Shown: one piece after another, positions 1 through 64,000 of the stretch
How the letters are laid out: each line of letters begins with the position of its first letter
Position numbering within the stretch: the stretch's first letter is position 1
From: Methanogenium sp. S4BF
GTDB taxonomy: Archaea > Halobacteriota > Methanomicrobia > Methanomicrobiales > Methanomicrobiaceae
Assembly (NCBI RefSeq): GCF_029633965.1
Contig: NZ_CP091277.1
Location: forward strand, 927,940 to 991,939
Reading direction: 5' to 3'
Length of the DNA: 64,000 bases
Program-made: the position numbers and the translations under genes
Notes under the pieces: model-generated
What the model saw: only the letters and a program-made list of their open reading frames with translations
What the model was told of the DNA's origin: nothing
The model's database searches: none

Positions 1-852
1 AGAGCAGGAATGCCAGTCAGCCTCATTGGTAACGGAGGTAATCCGCCCGGTAACAAACTGTGTCCACAGGCCGATATGCACGACAAGACCCTCGCGCAGC
101 GGTTCAGGCCAGAACCGGACGACTTTTGCTGTACCGCTTACCTCTGAGGTCACTTTTATCGAGGGGTCCGTCGTCAGCACCATGCCGCGCTCAAGCTCCT
201 CAGCACTGATATTTTTTAAGGCCAGTCCAACCCTGTCTGTCTGATACGCCTCTTTGGCATCAGCATCATGTTTCTGAATCGAACGAATCTGGCACGTCAT
301 CTCTCCGGGCAGCACCGTGACCATATCATGCTGATGGATGGTTCCTTTCTCGACACTGCCAAGCACAACCGTACCGATTCCCTTCACATTAAAGGCATGA
401 TCAATCATCACAAACCCGGTCCCCGGAATGGGATCCGGATACGTAATCTCTCCTGCCATGGAAAGGAACCGTTCACGAAGCTCGATTGGGTTGTCTTCCA
501 CAAACTCATACCCTTCGAGAACCGTGCCACGGATCAGGGGTGCAATCTGTGATTTATCGAGGTAATTCTGCAGCACGATCATGCCGGACTCAATCCCCAT
601 GACATCCAGCATGATGACCATTTCACCCAGCACAGGAGTAATCGCATCAATCACCACTAATGCAGAATCAGACATCGCAACGGCATAATAAAGGGGAGCC
701 AGCCGGTCAGGATACCGTGTTGGTTCGATAATCGTTACCGTGTCATCATCTTTTTTCAGATTTATAAATGTAATATCAGATTCTGTGCCAGATTTACCGA
801 TATTTTTTGCATACCCATGAGGTCCGAGCATGACGATATTTAGATTCGGCAT
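1..852 (-). CDS. EF-Tu/SelB-like translation factor homolog, 3' end cut by window
   Basis: The reading frame starts at the ATG at 852 and runs off the window, so the C-terminus is missing (284 codons seen). Around residues 115-185 it matches domain 2 of EF-Tu/SelB-type factors, with the typical GTVVLGSVEKG stretch. The N-terminal GTPase part is degenerate: where GHVDHGKT is expected, the protein reads GPHGYAKNIGKSG, and no DxPGH motif is visible. Methanogens are known to carry EF-Tu domain 2 proteins of this sort, whose job I do not know. It is the last visible gene of the minus-strand translation/isoprenoid block, 51 bp downstream of gltX. A role in translation is inferred from the fold only. 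Confidence 0.75.
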   Translation of the reverse strand, partial: MPNLNIVMLGPHGYAKNIGKSGTESDITFINLKKDDDTVTIIEPTRYPDRLAPLYYAVAMSDSALVVIDAITPVLGEMVIMLDVMGIESGMIVLQNYLDKSQIAPLIRGTVLEGYEFVEDNPIELRERFLSMAGEITYPDPIPGTGFVMIDHAFNVKGIGTVVLGSVEKGTIHQHDMVTVLPGEMTCQIRSIQKHDADAKEAYQTDRVGLALKNISAEELERGMVLTTDPSIKVTSEVSGTAKVVRFWPEPLREGLVVHIGLWTQFVTGRITSVTNEADWHSCS

Positions 853-903
853 AGTGCTAAAATATGGGAATTTAAGGGAGATGAGTCTTTGGATTACCAA
901 TAA

Positions 904-2589
904 TTATTTGTGGGCAAAATATGCTGAAACGTCCGTTTCAGACGCACGGTCTATCCGTGCAAATCCTACCCGCTCAAACTGAACAACCGCATTCAGTTCG
1001 CCGGTGACTTCAGGTTCACAGAACCCCTCGATGATGCCCTCAGGTGTATGAAGCATACATCCGAAAGCCTGATCCTGAGGGAGCCACTGAACAATCTGTG
1101 CATGTTCCGCCCGTGCCTCATCCAGAGAATCACCGGAATATTCCAGGGAAAACCCATCATCAGACTTCGTTACCCGGACATTAAAGAGATCTTTGAGCCT
1201 GAGCATCCTGCCATCCTCAAGTTCATCACCCGGCAGGTAAACAGCACCGGTGAACCGCAGCGAACGGGTACCCTGTGCTTCATCATTGGGGTTTATCAAC
1301 GGGCGTGCAACCCGCTCTGACACATCGGGAATATGGCATAATACCGGGTTTGGAACAAAGAAATACCGTTTTGCTATCGGATCAACAATCGCTTTATTGG
1401 CTGCATAGAGATTGTCCCAGGAGAAATTGATATCCGTCTGTCCGATGCCGATGTCGATCATTGCATTCCGGACTGCTTCCGGGGAAAAACCTCTCCGTGC
1501 GATTGCCTTCAGCGTGCCAAGATGAATGTCATCCCAGCCGGTGTACTCCCCGGAGGCAATACCTGCCTTCATTGCGGACGTGGAAAGCACAATCTCTTCA
1601 ATGGACATCCGGCCATAATGGAAATAGGTCGGCTGCTCCCACCCAAAATAATCATAGATGTACTTCTGTCTGCGGGTATTTGCGATATGGTCTTTCCCCC
1701 GTATGACATGGGTCATGCCCAGGAGATGATCGTCCACTGCAACAGAGAAGTTCATCAGAGGGTATACCCGTGCATCGCACCGGGGATGTGGGGGGCTTGC
1801 CACAATTCTGAAGATGGAGAACTCACGCATTGCCGGGTCGGGATGAGCGATATCGGTCTTCACCCGGACGGTGATCTGCCCTTCTTCAAAACTCCCTGCG
1901 AGCATATCCTTCCAGAGCGCAAGATTCTGCTCAACGGTCTGATCTCTGCATGGACATGCTGTTTTGTTGTTCTTGAGATCCCTGAATATCTCTGCATCAC
2001 AGGTGCACAAATACGCACCGCCCATTGCAATCAGCTGCTCGCAGTATGCATAATAGATATCCATCCGGTCGCTCTGATACACAATTTCACTCACCTCGAT
2101 ACCGAGCCAGTCCACATCTGAAAGGAGCAGCTGATAATTCTCTTCGCTCACCCGTTTCGGGTCCGTATCTTCAATCCGGAGAATATATTTGCCGCCATAC
2201 TTTCTGATATAGTAATCATTCAGGTATGCAGCACGGGAATGACCGAGATGAAGAGGACCGGAAGGATTCGGGGCAAAGCGCATGACAACACCCTCGTCCC
2301 CGACATTTTCCAGGGGACGAAGACCGGTATCTCTCTTCTGCTTCTCCTTTTTTTCCAGCATTTCCGGAGCAAGCGACTCCAGACGAGCACGGCGTTCATC
2401 AGCATCCATCGCTCCGATTTCGGCCAGAATTTCACTCAGAAGTGCAGAATATTCCCGTGCATGAGGCCGAAGTTCAGGATGTTTCCCCATAAGGGCGCCA
2501 AGAACAGCACCGGCTTTCGGAACATTGCTGTGCATCACCGCGTTCTGGAGGGCATATTTATATAGAAAATCGCGAGTATCTCCATTCAT
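904..2589 (-). CDS. gltX: glutamyl-tRNA synthetase (archaeal type)
   Basis: Charges tRNA-Glu with glutamate in the cytoplasm. The 561-residue length and long N-terminal extension before the Rossmann core are typical of the archaeal/eukaryotic class I GluRS branch. The HIGH motif is HLGH at residues 114-117 within APNPSGPLHLGHSRAAY; the second class I signature corresponds to the LSTSAMKAGI stretch, with the lysine kept. The C-terminal part is beta-rich, as in the GlnRS-like anticodon domain. It starts at an ATG 3 bp after the idsA stop codon, so the two are probably co-transcribed; this order is common in euryarchaea. Archaea make Gln-tRNA by amidation, so this enzyme is expected not to charge tRNA-Gln. 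Confidence 0.96.
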   Translation of the reverse strand: MNGDTRDFLYKYALQNAVMHSNVPKAGAVLGALMGKHPELRPHAREYSALLSEILAEIGAMDADERRARLESLAPEMLEKKEKQKRDTGLRPLENVGDEGVVMRFAPNPSGPLHLGHSRAAYLNDYYIRKYGGKYILRIEDTDPKRVSEENYQLLLSDVDWLGIEVSEIVYQSDRMDIYYAYCEQLIAMGGAYLCTCDAEIFRDLKNNKTACPCRDQTVEQNLALWKDMLAGSFEEGQITVRVKTDIAHPDPAMREFSIFRIVASPPHPRCDARVYPLMNFSVAVDDHLLGMTHVIRGKDHIANTRRQKYIYDYFGWEQPTYFHYGRMSIEEIVLSTSAMKAGIASGEYTGWDDIHLGTLKAIARRGFSPEAVRNAMIDIGIGQTDINFSWDNLYAANKAIVDPIAKRYFFVPNPVLCHIPDVSERVARPLINPNDEAQGTRSLRFTGAVYLPGDELEDGRMLRLKDLFNVRVTKSDDGFSLEYSGDSLDEARAEHAQIVQWLPQDQAFGCMLHTPEGIIEGFCEPEVTGELNAVVQFERVGFARIDRASETDVSAYFAHK

Positions 2590-2592
2590 TGT

Positions 2593-3558
2593 TTAATAGC
2601 CTCTGGAAACAAAATAATCAGTTATCTGGAGAAGAATGTCTTTTTCATTGCAGTCAGGGAAAAGAGCAAGCATCTTCTTTGCCCGTTCAACACGGCCAAG
2701 AGCTTCATTCCTGACGTCAGCAATGACACCCGCCTCTTCGAGAAGACCGATGGCCTCATCAATTTCAGCGTCACTCAGAATGGGTTTCCGGTACTTCGTA
2801 AGATCAATTCCCCTGTCTCTTGCCAGAATTGCCACAAGCGTCTGTTTCCCTTCACGAAGATCAGATGCACGGTCCTTGCCACTGGTTGCAGCGTCAGCCA
2901 TCAGATCGATCAGGTCATCCTGAATCTGAAATGCGACCCCGCTGTTCAGGCCCCATTCATAGAGGGAATTAACCTGCTGAACATTGCCGCCGGCAAGCGT
3001 TGCGCCGATTGCTGCTGCAGCCGCATATAGGATCCCGGTTTTTTTGGAGACCATCTCAATATATTCAATCTCGTCAACATCATCCCTGTTTTCGAAATGA
3101 ATATCCATATGCTGTCCCTCACAGAGATCCGCACATGCCTTTGCAAGGGCATTCACCGATCTGACCTTTGCAATGTCAGATGCAATTGCGGCGCATATCA
3201 GCTCAAAGGCATGTGCATAGAGCACATCACCTGCAAGAATTGCCGTAGGTTCGTCCCATTTTGTATGCACGGTCGGAACACCACGGCGTACCGCATCTCC
3301 GTCCATGATATCATCATGAACAAGAGTGAAGGTGTGAGTGACTTCGAGCGCAAGCGCTGCAGGCAGGATGTCCTGTGATCGGCCTTTCTGCACAAGGTCT
3401 GCAGCAAGCATGACGACAGCAGGCCGCAGGCGCTTCCCTCCGGCAAGAAGGAGGTGGGCGCTTGCCTTGTTCAGTTCTCCCGGCAATGTGCCGAATTCAC
3501 GGTCCAGAACAATATCTATTTGTTCAGCAACACCTTCCAGATATGCACCAAGATCCAT
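2593..3558 (-). CDS. idsA: short-chain isoprenyl diphosphate synthase (farnesyl/geranylgeranyl)
   Basis: A trans-prenyltransferase that condenses isopentenyl diphosphate with allylic diphosphates to make C15/C20 precursors of archaeal ether lipids. The first aspartate-rich motif HDDIMDGD lies at residues 81-88 and the second, IQDDLIDLMAD, near residue 220; GGKRLRP near residue 40 binds the diphosphate. The 321-residue length is normal. It lies 9 bp downstream of the RNase J gene and just upstream of gltX, in the mevalonate cluster that supplies its substrate. Chain length (C15 versus C20) cannot be settled by reading. Confidence 0.95.
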   Translation of the reverse strand: MDLGAYLEGVAEQIDIVLDREFGTLPGELNKASAHLLLAGGKRLRPAVVMLAADLVQKGRSQDILPAALALEVTHTFTLVHDDIMDGDAVRRGVPTVHTKWDEPTAILAGDVLYAHAFELICAAIASDIAKVRSVNALAKACADLCEGQHMDIHFENRDDVDEIEYIEMVSKKTGILYAAAAAIGATLAGGNVQQVNSLYEWGLNSGVAFQIQDDLIDLMADAATSGKDRASDLREGKQTLVAILARDRGIDLTKYRKPILSDAEIDEAIGLLEEAGVIADVRNEALGRVERAKKMLALFPDCNEKDILLQITDYFVSRGY

Positions 3559-3567
3559 TTATTTCAC

Positions 3568-4911
3568 CTAATTTATGAGTAATTTCTGCCCGTTTCTCAG
3601 TATGTGGGCATCGTTGTTCAGGGTATAACCGCAGTCCTCTGCAAGTTTCAGATATCCTCCGGTCATATCAATATCACCGTGAGACGGGATAACATGCTGT
3701 GGATTGAACAGATGAAGCACTTCATAATGTTCTTCACGGTATGCATGCCCACTGACATGCAGGTCAGAAAACAGACGTGCACCTTTCATACGGAGAAGCA
3801 CTTCCTGTGTATGGCGCTGCCCGTAATTCATCGGGTTGGGGATAACCTTTGCACTATAGAGAATCTTATCCCCTTTCTCAATCTTAAACGGTGTCTGTCC
3901 GGAAGCAAGACGGGTAAGAATTGCACCCGGTTCACCCTGACTGCCGGTGACAATCGGGACATACTGGTCTTTCCCTTCTTTCATAATGGTGCGGAACATC
4001 TTGTCAACCGTACGACGGTTGCCCCGCATTGTCATACCGCGGGGAAATCCGACAAGTTTCATCTGTTCTGCAGTGGATGAATACCGCTCCATCGAACGGC
4101 CAAGAAGCACCGGTTTGCGACCAATCTCATGTGCACACTCGGCAATCATTTTGACCCGTGCAATATTGGAGGCAAATGTGCCCACAAACATCGCAGATTT
4201 TTCATCCTCATAGCAGGTCATTACATCCCTGACAAGGCGCTGGGCAATGCGTTCGCTGGGGCAGCGGCCGGGCATGTTCACATTCACACTCTCGGTAATG
4301 AGCGCAAGCACTCCCTCTTTTCCAACCTCACGCATGCGTGCAATGTTGGGGGGGTCTCCAAGCACCGGTGTCCGGTCCAGCTTGAAATCATTGGCATATA
4401 CTATGGCACCACGCGGGGTGTGCAGCACAGCCATTACGGTGTCAATGATAGAATGCTGTACGGTGATGAATTCAAGGGACAGATTCTGTGAGATTTCATA
4501 CCGGTATTTCTTCCCCGCGGGCAGATCAAAAACCGGATTATTGACAACAAATCGCTTTTCCCCCTCAATCTGCTGCCTGATTAGGGCTGCAGTATATGGC
4601 GTCCCGATGATCGGAGCATCATACCGGTGTGCAAGTTTCGGTATGGCACCGATATGGTCCAGATGGCCATGCGTACAGACAATCGCCTTAACAGTGCCCT
4701 CAACGGTATTCATTATGGTATCGTCAGGGATTGCCTTCATCTCAATTAAATCAAGAGAATGCAGATTTTCAACTTCGGCATCCTCATGAATCATTATCTG
4801 ATCGAGGCGGAGTCCCATGTCAAAAATGACAATCTCTTTGCCGCACCGCACGGCAGTCATATTTCTGCCGACTTCGTTATACCCGCCGACAGCAATTACT
4901 TCAACTTTCAT
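3568..4911 (-). CDS. rnj: archaeal ribonuclease J
   Basis: A metallo-beta-lactamase/beta-CASP exonuclease acting 5' to 3' on RNA. The zinc-binding motif THGHLDHIG is at residues 80-88, and the C-terminal motif with conserved histidines (HVSGHAYREEHYE, then PSHGD) is present. At 447 residues it is the short archaeal form, without the extra bacterial C-terminal domain. The start codon follows the fni stop by 3 bp, with GAGGAA upstream on the minus strand as ribosome binding site. It sits between fni and idsA, a conserved euryarchaeal arrangement without obvious metabolic logic. Confidence 0.94.
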   Translation of the reverse strand: MKVEVIAVGGYNEVGRNMTAVRCGKEIVIFDMGLRLDQIMIHEDAEVENLHSLDLIEMKAIPDDTIMNTVEGTVKAIVCTHGHLDHIGAIPKLAHRYDAPIIGTPYTAALIRQQIEGEKRFVVNNPVFDLPAGKKYRYEISQNLSLEFITVQHSIIDTVMAVLHTPRGAIVYANDFKLDRTPVLGDPPNIARMREVGKEGVLALITESVNVNMPGRCPSERIAQRLVRDVMTCYEDEKSAMFVGTFASNIARVKMIAECAHEIGRKPVLLGRSMERYSSTAEQMKLVGFPRGMTMRGNRRTVDKMFRTIMKEGKDQYVPIVTGSQGEPGAILTRLASGQTPFKIEKGDKILYSAKVIPNPMNYGQRHTQEVLLRMKGARLFSDLHVSGHAYREEHYEVLHLFNPQHVIPSHGDIDMTGGYLKLAEDCGYTLNNDAHILRNGQKLLIN

Positions 4912-4914
4912 ATT

Positions 4915-5955
4915 TCATTCCTCATATTGTAGCATTTCACCCGTAATTCCGGTGATATATTTTCGTACGTTCTTTAATTCGGAGGGGTTCCTGGAACCTG
5001 TCAGATAACACGACACCCGAATCTCTGTCTGAATTTGGTGGATTTTGTCACACAGACTCTCATATCCATCCATTGCCGGCTGCAGAAGGGCAAGCGCCAT
5101 TCCTCCCAGACTGGCCCCGAGAGCGATTGCTTTGGCAATATCTGTACCTGAATTCAGCCCACCGGTTGCAATGACCGGACCACCTGCCCGGGATGCTTCT
5201 GATACGCTGACTGCTGTAGGTATGCCCCAGTCTGCAAAATGCAGGCCCAGTGCCTGCTGCATCGGATTTTCTGCGCGAAACTGTTCCACCGCTGCCCACG
5301 ACGTGCCGCCAAGACCGCCTACATCAATCGCAGATGCACCGGCAGCCAAAACCTGCCTGGCACATTCCCGTGATATGCCGCAGCCGGTCTCTTTTACAAT
5401 GACCGGGTACCGGCATGATGAACAGAGTTCACGCAGTGCGTCCAGACATCCGGCAGAATCATGATCGCCTTCCGGCTGAATGGCCTCCTGGAGGGGGTTT
5501 AAGTGTATGCAGAGTGCCTGAGCGTCAATCATCTCAACTGCCTTATCCGCCCATTCGGCGCCTTTATCCCTCAGCTGGATAATACCCAGATTTCCGCACA
5601 GGAATGCATGGGGTGCCCGTTCACGGACAATGGTAAAGCTGTCTTCCATCTCAGGATTTTCAAGGGCAGCGCGCTGCGATCCAACACCCATGGCAAGGCC
5701 GAATTCCTCTGCAGCTGTTGCAAGAGTGGCATTCACCTGCTTCGTATCGGGATGCCCCCCTGTCATTGCAGCAATAAAGACTGGCGCCTTCAGCTGGTGA
5801 TCCAGGAATCGTACACCGAGATCCACTGCATCCATATTACACTCCGGAAGCGCATTATGAACCAGGCGGACATCATCAAATCCGGCCCTCCCGGCTACAA
5901 TATTCTCATTGCAGCAGATATCCAGATGCTCTTTTTTCCGAGAGGATGTTATCAT
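4915..5955 (-). CDS. fni: type 2 isopentenyl-diphosphate delta-isomerase
   Basis: An FMN- and NAD(P)H-dependent enzyme that interconverts isopentenyl and dimethylallyl diphosphate, the last step before chain elongation. The 346-residue protein has the family's N-terminal RKKEHLDIC motif, the MTGGH loop near residue 65, and the glycine-rich IDVGGLGGTSW phosphate-binding segment with ATGGLNSG further on. It is the type 2 (TIM-barrel) form usual in archaea, not the Nudix form. It is separated from ipk by 107 bp, the largest gap in this part of the cluster, which holds a possible promoter. Downstream genes rnj and idsA follow closely. Confidence 0.95.
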   Translation of the reverse strand: MITSSRKKEHLDICCNENIVAGRAGFDDVRLVHNALPECNMDAVDLGVRFLDHQLKAPVFIAAMTGGHPDTKQVNATLATAAEEFGLAMGVGSQRAALENPEMEDSFTIVRERAPHAFLCGNLGIIQLRDKGAEWADKAVEMIDAQALCIHLNPLQEAIQPEGDHDSAGCLDALRELCSSCRYPVIVKETGCGISRECARQVLAAGASAIDVGGLGGTSWAAVEQFRAENPMQQALGLHFADWGIPTAVSVSEASRAGGPVIATGGLNSGTDIAKAIALGASLGGMALALLQPAMDGYESLCDKIHQIQTEIRVSCYLTGSRNPSELKNVRKYITGITGEMLQYEE

Positions 5956-5986
5956 CCTGTTTTTTATTGTTATCCCCCCATTGGGG

Positions 5987-5997
5987 TTTTATAGAAT
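5987..5997 (-). promoter_or_regulatory. possible TATA box upstream of fni
   Basis: On the minus strand the gap between ipk and fni reads TTCTATAAAACCCC, an acceptable archaeal TATA box about 35 bp before the fni start codon. A short CCCCAATGGGG inverted repeat lies directly after it. Either could instead belong to the 3' end of the ipk transcript. Assigned from sequence resemblance only. Confidence 0.35.
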
Positions 5998-6062
5998 ATT
6001 CACATCAGCAAATATTCAGGTCACTGCATTTTCCTTCCTTCGCAGCGGAAACGTTCGCGTAT

Positions 6063-6824
6063 CTATACCCTGTTTCCGGTAACCACGGTTCCACCATGTT
6101 CGCGCCCGTCGAGATAATCTTCCAGTCTGGACAGATGAAAGATTGTCGATTCTGTTCCTTCATCCGAAAGCCTCAGAAGCTCCGTCAGCTTTCCAATCAT
6201 GCCTCCGGTCACATCTGTATTGTCCGACTCTCCGATTTCAATCTCAGCCACCGTCTCCCGGTTAATCAGAGGAACTACTTTCCCATTACAGAGTACACCG
6301 GCCACATCGGTAGCAAGCCCAATGCGGTCAACATGTATCCTCGCCGGGATTTCCCGTACCAGTTGATCACCGGATACAATGCAGGCTCCCCGTACACTGT
6401 CCATCACCACATCTCCGTGGAGGACAGGCACAATTCCCTGGTGCACCAGCATCGCAACCGGCTGATGGCTGAATGATTCAAGACGTCCGTTTTTCGCAGT
6501 ACATGCATCAAGCGGGTGAATGCCTACTGCTTCCACACCGTTGGCACGAAGCGCGTTTACCACCGCAGTGTTCAGTTTTAAAACTGCACTGTGTGTGATA
6601 AATATACCTGATTTATTATTAGGGTCTAACCCTTTATCAAGGTGATGGCGTTTCGCCTCAGGATGACCACAGGATCCTGCGCCATGAACGATAAGAAACT
6701 GTATGCCGGGATGGCTGGAAATAACCCGGGAAATGTGTTCAAGATTTTCGGTATGAACAGTGCAGTCACCACTCTTATCGGTGATTACGCTACCGCCCAG
6801 TTTTATCAATACGGTTTCTTTCAT
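6063..6824 (-). CDS. ipk: isopentenyl phosphate kinase
   Basis: Phosphorylates isopentenyl phosphate to isopentenyl diphosphate, the last step of the archaeal (modified) mevalonate pathway. It belongs to the amino acid kinase fold: the N-terminal VLIKLGGSVITDK motif is followed by HGAGSCGHP, where the family histidine holds the substrate. I chose the ATG at 6824 (254 residues) because the minus strand has AAGGAGAAGGAAG just before it and the conserved KLGGS motif then begins at the usual place; an in-frame start at 6899 would add an implausible leader. The start lies inside the end of mvk (35 bp overlap), suggesting translational coupling. Confidence 0.93.
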   Translation of the reverse strand: MKETVLIKLGGSVITDKSGDCTVHTENLEHISRVISSHPGIQFLIVHGAGSCGHPEAKRHHLDKGLDPNNKSGIFITHSAVLKLNTAVVNALRANGVEAVGIHPLDACTAKNGRLESFSHQPVAMLVHQGIVPVLHGDVVMDSVRGACIVSGDQLVREIPARIHVDRIGLATDVAGVLCNGKVVPLINRETVAEIEIGESDNTDVTGGMIGKLTELLRLSDEGTESTIFHLSRLEDYLDGREHGGTVVTGNRV

Positions 6825-7689
6825 CTTCCTTCTCCTTGCGTGCGCCTTCATTATCGATTGTTGTAATAATTGCCCTGCCGTCGCATCCTTCGATGGCACC
6901 GGCTATTTTGGATTTTGATCGTTTCGGACAGAGAGCCACCATCGACCCTCCGCCACCTGCCCCGGTAATCTTTGCGCCATAGGCACCCGCTGCACGTGCT
7001 GCTGTCACAAGACGGGTCAGCGCAGGATGACCCACACCGAGTGCTTCAAGAAGTTCATGGTTGATGTCCATATATCTCCCCAGAGCCCGCTGATCCTGAA
7101 AAACATGCAGTGAACGCATGGTGACAGCCTCAATGGCATCAAGTATGGGATTCACAATATCCGGATCTGCCGCACGGAATTTACTAACCTGCTCCACCAT
7201 CCGGGCTGTCGAATGCGACACCATGGTATTCCCAATCACCAGATGGAAATCTTCCGGCGGAAGTCGCCGTTTAATATCTCCCTGAATCAGGAGGACACCT
7301 CCAAAAGTTGAAACGTAGGTGTCAGTAGGACTTGCACGCCCTTTCTGCACACTTTTTTCAACAGAATGCGCCATCGCTGCAATATCGGGTTTTCCATATC
7401 CCAGATCAAATTCATCGCTGATTGCTGAAAGGGTTGCAACGGTGACTGCCGCAGAAGAGCCCAGACCGGAAGAACTGGGAAGCTGGGAATGAATATACAC
7501 ACTTCCGTTGACTCCCATTAATTCAAAACATTTTTCGAGATATGGTGATTTCACCCGGGGAGGGTGCCGTGTTTTTCGAACTGTCACATACACCCGCGGT
7601 TTAATTGCCATTGCAATCCCTGACTTGCCGTAGACAACCGCGTGCTCACCAAATAAAAATACCTTGCCAGGTGCGCTCCATACTGCCAA
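6790..7689 (-). CDS. mvk: mevalonate kinase
   Basis: A GHMP-family kinase that phosphorylates mevalonate. Visible motifs are the N-terminal APGKVFLFGEHAVVYG, the ATP-binding LPSSSGLGSSAAV near residue 75, and the C-terminal KITGAGGGGSMVAL near residue 240. The length of 299 residues is typical of the archaeal enzyme. It starts 2 bp after the MEMO-like gene stop and overlaps ipk. Phosphomevalonate-handling genes are not in this window, so the middle of the pathway must be encoded elsewhere. Confidence 0.95.
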   Translation of the reverse strand: MAVWSAPGKVFLFGEHAVVYGKSGIAMAIKPRVYVTVRKTRHPPRVKSPYLEKCFELMGVNGSVYIHSQLPSSSGLGSSAAVTVATLSAISDEFDLGYGKPDIAAMAHSVEKSVQKGRASPTDTYVSTFGGVLLIQGDIKRRLPPEDFHLVIGNTMVSHSTARMVEQVSKFRAADPDIVNPILDAIEAVTMRSLHVFQDQRALGRYMDINHELLEALGVGHPALTRLVTAARAAGAYGAKITGAGGGGSMVALCPKRSKSKIAGAIEGCDGRAIITTIDNEGARKEKEDERNRIDKTGR

Positions 7690-7691
7690 AA

Positions 7692-8483
7692 TTATACCGC
7701 CGCTATTGATGCGTATCCAACAACCTGCGCCATATCGCCGGTTGTATCACCGCTTGTCATGTATTGTATTAATGCTCCGTGCGTAGCCCCCATGTGACGG
7801 GTCAGAGTTGCCATTACAGAAATTGGCCCGTATCCACATGCACTAACATTATATTCACGCAGCCGCTGATAAAAAGAACTGATGTCAAGGTCATAAAGTC
7901 CCTCAATTGCATAGGCATCATTCTTTTTTGCAACATCTGCCGGGACATAATGGGAAAAATCACTGGAAGCGACAATGCGTACATCTCCTGCAGAGAGAGC
8001 GGCAGAATTCCAGATGGTTTCTGCAAGCGAGAGGGAATGTGCATAATCCTGGGGGCCCATGAGCACCGGAACAACGTGTGCATCAGGGAAACGGTGTTTG
8101 ATAAACGGCATCTGAAGTTCCAGCGAGTTCTCCTCAGCCTGTATTGCCCTGTCAGAAAGAGGGACCCCAAGAGAACGGGCAAGTACCTTGTTGCAGGCAA
8201 CCGTTCCAAGCGGTGTATCCCAGTCCAATTCTGATGTATATGGTCCGATACCCCGGTGGCTTGGTGCGATTACCAGGAATGTACCGGCAAAATGCCTGTC
8301 GAAGCACGAATACGATGTCGCCATCACCTGCCCGGAATACGTATACCCCGCATGGGGAGACACAACACCAAAACAGTCAGGCAAACCGGTCGCTTTGGTA
8401 AAAAAAGAGGTTAATAAAGAAGAAAGAATGACTGGATCATCCGGATACCATAGTCCCGCAAGCGTGGGTTTTCTGACACCCAT
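7692..8483 (-). CDS. MEMO-like protein (AmmeMemoRadiSam system protein B family)
   Basis: A member of the MEMO family, whose fold resembles class III extradiol dioxygenases. Family motifs are PHAGYTYSG near residue 43, SSDFSHY near residue 175 and ACGYGPI near residue 220. In the usual EHS(I/L)E motif the histidine appears replaced: this protein reads [11 protein letters not shown]. In human MEMO1 that histidine, with the histidine of the first motif and the cysteine of the last, lines the metal/active site, so the change may alter function. A strong GGGAGG ribosome binding site precedes the ATG at 8483. The gene is fixed beside mvk in many archaea; its biochemical role is unproven. Confidence 0.9.
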
Positions 8484-8518
8484 TTATCATCCCTCCCTTC
8501 TCCTTCACATAAATAACC

Positions 8519-9127
8519 TTACAGATCGATTTCAAAGTCTTCCTGAGTCAGTGACGTTGCAATGCCACGTGCCTTCAGAATTTCCCTTGTTAAGAGGAAG
8601 TAGACCATTGAAAGTGCTTTTCGACCTTTGTTATTGGTCGGGATTACGAGGTCAATGTATTTAGTCATATTGTTGGTATCACAGAGTGCAACAACCGGAA
8701 TACCACTCTGAACAGCCTCTTTGATTGCCTGAGCATCACCAATGGGGTCGGTCACGACAACAACATCAGGTTCGATATAATTGGGTATATTCTGGTTCGT
8801 CATCATTCCCGGAATGAATCTGCCAACCTTATAGGTTCCGCCGATAGCGGTTGCAAATTTCTTGGCAGGGTACTGACCATACTGACGGGAGGTTACAACG
8901 AGCACCTTTGGTGCATCATATTTTGCGATGAATTCAGCAGCAGTTTTAATTCTGCTGTCTGTTTCCTGGATGTCAAGAATGTACAAACCATCTCCGCGTA
9001 CGCGGTAGATGAATTTTTTCATGTCCTTACTCTTCTGCTGCGTTCCGATGTGTACTCCGGCAGCAAGGTACTCCTCCACAGGGACGAGTGATTCTTTCAG
9101 TTCGATTTCTATTTCATTTGTATTCAT
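8519..9127 (-). CDS. rps2: small ribosomal subunit protein uS2
   Basis: Component of the 30S subunit. The 202-residue protein has the S2 features [16 protein letters not shown] near the N-terminus, DIQETDSRI, the FIPGMMTNQ loop and PDVVVVTDP followed by VALCDTNN. Its start overlaps the end of the enolase gene by 4 bp, and it belongs to the conserved rpoK-eno-rps2 group. Identification is from family sequence alone and is secure. Confidence 0.97.
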
Positions 9128-10314
9128 TGGATCATCTCTTCAATTCTCACGAGTTCGTTGAGTTTTGCGATGCGCTCACCGCCGACAACACCTGTCTTAA
9201 GATAGATACACTCAAAGGCAGTTGCAAGATGGGCAATTGTCTCGTCTGTGGTCTCCCCGGACCGGTGGCTCATCACCGTTTCCATGCCACATGAATGCGC
9301 CATACGAATAGCTTCAAATGTGTCGGAAAGGGTGCCAATCTGATTCGGTTTAATTAAGACACAGTTCGTGGCGCAGGCGTCAATGCCCATTTCAATGCGC
9401 TCAACATTCGTGACGTAGAGGTCATCTCCGCAAACCAGGCAGCCATCACCCACCAGGTCCGTTAACGCGGAGAATCCTTCAAAGTCCTCCTCTACAATAG
9501 GATCTTCAACATACGCAAGTTCGTAGCGGTCAACCAGTTCAGCCATATAGGCCACCTGATCTTCAGTGCTGCGTTCTGCGTCACTATACCTGTACACTCC
9601 GTCTTTCCAGAGTTCACTGGCGGCAACATCAATACCCATTCTGATCTCAATCATAAGATCATCAGAAACGGCATTAATGGCCTCCTGCACCAGATCAAAG
9701 GCTTCAATATCAGTGATTGACGGTGCCCATGCACCCTCATCACCTTTTCCGCATGCATTACCACCGGATACTAACAGCTCTTTGATCTTTTTGTGCACCG
9801 CTGCATTGGCAAAAATTGCTTCATCTGCATCGAGTGCACCGGTTGGCACCACAAGGAATTCCTGAATATCTGTTGCATGTGCCGCATGGGCGCCTCCCCC
9901 GATAACATTCCCAAGAGGATAAGGGGTGCGCGCTGCAAAAGCACCGCCGAGATACCGAAACAGCGGCAATGAAAGGGAAGATGCTGCTGCTTTTGCATTC
10001 GCAAGAGACAGCGCAACCGCCACATTTGCACCAATTGACGAAAAATCCTCAGTCCCGTCAATCTCCCGGAGGAGATAGTCAAACCCGGTCTGGTCGGTGG
10101 TTTCAAATCCGGAAAGCGCAGGAAGCACCACCTCACGCGCGGCGTCAGTTGCCTCACGCGCAGGCAGGGCCTTTGCTTCGTACATACCGGTGCTTGCACC
10201 GGATGGTGCCGCTGCCCTTCCAAACCCGTTCTCAGTGTAAATATCGGCCTCAACAGTAGGGTTACCTCTGCTGTCAAGAATCGTCCTGAGCTGAATTTTC
10301 GTAATTTGTGCCAT
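9124..10314 (-). CDS. eno: enolase (phosphopyruvate hydratase)
   Basis: Interconverts 2-phosphoglycerate and phosphoenolpyruvate in gluconeogenesis/glycolysis. Conserved features are [13 protein letters not shown] at the N-terminus, GASTGMYEA, the magnesium ligands around VEDP and GDDL, and the catalytic lysine in LIKPNQIGT with [10 protein letters not shown] after it. I use the ATG at 10314 (396 residues) since family members begin just before the RTILDSRG motif; a GTG at 10323 is also in frame. The gene lies between rpoK and rps2, as in many euryarchaea. Confidence 0.95.
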
Positions 10315-10319
10315 AATAA

Positions 10320-10505
10320 TCACTGCACCCGTTTTACCGTAATGGGTATTTTCTGTTTTCTGAACTCTTCATCGGCTATTTCCAGCGGATCAATTGAATT
10401 GGTCTCTATCAGAAGAGGAGCGCCCATTGAAATCTGCAATGAACGTGCACCAACTATTCGCGCTTTTTCATAACGGGTAAAAGATTCCACGTCTTCGGAT
10501 TTCAT
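10320..10505 (-). CDS. rpoK: RNA polymerase subunit Rpo6/K (Rpb6 homolog)
   Basis: A 61-residue assembly subunit of archaeal RNA polymerase. The signature is [20 protein letters not shown], followed by the acidic-basic tail with [14 protein letters not shown] on the minus strand precedes the ATG. It sits between tRNA-Pro and enolase; the stop codon lies 5 bp before the preferred eno start. Size and motif make the call secure. Confidence 0.95.
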
Positions 10506-10533
10506 GTAGTCTCCACAAAAATATAATCAAAAA

Positions 10534-10606
10534 TGGGGTCGCTGAGATTCGAACTCAGGTTACAGCATCCCGAACGCCATAGGATTCCAGGCTACCCCAC
10601 GACCCC
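10534..10606 (-). tRNA. tRNA-Pro (anticodon CGG)
   Basis: The minus strand folds into a full cloverleaf: acceptor stem GGGGTCG/CGACCCC, T arm CTGAG-TTCGAAT-CTCAG, and an anticodon loop TTCGGGA giving CGG for proline codon CCG. The discriminator base is A, CCA is not encoded, and a T-run follows directly. No intron is seen. It sits between rpoN and rpoK, interrupting a protein operon. Confidence 0.93.
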
Positions 10607-10620
10607 GCATAGTCAGTCTC

Positions 10621-10809
10621 TCATTGATACGGATTGAGATCATCAATAATCTCTTTGTGCGCTAAAATCATGCGCCTGCAGCAATAGCGCGAAAGTCCGA
10701 GATCGTCGAGGATCACTTTAGGATCCTCGCCTGCACTCCTCCGCTGCCTGAACTCTTCCCAGGCTGTCGAAATGACTTTCCCACATGTAAAACATCGGAT
10801 TGGTATCAT
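10621..10809 (-). CDS. rpoN: RNA polymerase subunit Rpo10/N (Rpb10 homolog)
   Basis: A 62-residue zinc-binding subunit of archaeal RNA polymerase that joins the Rpo3/Rpo11 platform. The atypical zinc motif is complete: [13 protein letters not shown] at the N-terminus and the paired cysteines in [10 protein letters not shown]. It follows rps9 in the ribosomal/RNA polymerase operon, 30 bp downstream. Not related to bacterial sigma-54 despite the shared symbol. Confidence 0.96.
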
Positions 10810-10839
10810 GCAAACGATCTCTATATCTATTATTGTTAT

Positions 10840-11241
10840 CTAACGATAAGACTTTTGGAATTTCGCACGTGCACCACGGCCGTGTGGCTTCTTTGCTTCT
10901 TTCTGGCGCGAGTCATTTACCAGGAGAGTACGGTCATAGACAAGGTAGGTATCCTTAATCTTTGGATCGTTACTCCACTTCACAATGCCACGAGCCAGAG
11001 CGGTTCTGACCGCTTCGGCCTGTCCCATGAATCCGCCGCCCTTGACATCAATAGAAACATCAACATCATTCAGAACGCCCGGAACCAGAAGGAGCGGCTC
11101 AGAAATTTTCATTCTGAGCATCTCAGTGCCGTATATCTCAAGGGGTACAGAATTAATGCGCACACGCCCAACTCCTTCACGAAGAGTAGCACGTGCAATT
11201 GCAGTTTTCCGCTTTCCGCTTGTATTAATTACTTTCGTCAT
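10840..11241 (-). CDS. rps9: small ribosomal subunit protein uS9
   Basis: A 30S subunit protein of 133 residues. It opens with [18 protein letters not shown], has the [18 protein letters not shown] core motif and ends in the basic [17 protein letters not shown] tail that reaches the decoding centre in this family. Placed between rpl13 and rpoN in the conserved order. Confidence 0.97.
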
Positions 11242-11254
11242 CTGATTTCACCAC

Positions 11255-11677
11255 TCAGAATTTTGCTCCAAGTATTGTGCTGATCTCACCCAGAGTCACA
11301 AATTTCGGGGTTGAAAGTCCGTCAATGTGTGCCTCTTCAAGGATCTCAAGCTCTGCTCCCTCAAATTCATCAGGAATACCCACATGAACAATCACACGGC
11401 GAAGTGCCTCTGCACCACGCTTGCGTTTGTATGGGACCATTCCACGTATCGTACGCTTGAGAATATGATCCGGCCGGCGTGGATAGAATGGACCACCCTC
11501 ACGGGAGCCACGCTTTCTCTTGTGATCATAATCTGCTAATATACGAGCCCTGCCTCCGGAAACTACACACTGCTCTGCATTTACAATGGCAATTTCCTCT
11601 CCTTCAAGCGACCGCTTTGCAACAATACTGGCAAGCCGTCCCAGGCGAAGTCCTGTTGCATCAATAATTGTAACCAT
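11255..11677 (-). CDS. rpl13: large ribosomal subunit protein uL13
   Basis: A 50S subunit protein. Family features are [14 protein letters not shown] at the start, VVSGGRARI, and [15 protein letters not shown] chose the ATG at 11677 because GAGGTGA lies 6 bases before it on the minus strand; a GTG at 11686 inside that binding site is in frame but less likely. This gives 140 residues. The gene starts 5 bp after the rpl18e stop codon. Confidence 0.95.
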
Positions 11678-11682
11678 GCACT

Positions 11683-12048
11683 TCACCTCAGAATCCTTAC
11701 TTTTTTGCCTTCAGGATTCTGCCTGACAAGTTCCTCAATCGTCATACAGACCCCTTCTGCGCCAGTAATCTTTTCTTCTGCTGCCCCACTGAACTGGATC
11801 GCAGCAACAGATACCTTCTGGTTCAACACACCACTTCCGAGGACCTTCCCCGGAACCAGTACGGTATCCCCATCCTGTGCATACCTGTTAATTTTGCTGA
11901 TATTGACTTCAGCGTAATTATTGCAGGGTGCTTCAAGCCGCTTTGCAATGTCGCGCCAGACATTTGCACCATTTGCCCGAGATGTCTCTTTAAGAGTAGA
12001 TATGAGGGCAGAATAACGCGGATTTGTCTTCGTCGTTGTTTTAGTCAT
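11683..12048 (-). CDS. rpl18e: large ribosomal subunit protein eL18
   Basis: An archaeal/eukaryotic-type 50S protein of 121 residues. It contains [31 protein letters not shown] and [12 protein letters not shown], all characteristic of eL18. Its start overlaps the end of rpoD by 8 bp, consistent with coupled translation. Confidence 0.96.
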
Positions 12049-12877
12049 TTACATTCCCTCCGGATATATCGCAAAGAACATCCACCAGGCTGTCTGATTT
12101 CGTCTGAATCTCTTTTGCAGCTCGTTCAAGAATCTGACGCACCGGAATCGAACCATCACCCTCTACAACAAAGATGAACATATCAGTCTCTGTCTGAATA
12201 GAGATTGCGGGGCGGTCCCAGGTATCTGCATTCGCAATACAGATTCTCTCACAAAGCTTGCACAGTGTGCAGTCCTCAATTTTGCCTTCAACGACTGCTG
12301 CACTCTTTCCCTTTATTTCAAGCACATCACGTGGACATTCATCCACACACATGCCACAGCCGTCACACTTGCTGTCAAACACAATCCGCGGATATGCCTT
12401 ATATCCACAGGCGAGTGTAGGTTGCCATTTCGCATGGTCAACACCCCGTCCAAGCACAGCACGCGCTTCAAGAACAATCTTCTGATCTCTTTCAATTTTG
12501 ACCAGGGGAATGTTCTCTTCAACCGGTGCAGCACGTGGATTCTGGGGAATCAGGTCACGGGAATATACAACCCTCGGCCCTTCTACACTCAGTGTATAGA
12601 CAGATGTGCATGCTGAACACCCCTCACCATTACAGGAGCAGTCCTTTGTGAACACATATTCACTCAGATCTGTCCTCAGGGGAATGAGCCCCAGGCGGTG
12701 AGCAAGCATCTCATCAAAGAGTGCGCTGTTATTGTCATATATGAGCACATCTTCGATGGCAAGTGTGGGAACTTCCCCGATCATTGTTCTTCTGAGTGCA
12801 TTTACAAATGCCGAGGAAAAGCCTGAAATGACAAAACGGGCGACGTCATCATCAAACCTGCTGAATGAAAGGTGCAT
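12041..12877 (-). CDS. rpoD: RNA polymerase subunit Rpo3/D with two Fe-S cluster motifs
   Basis: The alpha-like assembly subunit of archaeal RNA polymerase (278 residues). The N-terminal dimerisation domain carries VNALRRTMIGEVP. A zinc-type motif has cysteines at about 80, 82, 87 and 90. A ferredoxin-like insertion contains eight cysteines (about 171, 174, 177, 181 and 203, 206, 209, 213), enough for two [4Fe-4S] clusters. Such clusters are known in Rpo3 of several archaea, including methanogens, and are thought to link polymerase assembly to redox state. It lies between rps11 and rpl18e. Confidence 0.96.
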   Translation of the reverse strand: MHLSFSRFDDDVARFVISGFSSAFVNALRRTMIGEVPTLAIEDVLIYDNNSALFDEMLAHRLGLIPLRTDLSEYVFTKDCSCNGEGCSACTSVYTLSVEGPRVVYSRDLIPQNPRAAPVEENIPLVKIERDQKIVLEARAVLGRGVDHAKWQPTLACGYKAYPRIVFDSKCDGCGMCVDECPRDVLEIKGKSAAVVEGKIEDCTLCKLCERICIANADTWDRPAISIQTETDMFIFVVEGDGSIPVRQILERAAKEIQTKSDSLVDVLCDISGGNVND

Positions 12878-12880
12878 CTA

Positions 12881-13276
12881 TCAGACTCTCCTGCCCCTTC
12901 TTCCACCTTTTGCACGAATGCTGTCGTGGGGTACAGGGGTGACATCCTCGATACGTCCGATACGCATACCTGCACGAGCAAGTGCGCGAATTGCTGCCTG
13001 AGCTCCGGGTCCCGGGCTGCGCTGCTTACCGCGGCCTGGCGCACGAACTCTGACGTGAACACCGACGATGCCTTTCTCCCTCGCCTGCTGTGCAACATTC
13101 GTTGCCATCTGCATTGCAGCATAGGGTGAACTCTCATTCCGGGCCTGCTTTACAACCATTCCGCCACTGGACTTTGTTACAGTCTCAGCGCCGGAGAGGT
13201 CGGTGACGGTGATGACCGTATTATTAAATGAAGCAAAGATATGCGCAATGCCCCATTTCTCATCAGGTGCTGCCAT
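12881..13276 (-). CDS. rps11: small ribosomal subunit protein uS11
   Basis: A 131-residue 30S platform protein. Visible motifs are [20 protein letters not shown] near the N-terminus, the VHVRVRAPG segment, and the [17 protein letters not shown] to DVTPVPHDS block near the C-terminus. Its start codon overlaps the rps4 stop by one base. Confidence 0.97.
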
Positions 13277-13824
13277 TACTGTCGTCCTCCTTTGATAATT
13301 CGTTCACGCTCAGGATGGACATCATTCGTTAATGGGGACGGACCATAGTAGGAAATACCACCATCTTCGCCGCGTTTAACGTGATAGCTGGGGATAGTTA
13401 CCTTTCTTCCGCCAATAGCAACGTGCCCGTGCGTGATGAACTGGCGCGCCTGCTTTGGTGACCGTGCAAGACCCTGCCGGTAAACCATCGTCTGAAGGCG
13501 GCGTTCAAGTGCATTTTCGGCTTTCATTGCAAGAACATCACTGATGCCTGCATTTTCACCGAGTAATCCGAACCGGAACAGATGGCCGAGAAGCTCCTCT
13601 TCTTTCCGTGCAATCAGCGCTTCATTTGTTGAAGATGATTTCAGTGCAAGAAGTTCACGTGCAGCACGACGGTAATTTCTGAGAGTACTGCGCGTTTTCC
13701 AGAGCTCACGCTTGTTGCGGAGACCATATTCTATAACCAGCCGGTTTTCGTCTTCAATACGGCTCTTTTCAAACCGCCGTTTTGGAGTCTCGTACGTTTT
13801 GTGGTTCTTTCCTGGATAACCCAT
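13276..13824 (-). CDS. rps4: small ribosomal subunit protein uS4
   Basis: A primary 16S rRNA-binding protein (182 residues). It begins [20 protein letters not shown], as in archaeal uS4, and has the S4 RNA-binding domain with [20 protein letters not shown] followed by GRKVTIPSY. It lies 10 bp downstream of rps13 and abuts rps11. Confidence 0.97.
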
Positions 13825-13834
13825 ATCAGAAACC

Positions 13835-14284
13835 TCAGTTCTTCTTCCTTCTCACACCAACAGTGGTGCCAGTACGGCCTGTCGACTTTGTACGCTGTCC
13901 GCGCACTTTCTGACCGGTTTCGTGACGAATACCCCGGTAACTGCGAATCTTTCGCATCCGGTTGACATCGTCCTCTATTGCCATTCTCAAGTCCTGACCG
14001 AGAAGCTGTTTTGCCTCTCCGGTGTAGACATCTTTCTGCCGATTAAGCATCCAGGTTGGTACATGATCCTTGTAGCTGGCTACAACCGCACGAATACGGT
14101 CCACCGGTTCGTCTTCAAGAAGACCCAGTGTTGCCCGCGGGTCAACATCTGCAAGTTTTGAAATTACAGATGATGTATGCATACCGATACCCGCAAGTCC
14201 GGTTAATGCAATCTGAACCGCTTTAGTACCGTCAAGGTCAGTGTTCTCAATCCTGACGAAGTAGTTGATCTCTTGCTCTTCCAT
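13835..14284 (-). CDS. rps13: small ribosomal subunit protein uS13
   Basis: A 30S head protein (149 residues). Features are [17 protein letters not shown], the [20 protein letters not shown] segment and a basic C-terminal tail. It is the first protein gene of the block. GAGG lies upstream of the start. A TATATA sequence at about 14300-14310 on the minus strand could be a promoter, though it is close to the start codon; read-through from tRNA-Ser is the alternative. Confidence 0.97.
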
Positions 14285-14321
14285 TCAGTCAGCCTCACAT
14301 TGAGATATATACTCTTTAAAG

Positions 14322-14405
14322 CGTTGAGGGAGGGATTTGAACCCCCGAGTCCCAAGGGACACGGGGTTAGCAACCCCGCGCCATGCCTGGCTTGGCTACC
14401 TCAAC
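14322..14405 (-). tRNA. tRNA-Ser (anticodon GCT)
   Basis: A class II tRNA on the minus strand, 84 nt. Acceptor stem GTTGAGG pairs with CCTCAAC, and the discriminator is G, as expected for serine. The anticodon loop TTGCTAA sits on a GCGGGG/CCCCGT stem and reads AGC/AGU codons. The long variable arm GTGTCCCTTGGGACTC and T loop TTCAAAT are clear. It lies 37 bp upstream of rps13. Confidence 0.93.
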
Positions 14406-14511
14406 AGAGATAATCTCGCATCATTACGACACTCGCAACACGAACAAACGTTGTTGCTCCATGAATGTTACCTTATTGTATGGTAAAAGAATGGTATTAA
14501 ACGTTCCGGTA

Positions 14512-15483
14512 TTAATACAGTCCCGGAGGTGCAGCCCTCTCCAGACCCAGACTTTTCAACCCGGAAACAATAAGGGGCAGTGCAATTGTCGCATCACAGA
14601 ACACCTGTACCTGCGGAGAGGTCACAGCTTCCTTCCCCCAGCTGATGGCCTCTTCAAAGGTGCAGCCGGAAAGACCACCCCAGTGTGGAGCATCTGTTGT
14701 ATACTGGATAGCATACGCATGACCTCCGCAGTCGTTATCATGGATTGAGGCGATGACCTGTGTCTGTTGAATGAAATTTTTCGGGACACCGCCCCCGACA
14801 TAGATAACCCCGGTCTTCACAGAATTTTCAACCATCCGGGTAATTTCATCTGCATCCTTCAGCTGGTCAATACTAATGTCAGCGCCACCCCTCCGTGCCA
14901 TTAATAGAGCGATGCCAATCGATGAGTCAGATAATGCAGGAATAAATATTGGCACTCCCGCATCTGCACATGCAGAGACCAGAGAACGTCCCGAAGGCCA
15001 CCTCTCCTGCAGCTGACCGGCCAGTTTTCCGATGAATTCACGGGATGAGCCGGAATAGGGAGAGATTGAACGGGCATACTCAGCTATCAGCCGGTCAACA
15101 TTCCTGAATTCACCCTCATACGCAAAAACATCATAAATCCTGTCAATCCCCTTACTGAAGAGTTCTGCATCATCCACATGGTGGTGTCCACGATAATGGC
15201 GCACACCCTGATGTTCACAGATGTCGTGAAAAATATTTGCACCGGTTGAGACGATGGCATCCACATATCTGCGTTCAACAAGTTCTGTAAGACATGCCTG
15301 CATGCCCGCAGGAATCATCGCACCGGAAAGCCCCAGAAATATTGTACAGTCAGGATCTTCGATCATCTTTTTCCAGACATTCAGGGATTCGCCAAGCCTC
15401 CCCCCCTGGAATCCGCCATTCCCCATGTTCTGCAGAAGCCTGTCAATTTCTCGCACAGGTTGTACAGGAGTGATCGGTTTCAT
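14512..15483 (-). CDS. dys: deoxyhypusine synthase-family protein
   Basis: Family members transfer the aminobutyl group of spermidine to a lysine of translation factor aIF5A, the first step of hypusine formation. The 323-residue protein has FLGLSGAMIPAGM, STGANIFHDICEH, GVIYVGGGVPKNFIQQ and EEAISWGKEAV, where the lysine aligns with the catalytic lysine of the human enzyme (AVSWGK). Some archaea have extra family members with other substrates, but the intact lysine favours a true DHS. It stands alone between tRNA-Ser and the CBS gene cluster. Confidence 0.9.
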   Translation of the reverse strand: MKPITPVQPVREIDRLLQNMGNGGFQGGRLGESLNVWKKMIEDPDCTIFLGLSGAMIPAGMQACLTELVERRYVDAIVSTGANIFHDICEHQGVRHYRGHHHVDDAELFSKGIDRIYDVFAYEGEFRNVDRLIAEYARSISPYSGSSREFIGKLAGQLQERWPSGRSLVSACADAGVPIFIPALSDSSIGIALLMARRGGADISIDQLKDADEITRMVENSVKTGVIYVGGGVPKNFIQQTQVIASIHDNDCGGHAYAIQYTTDAPHWGGLSGCTFEEAISWGKEAVTSPQVQVFCDATIALPLIVSGLKSLGLERAAPPGLY

Positions 15484-15528
15484 AGTAATATCAGGGAATT
15501 ATAATGAGAAATAGAGTACCATTCGATA

Positions 15529-15538
15529 CAAAAAAAAG
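15529..15538 (-). terminator. T-run terminator after the CBS gene
   Basis: On the minus strand, eight consecutive T follow CTCCC shortly after the stop codon of the CBS-domain gene at 15545. Oligo-T stretches of this length end archaeal transcripts. It separates the CBS cluster from the dys gene downstream. Confidence 0.6.
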
Positions 15539-15544
15539 GGAGTA

Positions 15545-16321
15545 TTATAGTGCGATAAGCATTGAATCCTTAGAGATAATTCCTCTGAGTTTCCCATCTT
15601 TTGTGACAGGAACGGAACTTATCCCTTTTGATACAATCAATTCAGCAAATTCAGCAACAGCCGCGCTTTCTTCAAGAGCGAGCGCCGGTGCAGTCATAAT
15701 ATCCCTTACGAAGAGATTTTTTATCTGGTTGTCCTGATGTTTTCCGTCCACCTTTGTCCGGAAATCACGCATTGCGCGTGCTACATCAGTTTCTGTGACA
15801 ATGCCGGCAATGGCGCCATCATCCATAACAACAAATTTGGTCACATCCTCATCAAGCATGCGCCTGCGCAGATGGATAACCCTCTCATCCAGGCCAATTA
15901 CGGCTGCATTCTGGATCAGATTTTCCGTTGTTGTGTCGGGTACCATCACTCTAAGAAGATCAGTTGCATCAACCTTCCCAACGAGTTTATGCTCACTGTC
16001 AAGCACAACTGCTAATTTATATTCCTGGAGAAGCGGAATTAGTATATCTGCCTCTTCATCCCCGTAGACTGATGTGAAATTTTCATCCGTTTGGTTTGCT
16101 ACATGAATCTGCGTAGGTGACAGAGTGGACGTCTTCTTGCTGCCAAGAGTTTCCGCAATAGCTGCCCGGGAAATTGTTCCCATTACTGAACCATTGTTTG
16201 TAACTATCAGAGGGTCTACACCATCTGCGAGCATTTTATCAAGCGCTTCGGTAATTGGAGCAGATTTTGCGATGGTAATCGACTTGGACATCACATCTTT
16301 GACAAATATTTCCTGACTCAT
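15545..16321 (-). CDS. protein with four CBS motifs (CBS gene 4 of cluster)
   Basis: 258 residues made almost wholly of two CBS pairs. Motifs begin with VKDVMSKSITIAK, then a middle pair including LVGKVDATDLLRV, then GIVTETDVARAMRD, and last VRDIMTAPALALEES with GIISKDSML. CBS pairs bind adenosyl ligands such as AMP, ATP or SAM and sense energy or methylation state; no catalytic domain is attached, so the partner is unknown. I use the ATG at 16321, preceded by AGGAAGTGG on the minus strand, rather than 16342. The upstream gap of 186 bp suggests its own promoter. A T-run terminator follows. Confidence 0.88.
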   Translation of the reverse strand: MSQEIFVKDVMSKSITIAKSAPITEALDKMLADGVDPLIVTNNGSVMGTISRAAIAETLGSKKTSTLSPTQIHVANQTDENFTSVYGDEEADILIPLLQEYKLAVVLDSEHKLVGKVDATDLLRVMVPDTTTENLIQNAAVIGLDERVIHLRRRMLDEDVTKFVVMDDGAIAGIVTETDVARAMRDFRTKVDGKHQDNQIKNLFVRDIMTAPALALEESAAVAEFAELIVSKGISSVPVTKDGKLRGIISKDSMLIAL

Positions 16322-16507
16322 TATGCCACTTCCTGGATACATATCCTATTCAGAATCCTGTTTATCTTTACAGGATAAAGGCTAATTTTCACTGACCTGT
16401 TCATCAGGCATCCTCCATGTACCACAGAGGAAAGATGCCGGAAAAGCATTACTGTCATTTTTCATGCTTTTTGTTTTAATCCTGATCATGTACTGAATGC
16501 AATACTA

Positions 16508-17452
16508 TTACAGCTCATTCTGAAGAGCCCGGACCAGATCATACTCTGTAATTATGCCAACCAGACGGGAATCTTCGATAACCGGCAATGCACCAACACC
16601 TTTTGCCAGCATATACCGTGCCGCATCACCTACATTCGCGGAAGGATTTGTCGTCATAAGATCACCCGTCATCAAAGAGCGGACGGAAATTTCGAGAACA
16701 TCATCCGTTGAACCGGTTGTCATCTTCTCAAAGATAGTACCATCCCCGACATATTTCATAATATCCATAGCCGTCACAATGCCGAAAAGGACATCATTAC
16801 TGACAACAGGCAGGCGTCTGAATTTGCGGCGTGTCATCTCTCTGGCTGCACTCCGAATGGTTTCGTCCGGCGTGATGACCTGCGGAGATGCCGTCATCAC
16901 ATCTTCAACAAGACTGACACTCTGGTATGAGGTGAGCACCTGCAGTACATCACGCTCAGTGATGATACCCATAAGCCGGTCATCACCATTGACGATAGGG
17001 AGGCCGCCGGTTTTGGTCATTACTATCCTGTCGACAACATCCGGAAGTTCATCACCGGGATGAACCGTTTCCAGTTTTGTTGACATAATTTCCTTTACCG
17101 GTTCATTGATTGCCGAGAGCAACTGTCCACGATGTTTAACCTTAACAAGGTTATACTTCGATCCTCCGCCCATAAGGTCAACCACATCACCTGCTGTCAC
17201 AAGACCATACAGCCTTCCTGTACCCGGGTCTGTTACCGGCAACCTGCGGAACCCCTTCGTACTCATGGCCTCGACAGCACGGATAATCTGCATCGTCTGG
17301 GGAACGGAATAAACGTCACTCGTTCCAATAGCCAGTATCTCAGAAGGATGCCCGGGCTTATTGGTTGAAAATTCTACAGGGCGTCCATTCATCTTTCCGG
17401 GATTTGTTCTTATTTCATCAGCTGGTTTCGTATTCTTCAGATTTCTGCGCAT
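16508..17452 (-). CDS. protein with four CBS motifs (CBS gene 3 of cluster)
   Basis: A short, polar N-terminus of about 50 residues precedes four CBS motifs in a 314-residue protein. Motif ends read GLVTAGDVVDLMG, GIITERDVLQVL, GIVTAMDIMKYVG and GIITEYDLVRALQ, each preceded by a DVM/SLM-type entry. These T/S-x-x-D sequences are the usual ribose-phosphate contact of CBS domains. The ATG at 17452 is preferred because CGGAG precedes it by about 7 bases; upstream in-frame codons would overlap the previous gene by more than 100 bp. As chosen, it overlaps that gene by 35 bp. Function unknown beyond ligand sensing. Confidence 0.88.
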   Translation of the reverse strand: MRRNLKNTKPADEIRTNPGKMNGRPVEFSTNKPGHPSEILAIGTSDVYSVPQTMQIIRAVEAMSTKGFRRLPVTDPGTGRLYGLVTAGDVVDLMGGGSKYNLVKVKHRGQLLSAINEPVKEIMSTKLETVHPGDELPDVVDRIVMTKTGGLPIVNGDDRLMGIITERDVLQVLTSYQSVSLVEDVMTASPQVITPDETIRSAAREMTRRKFRRLPVVSNDVLFGIVTAMDIMKYVGDGTIFEKMTTGSTDDVLEISVRSLMTGDLMTTNPSANVGDAARYMLAKGVGALPVIEDSRLVGIITEYDLVRALQNEL

Positions 17453-18218
17453 GTACGACTCCGGGTAATTCAAGAGCATTGAGAATGTCCTGACGCGATA
17501 CAATGCCTGCGATCTGTCCATCCGGTTCAATAACCGGAAGTCGGCTGACATCATACTGCATCATTGCCTGTGCTGCGTCCCCTATTGTATCATTCCTGAA
17601 TGTAATAATGGCAGGGGTAACCATTACATATTCAACCGGTGTTCGATGTTTTGCTTCAATTGAGCGGCGTATATGCCCGTGTGTGATCAGATCTTTTCTG
17701 GATATCATGCCCAGAATTCGATTCTCCTCTTCAACAGGAAGCGCGTCATACCCGCTCTCCGTGATCTTTGAATAGACCGCATGCAGTGGATCATCAGGAT
17801 GGCACGTAACCACCTGCCGGGTCATATAGTCATCCACCAGCCCTTCCGGATGCTGCCGGGACATGATTACCGGAAAGAGTGCAGCCAGCTGCACCGCTCC
17901 GATAAGCTCTCCTGCATGAGAGCAGACCGCCACACTGTCTGTCTGCGCATTTCTGATCTGCACAAGGGCATCTTCGATTGAATCCCCGGATTGCACAGAC
18001 GGTGCCTCACGGAGAAAGGTTTGAATCTCCAGATTTGATTTCGTCTCATTTACAAGGATCACGTCTGAAAGGTCAACAGACCCTGCCAGACTCCCGTCCC
18101 GGTTTCTGACAAAAATTTCTCTGAATGAATCCTCCCGAAGATGCTTTCTCGCCTTTGTGATCAGATCATCGGGATATAAGACAGGTATTTCGCGCATCAG
18201 GTCGGATACGACCATCAT
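17418..18218 (-). CDS. protein with four CBS motifs (CBS gene 2 of cluster)
   Basis: 266 residues with four CBS motifs, the first two more degenerate (GSVDLSDVILVN, GAVQLAALFPV) than the last two (GMISRKDLITHG, GIVSRQDILNALE). Entry motifs VSDLMREIPVL, VDDYMTRQVV and VEYVMVTPAII are clear. The start codon overlaps the stop of the preceding CBS gene in an ATGA arrangement, so the two are translationally coupled. No transporter, enzyme or DNA-binding domain is attached. Confidence 0.88.
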   Translation of the reverse strand: MMVVSDLMREIPVLYPDDLITKARKHLREDSFREIFVRNRDGSLAGSVDLSDVILVNETKSNLEIQTFLREAPSVQSGDSIEDALVQIRNAQTDSVAVCSHAGELIGAVQLAALFPVIMSRQHPEGLVDDYMTRQVVTCHPDDPLHAVYSKITESGYDALPVEEENRILGMISRKDLITHGHIRRSIEAKHRTPVEYVMVTPAIITFRNDTIGDAAQAMMQYDVSRLPVIEPDGQIAGIVSRQDILNALELPGVVHAQKSEEYETS

Positions 18219-18766
18219 AACGGTTCATCCTCTCCTCGACATTCGGGGCACCGCATGTTTCCGTCAACATTCACCAGATCATCTGACATGCAGCCGCATT
18301 CATCACAGATACCGTCCACAAGCTCATCAAACCGGTTTATTTCGATAAGATTGGACATAATCCCGTTCATTTCATTGGATACTGCCAGAATGTCGCGTAC
18401 CGTAACGATACCGACAACCCGTGAATCCTCAACAACCGGGATTCTCCGGACTTTATTCTTCATCATTATATTGGCAGCATCCTCTATGGTTTTATCAACG
18501 CCTATGGTAATCAGCGGTGTGCTCATCACTTCATGAACGAACACGTCACCCGGCACTCTGTTCTTGGCAACAACCTTGCAATTGATATCCTGTTCAGTAA
18601 CAATACCGACAGGGGCGTTTTTCTTCAGCACTATACAACTGCCAACTTCATCACGGCACATCTTCTCTGCGGCATGTGCAACCGTTGATCCCGAGTCTAT
18701 TGTTGTGGGACGAAACCGGATCACTTCTTTGAGAAGGATACGCGTTTCAAACCGCATTTGGTTCAT
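18215..18766 (-). CDS. CBS-pair protein with C-terminal zinc ribbon (CBS gene 1 of cluster)
   Basis: About 183 residues: a CBS pair (GIVTEQDINCKVVAK, then VHEVMSTPLITIG and GIVTVRDILAVSN) followed by a short zinc ribbon with two CxxC pairs, CDECG and CPECR, near the C-terminus. CBS-zinc ribbon fusions are common in archaea and often guessed to be regulators. The start is uncertain: GTG at 18781, ATG at 18766 and ATG at 18757 are all in frame; I use 18766. It is the first gene of the four-gene CBS cluster, divergent from the GTPase operon. Confidence 0.85.
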   Translation of the reverse strand: MNQMRFETRILLKEVIRFRPTTIDSGSTVAHAAEKMCRDEVGSCIVLKKNAPVGIVTEQDINCKVVAKNRVPGDVFVHEVMSTPLITIGVDKTIEDAANIMMKNKVRRIPVVEDSRVVGIVTVRDILAVSNEMNGIMSNLIEINRFDELVDGICDECGCMSDDLVNVDGNMRCPECRGEDEPL

Positions 18767-18781
18767 CCTGTTATCACTCAC

Positions 18782-18981
18782 TCAGATCACCGTTTATTCT
18801 GCATTAAATAATTAAGCAGATGTGGTATAGTGGGCTATTATGCCGTATTCGTATAAAAGAATAGTGAAGATACGCAGATTAATCATGATAATTTCTTTTG
18901 CCTTCCCACGTGCAAGAATAAATCTATATTATGAGGGAAGCAGATATCTGAATAGGAATAATCTGCTTTCAGGAGGGACTC
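18782..18981. promoter_or_regulatory. divergent intergenic region, CBS cluster / GTPase operon
   Basis: About 200 bp between two outward-facing operons. AT-rich stretches such as ATTATTTAATGC on the minus strand near 18805 could be the CBS-cluster TATA box. On the plus strand AGGAGGG at about 18971-18977 is a strong ribosome binding site for the GTPase. No reading frame here looks coding. Confidence 0.5.
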
Positions 18982-19623
18982 ATGAATCTTTTTATACGGA
19001 CAAAAAAACGACTTTCAAGGTTTTTAAATGCATTTTTTAAGAAGCGTCAGTCACGAATAGGCATCTATGGACCGCCAAACGCAGGAAAAACCACACTGTC
19101 AAACCGAATTGTGCGGGACTGGACAGGAGATGCATTGGGCCCTGTCAGTGAGATACCTCATGAAACCAGACGTGCACGACGCAAAGAGGGCATAACCATC
19201 TCAAACCAGAATGGAAACACGGTAACCATTGATATTGTGGACACCCCGGGTGTAACAACAAAAATTGATTATCAGGAGTTCATTGAATACGGAATGGAAA
19301 AGGATGATGCAGTAAAGCGTGCCCGTGAAGCTACAGAGGGGGTTGCTGAAGCAATGCACTGGCTTCGTGAGGACATCGACGGCGTCATTTATATGCTTGA
19401 TTCAACACTCGACCCGTTTACCCAGGTAAATATCATGCTGGTCGGTATCATTGAAAGCAGAAATTTACCAGTAATCATTGTCGCAAATAAAATTGATCTG
19501 CCTGATGCATCTGCATCTGCCATCCGGAAGGCATTTCCCCAGCACCCTGTGATTCCGGTCTCCGGTCTTGAAGGAAACAACATGGAAGAGCTCTATGAAA
19601 AAATGCTCGAGTATTTCGGGTGA
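18982..19623 (+). CDS. arvA: Era-like small GTPase, ArvA/OapA type
   Basis: A 213-residue P-loop GTPase. G1 is GPPNAGKTT at residues 30-38, G3 is DTPG near residue 91, G4 is NKID near residue 168. A basic N-terminus of about 25 residues precedes the G domain. In Haloferax, a small GTPase with the same two neighbours drives extracellular vesicle formation (ArvA, earlier OapA); the match here rests on gene order and domain type, not on an alignment I could run. Strong ribosome binding site AGGAGGG. The next gene begins 6 bp after its stop. Confidence 0.82.
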   Translation: MNLFIRTKKRLSRFLNAFFKKRQSRIGIYGPPNAGKTTLSNRIVRDWTGDALGPVSEIPHETRRARRKEGITISNQNGNTVTIDIVDTPGVTTKIDYQEFIEYGMEKDDAVKRAREATEGVAEAMHWLREDIDGVIYMLDSTLDPFTQVNIMLVGIIESRNLPVIIVANKIDLPDASASAIRKAFPQHPVIPVSGLEGNNMEELYEKMLEYFG

Positions 19624-19629
19624 TTCCAG

Positions 19630-20001
19630 ATGATACAGGGAGTTCAGATAGACCTGATTTCAGCAGACAGGCTTGAAAAAATGACAACCATGGAAAAGAT
19701 TCGTCTAATCCTTGATGATGTCATGGAAGGGAACATCGTTGTTCTGGAAAAAGGGCTTACCCCGGATGAACAGAGCAGGCTAATTGAAATTACCATGCTT
19801 GAAATTACTCCTGACGGATTTTCAGGAATTGAGATGGAAACCTATGCAGCAAAGGATTCTGGTTCTTCAGGAGGACTGTTCGGAAAACTTCTGGGAAAGA
19901 AGGGTCCCGGAACACGCATGACCGTTATCGGCCCTGCCAACCAGATGAAAACAATAAAGAAGGACAAAGACCTCATAAGCGCCTGGGTATCATCACGGTG
20001 A
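19630..20001 (+). CDS. arvB: DUF2073-type protein, ArvB/OapB-like
   Basis: 123 residues. The sequence fits the DUF2073 family: a predicted alpha-beta domain with MIQGVQIDLISADRLEKM at the start and NIVVLEKGLTPDEQSRLIE in the middle, followed by a glycine-rich linker and a basic segment. No enzyme motif is visible. It is always found with the upstream GTPase and downstream zinc-ribbon protein in euryarchaea as far as I know, and in Haloferax is part of the vesiculation operon. Function by itself unknown. Confidence 0.78.
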   Translation: MIQGVQIDLISADRLEKMTTMEKIRLILDDVMEGNIVVLEKGLTPDEQSRLIEITMLEITPDGFSGIEMETYAAKDSGSSGGLFGKLLGKKGPGTRMTVIGPANQMKTIKKDKDLISAWVSSR

Positions 20002-20006
20002 GTGCG

Positions 20007-20435
20007 ATGGCACATAAGTGCACACAATGCGGACGGGAATTTCAGGACGGATCAAATGTTATCCTCAAGGGATGCCCCAGCTGTGGCGGAAAAAAATTTC
20101 TCTTCATCCGCCCACAGGATATGCACAAGGATGTGCTTGAGGAAAAGAGCATAAAACAGATCGCAGAAGAGACAAAGGAACAGTTTCTGGAGATAAAGGA
20201 AGAGAAACAGAGACCGGAGACTGCCAGCACCTCCAAACATGTGGAGATGTATGACAGAATCGAAAGCATCACGGTCATCAATCCCGGCTCCTATGAACTC
20301 AATCTGGAGAAGCTCGCGGAAAGTGATGAACTGGTTATCAGAATGGGGAACGATGACCGGTATATGGTTGATATTCATTCGATGGGGAAAAGTTCTAAAT
20401 CGAAACCGAAGAAAAAACCGGATAAAAAACGGTAA
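20007..20435 (+). CDS. arvC: zinc-ribbon protein, ArvC/OapC-like
   Basis: 142 residues with an N-terminal zinc ribbon (cysteines at about 5, 8, 23 and 26: CTQCG and CPSCG), a charged middle segment rich in E and K, and a basic lysine-rich tail (KSKPKKKPDKKR). I start at the ATG at 20007, which has GGTGAG just upstream; GTG at 19998 overlapping the previous stop is also possible. Third gene of the GTPase operon. A short T-run follows the stop codon as a likely terminator. Confidence 0.78.
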   Translation: MAHKCTQCGREFQDGSNVILKGCPSCGGKKFLFIRPQDMHKDVLEEKSIKQIAEETKEQFLEIKEEKQRPETASTSKHVEMYDRIESITVINPGSYELNLEKLAESDELVIRMGNDDRYMVDIHSMGKSSKSKPKKKPDKKR

Positions 20436-20741
20436 TATCTCTTTTTACAATATCTGATATTCTTCAACTCCTCCCGGAAAATATACTTCAGAGCCTTGCA
20501 CATTCAGGTTCATCGTCCCGGAATCTCCCATCCGGATGCAGAGGAGATTTACCATCCGGTTCTCACAAGGATTGATGCCCGCACCATGCTATGCGAGTGA
20601 ATATGCAAGGAAACACCGTCGGGAAAGGATATTATCACCCATATATATTCGGATAGATCACTTCAGGAAGTAAATCCGGTCTAATGCATGCAGGTCTCAG
20701 GTTATATTACCGTTACCAACCTATGTCTGGCCACATAAAAA
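20436..20741. other. convergent intergenic region, no gene seen
   Basis: 306 bp between the 3' ends of the GTPase operon and the pilin operon. T-runs near 20441 (plus) and near 20731-20741 (minus, TTTTAATTTTTATG) probably end both transcripts. An isolated CCATATATATTC at about 20639-20650 resembles a TATA box but no coding frame follows it. I see no repeat or tRNA. Confidence 0.5.
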
Positions 20742-23327
20742 TTAAAACGGATAATCAGCAGGATCGCTGATATATTCGTTCATATTTTTGAAGGTGACGG
20801 CTGTACCTCCGCTTGTTACCCGGAACCCATCCTGAGCGATGACCAGTCCCTCAAATAAACTTCCTTCAAACACCACTTCCCCATTCGGGGCAAATAACAC
20901 ACCGGTGACAATCCTGTTTCCCATGCCTGTTAGTCTGATATCGCCTGATTTTGCAACGATTATTACATCTTCAGCCGTACTTGGAGCAGGCCAGTCATTA
21001 ACGGCAGTATAACTATCGGCACATATCCTTATATTGTCTGCAAGGGCGCCCCCGGATACATATCCACGGGAAGAGTACCATGCATCACTCCTTGCAGAAG
21101 GCATCTCAACAGCAGGAATCGTAAATCCTGGCACTGATTTCAATTTTGAACATTTGTCCAGAATCGAACGGTCCATATGCGGAGGGTGACTAAACTTCCC
21201 GGTATAGAAGATATTTGCATCAGTGAGATCCGGTGTCCAGCCAAGCCCCAGTTCCCCATCGACATACATCGTCCCATGAATTACCGGATCCTTTAGGTAG
21301 CAGTTACCATTGACATAGACATCGCCGTAAATGTCTCTCGCTCCAATTCCGAGATACAGGTCACCATTCACATAGATAGAGCCCGGAGATACCTCCGATC
21401 CTAATGCTGCACTCCCCCCATCCAGTGAGATTGTTCCATCCACATTTATATTTGAAACAGCAAGAGAGGTTCCACCATTAAGGTCAGCCGTATTCAGTTC
21501 ACTACCGGTGATATGAATCGTCGCTCCCGGTCCAGTGACAGCGTCTCCGGCAAATGAGAGTTCCTGCCCGTATACAAAGACATTCTCATTGACAACATAC
21601 TGCGCAAATGCGCTCACGCCCTCAGTTGCATTAATGTATGCCGTACGCTCAAGGGTATCCGTACCATATCCATTCGTCACCGTGAGGTTCACATCATACG
21701 TCCCGGCATCAGTATAGGTGTGCAATGGATTCAGATCCGAGGATGTTGTACCGTCACCAAAGCTCCACAGATACGTGAAGGGTGTGGTCCCCGTCACGGT
21801 TGAGGTGAACTGCACAGCAAGCGGGGCATCCCCTGTCACCGGCGTCCCAGTGAAGGACACCACAGGTGCATCCCCGGAGGGTGGTGAGCATGCATCTGCC
21901 AAAGTTGCAACCTCATCTGCTGTGAGCGCCGTTCCATAGAGATACAGCTCATCCATCATTCCTTTGTAGAAGAAATTGGCCCAGTCATATTTCGTGACCA
22001 TCTGCCTGCCAATACTGACCGGTTCCGTATTTTCCTGAAGCGGTGTCCGCGTGACGCTGAAGGTCCCTTCTTCCTGACCGTCGACATATACGGTTCCCGT
22101 TCCGCCGTCAACCACGACCGCAATATGGAACCACTCGTCATAAGAAAGTGGCAGGCCAGTGACATCCGATATGGCCCCCTCTGCATTCACAGCGTCAAGT
22201 TCACCGTTTTCCTCGAATCGAAGAGCGTCATTATCAATCTTGAGAAATACTTCATAATTATTTGAGTATTTGCTCCGCTGGTAATCATCGTAGCCTTTAC
22301 CGATGATCTGGGTATAGTTCCGATAGGAATCCGGGGCCGAAACATATTCCGGCACTTCAGGTTTGAACCACCCGGCAAACGTGAATGTGTCATTGAAGCT
22401 GAGTGTATCATCGTCCGGGACGCTCACCCAGGTGGTCGTGCCGTCGAAATAGAGACCAGTGCCGCAGGCACCTGCCCGCCGGTCCGCCGGACCGCCCTCG
22501 ATGATCCCGTCGTTGCCGTTGCCGGACGAATCAACCGCAGTGCTTCCGGACGCTTCATCGAACCGCCACCACGCAACAGGGAAAAGGGGTTCTATAGCAA
22601 ATACCTGGATATATCCGGTTTTAACAGCCGACCCCGAACCGTCCGGGTTGTATGCAGTCAGCTGAATCGTGTACACGCCGGGGGAGGTATAGATATGCAC
22701 CGGATGCTGCGCCGATGATGAACCTCCGTCACCAAAACTCCACTGCCATGCATAAGGGTCATTGGACGATGCATCCGTGAATTGGACTGTCAGCGGAGCC
22801 ATGCCACCCGTCACATTCGCAGAGAATGCCGCCACCGGCGTTAGACCGGTCGGGGGAATCACGGTCGCGCTCGTCCCGACATCCCAAAGAAGGATGCCAC
22901 CCCCATTTGGATCGTAATATATTATTTGAACGGATTCGGGCGGTTCATTACCAGTAAGATCAAGAGTTAATGAATCGCCAGAACCCCACTGATCCCAATC
23001 GGAACCACCCATAGTGGAGGTGAAATTTGCTGTCACATCCCTTCCGTCAACAAGAATCCGTGTTTCATTCCTCTGAAGAGTGTCCCCTGCACGAAGATCG
23101 AGAACATACGTATCATCATCTTCAATAATACGGGCATCTATAGAAACAGCGGGCACCACAAAAGCAGATGGCGCAGAAAGGAGCATGACAAGAACCACTC
23201 CAAATGCAGCGACAAATACGCCAATGAGAATAATCGAGCCGATCATCTCTGATGATGCGTCATCATGGTTTTTTACAGGAAAATGAGACGACTCTTCCTG
23301 TAGATTATTACAGCTATATCTTCCCAT
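20742..23327 (-). CDS. type IV pilin-like surface protein with PKD, LamG, PKD and bactofilin-like domains
   Basis: 861 residues, predicted to be anchored at or exported through the cell surface. Layout: charged N-terminus (1-27), pilin-type hydrophobic segment SEMIGSIILIGVFV (26-50) as in archaeal type IV pilin N-terminal domains, pilin-like beta region (51-160), PKD domain (about 162-243, WSFGDG at 196), LamG/concanavalin A-like domain (about 249-480, starting AWWRFDEASGS), second PKD (about 487-568, WSFGDG at 521), and a tail (575-861) with repeated short beta motifs such as GSIYVNGDLYLG and GDVYVNGNCYL, reminiscent of polymer-forming bactofilin repeats. PKD and LamG suggest binding to glycans or other cells. 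Last gene of a three-pilin operon; GGGGGGAG precedes the start. Specific role unknown. Confidence 0.85.
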   Translation of the reverse strand: MGRYSCNNLQEESSHFPVKNHDDASSEMIGSIILIGVFVAAFGVVLVMLLSAPSAFVVPAVSIDARIIEDDDTYVLDLRAGDTLQRNETRILVDGRDVTANFTSTMGGSDWDQWGSGDSLTLDLTGNEPPESVQIIYYDPNGGGILLWDVGTSATVIPPTGLTPVAAFSANVTGGMAPLTVQFTDASSNDPYAWQWSFGDGGSSSAQHPVHIYTSPGVYTIQLTAYNPDGSGSAVKTGYIQVFAIEPLFPVAWWRFDEASGSTAVDSSGNGNDGIIEGGPADRRAGACGTGLYFDGTTTWVSVPDDDTLSFNDTFTFAGWFKPEVPEYVSAPDSYRNYTQIIGKGYDDYQRSKYSNNYEVFLKIDNDALRFEENGELDAVNAEGAISDVTGLPLSYDEWFHIAVVVDGGTGTVYVDGQEEGTFSVTRTPLQENTEPVSIGRQMVTKYDWANFFYKGMMDELYLYGTALTADEVATLADACSPPSGDAPVVSFTGTPVTGDAPLAVQFTSTVTGTTPFTYLWSFGDGTTSSDLNPLHTYTDAGTYDVNLTVTNGYGTDTLERTAYINATEGVSAFAQYVVNENVFVYGQELSFAGDAVTGPGATIHITGSELNTADLNGGTSLAVSNINVDGTISLDGGSAALGSEVSPGSIYVNGDLYLGIGARDIYGDVYVNGNCYLKDPVIHGTMYVDGELGLGWTPDLTDANIFYTGKFSHPPHMDRSILDKCSKLKSVPGFTIPAVEMPSARSDAWYSSRGYVSGGALADNIRICADSYTAVNDWPAPSTAEDVIIVAKSGDIRLTGMGNRIVTGVLFAPNGEVVFEGSLFEGLVIAQDGFRVTSGGTAVTFKNMNEYISDPADYPF

Positions 23328-23342
23328 CTTCTCCCCCCTGCG

Positions 23343-24416
23343 TCAGATACCATCTGCTTTTGCTAAAATGACTGAATTCTCGTTGTCAGTCGGACTCCAT
23401 GCATTTATGACAAACATCCCGGAATCCGTTGGCCGGACATTCAGCAGGGTTATAACAGTCGCACCTCCGGACCGGGGATCAAGTGCACCATTTATATACA
23501 GCTCATACGTCGGATCAAGCCTGAACGCAAGATTAGACTCCAGATTATCATATTCCGGGATCCAGGCACTTTTAATTTCAACCTCATCTCTTGCACCTCC
23601 CGGAATCAGTGCGCCATTAATCCAGACATTGACTCTCTCAAATCTGAGGCTGAAAAATGTATTCCCTACACCTGTGATGCTTATTCGATTCCCTGCAGCC
23701 TCATCTTTTCCGGTACGAATGACAAGTGTATCTCCTGTGTTCAGGCTCCGGGCACCGGCTTCTCCTTGAATAGTAACGGTTGAGTTCGGAGAAACAACCG
23801 TGAAATTAAAATATCTGCCCTCCACAACAGCAGTCTGTTCTAACGACGCAAAGGCGGCAATGATCTGGGAATCCCTAAGAACAGATTCAGCAACAATCTC
23901 ACCGGCCACCTCAGGACCGGGAGTCGCCGGGACGCCACCCGGAGCAAGGGTAGGCAAAGGTGCGGACGAGACATCAGCAAGGTCTGCGGCCACACCCGCA
24001 TCGTCCACATATGCCGGGCGGAAGATGCCTGAGTTATCCAGGTAGGTGATGCGAATATGATCTTCGAGCGGGGTGACAGTCCCCGTGGCAGTATACGTAA
24101 GGGTCTCCCCCGTCGACCAGGGCCATGCACCGCCGGACGTAAAGTTCAGGGCGGTCGCAGGAACAGCGGCTCCATCGACGTACACCCCGAAATCTCCCGG
24201 ATTCAGGGAGTCCCCGCCATTGTGCTGAAAAAGGACAAGTGTCACATTATTCGAGATGAGCACATCTACCGCCGGCAACTCTTCTGCCATCGGCTGAGAG
24301 AAGAGAAAGACCCCGACGAGCGTAATGGCTACCACGGTCAGCCCGATAAGGAGGACCACACCGATGGTCTCGGATACCGCATCTTCATTCGTCATCTGTG
24401 TCCGCATGCCATTCAT
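23343..24416 (-). CDS. type IV pilin-like protein
   Basis: 357 residues. After a short charged leader (MNGMRTQMTNEDAVSE) comes the class III signal/pilin helix SETIGVVLLIGLTVVAITL, the site expected to be cut by the archaeal prepilin peptidase. The first 150 residues follow the archaeal pilin N-terminal domain (GDSLNPGDFGVYVDG and related beta strands); the remainder is beta-rich without a domain I recognise. I use the ATG at 24416, with GGGAGAG just upstream, rather than the GTG at 24431 that overlaps the preceding stop. Middle gene of the pilin operon. Confidence 0.82.
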   Translation of the reverse strand: MNGMRTQMTNEDAVSETIGVVLLIGLTVVAITLVGVFLFSQPMAEELPAVDVLISNNVTLVLFQHNGGDSLNPGDFGVYVDGAAVPATALNFTSGGAWPWSTGETLTYTATGTVTPLEDHIRITYLDNSGIFRPAYVDDAGVAADLADVSSAPLPTLAPGGVPATPGPEVAGEIVAESVLRDSQIIAAFASLEQTAVVEGRYFNFTVVSPNSTVTIQGEAGARSLNTGDTLVIRTGKDEAAGNRISITGVGNTFFSLRFERVNVWINGALIPGGARDEVEIKSAWIPEYDNLESNLAFRLDPTYELYINGALDPRSGGATVITLLNVRPTDSGMFVINAWSPTDNENSVILAKADGI

Positions 24417-24427
24417 TGTACTCTCCC

Positions 24428-25345
24428 TCACTCAATCCCTGATGCAACCGTCTGGAGCGTTGCCGTGTAGTTCGCCCGGATGAAATCGGCATAGACACCG
24501 ATGCTTGTATTTCCGACAACCTCAAGAGATACCGTATCTGTGTCTGTGGTCAGCGTGTACCAGGATGCAGGAATCCCATAGCGTGCCAGTGCGTCCCGGA
24601 AGGACCCTTCCCACATCCGGCGGGTGTTCACGTCGTCTGATGCCACCACAATGCTAACATTGGTAATTGCGTCATAGGACACTTCTGAAATGCCATTCGA
24701 ATTCAGATTTGTGTCAATTCGCACCGGTCCGGTGCCGCTTATCAGCTGTTCACCATTCAGCCGGATTATCGTTAAATCGACTTTGGCAGTATACCCTCCG
24801 CCAGTCCCGTATCGTGCGATGGTCAGGGGCGGCATGACCCGGACAGTAGAACCGGAATCCTGTTCAAGGAAAACGCCACCCAGCTGATAATAGTAATTCT
24901 GGTCTATCCAGTAGTTATTATCTGACTGAAATTCGAGTGAACCCATCTCATAGTCAGCAATGGTTACCACTCCCCCGGCATTCGAACCGGCAGTGACTGT
25001 AATGGTTTCAGAACGTTGGTTTATTCCGACAGAGCCCCCGGAGGGGATCGGTGTCAGCAACACAAAATCACCGATCCCTCCCTGACTGTAACCCCCGCCG
25101 GTTCCCAGATCAAGGGTTGTACTAAGGGTTGTTCCCTCCCGTTCATTCACCCAGAGGGAGTCCAGCGAAATTTTATAGGCCGCAAATGTGTCTTTGATGT
25201 CATTCATATGGCTTATTTCATTATCCCTTCCCTGAACAGGGACCGTATATGTCTGATACATCACAAGAAATACTACCAGAAGGCCTATCAGAAGAATAAA
25301 TCCGATCACTTCTGAAAGCCCTTCATCACTCTGAAACGACTTCAT
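24428..25345 (-). CDS. type IV pilin-like protein, first of cluster
   Basis: 305 residues. N-terminus MKSFQSDEGLSEVIGFILLI, continuing to a hydrophobic helix ending near residue 26, has the archaeal prepilin pattern with a glutamate shortly before the helix. The rest is a secreted, serine/threonine- and glycine-rich beta domain ending in a segment with several predicted strands (TDTDTVSLEVVGNTSIGVYA). No cysteines or catalytic motif stand out. There is no clear ribosome binding site; a GGTATTTATTG TATA-like element lies about 33 bp upstream on the minus strand, so the transcript may be nearly leaderless. Confidence 0.82.
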   Translation of the reverse strand: MKSFQSDEGLSEVIGFILLIGLLVVFLVMYQTYTVPVQGRDNEISHMNDIKDTFAAYKISLDSLWVNEREGTTLSTTLDLGTGGGYSQGGIGDFVLLTPIPSGGSVGINQRSETITVTAGSNAGGVVTIADYEMGSLEFQSDNNYWIDQNYYYQLGGVFLEQDSGSTVRVMPPLTIARYGTGGGYTAKVDLTIIRLNGEQLISGTGPVRIDTNLNSNGISEVSYDAITNVSIVVASDDVNTRRMWEGSFRDALARYGIPASWYTLTTDTDTVSLEVVGNTSIGVYADFIRANYTATLQTVASGIE

Positions 25346-25423
25346 AAGACAAATACGTGAGTTTTACCGCCGTGACAATAAATACCTGTTTGTACTAAAG
25401 ACGGTCCTGAGATTCAGATAATA

Positions 25424-25433
25424 CCTATATATT
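25424..25433 (+). promoter_or_regulatory. likely TATA box for lysS
   Basis: CCTATATATTG lies about 34 bp upstream of the lysS ATG. No ribosome binding site stands between them, so the transcript probably has a very short leader or none. Archaeal TATA boxes sit about 25 bp before the transcription start. Confidence 0.55.
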
Positions 25434-25462
25434 GTTAATCTTGAAACGCCAAATATTAGCCA

Positions 25463-27001
25463 ATGCAGCAACAGGAAGGAGAAACCCAGGAGCGAATACA
25501 CTGGGCAGATGTCTGTGCAGCACAGGTTGATCAGGAAAAAACCCACTATATTGCCACCGGGATTACGCCATCCGGACCGATCCATCTCGGCAATATGCGG
25601 GAAGTTTTGACCGGAGATCTTGTGCACAAAGCAATGGTCGAACGAGGACTTTCAGCAGAACTCATTTATATCGCTGATGATTTTGATCCACTCCGCAAGG
25701 TGTATCCATTTCTCCCGGATTCATATGCAAAATATATCGGAATGCCCATATGCGACATTCCCTGCCCCTGCGGCAAACATGCAAATTATGCAGAACATTT
25801 TCTTGAACCGTTTCTGCAGGCAATCGACGAGATGGATGTACACCCAACCATCGTTCGTTCAAGTGAACTCTACCGGTCAGGCAGATATACTGATGAAATC
25901 GCAACCGTGCTGAACCGTTCAGATGACATAAAAGAGATTCTTGAACGGGTTTCAGGCCGATCACTTCCGGATTCATGGGTTCCCTATTATCCGATATGCA
26001 GCAAATGCGGTACAATTGCAAATGCAGAGATTCTCTCCCATGATCCGGAGACGACATCCGTTGCATACCGTTGCCCCTGTGGACATGAAGGAGTATCGGA
26101 TTATTCAAAAGGTGAAGGGAAACTGGTCTGGCGTGTTGACTGGCCAATGCGGTGGTACAACATGGGCATCACCGTAGAACCATTTGGAAAAGACCATGCC
26201 GCAGCAGGAGGCTCATACGACACCGGTAAAGAGATCGTGGAGAAGATATTCGGCGGAGTCGCCCCGTTCCCGGTTCAGTATGAATGGATCAGCCTGAAAG
26301 GAAAGGGAGCAATGGCTTCATCAACCGGTGTTGCCATATCCATCAATGAGATGCTCTCCATCGTTCCGCCTGACGTCCTGCGATATATGATTGTCCGGAC
26401 CCGGCCCGAGCGGGCAATCAACTTTGACCCGGGTATGGGACTGTTATCACTTATTGATGAGTATGCGCGCCTTGCAGAGGACAAGAACAGCCGTGAATAT
26501 GAACTATCGGCAATATCGTCAATTGCAACTGACATCCCCTTCCGCCATATGGTAACAGTTGTGCAGATTGCACGGGACAAGGAAACCATTTTTGATATCC
26601 TTGCCCGGAGCGGATATAATGTTGAAAACAAAGAGGCAGTGCTTGCACGTGCTGAACGTGCACGAATATGGATTGAAAAATACGCACCAGAAATGGTGAA
26701 ATTCACGGTCCAGACCGAATTGCCTTCTGCGGTATTTGCATTTACGGAAGATGACCGCTACGGACTGAGTGCCCTTCTCGCACAATATATTGCAATGGAT
26801 GAATGGAAGGCTGAGACCATCCACAATGCAGTATACAAAGTGGGGGAGGATACCGGGGTGAACGCAAAGAAAATTTTCACTGCCCTCTACCTCGCAATTC
26901 TCGGAAAAGAACGGGGCCCCAGACTTGGATGGTTCCTTGAAGCCCTGGGACAGGAATTTGTGACCCAGAGAATTACTGATGCGGTGAATGCCGGTGCTTA
27001 G
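25463..27001 (+). CDS. lysS: class I lysyl-tRNA synthetase
   Basis: Charges tRNA-Lys. The 512-residue protein is the class I form found in most euryarchaea, not the class II enzyme of bacteria and eukaryotes. HIGH motif HLGN at residues 41-44 (ITPSGPIHLGN); the KMSKS counterpart is KGKGAMASSTG near residue 280. Two zinc-type clusters appear in the middle: CPCGKH, and CSKCG with CPCGHEG. The ending overlaps the next gene by 14 bp. Confidence 0.96.
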   Translation: MQQQEGETQERIHWADVCAAQVDQEKTHYIATGITPSGPIHLGNMREVLTGDLVHKAMVERGLSAELIYIADDFDPLRKVYPFLPDSYAKYIGMPICDIPCPCGKHANYAEHFLEPFLQAIDEMDVHPTIVRSSELYRSGRYTDEIATVLNRSDDIKEILERVSGRSLPDSWVPYYPICSKCGTIANAEILSHDPETTSVAYRCPCGHEGVSDYSKGEGKLVWRVDWPMRWYNMGITVEPFGKDHAAAGGSYDTGKEIVEKIFGGVAPFPVQYEWISLKGKGAMASSTGVAISINEMLSIVPPDVLRYMIVRTRPERAINFDPGMGLLSLIDEYARLAEDKNSREYELSAISSIATDIPFRHMVTVVQIARDKETIFDILARSGYNVENKEAVLARAERARIWIEKYAPEMVKFTVQTELPSAVFAFTEDDRYGLSALLAQYIAMDEWKAETIHNAVYKVGEDTGVNAKKIFTALYLAILGKERGPRLGWFLEALGQEFVTQRITDAVNAGA

Positions 27002-27956
27002 TACAGCCTGCAGACTCTGCCACGAAGGCGCAAAAATGGTTCTGTTTGTTACCGGAAGGTGCAACAGGACCTGCTGGTACTGCCCGATTTCATCTGAGAA
27101 GAAAGGGAAAGACACCGCCTATGCAAATGACCGGGTCATTCTCACCGATGACGACATCCTTGAGGAAGCCTGGTCAATGGGAGCACTGGGTGCCGGGATA
27201 ACCGGAGGGGAACCCCTTCTGGTACCTGAACGGGTAAAGCACTACTGTACTCTTCTGAAAAATGAATATGGAGAGGCATTCAATATCCACCTGTACACCG
27301 GCATTGCTCCGAATGAAGACATTCTTATTCTTCTCAGCGACTGCGTGGATGAAATACGGTTTCATCTCCCGGAAGAAATCTGGGAAACCTATCAGGATTC
27401 CCCATTTCCTGCGGCAATTCGCACCGCAAAAGAACTCGGATTTGAAGTCACCATTGAAGTGCCGTCATTACCGGGACTGCATCATCTTATCCCTGCCGTT
27501 GACACCGTTGACTGGTTCAATATTAATGAACTGGAATGGAGTGAAACAAACGCAGACGCAATGAGAGGAAAGAGCCACTCACTTGAAGACTGCTACCATA
27601 ACGCCGTCGGAGGTGCAGGGATTTGGGCGGCAGAGATTCTCAAAAATCCAAAAGTGCACTGGTGTTCATCAGGTTTCAAAGACTCGGTGCAGCTGAGAAA
27701 AAGACTGATTCGCACGGCAGAAATTACTGCACGTGAATTTGAAGAGGTCACCGATGACGGCACTCTGATGTACGGCGTCTGGGAATATGCCGGGCAGCCT
27801 CATGATATCGAAGAGGGAATGTGGCAGGAGAGAGACGGCAATATCGAGACTGCCTGGTGGATCCTTGCAGAACACCCGGAAGACTTTCCCGGAACAAAGT
27901 ATATCATTGAACGATATCCCGGATGGGGGATAATAGTGGAGGTAATCCCGCTTTGA
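26988..27956 (+). CDS. radical SAM protein, function unknown
   Basis: 322 residues. The radical SAM cluster motif is CNRTCWYCP near residue 26, preceded by CRLCHEGAKMVLF. GITGGEPLL (about residue 68) is the GGE motif that holds the SAM amino group. A C-terminal CSSG may contribute a further ligand. It belongs to an uncharacterised archaeal group; substrate is not evident. It overlaps the lysS end by 14 bp and is followed by uppS, overlapping the chosen TTG start by 4 bp, so all three are probably one operon. Confidence 0.85.
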   Translation: MPVLSTACRLCHEGAKMVLFVTGRCNRTCWYCPISSEKKGKDTAYANDRVILTDDDILEEAWSMGALGAGITGGEPLLVPERVKHYCTLLKNEYGEAFNIHLYTGIAPNEDILILLSDCVDEIRFHLPEEIWETYQDSPFPAAIRTAKELGFEVTIEVPSLPGLHHLIPAVDTVDWFNINELEWSETNADAMRGKSHSLEDCYHNAVGGAGIWAAEILKNPKVHWCSSGFKDSVQLRKRLIRTAEITAREFEEVTDDGTLMYGVWEYAGQPHDIEEGMWQERDGNIETAWWILAEHPEDFPGTKYIIERYPGWGIIVEVIPL

Positions 27957-28723
27957 AACTCAGGAATATTCTTAATCAATGCTACGAGCGTCATCTGATG
28001 AAACGCATAACGAACGTTCCGGATCATATTGCAATCATCCAGGACGGAAACCGCCGTTATGCAAAGATACAGGGGAAAAATACCTCTTTCGGACACCGGA
28101 AAGGTGCGCAGACCTCAGAGGATCTGCTTGAATGGGCACGGGAGATTGGCGTCCGGAATGTGACATTATACTCATTTTCCACGGAAAATTTTAACCGGTC
28201 AGATGAAGAGCTGAATGAATTATTCTCACTTTTTATTGAAAAATTCAGATCCGTAAAAACGGATCCACGGATTCATAAAAATAAAATCCGCCTGCAGGTA
28301 GTAGGAGACCGCAGCCTCATTCCGGAAAATCTTCTTGCAACCATCGTTGAAGCAGAGGAAGCAACCAAAGACTATACACAATTCCACCTCAATATTGCCC
28401 TGGCATATGGGGGCAGAAATGAAATCGTGCTTGCATCACGGGAAATTATCAAAGATCTGAGAGCAAACAGAATAACACCCGATATGATCACCAAAGATCT
28501 CTTTGACGAAAAGATCCGCGGAGACCTGCATCTCCCCCCCGTTGATCTGATCATCCGTACCGGAAACGAGAAACGGACATCCAATTTTCTTCCGTGGTTT
28601 GCCAACGGATACGAATCAGCGGTCTACTTCTGTGCACCATACTGGCCCCTCTTCAGAAAAATTGATCTGCTCAGGGGAATCCGCGTGTATGACGAACGGG
28701 TTAAGAGCGGCTATCTCCCATAA
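27953..28723 (+). CDS. uppS: cis-prenyltransferase, catalytic subunit (polyprenyl diphosphate synthase)
   Basis: Builds the long cis-polyprenyl diphosphate that becomes the glycan carrier lipid. The catalytic DGNRRYA motif is at residues 31-37 and YSFSTENFNR near residue 78; LIIRTGNEKRTSNFLPW binds the allylic substrate. I start at TTG 27953 (256 residues): GGAGGT lies 8 bases upstream and the codon overlaps the previous stop. An ATG at 27923 would extend into the upstream gene without a binding site. The C-terminus ends RVKSGYLP and lacks a clear RxG motif, which the neighbouring paralogue has instead. Confidence 0.9.
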   Translation: MKLRNILNQCYERHLMKRITNVPDHIAIIQDGNRRYAKIQGKNTSFGHRKGAQTSEDLLEWAREIGVRNVTLYSFSTENFNRSDEELNELFSLFIEKFRSVKTDPRIHKNKIRLQVVGDRSLIPENLLATIVEAEEATKDYTQFHLNIALAYGGRNEIVLASREIIKDLRANRITPDMITKDLFDEKIRGDLHLPPVDLIIRTGNEKRTSNFLPWFANGYESAVYFCAPYWPLFRKIDLLRGIRVYDERVKSGYLP

Positions 28724-29310
28724 CGTCTTTTGCGGAGCTGATAATCCCGTATTGCCCGGAAAAAATCAATTTTTCTAAACGTCTGCCAGTTTACATCAGT
28801 GAAAAACAGTTCAGAATATACTGACTGCCAGATCATAAAATCCATCAGATGGTTATCCCCGGTTTTAATGACAAAATCCGGTTCATAATGAAATGTCAGG
28901 TGAGATTCGAGCATTTTTTCGTCAATCTCATCCGGTGCGATTCCTTTTTCTGCAATTTCACGAACAGAACGGACAATCTCTTCCCTGCCACTCATGCCCA
29001 CTGCAATAATGGTATCCGGAATCTGGCTCCCGTCATGGAGCACCGATACCCCTCCGGGTGAATACAGGGTTACACGGACAGGACCAAAGGAATCTTTAAA
29101 CCGGGTTATTTCTGAGATCAGGGGATCAGGATTATCGGTATCAATATGGAAAATGAGGGATTTCAACCCACATTCTCCACTCCAGTTGATAACCTGGATG
29201 ATTTTTTCCGGTGCACGTCGCGCTTCATCCTCGGAGAGCATGATACAGATATGACCGGGAACATCCACACATCCCCGGATCAGAACCCTCTCATAGATAT
29301 ACCGAATCAT
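28711..29310 (-). CDS. degenerate cis-prenyltransferase paralogue, likely partner subunit
   Basis: 199 residues, convergent with uppS and overlapping it by 13 bp. It aligns along its length with that enzyme (VPGHICIMLSEDEARRAPEK against VPDHIAIIQDGNRRYAK), but the catalytic DGNRR is replaced by SEDEARR. It keeps the C-terminal fold element RKIDFFRAIRDYQLRKRRYGR-like ending, including RYG, an RxG motif one residue before the end. This is the pattern of eukaryotic Nogo-B receptor, a non-catalytic cis-prenyltransferase subunit supplying RxG. Heteromeric archaeal cis-prenyltransferases have been reported in Methanosarcina. Subunit role is inferred. Confidence 0.75.
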   Translation of the reverse strand: MIRYIYERVLIRGCVDVPGHICIMLSEDEARRAPEKIIQVINWSGECGLKSLIFHIDTDNPDPLISEITRFKDSFGPVRVTLYSPGGVSVLHDGSQIPDTIIAVGMSGREEIVRSVREIAEKGIAPDEIDEKMLESHLTFHYEPDFVIKTGDNHLMDFMIWQSVYSELFFTDVNWQTFRKIDFFRAIRDYQLRKRRYGR

Positions 29311-29572
29311 ACAACACCTGAATTTTCGATTTTATTGAAATGCAGCCCATCTCCGGTTGCTACAGTAGAACATCCCCGGCAACCCCATAGAGCAATAAGA
29401 TAGTATACACCTTTTGTATCACAGGTAATTAATATCATTCAATTCTGTCAATGATGCACCTGAAGAATACATCTGAGGGCATGCATCACGACCGGAACAG
29501 AGGCACCAATCTTTATCAGATCATTACCATTATTGAAACTGAATCTCCCATAGTAATAGACAGGTGATTAAA

Positions 29573-30331
29573 ATGCTCTCATTCGTTGGACTTGGTCTGT
29601 ATGACGGGGAAGACATCTCCCTAAAAGGTCTCAGGAAAATAAAGGAAGCAGACCATATCTTTCTGGAAGGATATACATCCCGCCTGATGGGTATAAAGAT
29701 CTGTGAGATGGAGGACCAGTACGGAAAAACAGTAACGATTCTGGGACGGGAGGATGTTGAACAGCATCCGGATACCGTTCTTGAATACGCTAAAGAAGGA
29801 CCGGTGGTATTTCTTACCGGAGGGGATCCGATGGTATCAACCACGCATGCCGACCTTCGTATACGGGCAGCGGAACGGGGGATAAAGACAGAGATTATTC
29901 ATTCATCTTCGATTATCAGTGCCGTCTGCGGCCTTTCAGGGTTACAGAATTATCGGTTCGGAAAATCATGCTCGGTTCCGTTTCCTGCAGAAAACTGGTT
30001 TCCCATCACACCATTTGAAACAATTTCAGCCAACCTTGCATTAGATCTTCACACACTGGTCTACCTGGATATCCAGTCAGACAGATATATGACCGTTCCT
30101 GAGGCAATCAGCCTGATATCTGCAATGGCGCAGAAGAAAAATGCAGAATTACCGGGACTTTTTATTGGCATTGCACGTGCGGGCAGCGAAAATCCTACAG
30201 TTATTGCCGGAAATGCAGAGGCCCTTTTAAATGCAGATTTTGGCCCGCCCCTCCATGTGCTCATTGTCCCGGCGAGTCTTCACCCAATCGAGGAGGATTA
30301 TATCCGGACATTTGCTGGTTACCATGATTGA
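29573..30331 (+). CDS. dphB: diphthine synthase
   Basis: A SAM-dependent methyltransferase of the tetrapyrrole methylase fold that trimethylates the modified histidine of elongation factor 2 during diphthamide synthesis. [13 protein letters not shown] at the N-terminus, [16 protein letters not shown] near residue 85, and [13 protein letters not shown] are family hallmarks. I use the ATG at 29573, with AGGTGA about 6 bases upstream; a GTG at 29564 within that site is less likely. It overlaps the DUF357 gene by 8 bp. 252 residues, normal for the family. Confidence 0.93.
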
Positions 30332-30893
30332 GGCATACGGCAAAACCTTTTTCGAAAAGGCAGATAGAGCTAAAATTGTTGTTCCACAGAATACATGGCT
30401 TTTCAGTGCGGCAGAAGATGTTATTGAGATGGCGCAGGCATACGCTTCAGACGGATTTGTATTTCTGAAGAACCATGATGAGGTAAATGCTCTTGCATCA
30501 TTTGCCTATGGAAACGGATGGCTGGATACGGGCGTAAAAGCAGGCCTCATCGCCAGTCTTTCAACGGGCATCCCCCCATCAGGCTGTGCAGAGGAGATAC
30601 CGGAAAACCTCTCGGACCATCTGTCGGAGAAGACATTCAGATACGAAAGAATGCTCACCACTGCATTAACATCTGTCTGCATAAATTCTGAACCGGAACT
30701 TCCCCTTTATTCGGCAGCAGAAGAACTCTGCCGGATTGCACACCTCCATTATCACGAAGGCACAACTGAAATACAACGCAACAATCTTGCAGATGGACTG
30801 GCCCTTCTCAGTTACGCCTACGGATGGATTGATGCAGGTGTACGTACAGGCATCCTGAGGGTAGTAAAAAATAACGAATTATTCACGATTTAA
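30324..30893 (+). CDS. DUF357-type protein with two repeats
   Basis: 189 residues, predicted all-helical. It holds two related halves: the first with [20 protein letters not shown], the second with [20 protein letters not shown], each preceded by a helix containing AEDV or AEEL. The motif Y-(A/G)-x-GW-(L/I)-D is typical of DUF357, a family often next to diphthine synthase in archaea. No catalytic residues are apparent; the link to diphthamide is by neighbourhood only. Start at ATG 30324 chosen because it overlaps the dphB end; an upstream frame would run inside dphB. Confidence 0.8.
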
Positions 30894-30969
30894 AGTAAAA
30901 AGAGTTTATAGTTTGGCAGGAAAACGTAGATAATTCATCGATTCTTTCGGAAATGGAGATTATTAATTC

Positions 30970-32016
30970 ATGGAAAGTTCACAATGGAAATGGTTGGCCC
31001 TCTCTGTTGGTTTCAGTACAATTGTACTCATAGGTGTTCTTTGGTTTACCATAGATGATGAGACCATCACCTATCTTAAGGACGTCAACTACACATTTTT
31101 ACTGTTTGCATTGTTTCTCCACATCCTTGCATTGATGGCATGGGGTATGAGACTGAAGATGATGTCGCAATCTCTGGGGTATCACGTACCCTTTCTCCAT
31201 GCACTAAACGCAGTCTTTGCAAATCTTCTGGTTGCTGCCATCACTCCCTCACAGGCAGGAGGAGAACCAGTCAGAATTCATGAGCTCTATCGGGCAGATG
31301 TGCCGGTAGGTGATGCAACCGCTGTTGTGATCATGGAGCGGGTTATTGATGGTATTGTACTCGGACTCATTGGGATATTGGCATTTTTCCTGCTGGTATT
31401 CCAGGTTGCAACACTGGACGTGAATCTTACGACTCCTTTGATGGTCATCTGGGTTATGCTCATTTGCTTCATGGCCCTCTTTGTCTATTCCATCCGCCAC
31501 CCCGAATTTCTGAAAAAGATTCTGTATAAAATGTCCGGATGGTTAACAAAACGGTGGAAATCAGAAAAAGTGGATAAACTGATGAACTCCATCGATTCCG
31601 AAGTTGATAACTTTAATCGTGCACTTGCAAAATTCGTCAGCAAGGCAAAATCCGGACTGATATGGGGCTTTATCCTGACCACCATCTACTGGACGTTTGA
31701 ATTTTTGATTGCCTCATTCATTCTGATAGCGATTGGATCAAAACCATTCTTCATTGAATCCTTTATCGTACAGCTGATAATTGCAATCATCATGATGATC
31801 CCGCTTACCCCGGGAAGTTCAGGAGTTGCAGAAATCACCGCCACATCACTCTATGGCCTGTTCGTCCCGTCGTCGATTGTAGGGGTGTTTGTCCTCCTCT
31901 GGCGGCTTATCCTGTATTATTTCAACGTATTTGTCGGCGTGCTTGCAAGTGTCCTCATTGTCAGAAGAGAGATGATATTACGGCAGTTAAAACGGCTGAA
32001 ACGCAATCAGAACTGA
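30970..32016 (+). CDS. flippase-like membrane protein, lysylphosphatidylglycerol synthase TM family
   Basis: 348 residues with about eight hydrophobic segments, a cytoplasmic-type basic loop in the middle (WLTKRWKSEKVDK) and a basic C-terminus. ITPSQAGGEPVR near residue 92 and PLTPGSSGVAEI near residue 278 are the two hallmark loops of the family whose bacterial members act with lipid aminoacylation or as flippases. No synthase domain is attached, so transport of a lipid-linked molecule is the likely role. TATA-like GAGTTTATAG near 30904 and a weak GGAG precede the ATG. Confidence 0.85.
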   Translation: MESSQWKWLALSVGFSTIVLIGVLWFTIDDETITYLKDVNYTFLLFALFLHILALMAWGMRLKMMSQSLGYHVPFLHALNAVFANLLVAAITPSQAGGEPVRIHELYRADVPVGDATAVVIMERVIDGIVLGLIGILAFFLLVFQVATLDVNLTTPLMVIWVMLICFMALFVYSIRHPEFLKKILYKMSGWLTKRWKSEKVDKLMNSIDSEVDNFNRALAKFVSKAKSGLIWGFILTTIYWTFEFLIASFILIAIGSKPFFIESFIVQLIIAIIMMIPLTPGSSGVAEITATSLYGLFVPSSIVGVFVLLWRLILYYFNVFVGVLASVLIVRREMILRQLKRLKRNQN

Positions 32017-32405
32017 TTGCTTGAATCAAAATCTTTATTCTCTTTTTTCTCAGGAAGAATAGATCCTCCCACCGCCAAAGTCATACACATTTTCTTTTTT
32101 TTGTGTGCGACAGATTCTCTCAATCAGGGTCTACAATTGGCAGCAATTTATTCAGAACAAAAGAACGAATGCAGACAGAAAAAGAAAAACAACGACACTC
32201 AGCGAGCCAGGTTTACCTATGTACAGAATTATCCGGAATAATGACGACAGGGCCCTGAAATGTCCTTGTCACACGGATACAAAATGGTACGACCGCAACT
32301 CAATTCAAATGCGCGCACGCCTTTGAATTCTATAAATGCATAATATGACATTAAAAGGCATTTTTGAAAATGACAAGTCACGTCAGAAAAGACTTCTTAC
32401 GAGCA
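32017..32405. other. intergenic region, no gene seen
   Basis: 388 bp between the flippase gene (plus) and the second 5S gene (minus). T-runs at about 32040-32050 and 32093-32102 probably end the flippase transcript. Short frames here lack ribosome binding sites and normal composition. A TTCTATAAATG near 32330 resembles a TATA box but leads nowhere obvious. Confidence 0.5.
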
Positions 32406-32524
32406 TTTGCAGCGAAGTATGGTTCCCGAGCACTCGCGTAACTCAGTACAGCATACTACGTGAACGGGCTTAACTTCCGGGTTCGGTATGGGTCCGGGTG
32501 TTGCCCCGCTGCTATGGCCGCAAA
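32406..32524 (-). rRNA. 5S rRNA, second copy, with tRNA-Cys
   Basis: 119 nt, identical as read to the 5S gene at 34170-34288. The 5' end TTTGCGGC pairs with the 3' end GCTGCAAA, and the loop sequence ACCGAACCCGGAAGTTAAGC is typical of archaeal 5S. It lies 51 bp downstream of tRNA-Cys, outside the main rRNA operon. Confidence 0.93.
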
Positions 32525-32575
32525 TACAGGACAAAGGATTTTGCCCTGTTCGAAATCCCTTTCAGGGATTTCAAA

Positions 32576-32647
32576 AGCCAAGGTCCAGATTTGAACTGGA
32601 GTATAGCTGCTCTGCAGGCAGCCGCGTGGCCGCTCCGCCACCTTGGC
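32576..32647 (-). tRNA. tRNA-Cys (anticodon GCA)
   Basis: A 72-nt cloverleaf on the minus strand: acceptor GCCAAGG/CCTTGGC, anticodon loop CTGCAGA on a GCTGC/GCAGC stem, T loop TTCAAAT. Discriminator is T (U), as required for cysteine tRNA. CCA is not encoded. It precedes the second 5S gene. Confidence 0.93.
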
Positions 32648-32979
32648 ATTCGTGTTGCCTAACAATATTATCACTACTAGGATAAATACATTGTTTTATG
32701 AATCTGCAAACCCACCGCTTACACCTGAATTTTGGCATGGAACTTCAAATGAACTGACCATACGATTAATAATCATTGTCATCTTCTCCAAGATTTCGAT
32801 AATATGTACACGACGAGACTTATTCAGAGACATACATCAGACTCCCGAACCGGCATCCGGAAATACCCATTCAAAAGTTGAATATCCGAATTCATTCCGG
32901 ACGGAAAAAAGGCTGTCTGACAGTATGAAAATACCTGCCCCAAAGCAGGATAAGAAAGCAAAAATTATCGACTGATTAT

Positions 32980-33399
32980 TCAGCAGATTACAGAGACTTG
33001 TTCGGACGTATTGTCCCGGGAAAAGATTCCTTGCGCAGCAGACCGACCGTTACGGGGTATACCATACAAAGGTGCGTATCTACCATACTGCACAAGGACA
33101 GACCGAAGGGAACGCACAGAAACAGTAAACTGGTCACCATTATTTAGTTCAATATTGACTGCTTTCCCTGACGATGAAATATATACCATCCCTGCCGTTC
33201 CACACAAATGCAATTCAGCAGTCTTTCGGATAGGTTCAATCCGTCCGGAACGGATACCTGCCATGGCCTGATACAATTCCGGCAGCCTGACACCAAATCT
33301 GGTTCCGTGAATGATCACCTCAATAATGCTGTTTTCCCGCCCGTCACAATCACGCACCATCCTGCGGCCCGCCTGCACATATCCTGCTTTTTTCAGCAT
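32980..33399 (-). CDS. hypothetical protein between rRNA genes
   Basis: 139 residues that I do not recognise. The reading frame looks real: GGGAG stands just before the ATG on the minus strand, and codon use is like the neighbours. The protein is basic, starting MLKKAGYVQAGRRMVRD, with a central segment of predicted beta strands (AGMVYISSSGKAVNIELNNG) that ends near GDQFTVSVRSLRSVL. Two cysteines only. No signal peptide or membrane segment. A T-rich stretch follows the stop codon. It occupies the segment between the two 5S copies. Confidence 0.65.
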   Translation of the reverse strand: MLKKAGYVQAGRRMVRDCDGRENSIIEVIIHGTRFGVRLPELYQAMAGIRSGRIEPIRKTAELHLCGTAGMVYISSSGKAVNIELNNGDQFTVSVRSLRSVLVQYGRYAPLYGIPRNGRSAAQGIFSRDNTSEQVSVIC

Positions 33400-34169
33400 G
33401 ATTCTCCCAAAAATAACCTGAGAATATTAATACATAAGGACTAGCCATGGGGACCGTGAAAGTAAAAACGGAATTAAATTCGGGATGGGTCTCAAACCCA
33501 TTCAATTTCGAATGAATGCTTCTGCTATTTATCCGTGAAAAATTCCGATGAAGATTATTCATGTGGCCATATGCCCATATCTGTTCAGGAATGATGCCAG
33601 TATTACCGAAAAAGGACACATGGTATGCTGACAGTGCAGATAATTCTCTTTGAATCTCTCTTCTGGATTCGGCCGGCTTCAATATTTCTCCCCGTGCAGC
33701 TGCCAGAGATGGCGGCCACTCTCTGGCAGGAAAAGGAAAATCACGCATAAAGCACCAGACGAAAACCAGCCCGCCATACAGATGTGTATATTCAATGCTG
33801 ATTCAGCGATGAAACGAAAAGAGAGGGAAAGAGAGGGAAAAAGCAAATCGGTATAAGTTCAGGGCAATGCATAAGCTCACTCACTTCCTTTCAGAGGAAG
33901 AGTTGCATCAGTGTGATATCTTTCCGGAATATCCTTTCAACCATTTTCACGAGAGCTCACGCTCCTTTGTATACCCATTCCCGAACAGAATAATCACATG
34001 CAGTCATCTGCGGTACAGGAATCCTTCCCGGGCACTCACGCTCTTTTGTATCGTATATACAGAACAGAATAACCCCTTAGAACCAGTTTACAGATAAGAA
34101 TCAACCGCAGAGCCTAGGCTCTCAGGTATAACAGTTACAGAACAGATTTTCTCATTTTTTTGCAGAGCA
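33400..34169. other. intergenic region downstream of main 5S gene
   Basis: 770 bp with no convincing gene. A minus-strand frame at 33350-33748 overlaps the hypothetical gene in another frame and has no binding site. On the minus strand, CTTTTTCCCTCTCTTTCCCTCTCTTTTCG at about 33810-33845 is pyrimidine-rich and may end the rRNA transcript. Imperfect direct repeats lie at 33956-34072. Confidence 0.5.
33956..34072. repeat. imperfect direct repeat pair
   Basis: Two copies, 33956-33992 and 34035-34072, share CTCACGCTC(C/T)TTTGTAT at one end and GAACAGAATAA at the other, with a diverged centre. A looser match (GGAAT-ATCCTTT against GGAATCCTTCC) extends them upstream. Purpose unknown. Confidence 0.55.
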
Positions 34170-34293
34170 TTTGCAGCGAAGTATGGTTCCCGAGCACTCG
34201 CGTAACTCAGTACAGCATACTACGTGAACGGGCTTAACTTCCGGGTTCGGTATGGGTCCGGGTGTTGCCCCGCTGCTATGGCCGCAAATACAG
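34165..34293. repeat. 129-bp direct repeat containing 5S rRNA
   Basis: The stretch from GAGCATTTGC to CAAATACAG, covering the whole 5S gene plus a few flanking bases, occurs identically at 32401-32529. The two copies are in the same orientation and 1.76 kb apart. Confidence 0.85.
34170..34288 (-). rRNA. 5S rRNA of the rRNA operon
   Basis: 119 nt, directly downstream of the 23S gene on the minus strand, with the same terminal helix and internal sequence as the second copy. Only about 60 bp separate it from the end of 23S, which contain one arm of the 23S processing stem. Confidence 0.95.
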
Positions 34294-34305
34294 AAGCTGT
34301 GTATC

Positions 34306-34348
34306 GTGTGTGCACACTGGATTTCGTCTGAGTTTTAACGGAACACGT
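34306..34348 (-). other. 23S rRNA processing stem, 3' arm
   Basis: On the minus strand the segment downstream of 23S (CCGTTAAAACTCA, then TCCAGTGTGCACAC) is nearly complementary to the segment upstream of 23S at 37284-37321. Paired, they loop out the whole 23S RNA; the interruptions are where a bulge-helix-bulge for the archaeal splicing endonuclease is expected. Confidence 0.8.
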
Positions 34349-34349
34349 A

Positions 34350-37278
<2,929 letters not shown>

Positions 37279-37283
37279 TGATT

Positions 37284-37321
37284 GTGTCCGTTAAAACTCA
37301 TTTAACGTCCAATGTGCACAC
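37284..37321 (-). other. 23S rRNA processing stem, 5' arm
   Basis: The minus strand reads GTGTGCACATTGGACG, then TGAGTTTTAACGGACAC, just before 23S. Both blocks pair with the 3' arm at 34306-34348 with one mismatch-type wobble and one bulged base. Confidence 0.8.
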
Positions 37322-37447
37322 CTTTACACAGCCTCAAAGAGTCGGTTAGACTCTCGGCCCTTCCCCGATGACTCACGTCTCCGGGTGCATGGGAGCCTGG
37401 TGTTTCAGATTAAATGGTTATTACTAACCACTCTGATTACCAGGCAA

Positions 37448-37520
37448 TGGACTTAAGGGGATTTGAACCCCTGGCCTCGGCGTTGCAAACGCCGCGCTCT
37501 TCCAGCTGAGCTATAAGCCC
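37448..37520 (-). tRNA. tRNA-Ala (anticodon TGC) in the 16S-23S spacer
   Basis: A 73-nt cloverleaf: acceptor GGGCTTA pairs with TAAGTCC (one G-U), anticodon loop TTTGCAA on a CGGCG/CGCCG stem, T loop TTCAAAT, discriminator A. tRNA-Ala in the 16S-23S spacer is the usual euryarchaeal layout. Confidence 0.95.
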
Positions 37521-37549
37521 ATATCCTGTTGACACCGACAATTTTACGT

Positions 37550-37567
37550 TTTGTTTAATAACCGCTT
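37550..37567 (-). other. 16S rRNA processing stem, 3' arm
   Basis: Downstream of 16S the minus strand reads AAGCGGTTATTAAACAAA. It pairs with TTTGTTTAGTAACCGCT upstream of 16S (39131-39147) with a single G-U, enclosing the 16S RNA as in other archaeal precursors. Confidence 0.8.
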
Positions 37568-37579
37568 ACCCAGTTCTTT

Positions 37580-39047
<1,468 letters not shown>

Positions 39048-39130
39048 TAATTTCTTGAAGTAGGCAAACTGATACCTCAGTTTTACTCATCAAAGCACAC
39101 TTACTTTCGGCTTATTTTTTAAAGGATATT

Positions 39131-39147
39131 AGCGGTTACTAAACAAA
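39131..39147 (-). other. 16S rRNA processing stem, 5' arm
   Basis: Minus-strand TTTGTTTAGTAACCGCT, the partner of the arm at 37550-37567. It lies about 85 nt before the mature 16S 5' end. Confidence 0.8.
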
Positions 39148-39242
39148 TTTCCGCATTGCCAGTGCCAACGTCAGAACCAACACTCCCATTCGAGCGATTT
39201 TGGTTCTCCATCAAAATCTCGGACTACAATATAGGAATTGAA

Positions 39243-39253
39243 GGATTATAAAC
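39243..39253 (-). promoter_or_regulatory. likely rRNA operon TATA box
   Basis: On the minus strand GCAAGGGTTTATAATCC fits an archaeal TATA box with a purine-rich BRE-like stretch before it. Transcription would start near 39220, giving a leader of about 170 nt that contains the 16S processing arm. Confidence 0.6.
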
Positions 39254-39672
39254 CCTTGCATTTCCGATTGGAATCCTGTGTTAAATCCCTGCAGCAGCCG
39301 GCGGATTGCCGGACGACTCCAGAGATTTGTATTCCTTGGATATTTTTATTGTCAGCAGATCAAACAAAGGCAGTTCAGCCCTCGAATGTCTCAAACAATC
39401 GACCTAACAACATGGCACCTTCACGGAGATAAACCTATTTATTTAATTTTCAAATTTCACACAATCAAAAAACGAAACCCAAAAGTCGGATCAATTCAAT
39501 TAAAGGGCAAATAACCACCCATTCCAAAATAAAACAATATTTTGATGAGATACAATGCCGAAATATTTCCATTGTCTCACACACAGAAATCAAAAACAAA
39601 AAAAAATCTTTCTCGCGTTTCAATTCAAAACGCCCAAAATAATTTCAATATGAGCAGATATCACCCCATTCA

Positions 39673-39681
39673 CAAAAAAAA
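39673..39681 (-). terminator. T-run terminator after scpA
   Basis: Just after the scpA stop codon the minus strand reads ATCCC followed by eight T. This would end the coiled-coil/smc/scpA transcript before the rRNA promoter region. Confidence 0.65.
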
Positions 39682-39688
39682 GGGATAA

Positions 39689-40411
39689 TTATTCAGCAAA
39701 TGCATCTGCGCGCCACTTTTCAATGTAGATATCCCCAAAAAACTCTTCCTGCCATATGATCAATTTGCCTTCAAGCATCAGAAACAATAACGGAAGATAG
39801 ACCACACGGTAATCCGCATCCATAGCGGAACTCAAAGATGAAAGCGTAATCGGCCCACCCGTGCTTTCCATATCCTCAAAACAGGAATAGACAGATACCG
39901 CCAGATCCTGAAGATCCTCCTCATGCGCAACAGAAACAATGTCGGCAGCATCAAAGATGACATCCGGAAACGCACGTTTTTTCCGCGAACGCCTGCGTTC
40001 CATCTTTTCAGCAGTCTTCAGTTCCTTTATGAGCTCATATAAGGTAACCGGACTTTTCCGCTTTCCTTTTCTGCCAATCCTTCTTTTAATTTCACGTTCA
40101 AGCTTTTCAATGGGCTCAGAACCATCATCGAATGAAAAATCCAGAGCATACCCAAAGTCATCTGGCAAATCCAAAGGATCTTCAATAAAATCAGATTCAT
40201 CCTCCTCGGATTCTTCGAGATACTCTGATTTCATTCTCAGAAGAAATGATGCAAAAAATAAGGTCCGCCCGGATATCCTGAGGTCCAGCGTCTTCATCCG
40301 CTCTAGTTCACCCAGAAACCGATCCGTTACTTCGACGATATCAATATTCCAGGGATCAATTTCTCCGGACTCCGCCATCGAAACAAGTATTTCAACCGGC
40401 TCTTCATGCAT
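39689..40411 (-). CDS. scpA: segregation and condensation protein A (kleisin)
   Basis: The kleisin subunit that bridges the SMC dimer in chromosome organisation. 240 residues, highly acidic in the middle. Typical features are the N-terminal EPVEILVSMAESGEIDPWNI and DLRISGRTLFFASFLLRMKS, and a C-terminal winged-helix region (SLSSAMDADYRVVYLPLLFL). It overlaps the end of smc by 8 bp and is the last gene of its operon. ScpB is not in the window. Confidence 0.93.
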   Translation of the reverse strand: MHEEPVEILVSMAESGEIDPWNIDIVEVTDRFLGELERMKTLDLRISGRTLFFASFLLRMKSEYLEESEEDESDFIEDPLDLPDDFGYALDFSFDDGSEPIEKLEREIKRRIGRKGKRKSPVTLYELIKELKTAEKMERRRSRKKRAFPDVIFDAADIVSVAHEEDLQDLAVSVYSCFEDMESTGGPITLSSLSSAMDADYRVVYLPLLFLMLEGKLIIWQEEFFGDIYIEKWRADAFAE

Positions 40412-43400
40412 TGCTTTTTACACCGGTAACATACGTTGATTTATCCGGACGGGCAGTCACCCCGATAATTTGATCAGCCCGTTCAATTGTTGGTTTTCGG
40501 AGAGATACACATATCGATTGCACACCGGTCGATAATTCCTGAATCATCGTTGAAACTCGCTCCACATTAGAACCATCCAGCATCATGTCAATTTCATCCA
40601 GCGCATAAAATGGCGCAGGCATATACTGCTGAATGGAAAATATGAACGAAAGCGTGGTAAGTGACTTCTCCCCCCCGGAGAGGGAATTCAGCAGATGAAC
40701 TTTTTTGCCCTGCGGCTGGACAGCAAATGTCATACCGCCGGAAAACGGATCCTCCTCATTATCAAGGACAAGCTGACCGGAGCCACGGGTCAAATCTGCA
40801 AAAATTCTCCTGAAGTTCAGATCGATTGCCGTGTACGCCTCCATAAACGCATCATACTTCATCTTTCCATAATGCTCAATGCGCTCAATCAACAGAGTGC
40901 GTTCATTCGAAAGCACCTCTTTTTTTTCTGTTCGTTCATGGACACGTTTGTCAACCCGATCATACTCTTCAATTGCAAGCATATTGACAGCACCAATTCT
41001 TTTCAGTGCCCTTTCCGCAGAATCAATGCCCTTTTCAATCTCCAGGAGGGTCATTTCTGTCTGCCGATCACCCACCTCCTCTTTCAGACTCTCAATTTCC
41101 TCAAGAACCGTGAGTTTGCGTTCACTCAAAGATGAAATCTGCAGCCTTATTTTTTCGATCCCGGCATCGATTCCCAGAATCCGCCGCTCCACATCATGAA
41201 GAGATTCGGTCAGGGCGTCATGCTCTTTTTGAAGTTCACTTATTTCATCCGAAAACGACTGTTTTCGCTGTTCAAGTGAAGTGATCTCGACTGTCTTGCC
41301 TTCTATGCTGAGATTTGCATTGGCAATTTCATCATCGATGCATTTGTTCCGCTTCTCTATCGTCTCACGCTGTCCGGTAAACTCCTCCAGACGATTTTTG
41401 AAATGTTGACGCTCGAGCTGCTTATCATGGATATCCGCCTCCTTATTTTTGAGGCGGCGCTCAAGATCCGAGCATTCACGCGAGAGACGTTCACGGCTTT
41501 CTGACAGAGCAGGAATATTCGTTGTGTTCAGTCGGGCTTTCAGCTCCTCAATGTCACCTGAAACCTGAGAGATGCGGGCATTCATCTCCTCAATTTCGCC
41601 CTCGACATCGGCCAGAACCCGGCCACCATTTGTTGATGTATCCGAAGAGTCCTGCTGAGATTTGATAATCCCATTCAGTTCATCAGCAAGTGCCGCAATT
41701 CTGTTTCTGTACTCATCATAGAGCATGCGATAGCGGGCAAGTTCATCGTCTGCTGTGCTCCGCTCACGACGTGCAGACTCAGCTTCATCAGAATATCTGC
41801 CAACAGCTGATTCAAGATCATGATATTCAGAACGCAGACCCATAAGCTCTGCTTCAAGTTTCCGGAGTTCATCACCAACGGCAACGCCAAAGCCTCCGGA
41901 CCGCTGTTTTATTGACCCGCCGGTCATGGCACCCCCTTTTTCCAGAAGTTCACCCCCAAGGGTAACCATCCGGTATGTGCCAATCATCCTTCGTGCATTT
42001 TCAAGACGGTCGACAACCACCGTACCTGAGAATACCTGCCGGAATACCGGTTCAAACAGAGGGTCAAAATCAAGAAGATTCTCAGCATAATCGATAACAG
42101 CGGGAGAAGCCCCTCTTAATGGCGGCAGTGAATGGTGTTTCAGCTTATTCAGGGGCAAAAATGTCATCCTGCCCAACCGGTTTTCCTTGAGATACGCAAT
42201 GGCAGAAGACGCAACGGCATCCGTCTCCACAACAACATGATTGAGACGCCCGCCTGCAGCGATATCAAGAGCTGTGGCGTACTCCGGAGGAGCCTTTCCC
42301 AGTTGTGCAACAGTACCATACACCCCATCCATTCCAAGAATAGCTTCAAGGGCACGACCGCCCGCACCTCCGGCTGCCTGCTGCTGCGCCTCCATACGCA
42401 TCATGTCCCGTTCTTTTGACTGGATATCCCGCCGGACTTTATCCAGTGCGGAACGATTTTTCATGAGAAGTGATTCCGTCCGTGCAATACGTTCCTGCAC
42501 TGCTGATTTCTGAGATTCGAGATTTTTAATCAGAGATTCATATTGAGAACACTGCTGCTCCTTGTCATACTGTTCACTTTTAATCTGTTCGACTCTCCTG
42601 TTCAGACGTTCATTTTCAGACGTCCGGAAACGGCTCCGCTCAATCATCCGGTCCCGCTCCCCGATCAGATCTGAACGTCCCTCCTTTAATTCAGCAATCG
42701 TATTCTGGAACGCAAACAACTGGTCCCGGGCACCAGACACCTCATCACTCTCAGCAGAGAGGGACTCTTCAATTTTCCTGAGTTCCTCTCTGAACCGGGA
42801 CAGATCCATATTGAGATTAGATCTATCTATTGAGAGAGCGCGAATTTCATCAGAACGTTCTTTAATACTTGTTTCAGCCCGTTTTGAATTCGTATAAATC
42901 GATTGAAGCGATTCCAGGTTTCCTTTTTTCTCAGCATTGTTCCGTTCAATGAATTCATTCAATGAACGGATATTTCCTTTTGCCGCCTCAATCTTTTCAA
43001 GAATCTCTAAATATTCACTGCCGGTCTTTCGGTTGATATCTTCAGATACTGCATTAATTTTCTGTTTAATAACAGTGCCATCTTCGATTGCAAGACCTTT
43101 TTTCTCTCCCGCTTTCCCCAAATCAGCCTCATGGCTGGCAATAATCTCATTCAGAGAAACTAATTCACGCGTACGTTCATTCAGAAGAGCGGCAGACCGG
43201 CATTCCCTCAGTTCATCCAGTTTCGTCTGCCATTCCCGGTATTTTATTGCCTGTTCCCGTTCACTTTCAAGTTCACCAAGGCGGCGAATCAGTTCCGTCA
43301 GAACAAGTTCTTCACGCTCAATTCTTTCACGGACAACCTCAAGTTCACCAAGTGCCTGCTCTTTTTTCTTGTCAAACTCTGAAACACCGGCAATCTCATC

Positions 43401-43850
43401 GATAATTTTCCGCCGCTCATTGTCGGTCATCTCAGTAATCCGTGTGACATCCCCCTGCATAACAACATTATAACCCTCCGCTTTTATCCCATATTTTGCC
43501 AGAAAATCAACAATTTCCCCCTGTTTGCAGAGTCTGTCATTGAGATAATTATAACTGTAATATCCATGCGCAGTCTTTTTTATTTTCCTGCGAATTTTTG
43601 TATTATCCGAAAACGTAATTGAGACTTCAGCAGTATTTTTTCCGGTATTTACATTGAGCAGATCCGTCAGCTTCTCAGCGCGGAGCCCCCGTGCACTCGA
43701 GAGTGCAAGACAGAACAGGATACTATCGATTATATTACTTTTCCCAGAACCATTTGGTCCTGATATGACAGTAAAACCCTCAAAAAAGGGGATTCTGGTC
43801 TTTTTCCCAAAAGACTTGAAATTATCAATCTCAAGTTCAGTGATATACAA
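40404..43850 (-). CDS. smc: chromosome segregation ATPase SMC
   Basis: A 1148-residue SMC protein: N-terminal ATPase half with Walker A GPNGSGKSN near residue 33, long coiled coil, hinge at about residues 500-650 (with GGRALEAILGMDGVYG and GGAMTGGSIKQRSGGF), second coiled coil, and C-terminal half with signature LSGGEKSLTTLSF and Walker B FYALDEIDMMLDG. I start at TTG 43850, eight bases after GGGAG on the minus strand; another TTG at 43865 forms part of that binding site. It lies between the coiled-coil gene (stop at 43866) and scpA. Confidence 0.96.
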   Translation of the reverse strand: MYITELEIDNFKSFGKKTRIPFFEGFTVISGPNGSGKSNIIDSILFCLALSSARGLRAEKLTDLLNVNTGKNTAEVSITFSDNTKIRRKIKKTAHGYYSYNYLNDRLCKQGEIVDFLAKYGIKAEGYNVVMQGDVTRITEMTDNERRKIIDEIAGVSEFDKKKEQALGELEVVRERIEREELVLTELIRRLGELESEREQAIKYREWQTKLDELRECRSAALLNERTRELVSLNEIIASHEADLGKAGEKKGLAIEDGTVIKQKINAVSEDINRKTGSEYLEILEKIEAAKGNIRSLNEFIERNNAEKKGNLESLQSIYTNSKRAETSIKERSDEIRALSIDRSNLNMDLSRFREELRKIEESLSAESDEVSGARDQLFAFQNTIAELKEGRSDLIGERDRMIERSRFRTSENERLNRRVEQIKSEQYDKEQQCSQYESLIKNLESQKSAVQERIARTESLLMKNRSALDKVRRDIQSKERDMMRMEAQQQAAGGAGGRALEAILGMDGVYGTVAQLGKAPPEYATALDIAAGGRLNHVVVETDAVASSAIAYLKENRLGRMTFLPLNKLKHHSLPPLRGASPAVIDYAENLLDFDPLFEPVFRQVFSGTVVVDRLENARRMIGTYRMVTLGGELLEKGGAMTGGSIKQRSGGFGVAVGDELRKLEAELMGLRSEYHDLESAVGRYSDEAESARRERSTADDELARYRMLYDEYRNRIAALADELNGIIKSQQDSSDTSTNGGRVLADVEGEIEEMNARISQVSGDIEELKARLNTTNIPALSESRERLSRECSDLERRLKNKEADIHDKQLERQHFKNRLEEFTGQRETIEKRNKCIDDEIANANLSIEGKTVEITSLEQRKQSFSDEISELQKEHDALTESLHDVERRILGIDAGIEKIRLQISSLSERKLTVLEEIESLKEEVGDRQTEMTLLEIEKGIDSAERALKRIGAVNMLAIEEYDRVDKRVHERTEKKEVLSNERTLLIERIEHYGKMKYDAFMEAYTAIDLNFRRIFADLTRGSGQLVLDNEEDPFSGGMTFAVQPQGKKVHLLNSLSGGEKSLTTLSFIFSIQQYMPAPFYALDEIDMMLDGSNVERVSTMIQELSTGVQSICVSLRKPTIERADQIIGVTARPDKSTYVTGVKSNA

Positions 43851-43865
43851 AGAGCAGACTCCCAA

Positions 43866-44495
43866 CTATTTCTTCTTTATTTCGACAGTGTCATCTTCAT
43901 CTGCATAGATGAGAGGCTTCTTTTCTTCTCTGCCACGATATTCACGGTTGACCTTAGACTGATATACATTTGCAGGACGGTTTCCGGCAACGATGAGATC
44001 ATCATTTCTTCGTGGCTCCTGTGCAAGGGTACCATCAGGCTGCATAATGGTTGCAGTCCCTAATTCCGGCTCCACAGGCCGAATTGCAGGCTGGGATGAC
44101 TCTTCGGGCCTCTTCACCATCTTTTCAGGGGCAGGACGCGCCCGCCGGACCTCAGGTTTCGGCTTCAATTCCTCTTTGCCCTCAAGGACCTTTCCAAGTT
44201 TTCGTACCTCTGCCTTGAGATCAAGCAGTTCTTCAGTCAGCCCCTTAACCATCCCTTCCAGTTCATTAACCCTTTGGGAAAACCCCTGCGCGATTCGGGT
44301 ATCCATCCTGCCGGAACCTTCTGTCAGTCCCTTAACCAGTCCCTCAAGTTCCTGAACCCTTTGGGAAAACTCTTCTGTGATTCCGGGATCCATCCTGCCA
44401 GAATCATCCTCATTTTCTCTGAGCATCTCAATCTCCCTGTCCTTCTCTTCAATAATATGCCTGAGCCGATTAATCTCCCTCTGATTCTGTGCCAT
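43866..44495 (-). CDS. coiled-coil protein upstream of smc, with 29-residue duplication
   Basis: 209 residues, very hydrophilic. Residues 1-110 are predicted coiled coil. A 29-residue unit beginning SGRMD is tandemly duplicated (about residues 32-60 and 61-89); both copies carry FSQRV-ELEG-VKGLTE. The second half is a proline- and charge-rich tail ending DEDDTVEIKKK. The ATG at 44495 is chosen for its GGGAGAGG binding site; 44516 is an alternative. No family recognised. Its place as first gene before smc and scpA suggests a chromosome- or SMC-related role, which is inference only. Confidence 0.75.
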   Translation of the reverse strand: MAQNQREINRLRHIIEEKDREIEMLRENEDDSGRMDPGITEEFSQRVQELEGLVKGLTEGSGRMDTRIAQGFSQRVNELEGMVKGLTEELLDLKAEVRKLGKVLEGKEELKPKPEVRRARPAPEKMVKRPEESSQPAIRPVEPELGTATIMQPDGTLAQEPRRNDDLIVAGNRPANVYQSKVNREYRGREEKKPLIYADEDDTVEIKKK

Positions 44496-44621
44496 AACCT
44501 CTCCCAAGTGAATCATTTCACAGATAATCTAATAACCCTTATGTTCCGTTATGTATGAAAGGTTTCCGGGAAAACGCATAAATCAGGATAAATTTCTGGT
44601 GAGAGGCGCCAATCGTAACAA

Positions 44622-44630
44622 CATATATAC
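44622..44630 (+). promoter_or_regulatory. TATA box for glyA operon
   Basis: ACATATATAC is centred about 30 bp before the glyA ATG, and no ribosome binding site lies in the usual window. Transcription would start at or within a few bases of the start codon. Confidence 0.65.
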
Positions 44631-44655
44631 TCTTTTCAGGTCAACATTTTTGCAT

Positions 44656-45903
44656 ATGTCTTATCTGGCTGAATCTGATCCAGAGGTCTATGATATTATT
44701 GAAATGGAGCGATCGCGTCAGATCAATGGTCTTGAGCTGATTGCTTCAGAAAATGTAGTATCAAGAGCGGTTCTCGAAGCTGTCGGTTCTATTATGACCA
44801 ACAAGTACGCCGAAGGATATCCCGGCAAGCGGTATTATGGCGGTTGTAAATATCATGACATGGTTGAAAACCTTGCGCGCGACCGTCTCTGCGAACTGTA
44901 TGGCGCTGAACATGCAAATGTACAGGCTGTTTCAGGAAGCCAGGCCAATCAGGCGGTCTACTTCGCATACATGCAGCACAACGATCTGATGATGAGTCAG
45001 GACCTCGCACAGGGCGGCCACCTTTCTCACGGGTCACCGGTAAATATCACCGGCAAGTGGTATTCTGTCTCACATTATGGCGTCGACTCAGAAACCGAAA
45101 CCCTTGATTATGCTGCCATTGCTGAACAGGCTCGTAAACAGAAACCGAAGATGATTGTCTGTGGCGCAAGCGCATATCCACGCACCATCGACTTCAAGGC
45201 ATTCAAGGAGATTGCTGAAGAAGTGGGTGCCTACTGCATGGCAGATGTTGCCCACATTGCAGGTCTGATTGCAGGAGGAGAACATCCGACCTCCGTTGGG
45301 GTAACGGATTTCACAACCACCACCACCCATAAAACCCTTCGTGGTCCGCGTGGTGGCGCAATCATGTGCAATGAGGAATACGCAAAGGACATAGACCGGT
45401 CTGTCTTCCCAGGAATGCAGGGCGGCCCCCTGATGCATGTGATTGCCGGAAAGGCAGTCTGTTTCGGGGAGGCACTGAAACCCGAGTTTAAAGACTACGC
45501 AAAGCAGATTGTGAAAAATTCACGTGCGATGGCAGAAACAATGCTCGAAGAAGGATTCGACCTTGTTTCAGGCGGAACCGACAACCACCTGATTCTTCTT
45601 GATCTGACAAACCTCGGCATCACCGGCCTCGAAGCCGAAAATGCACTCGGAGAAGCAGGAATCACCGTCAATAAAAATACCATTCCGCGTGAAACACGCA
45701 GTCCGTTTGTCACCAGTGGTCTCCGGATAGGCACACCGGCTGTAACATCACGCGGCATGAAGGAAGACGAAATGAAGCAGATTGCCATCTTCATCGGCCG
45801 TGTTCTGAAAGACAAGGACAATGTTCAGCTGAAGGCTGATGTCAAGGCTGAAGTGGAGGCACTTGCTTCCGGCTACCCTCTCTACCCTGATGCAGTATGC
45901 TGA
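44656..45903 (+). CDS. glyA: serine hydroxymethyltransferase
   Basis: A PLP enzyme converting serine to glycine and passing the one-carbon unit to a tetrahydropterin. 415 residues. Landmarks: [19 protein letters not shown] near the N-terminus, [24 protein letters not shown], and the PLP lysine in [14 protein letters not shown] near residue 225. I use the ATG at 44656, which fits family N-termini and the upstream TATA box; an ATG at 44551 would add 35 atypical residues. In methanogens the one-carbon acceptor may be tetrahydromethanopterin instead of folate. It overlaps folD by 7 bp. Confidence 0.95.
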
Positions 45904-46730
45904 TTGATGGAAAAAAAGTTTCACAGGAGCGTCTCGCGAATCTGAAAGGTGAGATCAAAGACTCCGGACTCTCACCCGGACTTGCAACGGTAATCGTCGG
46001 TGAAGATCCTGCTTCACAGATGTACGTCAGGATGAAACACAAGGCATGCGATGAAGTAGGCATACGCTCAATTGGCGTTGTTCTAAAGGAAGATGTAACG
46101 ACGGATGAAGTGATTGCACATGTCAAATCACTAAACGTTGATGCATCCGTGGACGGTATCCTCGTCCAGCTTCCTCTCCCCGGCCACATCGATACGGAAG
46201 CGGTCATTGAATCGGTGTCTCCGCAAAAAGATGTTGATGGATTTCACCCTGAAAACATCGGAGCGCTCTTCTCAGGGCGTCCTGCTTTTGTGCCATGCAC
46301 ACCTGGCGGCATAATGACTCTGCTTGAAGAATACAGCATCGAGCCAAAAGGACTGAACGCAGTCGTCATTGGCAGAAGTGTTGATGTAGGACGGCCAATG
46401 GCCGCCCTTCTGCTGAACGCCGATGCAACCGTGACCATCTGTCACTCCAAAACAAAAAACCTTGCAGAGGAAGTTCGAAGGGCTGACCTCATTGTCAGTG
46501 CTATTGGCAGAGCCCGCTTCATCACCAAGGATATGGTGTCTCCCGGAGCAGTTGTGATAGACGTTGGCATCAACCAGGACGAAAATGGCAAGCTCTGCGG
46601 CGATGTTGACTTTGACACCGTCAGTACTATTGCATCTGCCATCACACCGGTTCCCGGGGGCGTTGGTCCGATGACAATCGCAACCCTGATGGAAAATACG
46701 TTTAAAGCAGCGAAAAATCATTTATGCTGA
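45897..46730 (+). CDS. folD: methylenetetrahydrofolate dehydrogenase/cyclohydrolase
   Basis: Catalyses methylene- to methenyl- to formyl-tetrahydrofolate. 277 residues. Signatures: the catalytic [14 protein letters not shown] with its tyrosine and lysine, [27 protein letters not shown], and the nucleotide-binding [18 protein letters not shown], then [10 protein letters not shown]. All catalytic landmarks are intact. It overlaps glyA upstream and folP downstream, forming one operon. Confidence 0.95.
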
Positions 46731-47536
46731 CCTGCAGAATCGGAAATATCACTGTCGGAAAAGATGCCCCCGTGCGGCTGATGGCGGTCATTAATGCCAG
46801 TCCGGAATCATTCTTTTCCAAATCTTTTGTACCACCCGGGTCAGTATTACACACCGTTCAAAAATTTTCAGAGGACGGTGCAGATATCATTGACATCGGT
46901 GCACGCAGCACAGCACCGAATTCACCCCAGATCCCGGTTCACACAGAACGGGAACGGGTAACAGAAGTGCTAACGCAGATTGAAGGAACGGGAATTCCCG
47001 TCTCACTCGACACCATGCACCCGGAAGTCCTGAATGCAGCACTCCGGTATGACATTGCTGCAATTAACGATATCCACGGACTTGCAAATCCGGAATATGC
47101 CCGGATTGCAGGGGATTCCGGACTGGCGGTAATAAGCATGGCTTCAGAAATTGTCCCCGGTGATGTCAAAGGCGTGAACGCCACACTGGCAGCCCTTTCT
47201 GCGGTTATCGGGCGCGCAGAAAAAAACGGGATTGAAGAGCTTATTCTTGATCCGGCAATAGGAAAATGGATTCCTGAGCGTACCTTCGAAGACGACTGGG
47301 AACTCTGCCGTCATTTTTCTGATTTTCACGAATTACAACGGCCCCTTCTTGCGGCAGTCTCACGAAAGTCATTCATTGGCGACCTTACCGGAAGAAGCCC
47401 TGAAGACAGACTTGCAGGGACACTGGCAGTGACCTGCACCCTTATGGATAAAGGCGCCTCATTAATCCGCGCACATGACATCCGCGAGACCGCAGACATT
47501 ATCCGTGTGCACCAGAAACTCAATCAACGGATCTGA
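46724..47536 (+). CDS. folP: dihydropteroate synthase-family protein
   Basis: A TIM-barrel pterin-binding enzyme, 270 residues. [13 protein letters not shown] near the N-terminus, [13 protein letters not shown] near residue 55, [10 protein letters not shown] and [12 protein letters not shown] are the family's motifs. Bacterial homologues join pterin to p-aminobenzoate; in methanogens related enzymes are thought to act in folate or methanopterin synthesis, so the exact product is unsure. It overlaps folD by 7 bp and is followed 4 bp later by cofE. Confidence 0.85.
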
Positions 47537-47540
47537 TCCA

Positions 47541-48323
47541 ATGGACATACAATTTACCGTAACCGGTCTGAAAACAGGCATTGTTGTGCCAGGCGACGAT
47601 ATCTCTGAGATCCTTCTGAATTCACTCCTTACGACAGGTCTGACACTGGAGGACGGCGATGTCATGGTAATTGCAGAAAATGCTGTCGCAACTGCTGAAG
47701 GGGCGCTGGTCACCCTTTCAGAAAATACACCCTCGCCGGAGGCTGTCAGATACGCTGAAACCTATCAGATGGACCCTCATCTTGCAGAAGCAGTCATTCA
47801 GGAAAGTGATACAATCATCGGCGGCATTCCCGGATTCCTTCTTTGCATGAAGAACGGGACACTTCTCCCGAATGCAGGTATTGACGGATCAAATGCTCCC
47901 CCGGGAACAGTGGTCTGCCTGCCGCGCAACCCCAATAAAAGTGCAGAGACAATCCGTGCCAGAATCCTTGAGAAAACCGGATGCAGAATAATCGTCATCA
48001 TCGCAGACTCACGAACGCATGCTATGCGTCTGGGGTGCAGTGGTGTTGCAATAGGATGCGCAGGCACCCTGGCAGTGGAAGATGAGGTCGGCAAGCAGGA
48101 TCTCTTCGGACGCAAACTGATGGTTACCAAAAAGGCGGTCGCAGACAATCTCGCTTCCGCTGCTGAACTGGTGATGGGTGAAGCAGATGAAGCCGTCCCT
48201 GCCGCAGTTATTCAGGGGCTCTCATTAAAAGTATGTGAAGTATCCGGAATACCGGAAATAGCTGCTGAAGAATGCTTATTCATGGGAGCTGCGCTGAATG
48301 CCAACTCTGCCCTGTTCAAGTGA
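47541..48323 (+). CDS. cofE: coenzyme F420-0:L-glutamate ligase
   Basis: Adds glutamate residues to F420-0. 260 residues with GLKTGIVVPGDDISEIL at the start, GDVMVIAENAVATAEG (family AxxKxVS-type loop), GRNP-like LPRNPNKSAETIR, and RLGCSGVAIGCAG with DLFGRKLMVTKKA further on. I use ATG 47541, just after the folP stop; there is no strong binding site. Its 3' end overlaps the convergent cofC gene by 48 bp. Confidence 0.93.
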   Translation: MDIQFTVTGLKTGIVVPGDDISEILLNSLLTTGLTLEDGDVMVIAENAVATAEGALVTLSENTPSPEAVRYAETYQMDPHLAEAVIQESDTIIGGIPGFLLCMKNGTLLPNAGIDGSNAPPGTVVCLPRNPNKSAETIRARILEKTGCRIIVIIADSRTHAMRLGCSGVAIGCAGTLAVEDEVGKQDLFGRKLMVTKKAVADNLASAAELVMGEADEAVPAAVIQGLSLKVCEVSGIPEIAAEECLFMGAALNANSALFK

Positions 48324-48920
48324 TAGTGTAATTCCAATCTCTCTGAGAAACCGGCGGGACCGCCCATTTCCATGGATTAAGATCTCAACCAGATCCTCTT
48401 TTTCATCGATATCTGTTGACATAAAAAAAGAGTCGATGACCTCGTAACTCAATCCGGCATCTTCTGCAATACGGACATGATCACAGAATGATGCACCATA
48501 ATAATCAACATGGTATGCATGCGGCTTTCTGATGAACAAAGCATTTGTCCCGCCGCCTCGCCCGGGGACAATACCAATATCAGCAGTGCATCCGACAAGG
48601 CGCCTGATTGCATCCGGTGTTATAAGAGGGAGATCAGACATAATTATCAGCACCGGTGTCTCCTGCCGGGAAAGATATGCATTCAGTGCCTCATTGAGAT
48701 CCCGGTTATCGATATGCGTCCGTACATCACGGTAGTCAAACGGAACCGTACAAAGGATACGGGGGGAACAGCCTGCCTCCTGAAGGACAGACAGTACATC
48801 CCCAAGCATGGCACGGGCAAATGCTTCCCGTTCTTCCTGGTCCATCACTCCGGAAAGACGGGTCTTCGGATTAACCGGTCTGAATGGAATTAATGCATCG
48901 ATGTGCCGGAATTCAGACAT
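48276..48920 (-). CDS. cofC: 2-phospho-L-lactate guanylyltransferase
   Basis: Activates 2-phospholactate (or phosphoenolpyruvate) with GTP in F420 synthesis. 214 residues of nucleotidyltransferase fold: ALIPFRPVNPKTRLSGVMD at the N-terminus binds GTP, LIIMSDLPLITPDAIRRL near residue 95 holds the metal, and PGRGGGTNALFIR follows. It converges with and overlaps the end of cofE. TATA-like AGGTTTATCC lies directly before the ATG, while a T-run ends the FTR gene upstream. Confidence 0.93.
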   Translation of the reverse strand: MSEFRHIDALIPFRPVNPKTRLSGVMDQEEREAFARAMLGDVLSVLQEAGCSPRILCTVPFDYRDVRTHIDNRDLNEALNAYLSRQETPVLIIMSDLPLITPDAIRRLVGCTADIGIVPGRGGGTNALFIRKPHAYHVDYYGASFCDHVRIAEDAGLSYEVIDSFFMSTDIDEKEDLVEILIHGNGRSRRFLREIGITLSLEQGRVGIQRSSHE

Positions 48921-48937
48921 GGATAAACCTAAAAAAA

Positions 48938-49240
48938 TTATTCCTCATTGCCAAAGAACAGACGGCAGTGGCAGTATCCATCATTTCTGACTTCATCTTC
49001 ATGGTATATGCAGGGGCAGATGATTTCCCGATCCTTTTCAAGATCCCCGGTTCTCATGCGGCAGGGGCAGTACTGCTCATCAAACCTGATGGTATTCCGC
49101 GCAAGCCCCTTAACGACAGCTCCAAGCTGTTTTTCATTTGGATTTACAATCCAGTCGCGGGAAGCAGCATACTTCCGTGCCCATGCAAGAATCGCTTCCT
49201 GAAGCTGATCCTCAGTCTCTGCATCAGTGTTCCCCGTCAT
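48938..49240 (-). CDS. ferredoxin:thioredoxin reductase catalytic-subunit-like protein
   Basis: 100 residues with the FTR beta-subunit cysteine pattern CPC, CPC and CHC (starting near residues 57, 74 and 89), which binds a [4Fe-4S] cluster beside a redox disulfide and reduces thioredoxin-type proteins with ferredoxin electrons. The spacing between the second and third motifs is longer than in chloroplast enzymes. The ATG at 49240 has AGGAGAT upstream; ATG 49267 would overlap purQ. No variable subunit is nearby, as is usual in methanogens. Likely partner: a thioredoxin encoded elsewhere. Confidence 0.85.
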   Translation of the reverse strand: MTGNTDAETEDQLQEAILAWARKYAASRDWIVNPNEKQLGAVVKGLARNTIRFDEQYCPCRMRTGDLEKDREIICPCIYHEDEVRNDGYCHCRLFFGNEE

Positions 49241-49244
49241 CTCA

Positions 49245-49940
49245 CTATCTCCTTTCACAGTAATCAATCATTGAATCAAACAGCTTTTTACCGTCTTCTG
49301 AGCCAAGCACAGACTCAGCCGCCCGTTCAGGATGAGGCATCATCAGAAGGACATTCTGATCTTCACTCAGCACGCCGGTGATATTTAACGCTGAACCGTT
49401 TGGATTGCTCTCCGGAGTGCAGGCGCCTGACGCATCACAGAACCGGAACGCCACCCTGCCTTCATCCAGAAGCTGTTGTGCAACTCCCTCACGTGCAACG
49501 TATCGCCCTTCCTTATGCGCAATAGGAATGCGGATAACTTCACCGTTCGTATACCGTGAGGTAAAAGGTGAGGTGGTATTTTCAACTTTCAGATGTACCC
49601 ACTCGCAGATGAACTTAGGATACTCATTTGTGGTGAATACCCCGGGTACCAGACCGCTTTCCGCACCTATTTGAGCTCCGTTACAGATACCGAGCACAAG
49701 ACCTCCGGCCGCTGCATGCTGTCGGACGTCCTGCATCACCGGCGTTCGTGTTGCAATCGCGCCGGCACGGAGGTAATCGCCATATGAAAAACCCCCGGGA
49801 ATCACGATTGCATCATAGGAACGGGAAAACCCTTCTTTGTACCACACCAGATCACAGTCAACACCGCAGACATCTTCGATTACATGGTGTGCATCCTGAT
49901 CACAGTTACTGCCGCCAAACTGCAGAACAGCGAACCTCAT
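49245..49940 (-). CDS. purQ: phosphoribosylformylglycinamidine synthase, glutaminase subunit
   Basis: The glutaminase that feeds ammonia to PurL in the fourth step of purine synthesis. 231 residues, class I amidotransferase fold. VIPGGFSYGDYLRAGAIA, the nucleophile cysteine in VLGICNGAQIG near residue 85, and the C-terminal His-Glu in MMPHPERA are all present. It overlaps purS by 4 bp. PurL itself is not in this window. Confidence 0.95.
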   Translation of the reverse strand: MRFAVLQFGGSNCDQDAHHVIEDVCGVDCDLVWYKEGFSRSYDAIVIPGGFSYGDYLRAGAIATRTPVMQDVRQHAAAGGLVLGICNGAQIGAESGLVPGVFTTNEYPKFICEWVHLKVENTTSPFTSRYTNGEVIRIPIAHKEGRYVAREGVAQQLLDEGRVAFRFCDASGACTPESNPNGSALNITGVLSEDQNVLLMMPHPERAAESVLGSEDGKKLFDSMIDYCERR

Positions 49941-50182
49941 TCAACTGCCTCAATTTCATATGAGTGGATGACAGGATTTGCAAGGAGGCGATCACACATC
50001 TCAGCGGCCATACTTACAGCCTCTTCAGATGAGTCTGTATCAATCCCTACATTAAATACCCGTGCTGTCGAGAGTGAAGCGGTTTTAAACCCCAAATTTG
50101 ACAGTGCATGCTGAATCGCCCGTGCCTCAGGGTCCAGCATTCCTTCCTTCAGTGAAATTGTAATTTTTACGGTAATTGTCAT
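49937..50182 (-). CDS. purS: phosphoribosylformylglycinamidine synthase subunit PurS
   Basis: An 81-residue structural subunit that bridges PurQ and PurL. TITVKISLKEGMLDPEAR-like start and the LSNLGFKTASLSTARVF core are characteristic. It lies 14 bp downstream of purC and overlaps purQ. Short length is normal for the family. Confidence 0.93.
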   Translation of the reverse strand: MTITVKITISLKEGMLDPEARAIQHALSNLGFKTASLSTARVFNVGIDTDSSEEAVSMAAEMCDRLLANPVIHSYEIEAVE

Positions 50183-50196
50183 GCTATTTCCAACCT

Positions 50197-50907
50197 TTAG
50201 TTTTCCTGCAGTATTTTTTCAACAACTTTGCCATATGCCGAAAGCACATCGCCCTTTCCAAACCGGTATACGTCCTTATCCAGTGATTCTCCGGTTGCGA
50301 GATCCCATAACCGCATCGAGTCCATGCTTATCTCATCACCCAGATAGATGGTGTCACCGGACCTGCCGAATTCAATCTTGAAATCCACAAGTTCAATCCC
50401 CGCTTTCGCAAAGAATTCTTTCAGGAGTGCATTTATCCTCAGTGTCATCTCACGGACTTCCCGCAGACCGTCAGCCGAAAGGAAGCCAAGAGCGAGAATG
50501 AGGTCGTCATTTATCGAGGGGTCCCCGTGTTCATCAGATTTATAGTCTGTGACAATGACAGGCGGTTCAATGCGCTGCCCTTCTGTAAACGGGAATTTTT
50601 TAACGATTGAACCGGCGGCCACATTCCGTGCAATGACTTCCAGGGGAATCATGGTGAGTTCCCGGACAATCATGGTTCTTTCGTCCTGCATCCGGATGAA
50701 ATGTGTTGGAATCCCGTTCTTTTCAAGATATTCAAAGAAAAATGCAGAAACACGCGCATTATATTCTCCTTTTCCTGCGAGTGTATCCTTTTTCTCTCCA
50801 TTGAATGCAGTAATATCATCCCGGAATACTACTTTCAGTTCTCCCGCAACGGGCGTCCGGAAAACTGATTTTGCCTTTCCCTCATAGACAAGCTGGTCAT
50901 CATCCAT
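50197..50907 (-). CDS. purC: SAICAR synthase
   Basis: Joins aspartate to CAIR in purine synthesis. About 236 residues with LVYEGKAKSVFRT at the N-terminus, DITAFNGEKKDTLAGKG, VIARNVAAGSIVKKF near residue 95 and LVDFKIEFGRSGD with GDEISMDSMRLWD. Starts at 50907 and 50916 both fit; neither has ideally spaced GGAG. As chosen it overlaps the cofG end by 8 bp. Confidence 0.93.
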   Translation of the reverse strand: MDDDQLVYEGKAKSVFRTPVAGELKVVFRDDITAFNGEKKDTLAGKGEYNARVSAFFFEYLEKNGIPTHFIRMQDERTMIVRELTMIPLEVIARNVAAGSIVKKFPFTEGQRIEPPVIVTDYKSDEHGDPSINDDLILALGFLSADGLREVREMTLRINALLKEFFAKAGIELVDFKIEFGRSGDTIYLGDEISMDSMRLWDLATGESLDKDVYRFGKGDVLSAYGKVVEKILQEN

Positions 50908-51913
50908 GTAATTCATTATCTCCAAATTCTGTTGTATTCCGTATCTCAATTATGTTACTAAGCCTTTGAATTATTTCATTCAGACGGTCATCATACCATC
51001 CCCTGTCAACAAACCGCTGATAGATGCAAAGACGTTCTTTCAGAATGTTATCTCCGACAATCTCTTTCAGTTCATCAATCTGCGGCCACGGATGTTCCGG
51101 GTTGACATAATCAATGGTGACAGGTGAAACACCACCCAGATCATCAACTCCACAGGAAATAAGATACGAGGCATCAGCAAGGTTTGGAGGGATCTGGACC
51201 ATCACATCGTCCGGCAGGATCTCCCGCGCAGAACGGATGATACCGCACATCTCTTCAACTCCCGGATACGAAGCAGATTCCATCGGAGTACCCTCTTTCG
51301 GACAGAAATTCTGAATAATGACCTCCTGAATATGGCCATATCGGTTATGGAGATCCCGTATTACTTCCAGTGATTCAATACGATCTTCTGCGCTCTCACC
51401 AATCCCGATTAATATCCCGGTAGTGAATGGAATTTTTAGCTTTCCGGCATCTTCCATCATACCAATACGAACCTCCGGGGCTTTCCCCGGGGAACCCCGG
51501 TGGGCAGGAATGTCAGCTGTTGTCTCAAGCATGAGGCCCATACTCGCATTCACCTCACGCAGGCGTATCATCTCTTCTTCAGTGAGAATCCCTGCATTCG
51601 TATGCGGGAGCATGCCCATGGCAAGCGCTTCTGTACACATATCGTAACAGTATTCAAGAAAATCAGTGTAACCAATCTCTGACAGATACGGAGCAAATCC
51701 AGGGACTTCACCCGGACGTTCCCCAAAGGTAAACAATGCTTCCGTGCACCCCATACGGGCGCTGTGCTGCAAAATATCACGGACAGCATCAGGAGACATA
51801 ACGCATCCCGTCTGAGGTGGCTTTTTGAAACAGCAGTATCCGCATGAATTACAACAGACTGTAGTCAGGGGAAGAAACGCATTGCGTGAAAATGTTACCA
51901 CACGCCGCTGCAT
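50900..51913 (-). CDS. cofG: FO synthase subunit 1 (radical SAM)
   Basis: Half of the two-protein radical SAM enzyme that makes the deazaflavin FO, precursor of F420; CofH, its partner, is not in this window. 337 residues. The cluster motif is CCNSCGYCC near residue 22, after RRVVTFSRNAFLPLT. I choose the ATG at 51913 because family members begin just before this segment; 51931 is also in frame. No ribosome binding site is visible, so leaderless expression is possible. First gene of the cofG-purC-purS-purQ row. Confidence 0.93.
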   Translation of the reverse strand: MQRRVVTFSRNAFLPLTTVCCNSCGYCCFKKPPQTGCVMSPDAVRDILQHSARMGCTEALFTFGERPGEVPGFAPYLSEIGYTDFLEYCYDMCTEALAMGMLPHTNAGILTEEEMIRLREVNASMGLMLETTADIPAHRGSPGKAPEVRIGMMEDAGKLKIPFTTGILIGIGESAEDRIESLEVIRDLHNRYGHIQEVIIQNFCPKEGTPMESASYPGVEEMCGIIRSAREILPDDVMVQIPPNLADASYLISCGVDDLGGVSPVTIDYVNPEHPWPQIDELKEIVGDNILKERLCIYQRFVDRGWYDDRLNEIIQRLSNIIEIRNTTEFGDNELHG

Positions 51914-51960
51914 GAATATACATATCTGCATGCAACATATTCAACCTTCGGAAAATGCAG

Positions 51961-51967
51961 AAAAAAA
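51961..51967 (-). terminator. T-run terminator after fen1
   Basis: Seven T directly after the fen1 stop codon on the minus strand. It separates fen1 from cofG, which begins about 50 bp further on. Confidence 0.55.
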
Positions 51968-51968
51968 G

Positions 51969-52970
51969 TCAGAACCACTGGTCAAGTCTCTTCTGACCAG
52001 CCGTTGTGCGCATCTTTGTGAGGACTGCATCGACCCGCTCTTCTGAAAATTCATACCGTGAACAGAGCAGGTCACGGACGGCGGATTCATCGGGTTTTTC
52101 CCATGAAATAGTATAGGCATCCGTCACCGGCGGGGAACGGAAAAATTCCATCACCGGCCGCGGATCAAAGTCCGGTGCTTTTTCCTCCAGAGTTTTCCGG
52201 AATGCATCGTTCTGTACAATTTTCAGTGCTGTTTTTGGGCCAATCCCTTTAATTCCTTCATTGAAATCGGTCCCGATAAGGATGCTCATTTCAATCAGGT
52301 TCTCCCGTGATATCTTCAGGCCCTCAAGAATCTTTGATAAGTACAGTTTTTCCGGCTCAACAACAACCGTTCGTCCCCGAAACTTCCGTTTGCCACTGAC
52401 AGCCAGATTTCTCACCAGAACCGGCACACCGAATAAAAGTGAATCATAATCCTGTGAGACAGAAAAATCCAGATCACCCTTCTGCACCATATAGGCAGCC
52501 TGTGCCTCACCCTCACTGGGAGCATCCACAAATGGAATGCCCATCACACTCAGAAGCTCCTTAGAACTGGATATCACCCATTCATCGATACGGGAAGCAG
52601 CGCGTGCCTGTTTATAGGACTCGGCAATATCCCCCTCCTCTTTGGCCTGCACCCATGCAGTTCCCGCTCTATCACGCAATTCCCGTCTTTTTGCGATGGT
52701 TGACGATTTCAGATCAGGTGGTTTTCCATCAAAAATATACACCGGTTTCAGCCCGTATTCAAGGAAACGCGCAGTCCGGAAAAAAAGGCCAGAGAGATGC
52801 GATGTAACCTTCCCTTCACTGTTCATCAGCGGAGTTCCGTCCGGCTGTCTGATAATGGTCAAAAACTGATATAGCGCATTATTCCCATCTATCGCTGCAG
52901 TACCGGAGAGAGAATCCCACCCCACCGGCACTTTGTAATCTGCCAGAACTTCCCGTAGTGCAACGCCCAT
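51969..52970 (-). CDS. fen: flap endonuclease 1
   Basis: Removes 5' flaps in Okazaki fragment processing and repair. 333 residues. The N-terminal segment has AIDGNNALYQFL with the first metal aspartate, then VYIFDGKPPDLK; the internal region has SEGEAQAAYMVQKGD, and LIGTDFNEGIKGIGPKTALK is the helix-hairpin-helix. The C-terminus ends GQKRLDQWF, a PCNA-binding PIP box. The ATG at 52970 matches family N-termini (MGVALREVL); upstream in-frame codons would add 20 unlikely residues. Confidence 0.95.
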   Translation of the reverse strand: MGVALREVLADYKVPVGWDSLSGTAAIDGNNALYQFLTIIRQPDGTPLMNSEGKVTSHLSGLFFRTARFLEYGLKPVYIFDGKPPDLKSSTIAKRRELRDRAGTAWVQAKEEGDIAESYKQARAASRIDEWVISSSKELLSVMGIPFVDAPSEGEAQAAYMVQKGDLDFSVSQDYDSLLFGVPVLVRNLAVSGKRKFRGRTVVVEPEKLYLSKILEGLKISRENLIEMSILIGTDFNEGIKGIGPKTALKIVQNDAFRKTLEEKAPDFDPRPVMEFFRSPPVTDAYTISWEKPDESAVRDLLCSRYEFSEERVDAVLTKMRTTAGQKRLDQWF

Positions 52971-52995
52971 AAAAACCAAAATAGTATGTGTTTTT

Positions 52996-53310
52996 CTAAC
53001 GGTAAACTCTGCGGGAGAGTTCCCCGACAATCTGATGGACTTCTGAGATCATAGTATCGCATTTGTTGCATACCATCAGATTCAGTTCATCAAGATTCAT
53101 GCGCATCGTCCGCTCTCTGGCAATGACATTCTGATCAAGATTTCTGATCTTTGCCCCAAGAGAAAGAAACAGTCCCCCCAGCGATGCCATCATCAGCGTT
53201 GCTGCAACAGCAAGTATCAGATCCTGCCATACCCGCAGGATCAGAACCAGTGTCGATATGATAAGAACAATCGCCAGTATGATATCGACAATAGATTCCT
53301 GAATATCCAT
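52996..53310 (-). CDS. small membrane protein, function unknown
   Basis: 104 residues. Two hydrophobic helices (about residues 7-25 and 32-51: IILAIVLIISTLVLIL and ILAVAATLMMASLGGLFL) are followed by a soluble helical tail with CNKCD and ending ELSRRVYR. The start at 53310 was chosen because the upstream extension to 53433 has poor codon use. The gene lies 25 bp upstream of fen1 and back to back with the presenilin-like gene. Not recognised; the single CxxC may be a redox or metal site. Confidence 0.6.
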   Translation of the reverse strand: MDIQESIVDIILAIVLIISTLVLILRVWQDLILAVAATLMMASLGGLFLSLGAKIRNLDQNVIARERTMRMNLDELNLMVCNKCDTMISEVHQIVGELSRRVYR

Positions 53311-53439
53311 GATATTTGATATCTGCACGGCACTAATTAAATTACCTATATCGATTTGGTACACACAATACTGGAGATCAGGTATTTTTGATTTCGCAAA
53401 TACTCTTTTTAACCAATCAGGGTAAATATTCACCCATCA

Positions 53440-54351
53440 ATGAATACGAGACAAATTGCTCCGTTCATCGGGATGGGAGTTCTGATGGTTGCTGTACAGC
53501 TTATTTCCCTTTCCCTCACACCACTGATGCTTGGCGCGGGTTATGAGGCATTCGAAGATCCCGGATCCGCGACAAATCCCCTCTACTTTATTGTCATCCT
53601 CCTCATATTCACGGGTGTCCTCCTCTGGCTCATAAAGCGCGGCAAGGATTTTGCAATTAAGGCGATTATCGGCTTTTCGATTCTCTTTATCTTTGGATAC
53701 ATCTACAGTGCACTCTTTCTCTTTCTCTTGGAAAACACCCTTGCCGCATGGTCGCTTACCATCATTGCCACTGTTATATCAGGGGCCCTCCTGTATGCCT
53801 ACCCGGAATGGTATGTCATTGATATTCTTGGTGTTTTGATATCAGGAGGCGCTGCAGCAATATTTGGTATATCCCTTACCATCATGCCGGTTCTGATTCT
53901 TCTGGTACTGCTTGCGGTCTACGATGCGATCTCGGTTTACCGAACAAAGCATATGGTTGATCTGGCTGAAAGTGTCATAGAGATGAAAACGCCGATTCTG
54001 GTTGTGGTCCCAAAATCACGGAGTTATTCATACATCAAAGAAGGAATCGGAATAAAAGATAAAAAAGAGGAGAGAGGAGCGTATATTATGGGAATGGGAG
54101 ATCTCATCATGCCAAATATACTGGTCGTTTCTTCCTTTGCTTTCCTGGCCGGCGCACCGGCCATATTTGGCATAACCCTGCCAACCATCGGTGCCATGGC
54201 CGGAACCATCATTGGTCTGGCAGCCCTGTTATGGTTTGTATCAGGGGGAAAACCCCAGGCAGGCCTCCCTCTGTTAAACGGGGGAGCGATCGCCGGGTTT
54301 ATTCTTCTATGTGCATTAACGGGGAGCTGGGGCTGGATTCCCGGTATGTAA
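53440..54351 (+). CDS. presenilin-family intramembrane aspartyl protease
   Basis: 303 residues with about nine membrane helices. The two catalytic aspartates are D162 in YDAISVY and D221 in GMGDLI, the YD and GxGD motifs of presenilin/signal peptide peptidase enzymes. The PAL-type loop is AGLPLLNGG near residue 274, so the first two residues of PAL are changed. A close homologue from Methanoculleus marisnigri is the structurally solved archaeal presenilin homologue, with aspartates at nearly the same positions. Native substrates are unknown. Its 3' end overlaps the convergent Nog1-like gene by 53 bp. Confidence 0.9.
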   Translation: MNTRQIAPFIGMGVLMVAVQLISLSLTPLMLGAGYEAFEDPGSATNPLYFIVILLIFTGVLLWLIKRGKDFAIKAIIGFSILFIFGYIYSALFLFLLENTLAAWSLTIIATVISGALLYAYPEWYVIDILGVLISGGAAAIFGISLTIMPVLILLVLLAVYDAISVYRTKHMVDLAESVIEMKTPILVVVPKSRSYSYIKEGIGIKDKKEERGAYIMGMGDLIMPNILVVSSFAFLAGAPAIFGITLPTIGAMAGTIIGLAALLWFVSGGKPQAGLPLLNGGAIAGFILLCALTGSWGWIPGM

Positions 54352-55261
54352 GGAGCAGATCAACAACCTCCTCTATTCCTTCTCCGGATGCTGTTGACAT
54401 GTTTTGATAGCCATCAAGGGATTTCAGGTCGGATTTGTTTACCACTACCTCAATCGGCACAATATCAATCATCCGCCGGATCTCTTCAAGAAGGTTCAGC
54501 TGTTCATCAATCGGATATCCACACACTTCACTCGCATCGATGATGAAAAGGATAACATCTGCGATATTCGTGATTGCAGAGAGGGCCTGATGCTCAATAT
54601 AATTCCGTTCATGAGCCGGCCGGTCAAGAATGCCAGGGGTGTCAACAATCTGAATCCGTTCTCTTCCGATTTCACAATGTCCCACAACAATCTGTTTTGT
54701 CGTAAACGCGTATTCTGCTACTTCAGGTTCAGCTGATGATACATGCCGGATAAACGAAGATTTCCCCACATTCGGGAATCCTGCGACAACAATGGTGAAG
54801 TCATCCCTGACATCGGGAAGCTTTCGGAGAGTGTTGCGTGCTTCATTGAGGAAATGGAGTTCATCATCGATCTGGTGAATAACAGAAGCAATTCGTGCGG
54901 TTCCCTGTTTGCGAATATCAGAAGACTGTTCCGATTTACGAATCTGCCATGCGTATTCATTTCCAATGGTCATTACCTGACCGGCGGCCCATGATAATGC
55001 ACCGAGTGATCGCCGCATTCTGTCGATCCCAAAGAGGAGATCGGTCATTTCCTGATAAAATACCGGAAGGTTCTCAATTGTCGGAAAGCGTTTAACGGTG
55101 TCAATAAGTTTATCGCTGAGTGATTTGGATACGGAACGGATGAATTCTTCATCAGCACGTTTCTTGTTACGTTTCTCACGTTTGACCAGAGCAGGCTTAC
55201 GGAAAGCCCGGTCAAGCATTTCATCTGCAGTTAGTATTGTCGGTATTTTCTCATATTCCAT
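54299..55261 (-). CDS. Nog1-type GTPase
   Basis: A 320-residue GTPase of the OBG family, related to eukaryotic Nog1, a 60S ribosome assembly factor. A helical N-terminal domain of about 155 residues, rich in basic residues, precedes the G domain: G1 GFPNVGKSS near residue 162, then DTPGILDRP, and G4 NKSD near residue 278. The family in archaea is thought to act in 50S assembly. No ribosome binding site precedes the ATG; only 48 bp separate it from the divergent CBS regulator. Confidence 0.9.
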   Translation of the reverse strand: MEYEKIPTILTADEMLDRAFRKPALVKREKRNKKRADEEFIRSVSKSLSDKLIDTVKRFPTIENLPVFYQEMTDLLFGIDRMRRSLGALSWAAGQVMTIGNEYAWQIRKSEQSSDIRKQGTARIASVIHQIDDELHFLNEARNTLRKLPDVRDDFTIVVAGFPNVGKSSFIRHVSSAEPEVAEYAFTTKQIVVGHCEIGRERIQIVDTPGILDRPAHERNYIEHQALSAITNIADVILFIIDASEVCGYPIDEQLNLLEEIRRMIDIVPIEVVVNKSDLKSLDGYQNMSTASGEGIEEVVDLLLTYRESSPSSPLMHIEE

Positions 55262-55263
55262 CT

Positions 55264-55286
55264 GTTGTACAACCCACTATTATTAG
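55264..55286. promoter_or_regulatory. divergent promoter with palindrome
   Basis: The 48-bp gap between the Nog1-like and HTH-CBS genes holds a perfect 10-bp palindrome GTTGTACAAC (55264-55273) and a near-palindromic CTATTATTAG (55277-55286) that could serve as TATA box in both directions. The palindrome is a candidate operator. Confidence 0.5.
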
Positions 55287-55309
55287 CAATTACGAAGCAA
55301 TTAATTAAT

Positions 55310-56188
55310 ATGGAACTGTCACCCATCCAGAAGGATATTCTGATCACATTGATAACGCTGTATCATGAGAGTTCTTCAGCAATAAAAGGCGAGGGAATTG
55401 CTGAAGTCCTTAAACGAAACCCGGGGACCGTCCGAAATCAGATGCAGGCCCTCCGGGCACTGGGTCTTGTTGACGGAGTGCCAGGACCGAAAGGCGGCTA
55501 TACACCTACATCACGGGCATACCGGGAGCTCAATATTGCCGATTATGCAAATGAATCCCTTGTCCCGATACGAAAAGATGAAGAACTGGTGCCAAGTGTC
55601 AATGTATCTGAAATCGATTTTACCACCCTGTGTCACCCGGATATCTGCCAGGCCGTTGTTAAACTAATTGGAAGTGTTCGTCTCTTCGATATCGGGGATG
55701 CGATTACCATCGGACCATCACCGGTGAATAAACTTCTTGTGCGCGGAGAGATCTACGGAAAAGACGAAGTATCACAGTCACTTCTCATCACGATCACCGA
55801 AATGATCTCTCTCCCGAAAAAGCAAATCGAGTATTATATGTCATCTCCGGTTATCTGCATCGAGGTCTGCGCAACATTTGCAGACGCGTTCCGAATTTTT
55901 TCCGAGGCAAAAATACATGGTGCACCCGTGACAGAAAACGGAGAGATACGGGGCATCGTAACCCTTACCGATATTGCAGATGGTATTGCAAATGGCAAAT
56001 CCCTCTCAAACTGCATTACTGATGTGATGACACGCAATGTTGTGACAGCTCCACCAAGCATCAACCTGTATGAAGTCATCGGACGGTTTAAACAGGAGAA
56101 TATCGGAAGGCTCGTCGTAGTTCAGGATGGAAAACCCATCGGGATTCTCACACAGTCCGACATCATTCGTGTATTCCCCTCCCTCTAA
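55310..56188 (+). CDS. HTH transcriptional regulator with CBS pair
   Basis: 292 residues. The N-terminal 70 residues form a winged helix-turn-helix (GIAEVLKRNPGTVRNQMQAL, then GLVDGVPGPKGGYTPT), a middle domain of about 100 residues is unassigned, and the C-terminal part is a CBS pair (IEYYMSSPVICIE with GIVTLTDIADGI; VTDVMTRNVV-like with GILTQSDIIRVF). This DNA-binding plus CBS layout is known in archaea as a predicted regulator class sensing adenosyl ligands. The ATG at 55310 gives a leaderless-type start. It may regulate itself and the divergent gene. Confidence 0.82.
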   Translation: MELSPIQKDILITLITLYHESSSAIKGEGIAEVLKRNPGTVRNQMQALRALGLVDGVPGPKGGYTPTSRAYRELNIADYANESLVPIRKDEELVPSVNVSEIDFTTLCHPDICQAVVKLIGSVRLFDIGDAITIGPSPVNKLLVRGEIYGKDEVSQSLLITITEMISLPKKQIEYYMSSPVICIEVCATFADAFRIFSEAKIHGAPVTENGEIRGIVTLTDIADGIANGKSLSNCITDVMTRNVVTAPPSINLYEVIGRFKQENIGRLVVVQDGKPIGILTQSDIIRVFPSL

Positions 56189-56257
56189 AAATATATTAAT
56201 CAACCTCCAATATAGGTTAAAAGTTAAAAAGAAGGACAATTAAAGGAATTTGCAATA

Positions 56258-56267
56258 ATTTATATAC
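56258..56267 (+). promoter_or_regulatory. TATA box of the PRC-barrel gene
   Basis: AATTTATATAC is centred about 28 bp before the ATG at 56291, with no ribosome binding site between. A leaderless transcript is the simplest reading. Confidence 0.65.
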
Positions 56268-56290
56268 TTGAATACCCTCTCTTTTTGTAT

Positions 56291-56542
56291 ATGAAACTGA
56301 CATTTTCCCGGACACTCTCCAAAAAAAAAGTGATGAGTACAGATGGTGTTGTTATCGGAACGATACGCAATATAATGGCAGATTATAAATCGGGGGAAGT
56401 TACGGATCTTGTTGTTAAACCAGAGTCCGGATTTGACACGTCAAATTACAAAACTGAGGATGATAAGCTCTTCATTCCATTTGAAGCGGTAAAAGATATC
56501 AGGGATTATATCGTTGTTGACCGGTTCATGTCAAAAAAGTAA
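56291..56542 (+). CDS. PRC-barrel domain protein
   Basis: 83 residues, a single beta-barrel domain of the PRC type: KVMSTDGVVIGTIRNIMADY, then LVVKPESGFD and FIPFEAVKDIRDYIVVD. Related small archaeal proteins are numerous; PRC barrels occur in RNA processing (RimM) and photosynthetic reaction centres, and some archaeal ones act in cell division. Role here unknown. Its 3' end overlaps the convergent phosphatase gene by 12 bp. TTG at 56285 is a less likely start. Confidence 0.8.
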   Translation: MKLTFSRTLSKKKVMSTDGVVIGTIRNIMADYKSGEVTDLVVKPESGFDTSNYKTEDDKLFIPFEAVKDIRDYIVVDRFMSKK

Positions 56543-57244
56543 AGGGAACACATTTTTTACCGCATCAACAAACCCTTCACCATACATTTTTCCGGACACA
56601 TAGTCTGCGGCATTGCAGATATCTTCACTGCAGTTGCGCACAACCGCACCACACCCAGCTGCCTGAATCATTTCTATATCATTCTGAGAATCGCCGACTG
56701 CCAGGAATTCCTGAGGGGATCTGCCAATCACCTCACAAATCTTTAAAAACGCCGTACCTTTCGTCACCCCTTCAGTCTGCAGATGGATGGCAAACCCCGT
56801 ATCCAGTACACGCACGGGAAAATCCGAGAGCAGCATCCGGACATCAGCCGGATCAACAGTACGTGCAAATGCAACGTCTGCAAGGCGATATTCGGGACTG
56901 TACAACTGCAGCACCTCTCCCTGTTCTTCATAATGCTGCTGGAGGAATGAGAATGCTCTCCTGCATGCTGACAGATCGCCGATAATGTGCTCCTCACCAT
57001 CGAATCCAATCCGGTATGTACCGCCGTTTTCACAGATGACTGTTCCATCGGTTCCAATCATCTTGGCGAGAATTGTCATTGAACAGAGCGTGTTGCCGCT
57101 TGCAAGAATAACAGGAATGCCCGAATCTGTCAGTGTCCTGATGCACTCAATCGCATCAGTGCTGATACGCCTGCGTTTATCAGTCAGTGTGCCATCAAGA
57201 TCGGTAATAACTGCTGTGATATCACAGGAAAAAGATGTATTCAT
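56531..57244 (-). CDS. pgp: phosphoglycolate phosphatase-like HAD hydrolase
   Basis: 237 residues, HAD superfamily with a type IIB cap. The nucleophile motif is VITDLDGTLTDKRR near residue 15; motif II is VILASGNT; GDSQNDIEMIQAAG near residue 190 is the C-terminal metal-binding motif. Similar archaeal enzymes hydrolyse phosphoglycolate; sugar phosphates are possible alternatives. It is 16 bp downstream of radA. Confidence 0.87.
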   Translation of the reverse strand: MNTSFSCDITAVITDLDGTLTDKRRRISTDAIECIRTLTDSGIPVILASGNTLCSMTILAKMIGTDGTVICENGGTYRIGFDGEEHIIGDLSACRRAFSFLQQHYEEQGEVLQLYSPEYRLADVAFARTVDPADVRMLLSDFPVRVLDTGFAIHLQTEGVTKGTAFLKICEVIGRSPQEFLAVGDSQNDIEMIQAAGCGAVVRNCSEDICNAADYVSGKMYGEGFVDAVKNVFPLLF

Positions 57245-57260
57245 ATTATTTTCATTTTTA

Positions 57261-58235
57261 TCAGAGCGGTTTCATTCCGGTTTCATCCACAAGGAATGCT
57301 GCTTCACCATCAGGGAGACTTGGGCTGTCGACTAATTTTGCAACGCGTTTGCCGCCCTTACTTTTCCGAAGATAAATTCTGAACTTTGATGCATGCCCAA
57401 CAATATTTCCACCAACCGGTTTCGTCGGGTCTCCGAAGAAGACAGCCGGGTTCGACTGCACCTGGTTCGTAACGAGAACAACCGCATTATGTTCTTCTGC
57501 CAGTTTGGCAAGATCGTACATGTGCTTGTTTAGTTTCTGCTGCCGGACAGACAGTGTTCCCCGGCCGGAGTATTCTGCACGGAAATGAGCCGTCAGCGAG
57601 TCAACTATAAACAGCCGGACCGGATGTTCAGTCTCGCGCAGCTCTCCCGCCAGTTCACGTGCACTGTCAACCAGAAGCATCTGGTGATCAGAGGTGTATC
57701 CTTTTGCCACGTGAATCCGTTCCAGAAACTGCTCTATGGGAGGCACTTCAATATCAAGGTCCAGCCCGTTCACCATCTGTTCAATTCGTTCAGGGCGGAA
57801 TGTATTTTCCGTATCAATGTAAATGCAGGATGCATTCAGGCCACCATATTCTTCCGGAAGCTGTGCATTCACGGCCATCTGATGTGAGATCTGACTCTTT
57901 CCGGATCCAAACTCACCGTAAAATTCTGTTATCGATTTTGTTTCAAGGCCGCCCCCCAGCAACTCATCAAAATCCGGAACCAGACTTTTCAGTTTCCGGA
58001 CTTCTTTTCGCTCCTCAAGCACAGCAGTTCCGGTCTTGAATCCACCAATGTCAGCCATCTTCCGTGCTTCACGGATCATCTTCTTTGCTGTGGCCTCACC
58101 GATCTCTGCTGCTTCGGCAAGGTCAGCATACGATGCTGTTGCAATGCCTTCAATCGTCGTATATCCGCCGTCCCTGAGTTTATCAGCGGTTGTTGGTCCG
58201 ACTCCAGGGAGATCTTCAATTTCAAGTTCTGCCAT
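57261..58235 (-). CDS. radA: recombinase RadA
   Basis: The archaeal RecA/Rad51 homologue for strand exchange. 324 residues. An N-terminal helix-hairpin-helix domain ([17 protein letters not shown]) precedes the ATPase core, with Walker [10 protein letters not shown] near residue 105 and Walker [12 protein letters not shown]. The polymerisation segment GGFKTGTAV is visible. I use ATG 58235 with GAGAGGT upstream rather than TTG 58253. Cysteines and active-site residues look normal. Confidence 0.96.
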
Positions 58236-58325
58236 ATTCTCTGTACCTCTCAATTGTATCTATACAGATAAACAATTTTTCTGACACGTTAAGAAGGTCG
58301 TCCGTGCGGGGAGTGAAAGTAAAAA

Positions 58326-59603
58326 TTATTCATTGATTGACCGGATACGTTCTTTCAACAAATCTGCGGAACGAATATACTCTGAATACGAGCCTATTGA
58401 AAGTCGGTCCCCCGTTTTTATCCCTTCCACGCAGTATTCCGTTCCGAAAGGCAGATCGGTATCAATGAGAAGGCACTGCTGTCCATCATCAATGCACCTT
58501 CCTCTCACCGTTTCGATAATCATCCCTGATATGGACACAGTCTCGCTTTTGGGCAGAGAATCACTGATCAGAAGACACCCCCAGCTGGCATGAATTTCCG
58601 GATTCCCTCTCCGGTCCGTTCTGCAGGACGCATTAAAGAGTGAAATGGTGTCACCCTCCGCAGGTGGATCTCTGGCATTGTCCCCCCAGAGGACCAGATG
58701 CATCGTCCCACTTTCATCCCTGAATTCCGCATTGCATACCCAGGACTGGGTCCCTTTCCGGGTTGTAAACTCCCGTGCGCTCTGAATGCAAAAAATCGTT
58801 CCGGAAACAGATACCGTAGTGTCCGGCTGAAGGGCGGACACCAACGTATAGAGCGGTGGATAGCTGACATTCGCCTTCCCTATTGCCGCATGGGATCCGG
58901 CTGAATACTCTCTTCCTGCACTGCGCAGGTTCCTGCGCAATCCTGAAGCATGAATCCCGTCACCGGGCACAAATCCCTCGAGCATATCAGGATTCCATAC
59001 AACAAGAACACCAACTCCGGTTTCATCCGCAATTGCGACATCAACCCGTTTTCCCTCATTTCCATCACGGCGGGTAAATGTACTGACATCCCCGATTGCT
59101 ACAATCGTCGCATCAATCGTATCCCCATCATGAGGATTCCCGGCAAAGCCTTCAGAGTCATTTCGGGTTGGAATATCACAGACCGTTTTCTGCAGATCAA
59201 TGACCCGCACTTCATGTAGTGATTCGACCTTGCCGACAACCTCTATCACATCACCGGTGCCGATCTCCTCTACTACAGAAACGCGTTCATCCCAAAAAAC
59301 AAGGGAGACTTCCCCACTGTCATCTCCTACCTCAATCTTCGTTACCGCACCGGGAGACCCGTCATCACGGGTAAACGTACGGATCTCCCCTTTTTGGAGG
59401 ACTTTCGAAAAGAAATGAACATGGGTGGAGTTTTCCGCCAGGCGGGCAATTTTCTGGTGCTTTCTTCCGGCACGGCGCAGTACAATCATGCCTGATGTCC
59501 GTTCATCAAAGACGTTCCCGGAATCCTCACAAACCTCCTCAACCAGCGCCTGAAATGTTTCAAATGAAAACAGATCGTCAACAAGGGAATAATATGCCCG
59601 CAT
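58326..59603 (-). CDS. RPA-like single-stranded DNA-binding protein
   Basis: 425 residues with a helical N-terminal 70 residues, then at least three OB folds (about 70-165, 165-265 and 265-360), recognisable by strands such as GEIRTFTRDDGSPGAVTKIE, GDVSTFTRRDGNEGKRVDVA and AREFTTRKGTQSWVCNAEF. The similar positions of the R-x-G sequences show the duplication. A fourth fold covers the C-terminus. No C-terminal zinc finger, unlike some archaeal RPA. It lies directly upstream of radA. Binding to single-stranded DNA is inferred from family. Confidence 0.85.
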   Translation of the reverse strand: MRAYYSLVDDLFSFETFQALVEEVCEDSGNVFDERTSGMIVLRRAGRKHQKIARLAENSTHVHFFSKVLQKGEIRTFTRDDGSPGAVTKIEVGDDSGEVSLVFWDERVSVVEEIGTGDVIEVVGKVESLHEVRVIDLQKTVCDIPTRNDSEGFAGNPHDGDTIDATIVAIGDVSTFTRRDGNEGKRVDVAIADETGVGVLVVWNPDMLEGFVPGDGIHASGLRRNLRSAGREYSAGSHAAIGKANVSYPPLYTLVSALQPDTTVSVSGTIFCIQSAREFTTRKGTQSWVCNAEFRDESGTMHLVLWGDNARDPPAEGDTISLFNASCRTDRRGNPEIHASWGCLLISDSLPKSETVSISGMIIETVRGRCIDDGQQCLLIDTDLPFGTEYCVEGIKTGDRLSIGSYSEYIRSADLLKERIRSINE

Positions 59604-59627
59604 ATATCTCAAAAATTGGTTACTCCC

Positions 59628-60935
59628 TCACTTCTGCCACGGGAGATCTTTCATGGTATTTTTTATGTCGATAATGGATTCGGCGCGGCGCATTAGCCCT
59701 TCAAGCGAATCATTTACCATTACTTCTGCACAGCGGGGCCGGCTGTTATACTGTGATGACATCGAAAACCCGTACGCCCCTGTATCAAGTATTGCAATAA
59801 GGTCCCCTGATTCAACCGGCGGAAGAAGTCTGTCATGTGCGATGATATCACCGGTTTCACAGATGGGTCCTGTTACGGTTACCGGAGACCTCTTCACATC
59901 CGCAGAATATTCCGGCCCCGTCTTGTTGGCGACAACCACCTCATGATATGAATCATACATCGCAGGGCGCAGAAGCAGGTTAAATCCGGCATCGACATTC
60001 ACAAACGTCTTGTGAGAGCGTTTGACTGAATTCACCCGTGTTAAAAGAACGGTTGAATCTGCCATCAGGTATCTCCCCGGTTCAACCCAGAATTCCGGTT
60101 TGATGCCGATGGAATCGATGCCATCCAAAAATACCGGCATGACAGCATCCGCATACTCTGCAGGTGTTGGCACAGGGTCGGTACCACGATGATACGGAAT
60201 ACCAAGGCCGCCGCCCACATCCATAAAGCGTAATTTCACCCCGATATCGGTAATATCACGAGCCACTGAGATGAGGACTTCAGCTTCCTTTGCGAAGGGC
60301 TCAACCTCAAGAATCTGTGATCCGATATGACAGTGGAGACCAACAGGCAGAATATTCTCTGCATCCATTGCTGCCTGATACGCAGACAGGATTTCTCCGG
60401 CAGGAATACCAAATTTGCTTGTCGCAAGGCCGGTTGCAATTTTGGGGTGCGTAGGGACATCCATTGCAGGATTAACCCTGAATGAAACCTCTGCTGTCAC
60501 TCCGGCCTCCTGCGCAAGTCTGCTGAGCTGGTGCAGCTCATCCACAGAGTCAAGAGAGACACGAATCTTCTTTTCAAGCGCAAGGGAATGATCCGCTTCT
60601 GTTTTTGAACTTCCATTAAAGAGAAGATGTTCCGGATTCATCCCGGCGGCAAGAGCCAGATGAAGTTCACCGGCAGAGAATACATCCGCGCCTGCACCAA
60701 GGGAGGCGAATACTTTCAGAACAGCAAGATTTCCGTTTGCCTTCGCTGCATACAGCACCTGCACTTTATCATAATAGCCTGTCAGCGCATCATGATAAGC
60801 CCTGAAATTATTTCGGATGCGCTGTTCATCAGTGACGTATAACGGCGTGCCATATTTTTCCGCGAGGGCCGTGGTATCATGCGACCCGATAGAGAGATGT
60901 CCATCCTTATCAGAAATGTGCGGAGGGTACGTCAT
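59628..60935 (-). CDS. lysA: diaminopimelate decarboxylase
   Basis: The last step of lysine synthesis: meso-diaminopimelate to lysine. 435 residues, PLP-dependent. The PLP lysine is in [14 protein letters not shown]; other marks are LHCHIGSQI, the glycine-rich [19 protein letters not shown] and [11 protein letters not shown], and [16 protein letters not shown] near the end. It overlaps dapL by 4 bp. Confidence 0.95.
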
Positions 60936-62083
60936 GCAAACACTCCGCGCATCCGCTCCAGTGCTTCCTCTATTCTTTCAACAGAACGGGTTATTGCAAA
61001 CCGTACATAACCCTCTCCTGCATCCCCGAATCCGGTACCGGGTGTGACGACAATTCCGGCTTCGTTCAGCATTTTCGCTGCAAATTCCATGGAGTTATCA
61101 ACCTTAAGCCACACGTAGAATGTCGCTTTGGGTGATGTTACATCAAATCCCAACCCGCGCAGACCGGAAACGAGGGTATCGCGTCGTTCCTCATATACCG
61201 CACATGACTGTGCAATGCACTCCTGTGATGAAGTCAACGCTTCTATTGCAGCGATCTGAATGGCATCAAACGCACCGGAATCCACATTGGTCTTAACGCG
61301 CCCGAGACCTGCAATGATATCTGCGGATCCTGCCGCCATACCAATGCGCCATCCCGTCATGTTGTATGTTTTCGAAAGGGAATGCATCTCAATTCCAACG
61401 TCCATTGCCCCGTCTGCCTCCAGAAATGACGGTGCTTTGTAGCCATCAAAAGAAATTTCAGAATAGGCATTGTCATGCACAACGATGATGTCATGTTCTT
61501 TGGCAAATTCGACAGCTTCCTCAAAGAATGAGAGGGATGCAACCGCACCGGTCGGATTGTTTGGATAATTCAGAAACATCAGCCTGCTTTTTGCACAGAC
61601 ATCTGTCGGAATTGCACTGAGGTCAGGAAGGAAGGCATTGTCTTCATTCAGGGGCATCTGCCAGGTTTTTCCTTCTGCAAAGAGCGTAGATGTTTTATAT
61701 ACAGGATATCCGGGGTCCGGTACCAGCACATAGTCGCCCGGGTTTACAAACGCCTCGGGAATATGTGCAATACCTTCCTTTGAACCTATCAGTGCCAGCA
61801 CTTCACGCTTTGGATCCAGTTCAACTCCAAACCGGCCCCTGTACCAGGCTGCTACAGCTTCACGGTACGAGAGCATACCCGTATAGTCAGGATAATGGTG
61901 GGTTGCCGGATTACGCGCTGCTTCAACAAGTGCTTCAATTATGTGCGATGGTGTCGGAAGATCCGGATCTCCAACCCCCAAATCAATTACGTCAACACCC
62001 TGCGCCCTTTTTTCTGCCTTCATTGCATCAATGCGGGCAAAGAGATAGGGCGGAAGATTGTCCAAACGGTGTGCGTACATCAT
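60932..62083 (-). CDS. dapL: LL-diaminopimelate aminotransferase
   Basis: A PLP aminotransferase that makes LL-diaminopimelate directly from tetrahydrodipicolinate, as in Methanothermobacter. 383 residues. [11 protein letters not shown] near the N-terminus, [12 protein letters not shown] and the PLP lysine in [15 protein letters not shown] are present. Its position before lysA supports the lysine role over other substrates. DapF (epimerase) is not in the window. Either of two adjacent ATG codons (62083, 62080) could start it; TATA at 62106-62115. Confidence 0.92.
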
Positions 62084-62105
62084 CCATTCATATAAGGCAA
62101 CAAAT

Positions 62106-62115
62106 CAATATAAGG
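62106..62115 (-). promoter_or_regulatory. TATA box of dapL-lysA
   Basis: Minus strand CCCTTATATTGA, about 28 bp before the dapL start, with no binding site between; a leaderless transcript is likely. Confidence 0.6.
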
Positions 62116-62139
62116 GCACTCATGCCAACCAATGTAATC

Positions 62140-62149
62140 TCTATATTTT
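62140..62149 (+). promoter_or_regulatory. likely TATA box of the fdhD-like gene
   Basis: CTCTATATTTTA lies about 45 bp before the ATG at 62191. AGGTAAGG near 62178 gives this gene a conventional ribosome binding site. Confidence 0.5.
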
Positions 62150-62190
62150 ATTGCGGTCTATAACAGATATTCGAGACAGGTAAGGTTCAG

Positions 62191-62931
62191 ATGTTTACAG
62201 ACAGTTATCCCGGAATACGGGTTGAGGATGGCGTACCCCAAAGAATTACCGATGATGTGATACGGGAAGATCGGTTTTCCCTGTATCTGAATAATACCCA
62301 CATCCTGGATCAGGTGGCAAGTAATGACATGCTCAGAGAACTTGGTGCAGGGTTTGTCATCTGTGAAGGACTCTCTGATGCTGTTGAATCAGTGACCGTG
62401 GAGGGCACGGACATTTGGATTGAAGCGGATGCACGAAGAGATGCAACCCTTGAGATGCGGACAGGCGGAGGGCATGGCATCTATCAGACTGAACCCCGCA
62501 TCGTCACATCATCGCTCAGTATTCCACCCGAAGAAGTCTATGCAGCAACTGCGGAAATATTGTCAGACACCTGGCTGAAGACAGGGGGGGTGCACTGTTC
62601 TGTTCTCTTACAGGAAGGTACACTATTCGCAAAAAGCTGTGATATCGGGCGCCATAACACGGTGGATAAAGTCGTGGGAGCAGCTGAATTACAGCGGGCA
62701 GACCGAACGCTCTGTTACATCGGCTGTACAGGAAGACAACCTTCAGGAATGGTGGGAAAAGTAGCAAATGCAGGAATACCAATCCTCATCTCACGGGCAG
62801 CACCGACAAATAAAGGGATTGCACTCGCGGAGAAGGTCGGAATTACCCTTATCAATTTTTCACGGGAGAGAAGGTTCACGATATTTGCGCACCCGGAGCG
62901 GATTTCAGGGATAAATGAGATGTTATTATAA
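62191..62931 (+). CDS. fdhD: FdhD-like formate dehydrogenase accessory protein
   Basis: 246 residues. FdhD moves sulfur to the molybdenum cofactor of formate dehydrogenase. The fold is clear: SCDIGRHNTVDKV near residue 149, GCTGRQPSGMV near residue 179 and RAAPTNKGIALAEKVGITL. In E. coli the catalytic CxxC lies around residue 121; the matching place here (residues 91-97) reads TGGGHGI with no cysteine. The remaining cysteines include C175 and C179 (LCYIGC). Whether it still transfers sulfur is unsure. First of three clustered genes on the plus strand. Confidence 0.85.
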   Translation: MFTDSYPGIRVEDGVPQRITDDVIREDRFSLYLNNTHILDQVASNDMLRELGAGFVICEGLSDAVESVTVEGTDIWIEADARRDATLEMRTGGGHGIYQTEPRIVTSSLSIPPEEVYAATAEILSDTWLKTGGVHCSVLLQEGTLFAKSCDIGRHNTVDKVVGAAELQRADRTLCYIGCTGRQPSGMVGKVANAGIPILISRAAPTNKGIALAEKVGITLINFSRERRFTIFAHPERISGINEMLL

Positions 62932-62947
62932 ATGGACGGAAAATCAG

Positions 62948-63439
62948 ATGAATGAAAAAAAAATAATTCAGGAAAAACCGGATACAGCATTAATACTGCT
63001 CGGCTGCCCTCAGATACCCATTCAGACAAGTGCAGCACTGTACCTGAGCGCAATACTGCACAAAAAAGAGGTGAAGGTCACAATCGGGGGCACCAAAGCA
63101 GCACGCGCATTGCTCGAAATTGCTGATATAGATAAGATTTACACAGGGGGTCCCGAAGGGATACGGAATATTGACACCGTGATTGACGATCTGGCAGATG
63201 AAACCTTTGACACAGACGTTTCATTTGTGTTTGTACATAACGAGGCGGGGGTGGCCTACACAGCTACCGTGCAGGCTATTTCATCAGGAACCGTAATCGC
63301 AGTCGTATTCGGCGGTGAAACAGAGGTTCGTATGAAAGAACTTACAGAGATTGGATGTATGGCCATCTCAGCCCAGGGCAGCCATAATCCCTTACCACTA
63401 AAGAAAAAAATTGATGAGGTAGTATCATGGGATGCATAG
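62948..63439 (+). CDS. DUF1890-type protein
   Basis: 163 residues with an alpha/beta pattern: ALILLGCPQIPIQTSAALYL at the start, VTIGGTKAARALLEIADID, and SFVFVHNEAGVAYTATVQA. It fits DUF1890, a family restricted to methanogens as far as I know, with no known function. Start at ATG 62948; an upstream frame overlapping fdhD has no better signal. It overlaps the DUF1894 gene by 13 bp. Confidence 0.8.
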   Translation: MNEKKIIQEKPDTALILLGCPQIPIQTSAALYLSAILHKKEVKVTIGGTKAARALLEIADIDKIYTGGPEGIRNIDTVIDDLADETFDTDVSFVFVHNEAGVAYTATVQAISSGTVIAVVFGGETEVRMKELTEIGCMAISAQGSHNPLPLKKKIDEVVSWDA

Positions 63440-63714
63440 AACAACTCAACTATGAAATCATTGATAAACACATCTCGTTTAAAGAGGCCGCCGATTACAT
63501 TACCAAAAACTGTCCGGAAATATATGAAGTCAATCCGGGATTCAAACTCTTCGATAAGGCAATCATCGGAATACCGCCGGTACGGATTGGCATAGACGGG
63601 GATATCATTACATTTCCCTTTACGAAACCCTGTCACGGAACCTTCCTCCTCCGTGTCAGCGATGCAGCAGAAGCAGATCTGGTGCGAAGAAAAGCAAAAA
63701 ACATCAAATATTGA
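63427..63714 (+). CDS. DUF1894-type protein
   Basis: 95 residues: MGCIEQLNYEIIDKHISF, then GIPPVRIGIDGDIITFPFT and CHGTFLLRV. DUF1894 is another methanogen family of unknown function, usually next to DUF1890. Two cysteines, no membrane segment. It ends a few bases before the convergent U32 peptidase. Confidence 0.8.
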   Translation: MGCIEQLNYEIIDKHISFKEAADYITKNCPEIYEVNPGFKLFDKAIIGIPPVRIGIDGDIITFPFTKPCHGTFLLRVSDAAEADLVRRKAKNIKY

Positions 63715-63718
63715 TGTT

Positions 63719-64000
63719 TTATTCCTCTTTGTCTTCCACACCTTTCAGAAAATGACCGCTGGTAATTCCACCGGATGCAACCGTTTGCAACCGGTCTTTT
63801 AGTCCCTGTATCTCACTTCCTTTCATGCTTTTTCCGGAAAAGAGCAATTCAAATGCTCTTTTGTATGCACGTACAACCGATTCCGCATACCGTCCGTTTC
63901 TGATGCGGCAATCGAGAGCAACATGGCTGATACCCGCATCAACCACCTGATCCAGATGATCAATAAGACAGGTTTCACGGGAATTCCAGATGTGCGTCCG
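63719..64000 (-). CDS. U32-family peptidase, 5' part outside window
   Basis: The C-terminal 93 residues of a longer protein; the frame is open to the window end. IWNSRETCLIDHLDQVVDAG and LDCRIRNGRYAESVVRAYKR match the end of the U32 peptidase domain, a family active in collagen-type proteolysis and in RNA/ubiquinone hydroxylation. GTG at 63946 is not a real start, as similarity continues upstream. Confidence 0.75.
   Translation of the reverse strand, partial: RTHIWNSRETCLIDHLDQVVDAGISHVALDCRIRNGRYAESVVRAYKRAFELLFSGKSMKGSEIQGLKDRLQTVASGGITSGHFLKGVEDKEE

Follow-up and report, generated by a model that had tools for sequence, protein, structure and literature searches.

Modular pilins are known in 264 architectures in InterPro, and the LamG-like PF13385 is among the frequent ones (PMC8179133). 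In Streptococcus sanguinis, three minor pilins form a tip complex bearing lectin and vWA modules, which shows that large modules are tolerated at the filament tip (PMC9934059). The Kil and Tad tips have been termed adaptable (PMC12075869). In the PilV shufflons of IncI plasmids, C-terminal adhesin segments are switched, and this sets the binding specificity (PMC9045228). For archaea, the passages of the T4P census on which we draw describe euryarchaeal clade 2 minor pilins as 250-550 aa long and prone to duplication, and exchangeable or modular heads are not mentioned in these passages (PMC4858521). No account of exchangeable modular pilus tips in archaea was found in the literature searched.

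Here, we analysed a window of 64,000 nucleotides from the genome of Methanogenium sp. S4BF, which consists of one contig of 2.51 Mb. As the original prediction had proposed, the window holds an operon of three pilin genes, termed g1, g2, and g3, all on the minus strand. The three proteins share the expected N-terminal pattern, which reads SEVIGFILLIG in g1, SETIGVVLLIG in g2, and SEMIGSIILIG in g3. Each carries a class III signal, with the predicted cleavage site between SDEG and LSEVIGFILLIG in g1, EDA and VSETIGVVLLIG in g2, and DDA and SSEMIGSIILIG in g3. The Pilin_N cut-off of Pfam is passed by g2 (51.7 bits) and g3 (30.1 bits). The assignment of g1 as a pilin is via DUF7289 and its helix, and Pilin_N is found in 9 of 17 g1 relatives.

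The first gene, g1 (24428..25345, from the ORF list and Pfam), encodes the DUF7289 protein of 305 aa. It has an N-terminal helix of 60 residues and a beta head. A fold search with g1 in the PDB returned only noise, the top probabilities coming from helix-only matches; a search in a viral fold library gave no match. The second gene, g2 (23343..24416), encodes a pilin of about 357 aa. Its ORF of 362 codons opens at GTG 24431, and ATG 24416 sits behind the ribosome site GAGGGAG, so the true start is probably ATG 24416. If so, the apparent 4-nt overlap of g1 and g2 disappears. At its C-terminus (23364..23879, minus strand), g2 carries a divergent copy of head B, a domain described below (profile score 42 bits; hhalign probability 97.8, E 1.1e-12).

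The third gene, g3 (20742..23327, from the ORF list and Pfam), follows g2 after a gap of 15 nt and encodes a large modular pilin of 861 aa. It is 2.4-2.8 times as long as g1 and g2, in line with the statement that the last protein exceeds its neighbours more than twofold. The two PKD domains and the LamG domain claimed for it are also found by Pfam, as PKD, Laminin_G_3, and PKD. Along the minus strand, Pilin_N (residues 24-96; 23040..23258) is followed by the first PKD domain (residues 169-234; 22626..22823), the LamG/concanavalin A-like lectin domain (residues 295-474; 21906..22445), and the second PKD domain (residues 487-565; 21633..21869). The latter immediately precedes the tail, here called head A (residues 567-861, 295 aa; 20745..21629), which profiles and the AlphaFold2 (AF2) fold describe as a beta-solenoid. 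A boundary of this type is where homology stops in two pairs of relatives. Outside the system, both flanks are on the plus strand, with a class I lysyl-tRNA synthetase-like gene at the conserved site on one side (25463..27001) and genes for an Era-like GTPase, a DUF2073-like protein, and a Zn-ribbon protein on the opposite side (18982..20435).

The operon has the layout of modular tip pilins, as several minor pilins are encoded together and at least one of them has extra modules. Like PilA-PilB-PilC of S. sanguinis, it is a minor-pilin trio in which two members bear bulky adhesive modules on a pilin base, and a concanavalin A-like lectin module is common to PilC and g3. In contrast to PilABC, the pilin bases are archaeal, the modules are arranged serially with a terminal beta-solenoid, the operon lies apart from machine genes, and the heads exchange at a fixed locus. 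The operon also resembles the Kil tips of Myxococcus and the TadEFG minor pilins, where tip sets of minor pilins can be swapped, differ in their C-terminal domains, and use a shared machine (PMC12075869). Kil, however, has several complete tip clusters per genome, whereas here the distal domains are replaced between strains at one locus. PilV has, like g3, a constant N-terminal pilin part and alternative C-terminal adhesin segments. Unlike in the PilV shufflon, neither a recombinase nor inverted cassettes were seen beside the operon; the exchange is between lineages, and one relic is left. With the clade 2 proteins, as the census passages describe them, the set of g1 (DUF7289) has in common that these are archaeal minor pilins.

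Among 150 relatives, 38 carry the tail at a C-terminus, in frames of 37 to 1772 aa. Class-wide, it was found in 53 of 232 genomes, nearly always at full length, and every one of these genomes belongs to the same order, the Methanomicrobiales. In a phylum sample of 393 genomes, a single genome outside the order has a full-length archaeal tail; this copy is taken to be the Methanohalophilus copy, as both share an identical in-frame TAG. In the window and 36 fetched loci, g1 comes first, followed on the same strand by at least one further pilin and then the tail pilin; g1 is broken or short in two of the fetched loci. The tail itself is constant, and the stretch ahead of it varies from 123 to 1479 aa. 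In the 36 tail pilins, this stretch contains Pilin_N (35/36), PKD (32/36), LamG (9), PA14 (6), and GLEYA (6). Further surface modules are also present ahead of the tail. In tail-less loci, Pilin_N was found in all 16 of 16 third pilins. Counting the chromosomal site as kept if at least one flank gene lies inside the fetched stretch, 35 of 36 tail-bearing and 17 of 20 tail-less loci are at the same place, with LysS, radical SAM, and UppS genes on one side and Era-like, DUF2073, Zn-ribbon, and CBS genes on the other. As the layout is conserved throughout the order, it is not due to chance. Hence, the comparison of gene order in other Methanomicrobiales bears out the linkage that the original prediction had wanted checked, and judged from these sequences the operon is a dedicated, syntenic minor-pilin set at one order-wide site.

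The same tail occurs in bacteria. Among 84,980 species genomes, it was found in Neobacillus, Fusibacter, Clostridia, Pelotomaculum, Saliterribacillus, and Desulfuromonadota with 27-54% identity. The pilin N-terminus to which these tails are joined is of the bacterial type (GFTLxE or a similar motif). T4P loci harbour the tail pilins in Neobacillus, Saliterribacillus, Fusibacter, and a Clostridiales contig, next to PilB, PilT, PilC, PilA, PilD, or PilMNO genes and other small minor pilins, the gene names having been assigned by N-terminus. The tail tree places the bacterial copies at several points, and well-supported branches force at least three changes of the bacterial label; the exact placement of the bacterial tails is unsure owing to long branches. 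As the bacterial copies are scattered over the tree, the head has probably crossed between the domains more than once, each time ending up on a pilin of the recipient's type. Between archaeal and bacterial heads, each on its own pilin type, identity reaches about 50% across some 290 aa, which suggests a common ligand.

The machinery for a filament is encoded elsewhere in the genome. At 236135-241218 of the contig, a T4P ATPase gene is accompanied by two TadC-like genes, and the only Peptidase_A24 gene of the genome lies about 5 kb beyond this locus. The same genome has a stand-alone PilA-like (major) pilin of 133 aa, an archaellum, a second archaellum-like ATPase/FlaJ locus, and, at 2394.7-2398.6 kb, a second, different pilin-like gene set with a DUF7289 member. 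TadC homologues are present in 219 of 232 genomes of the order, with only distant ones in one genus. Since they are nearly universal, their presence says little, and strict co-occurrence of the operon with T4P TadC was dropped as evidence.

We consider it probable that the operon encodes a tip complex whose adhesive heads can be exchanged; the tip position and the adhesive role are our inference. This reading draws on the PKD, LamG, PA14, and GLEYA inserts, which are classic stalk and adhesive modules, and on the same head being carried by minor pilins of Bacillota inside T4P operons. It also draws on the modular tip pilins established in bacteria (PMC8179133, PMC9934059, PMC12075869), and on the T4P ATPase/TadC locus, the one Peptidase_A24, and the stand-alone major pilin of the genome. 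Counted against it are the second pilin set with its DUF7289 member, the missing structural match of g1, and the lack of any machine gene near the operon in this genome.

In such a complex, the prepilin peptidase would cleave g1, g2, and g3 after DEG, EDA, and DDA, respectively, and the pilins would enter the filament through their N-terminal helices, assembled by the genome's own T4P machine. By analogy with the tail pilins in bacterial T4P operons, the three minor pilins would jointly cap a T4P-like filament, with the adhesive head exposed at its tip. In this arrangement, g1 would be the constant pilin, with the extra heads on g2 and g3, and the PKD-LamG-PKD section of g3 would serve as a stalk and lectin part between the pilin base and head A.

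The unlinked assembly genes could also be expected if the proteins were membrane-anchored surface lectins, which would use the signal and helix only as an anchor and stand in the S-layer without any filament. PKD-rich surface proteins are plentiful in this genome, and g3 reaches 1771 aa in relatives, which is hard to fit in a filament body. The tip, however, accommodates large modules (PMC9934059), three order-conserved pilins exceed the needs of an anchor, and Bacillota carry the same head on a minor pilin within T4P operons. We regard such an anchored state as unlikely.

A minor-pilin trio is also the layout of GspIJK, and the tips of TcpB and CofB dock secreted proteins (PMC8179133). The trio might hence form the pseudopilus of a secretion-like system, that is, a short piston as in GspI-J-K, by which a substrate is exported or docked via head A. 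This is very improbable, as no conserved substrate gene stands beside the operon, where the flanks are housekeeping genes, and the LamG, PA14, and GLEYA modules indicate binding.

Genomes without the tail also carry g1. In most of the 20 tail-less loci examined, the layout is the same and the large pilin ends in head B, a domain of about 175 aa for which no Pfam family was found. Three of the 20 have head C (about 118 aa), and single cases end in a Gly-rich segment or a right-handed beta-helix. What stays constant is g1, and what varies in the large pilin are the PKD stalk, the lectin modules, and the terminal head. On the g1 tree, head A and the other heads require 13 changes, at least 12 of which are forced by well-supported branches. 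Shuffled head labels need 13.8 changes, so the observed scatter is about random. Two close pairs of relatives stay similar at the DNA level from g1 through g2 and on through the g3 base; the similarity breaks 40-50 nt before the tail (at 14261 with the tail starting at 14302 in locus L064, and at 10349 with the tail starting at 10396 in locus L054) and returns downstream of g3. In a further pair with 94.9% similarity, the similarity ends inside g2. Together, tree and breakpoints show that at least three head types swap at the fixed locus. A shufflon was considered and rejected, as neither a recombinase nor silent cassettes lie beside the operon and the flanking genes are housekeeping genes. 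A six-frame scan for heads in 57 sequences found no intact silent cassettes, only fragments at one other locus and a relic in the window.

This relic, 154 nt beyond the stop codon of g3, consists of 47 codons of the 3' end of head B (20448..20588, minus strand), ending in its own stop codon (20445-20447). It matches the final 39 positions of head B with 24.3 bits (E 2.2e-5 among 22,871 fragments), and the best of 20,000 shuffles gave 8.7 bits. The simplest reading is that g3 formerly ended in head B and later received head A. No such relic was seen in three congeners or in a fourth, in which it is a fragmented stretch that was compared, and this negative result in the nearest relatives was counted against the tip set. 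The several interchangeable heads, the sharing with bacterial T4P, the head B copy in g2, and the relic go beyond what the original prediction had described.

For the tip complex, these exchanges would mean that recombination remodels the large pilin at one fixed site, with stalk length, lectin modules, and head (A, B, C, or a rarer one) all subject to change. As g1 and the pilin bases stay, the binding of the tip would be altered and the filament would not. Tentatively, we further propose that the fixed tip locus is a natural site of head swapping. The PKD-coding repeats may act as homologous anchors, and incoming DNA may replace whole heads, some of which moved between bacteria and archaea onto the recipient's own pilin. 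The binding partner, be it a surface, a polysaccharide, or a syntrophic bacterium, would then change in one step.

Pili often serve as virus receptors, and the random-like scatter of the exchange on the g1 tree fits a rapidly selected surface epitope. Evasion of viruses whose receptor is the tip could be the main driver of head exchange, with adhesion being secondary. The tails, however, keep 46-76% identity to the window copy across relatives and have a strongly conserved core, a pattern more in line with ligand binding than with free escape, and we regard virus escape as the main driver as highly unlikely.

Head A was assigned with Pfam profiles. All 36 related tails match DUF7305 (best E 1.3e-7) and 33 of 36 match pAdhesive_15, the "Putative Ice-binding-like adhesive domain" (best E 3.4e-7); the window tail alone reaches DUF7305 with E 2.5e-4 and 21.4 bits, under the curated cut-off of 27 bits. 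With an alignment of 39 tails as input, AlphaFold2 gave a mean pLDDT of 94.1 and a pTM of 0.90, and the predicted head is all-beta with short strands and one long irregular segment. In a Foldseek search of the PDB, the top matches were the C-terminal domains of tapirins from Caldicellulosiruptor, followed by an ice-binding protein. Nothing reached E 1e-3; 4wa0 had E 1.4e-3 (probability 0.99) and 6n2b 6.8e-3 (0.97), and tapirins took ranks 1-3, 6, and 9 with E 1.4e-3 to 0.7 and TM 0.34-0.46. The pilin ComZ, which has a beta-solenoid, was at rank 16. Tapirins are beta-helix-shaped cellulose adhesins (review, PMC7142884). Head A finds its best fold matches in the tapirins (4wa0, 6n2b, 6n2c) and differs from them in being fused to a pilin and in having no sequence similarity, as the tail profiles found no tapirin chain up to E 10. 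With these modest TM-scores and the miss by sequence profiles, the resemblance points to a likeness in fold, and kinship is unproven; the low TM was counted against the tip set as well.

The tail also has a weak sequence resemblance to FwdC-type solenoids, whose fold is of the same kind; this was treated as analogy, and WRAP-T matches were ignored as no single stretch passes alone. From profiles and model, head A belongs, as a beta-solenoid, to the DUF7305/ice-binding-like adhesive class, with adhesion putative. Its likeness to tapirins, and the LamG and PA14 modules, suggest that the tip binds a ligand, likely a carbohydrate.

Of the earlier view of the tail as short beta repeats akin to bactofilin, the short strands and the beta-solenoid hold (pLDDT 94, beta-helical fold matches), but the bactofilin relation does not, as Bactofilin (PF04519) leaves the window copy unmatched and reaches only 2 of 36 relatives with a best E of 0.095. 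Likewise, a cell-surface system in which small pilins present a large modular protein is probably correct, and nothing was found for a sheath. That a bactofilin-like tail polymerises into a sheath is hardly credible, since the shared beta-solenoid and the two Bactofilin hits at E about 0.1 are set against much better matches of nearly all members to DUF7305 and pAdhesive_15, and the best 50 PDB fold matches listed for head A contain no bactofilin.

Modular exchangeable pilus tips are already known from bacteria, while the literature searched gave no archaeal case. The locus offers an order-wide syntenic system for asking what archaeal pili bind and how their specificity evolves, and head B adds a conserved domain outside Pfam. 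Methanomicrobiales are important syntrophs that consume hydrogen and formate. Hence, contact heads that can be swapped could influence which partners these archaea choose.

The conserved site, the chromosomal place of the pilin operon across Methanomicrobiales, has further neighbours that recur among relatives. At window positions 27923-29310, a pair of UppS-like genes, whose cis-prenyltransferase products have 266 and 199 aa, point towards one another, and in most relatives both again adjoin the pilin operon. Close to the site lies a run of CBS-domain genes encoding 265, 348, 266, and 188 aa (window 15545-18781), which is also found in many relatives. In Methanogenium cariaci (fetched loci L061 and L110), all three pilin frames are in pieces, which reflects either an assembly error or decay.

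Outside the operon, the single contig C1 of the window's own genome (G000) carries several giant PKD-repeat frames of 1,000 to 4,400 aa, for example, at 350-356 kb, 629-631 kb, 1219-1221 kb, and 2492-2501 kb. At C1:2394.7-2398.6 kb (locus L175:4720-8633), the genome has another group of pilin-like genes, a second set besides the operon, in which one gene has DUF7289. The stretch C1:1765-1771 kb (locus L152:7086-13227) holds an archaellum-like FlaJ/ATPase pair, accompanied by two KaiC-like genes and a single pilin-like gene; the true archaellum locus of this genome is additional to this pair.

The C-terminal tail of the large pilin g3, a predicted beta-solenoid, varies among the fetched loci. 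In the tails of L062, L074, L075, L076, and L077, the solenoid stretch at approximately positions 82-128 is matched twice, which looks as if a set of coils had been duplicated. The pilin-PKD-tail gene of Methanohalophilus euhalobius (L085:7263-8879) contains an in-frame TAG at 8037, and the tail in genome G502 is likewise interrupted by TAG. In the family to which M. euhalobius belongs, TAG is read as pyrrolysine.
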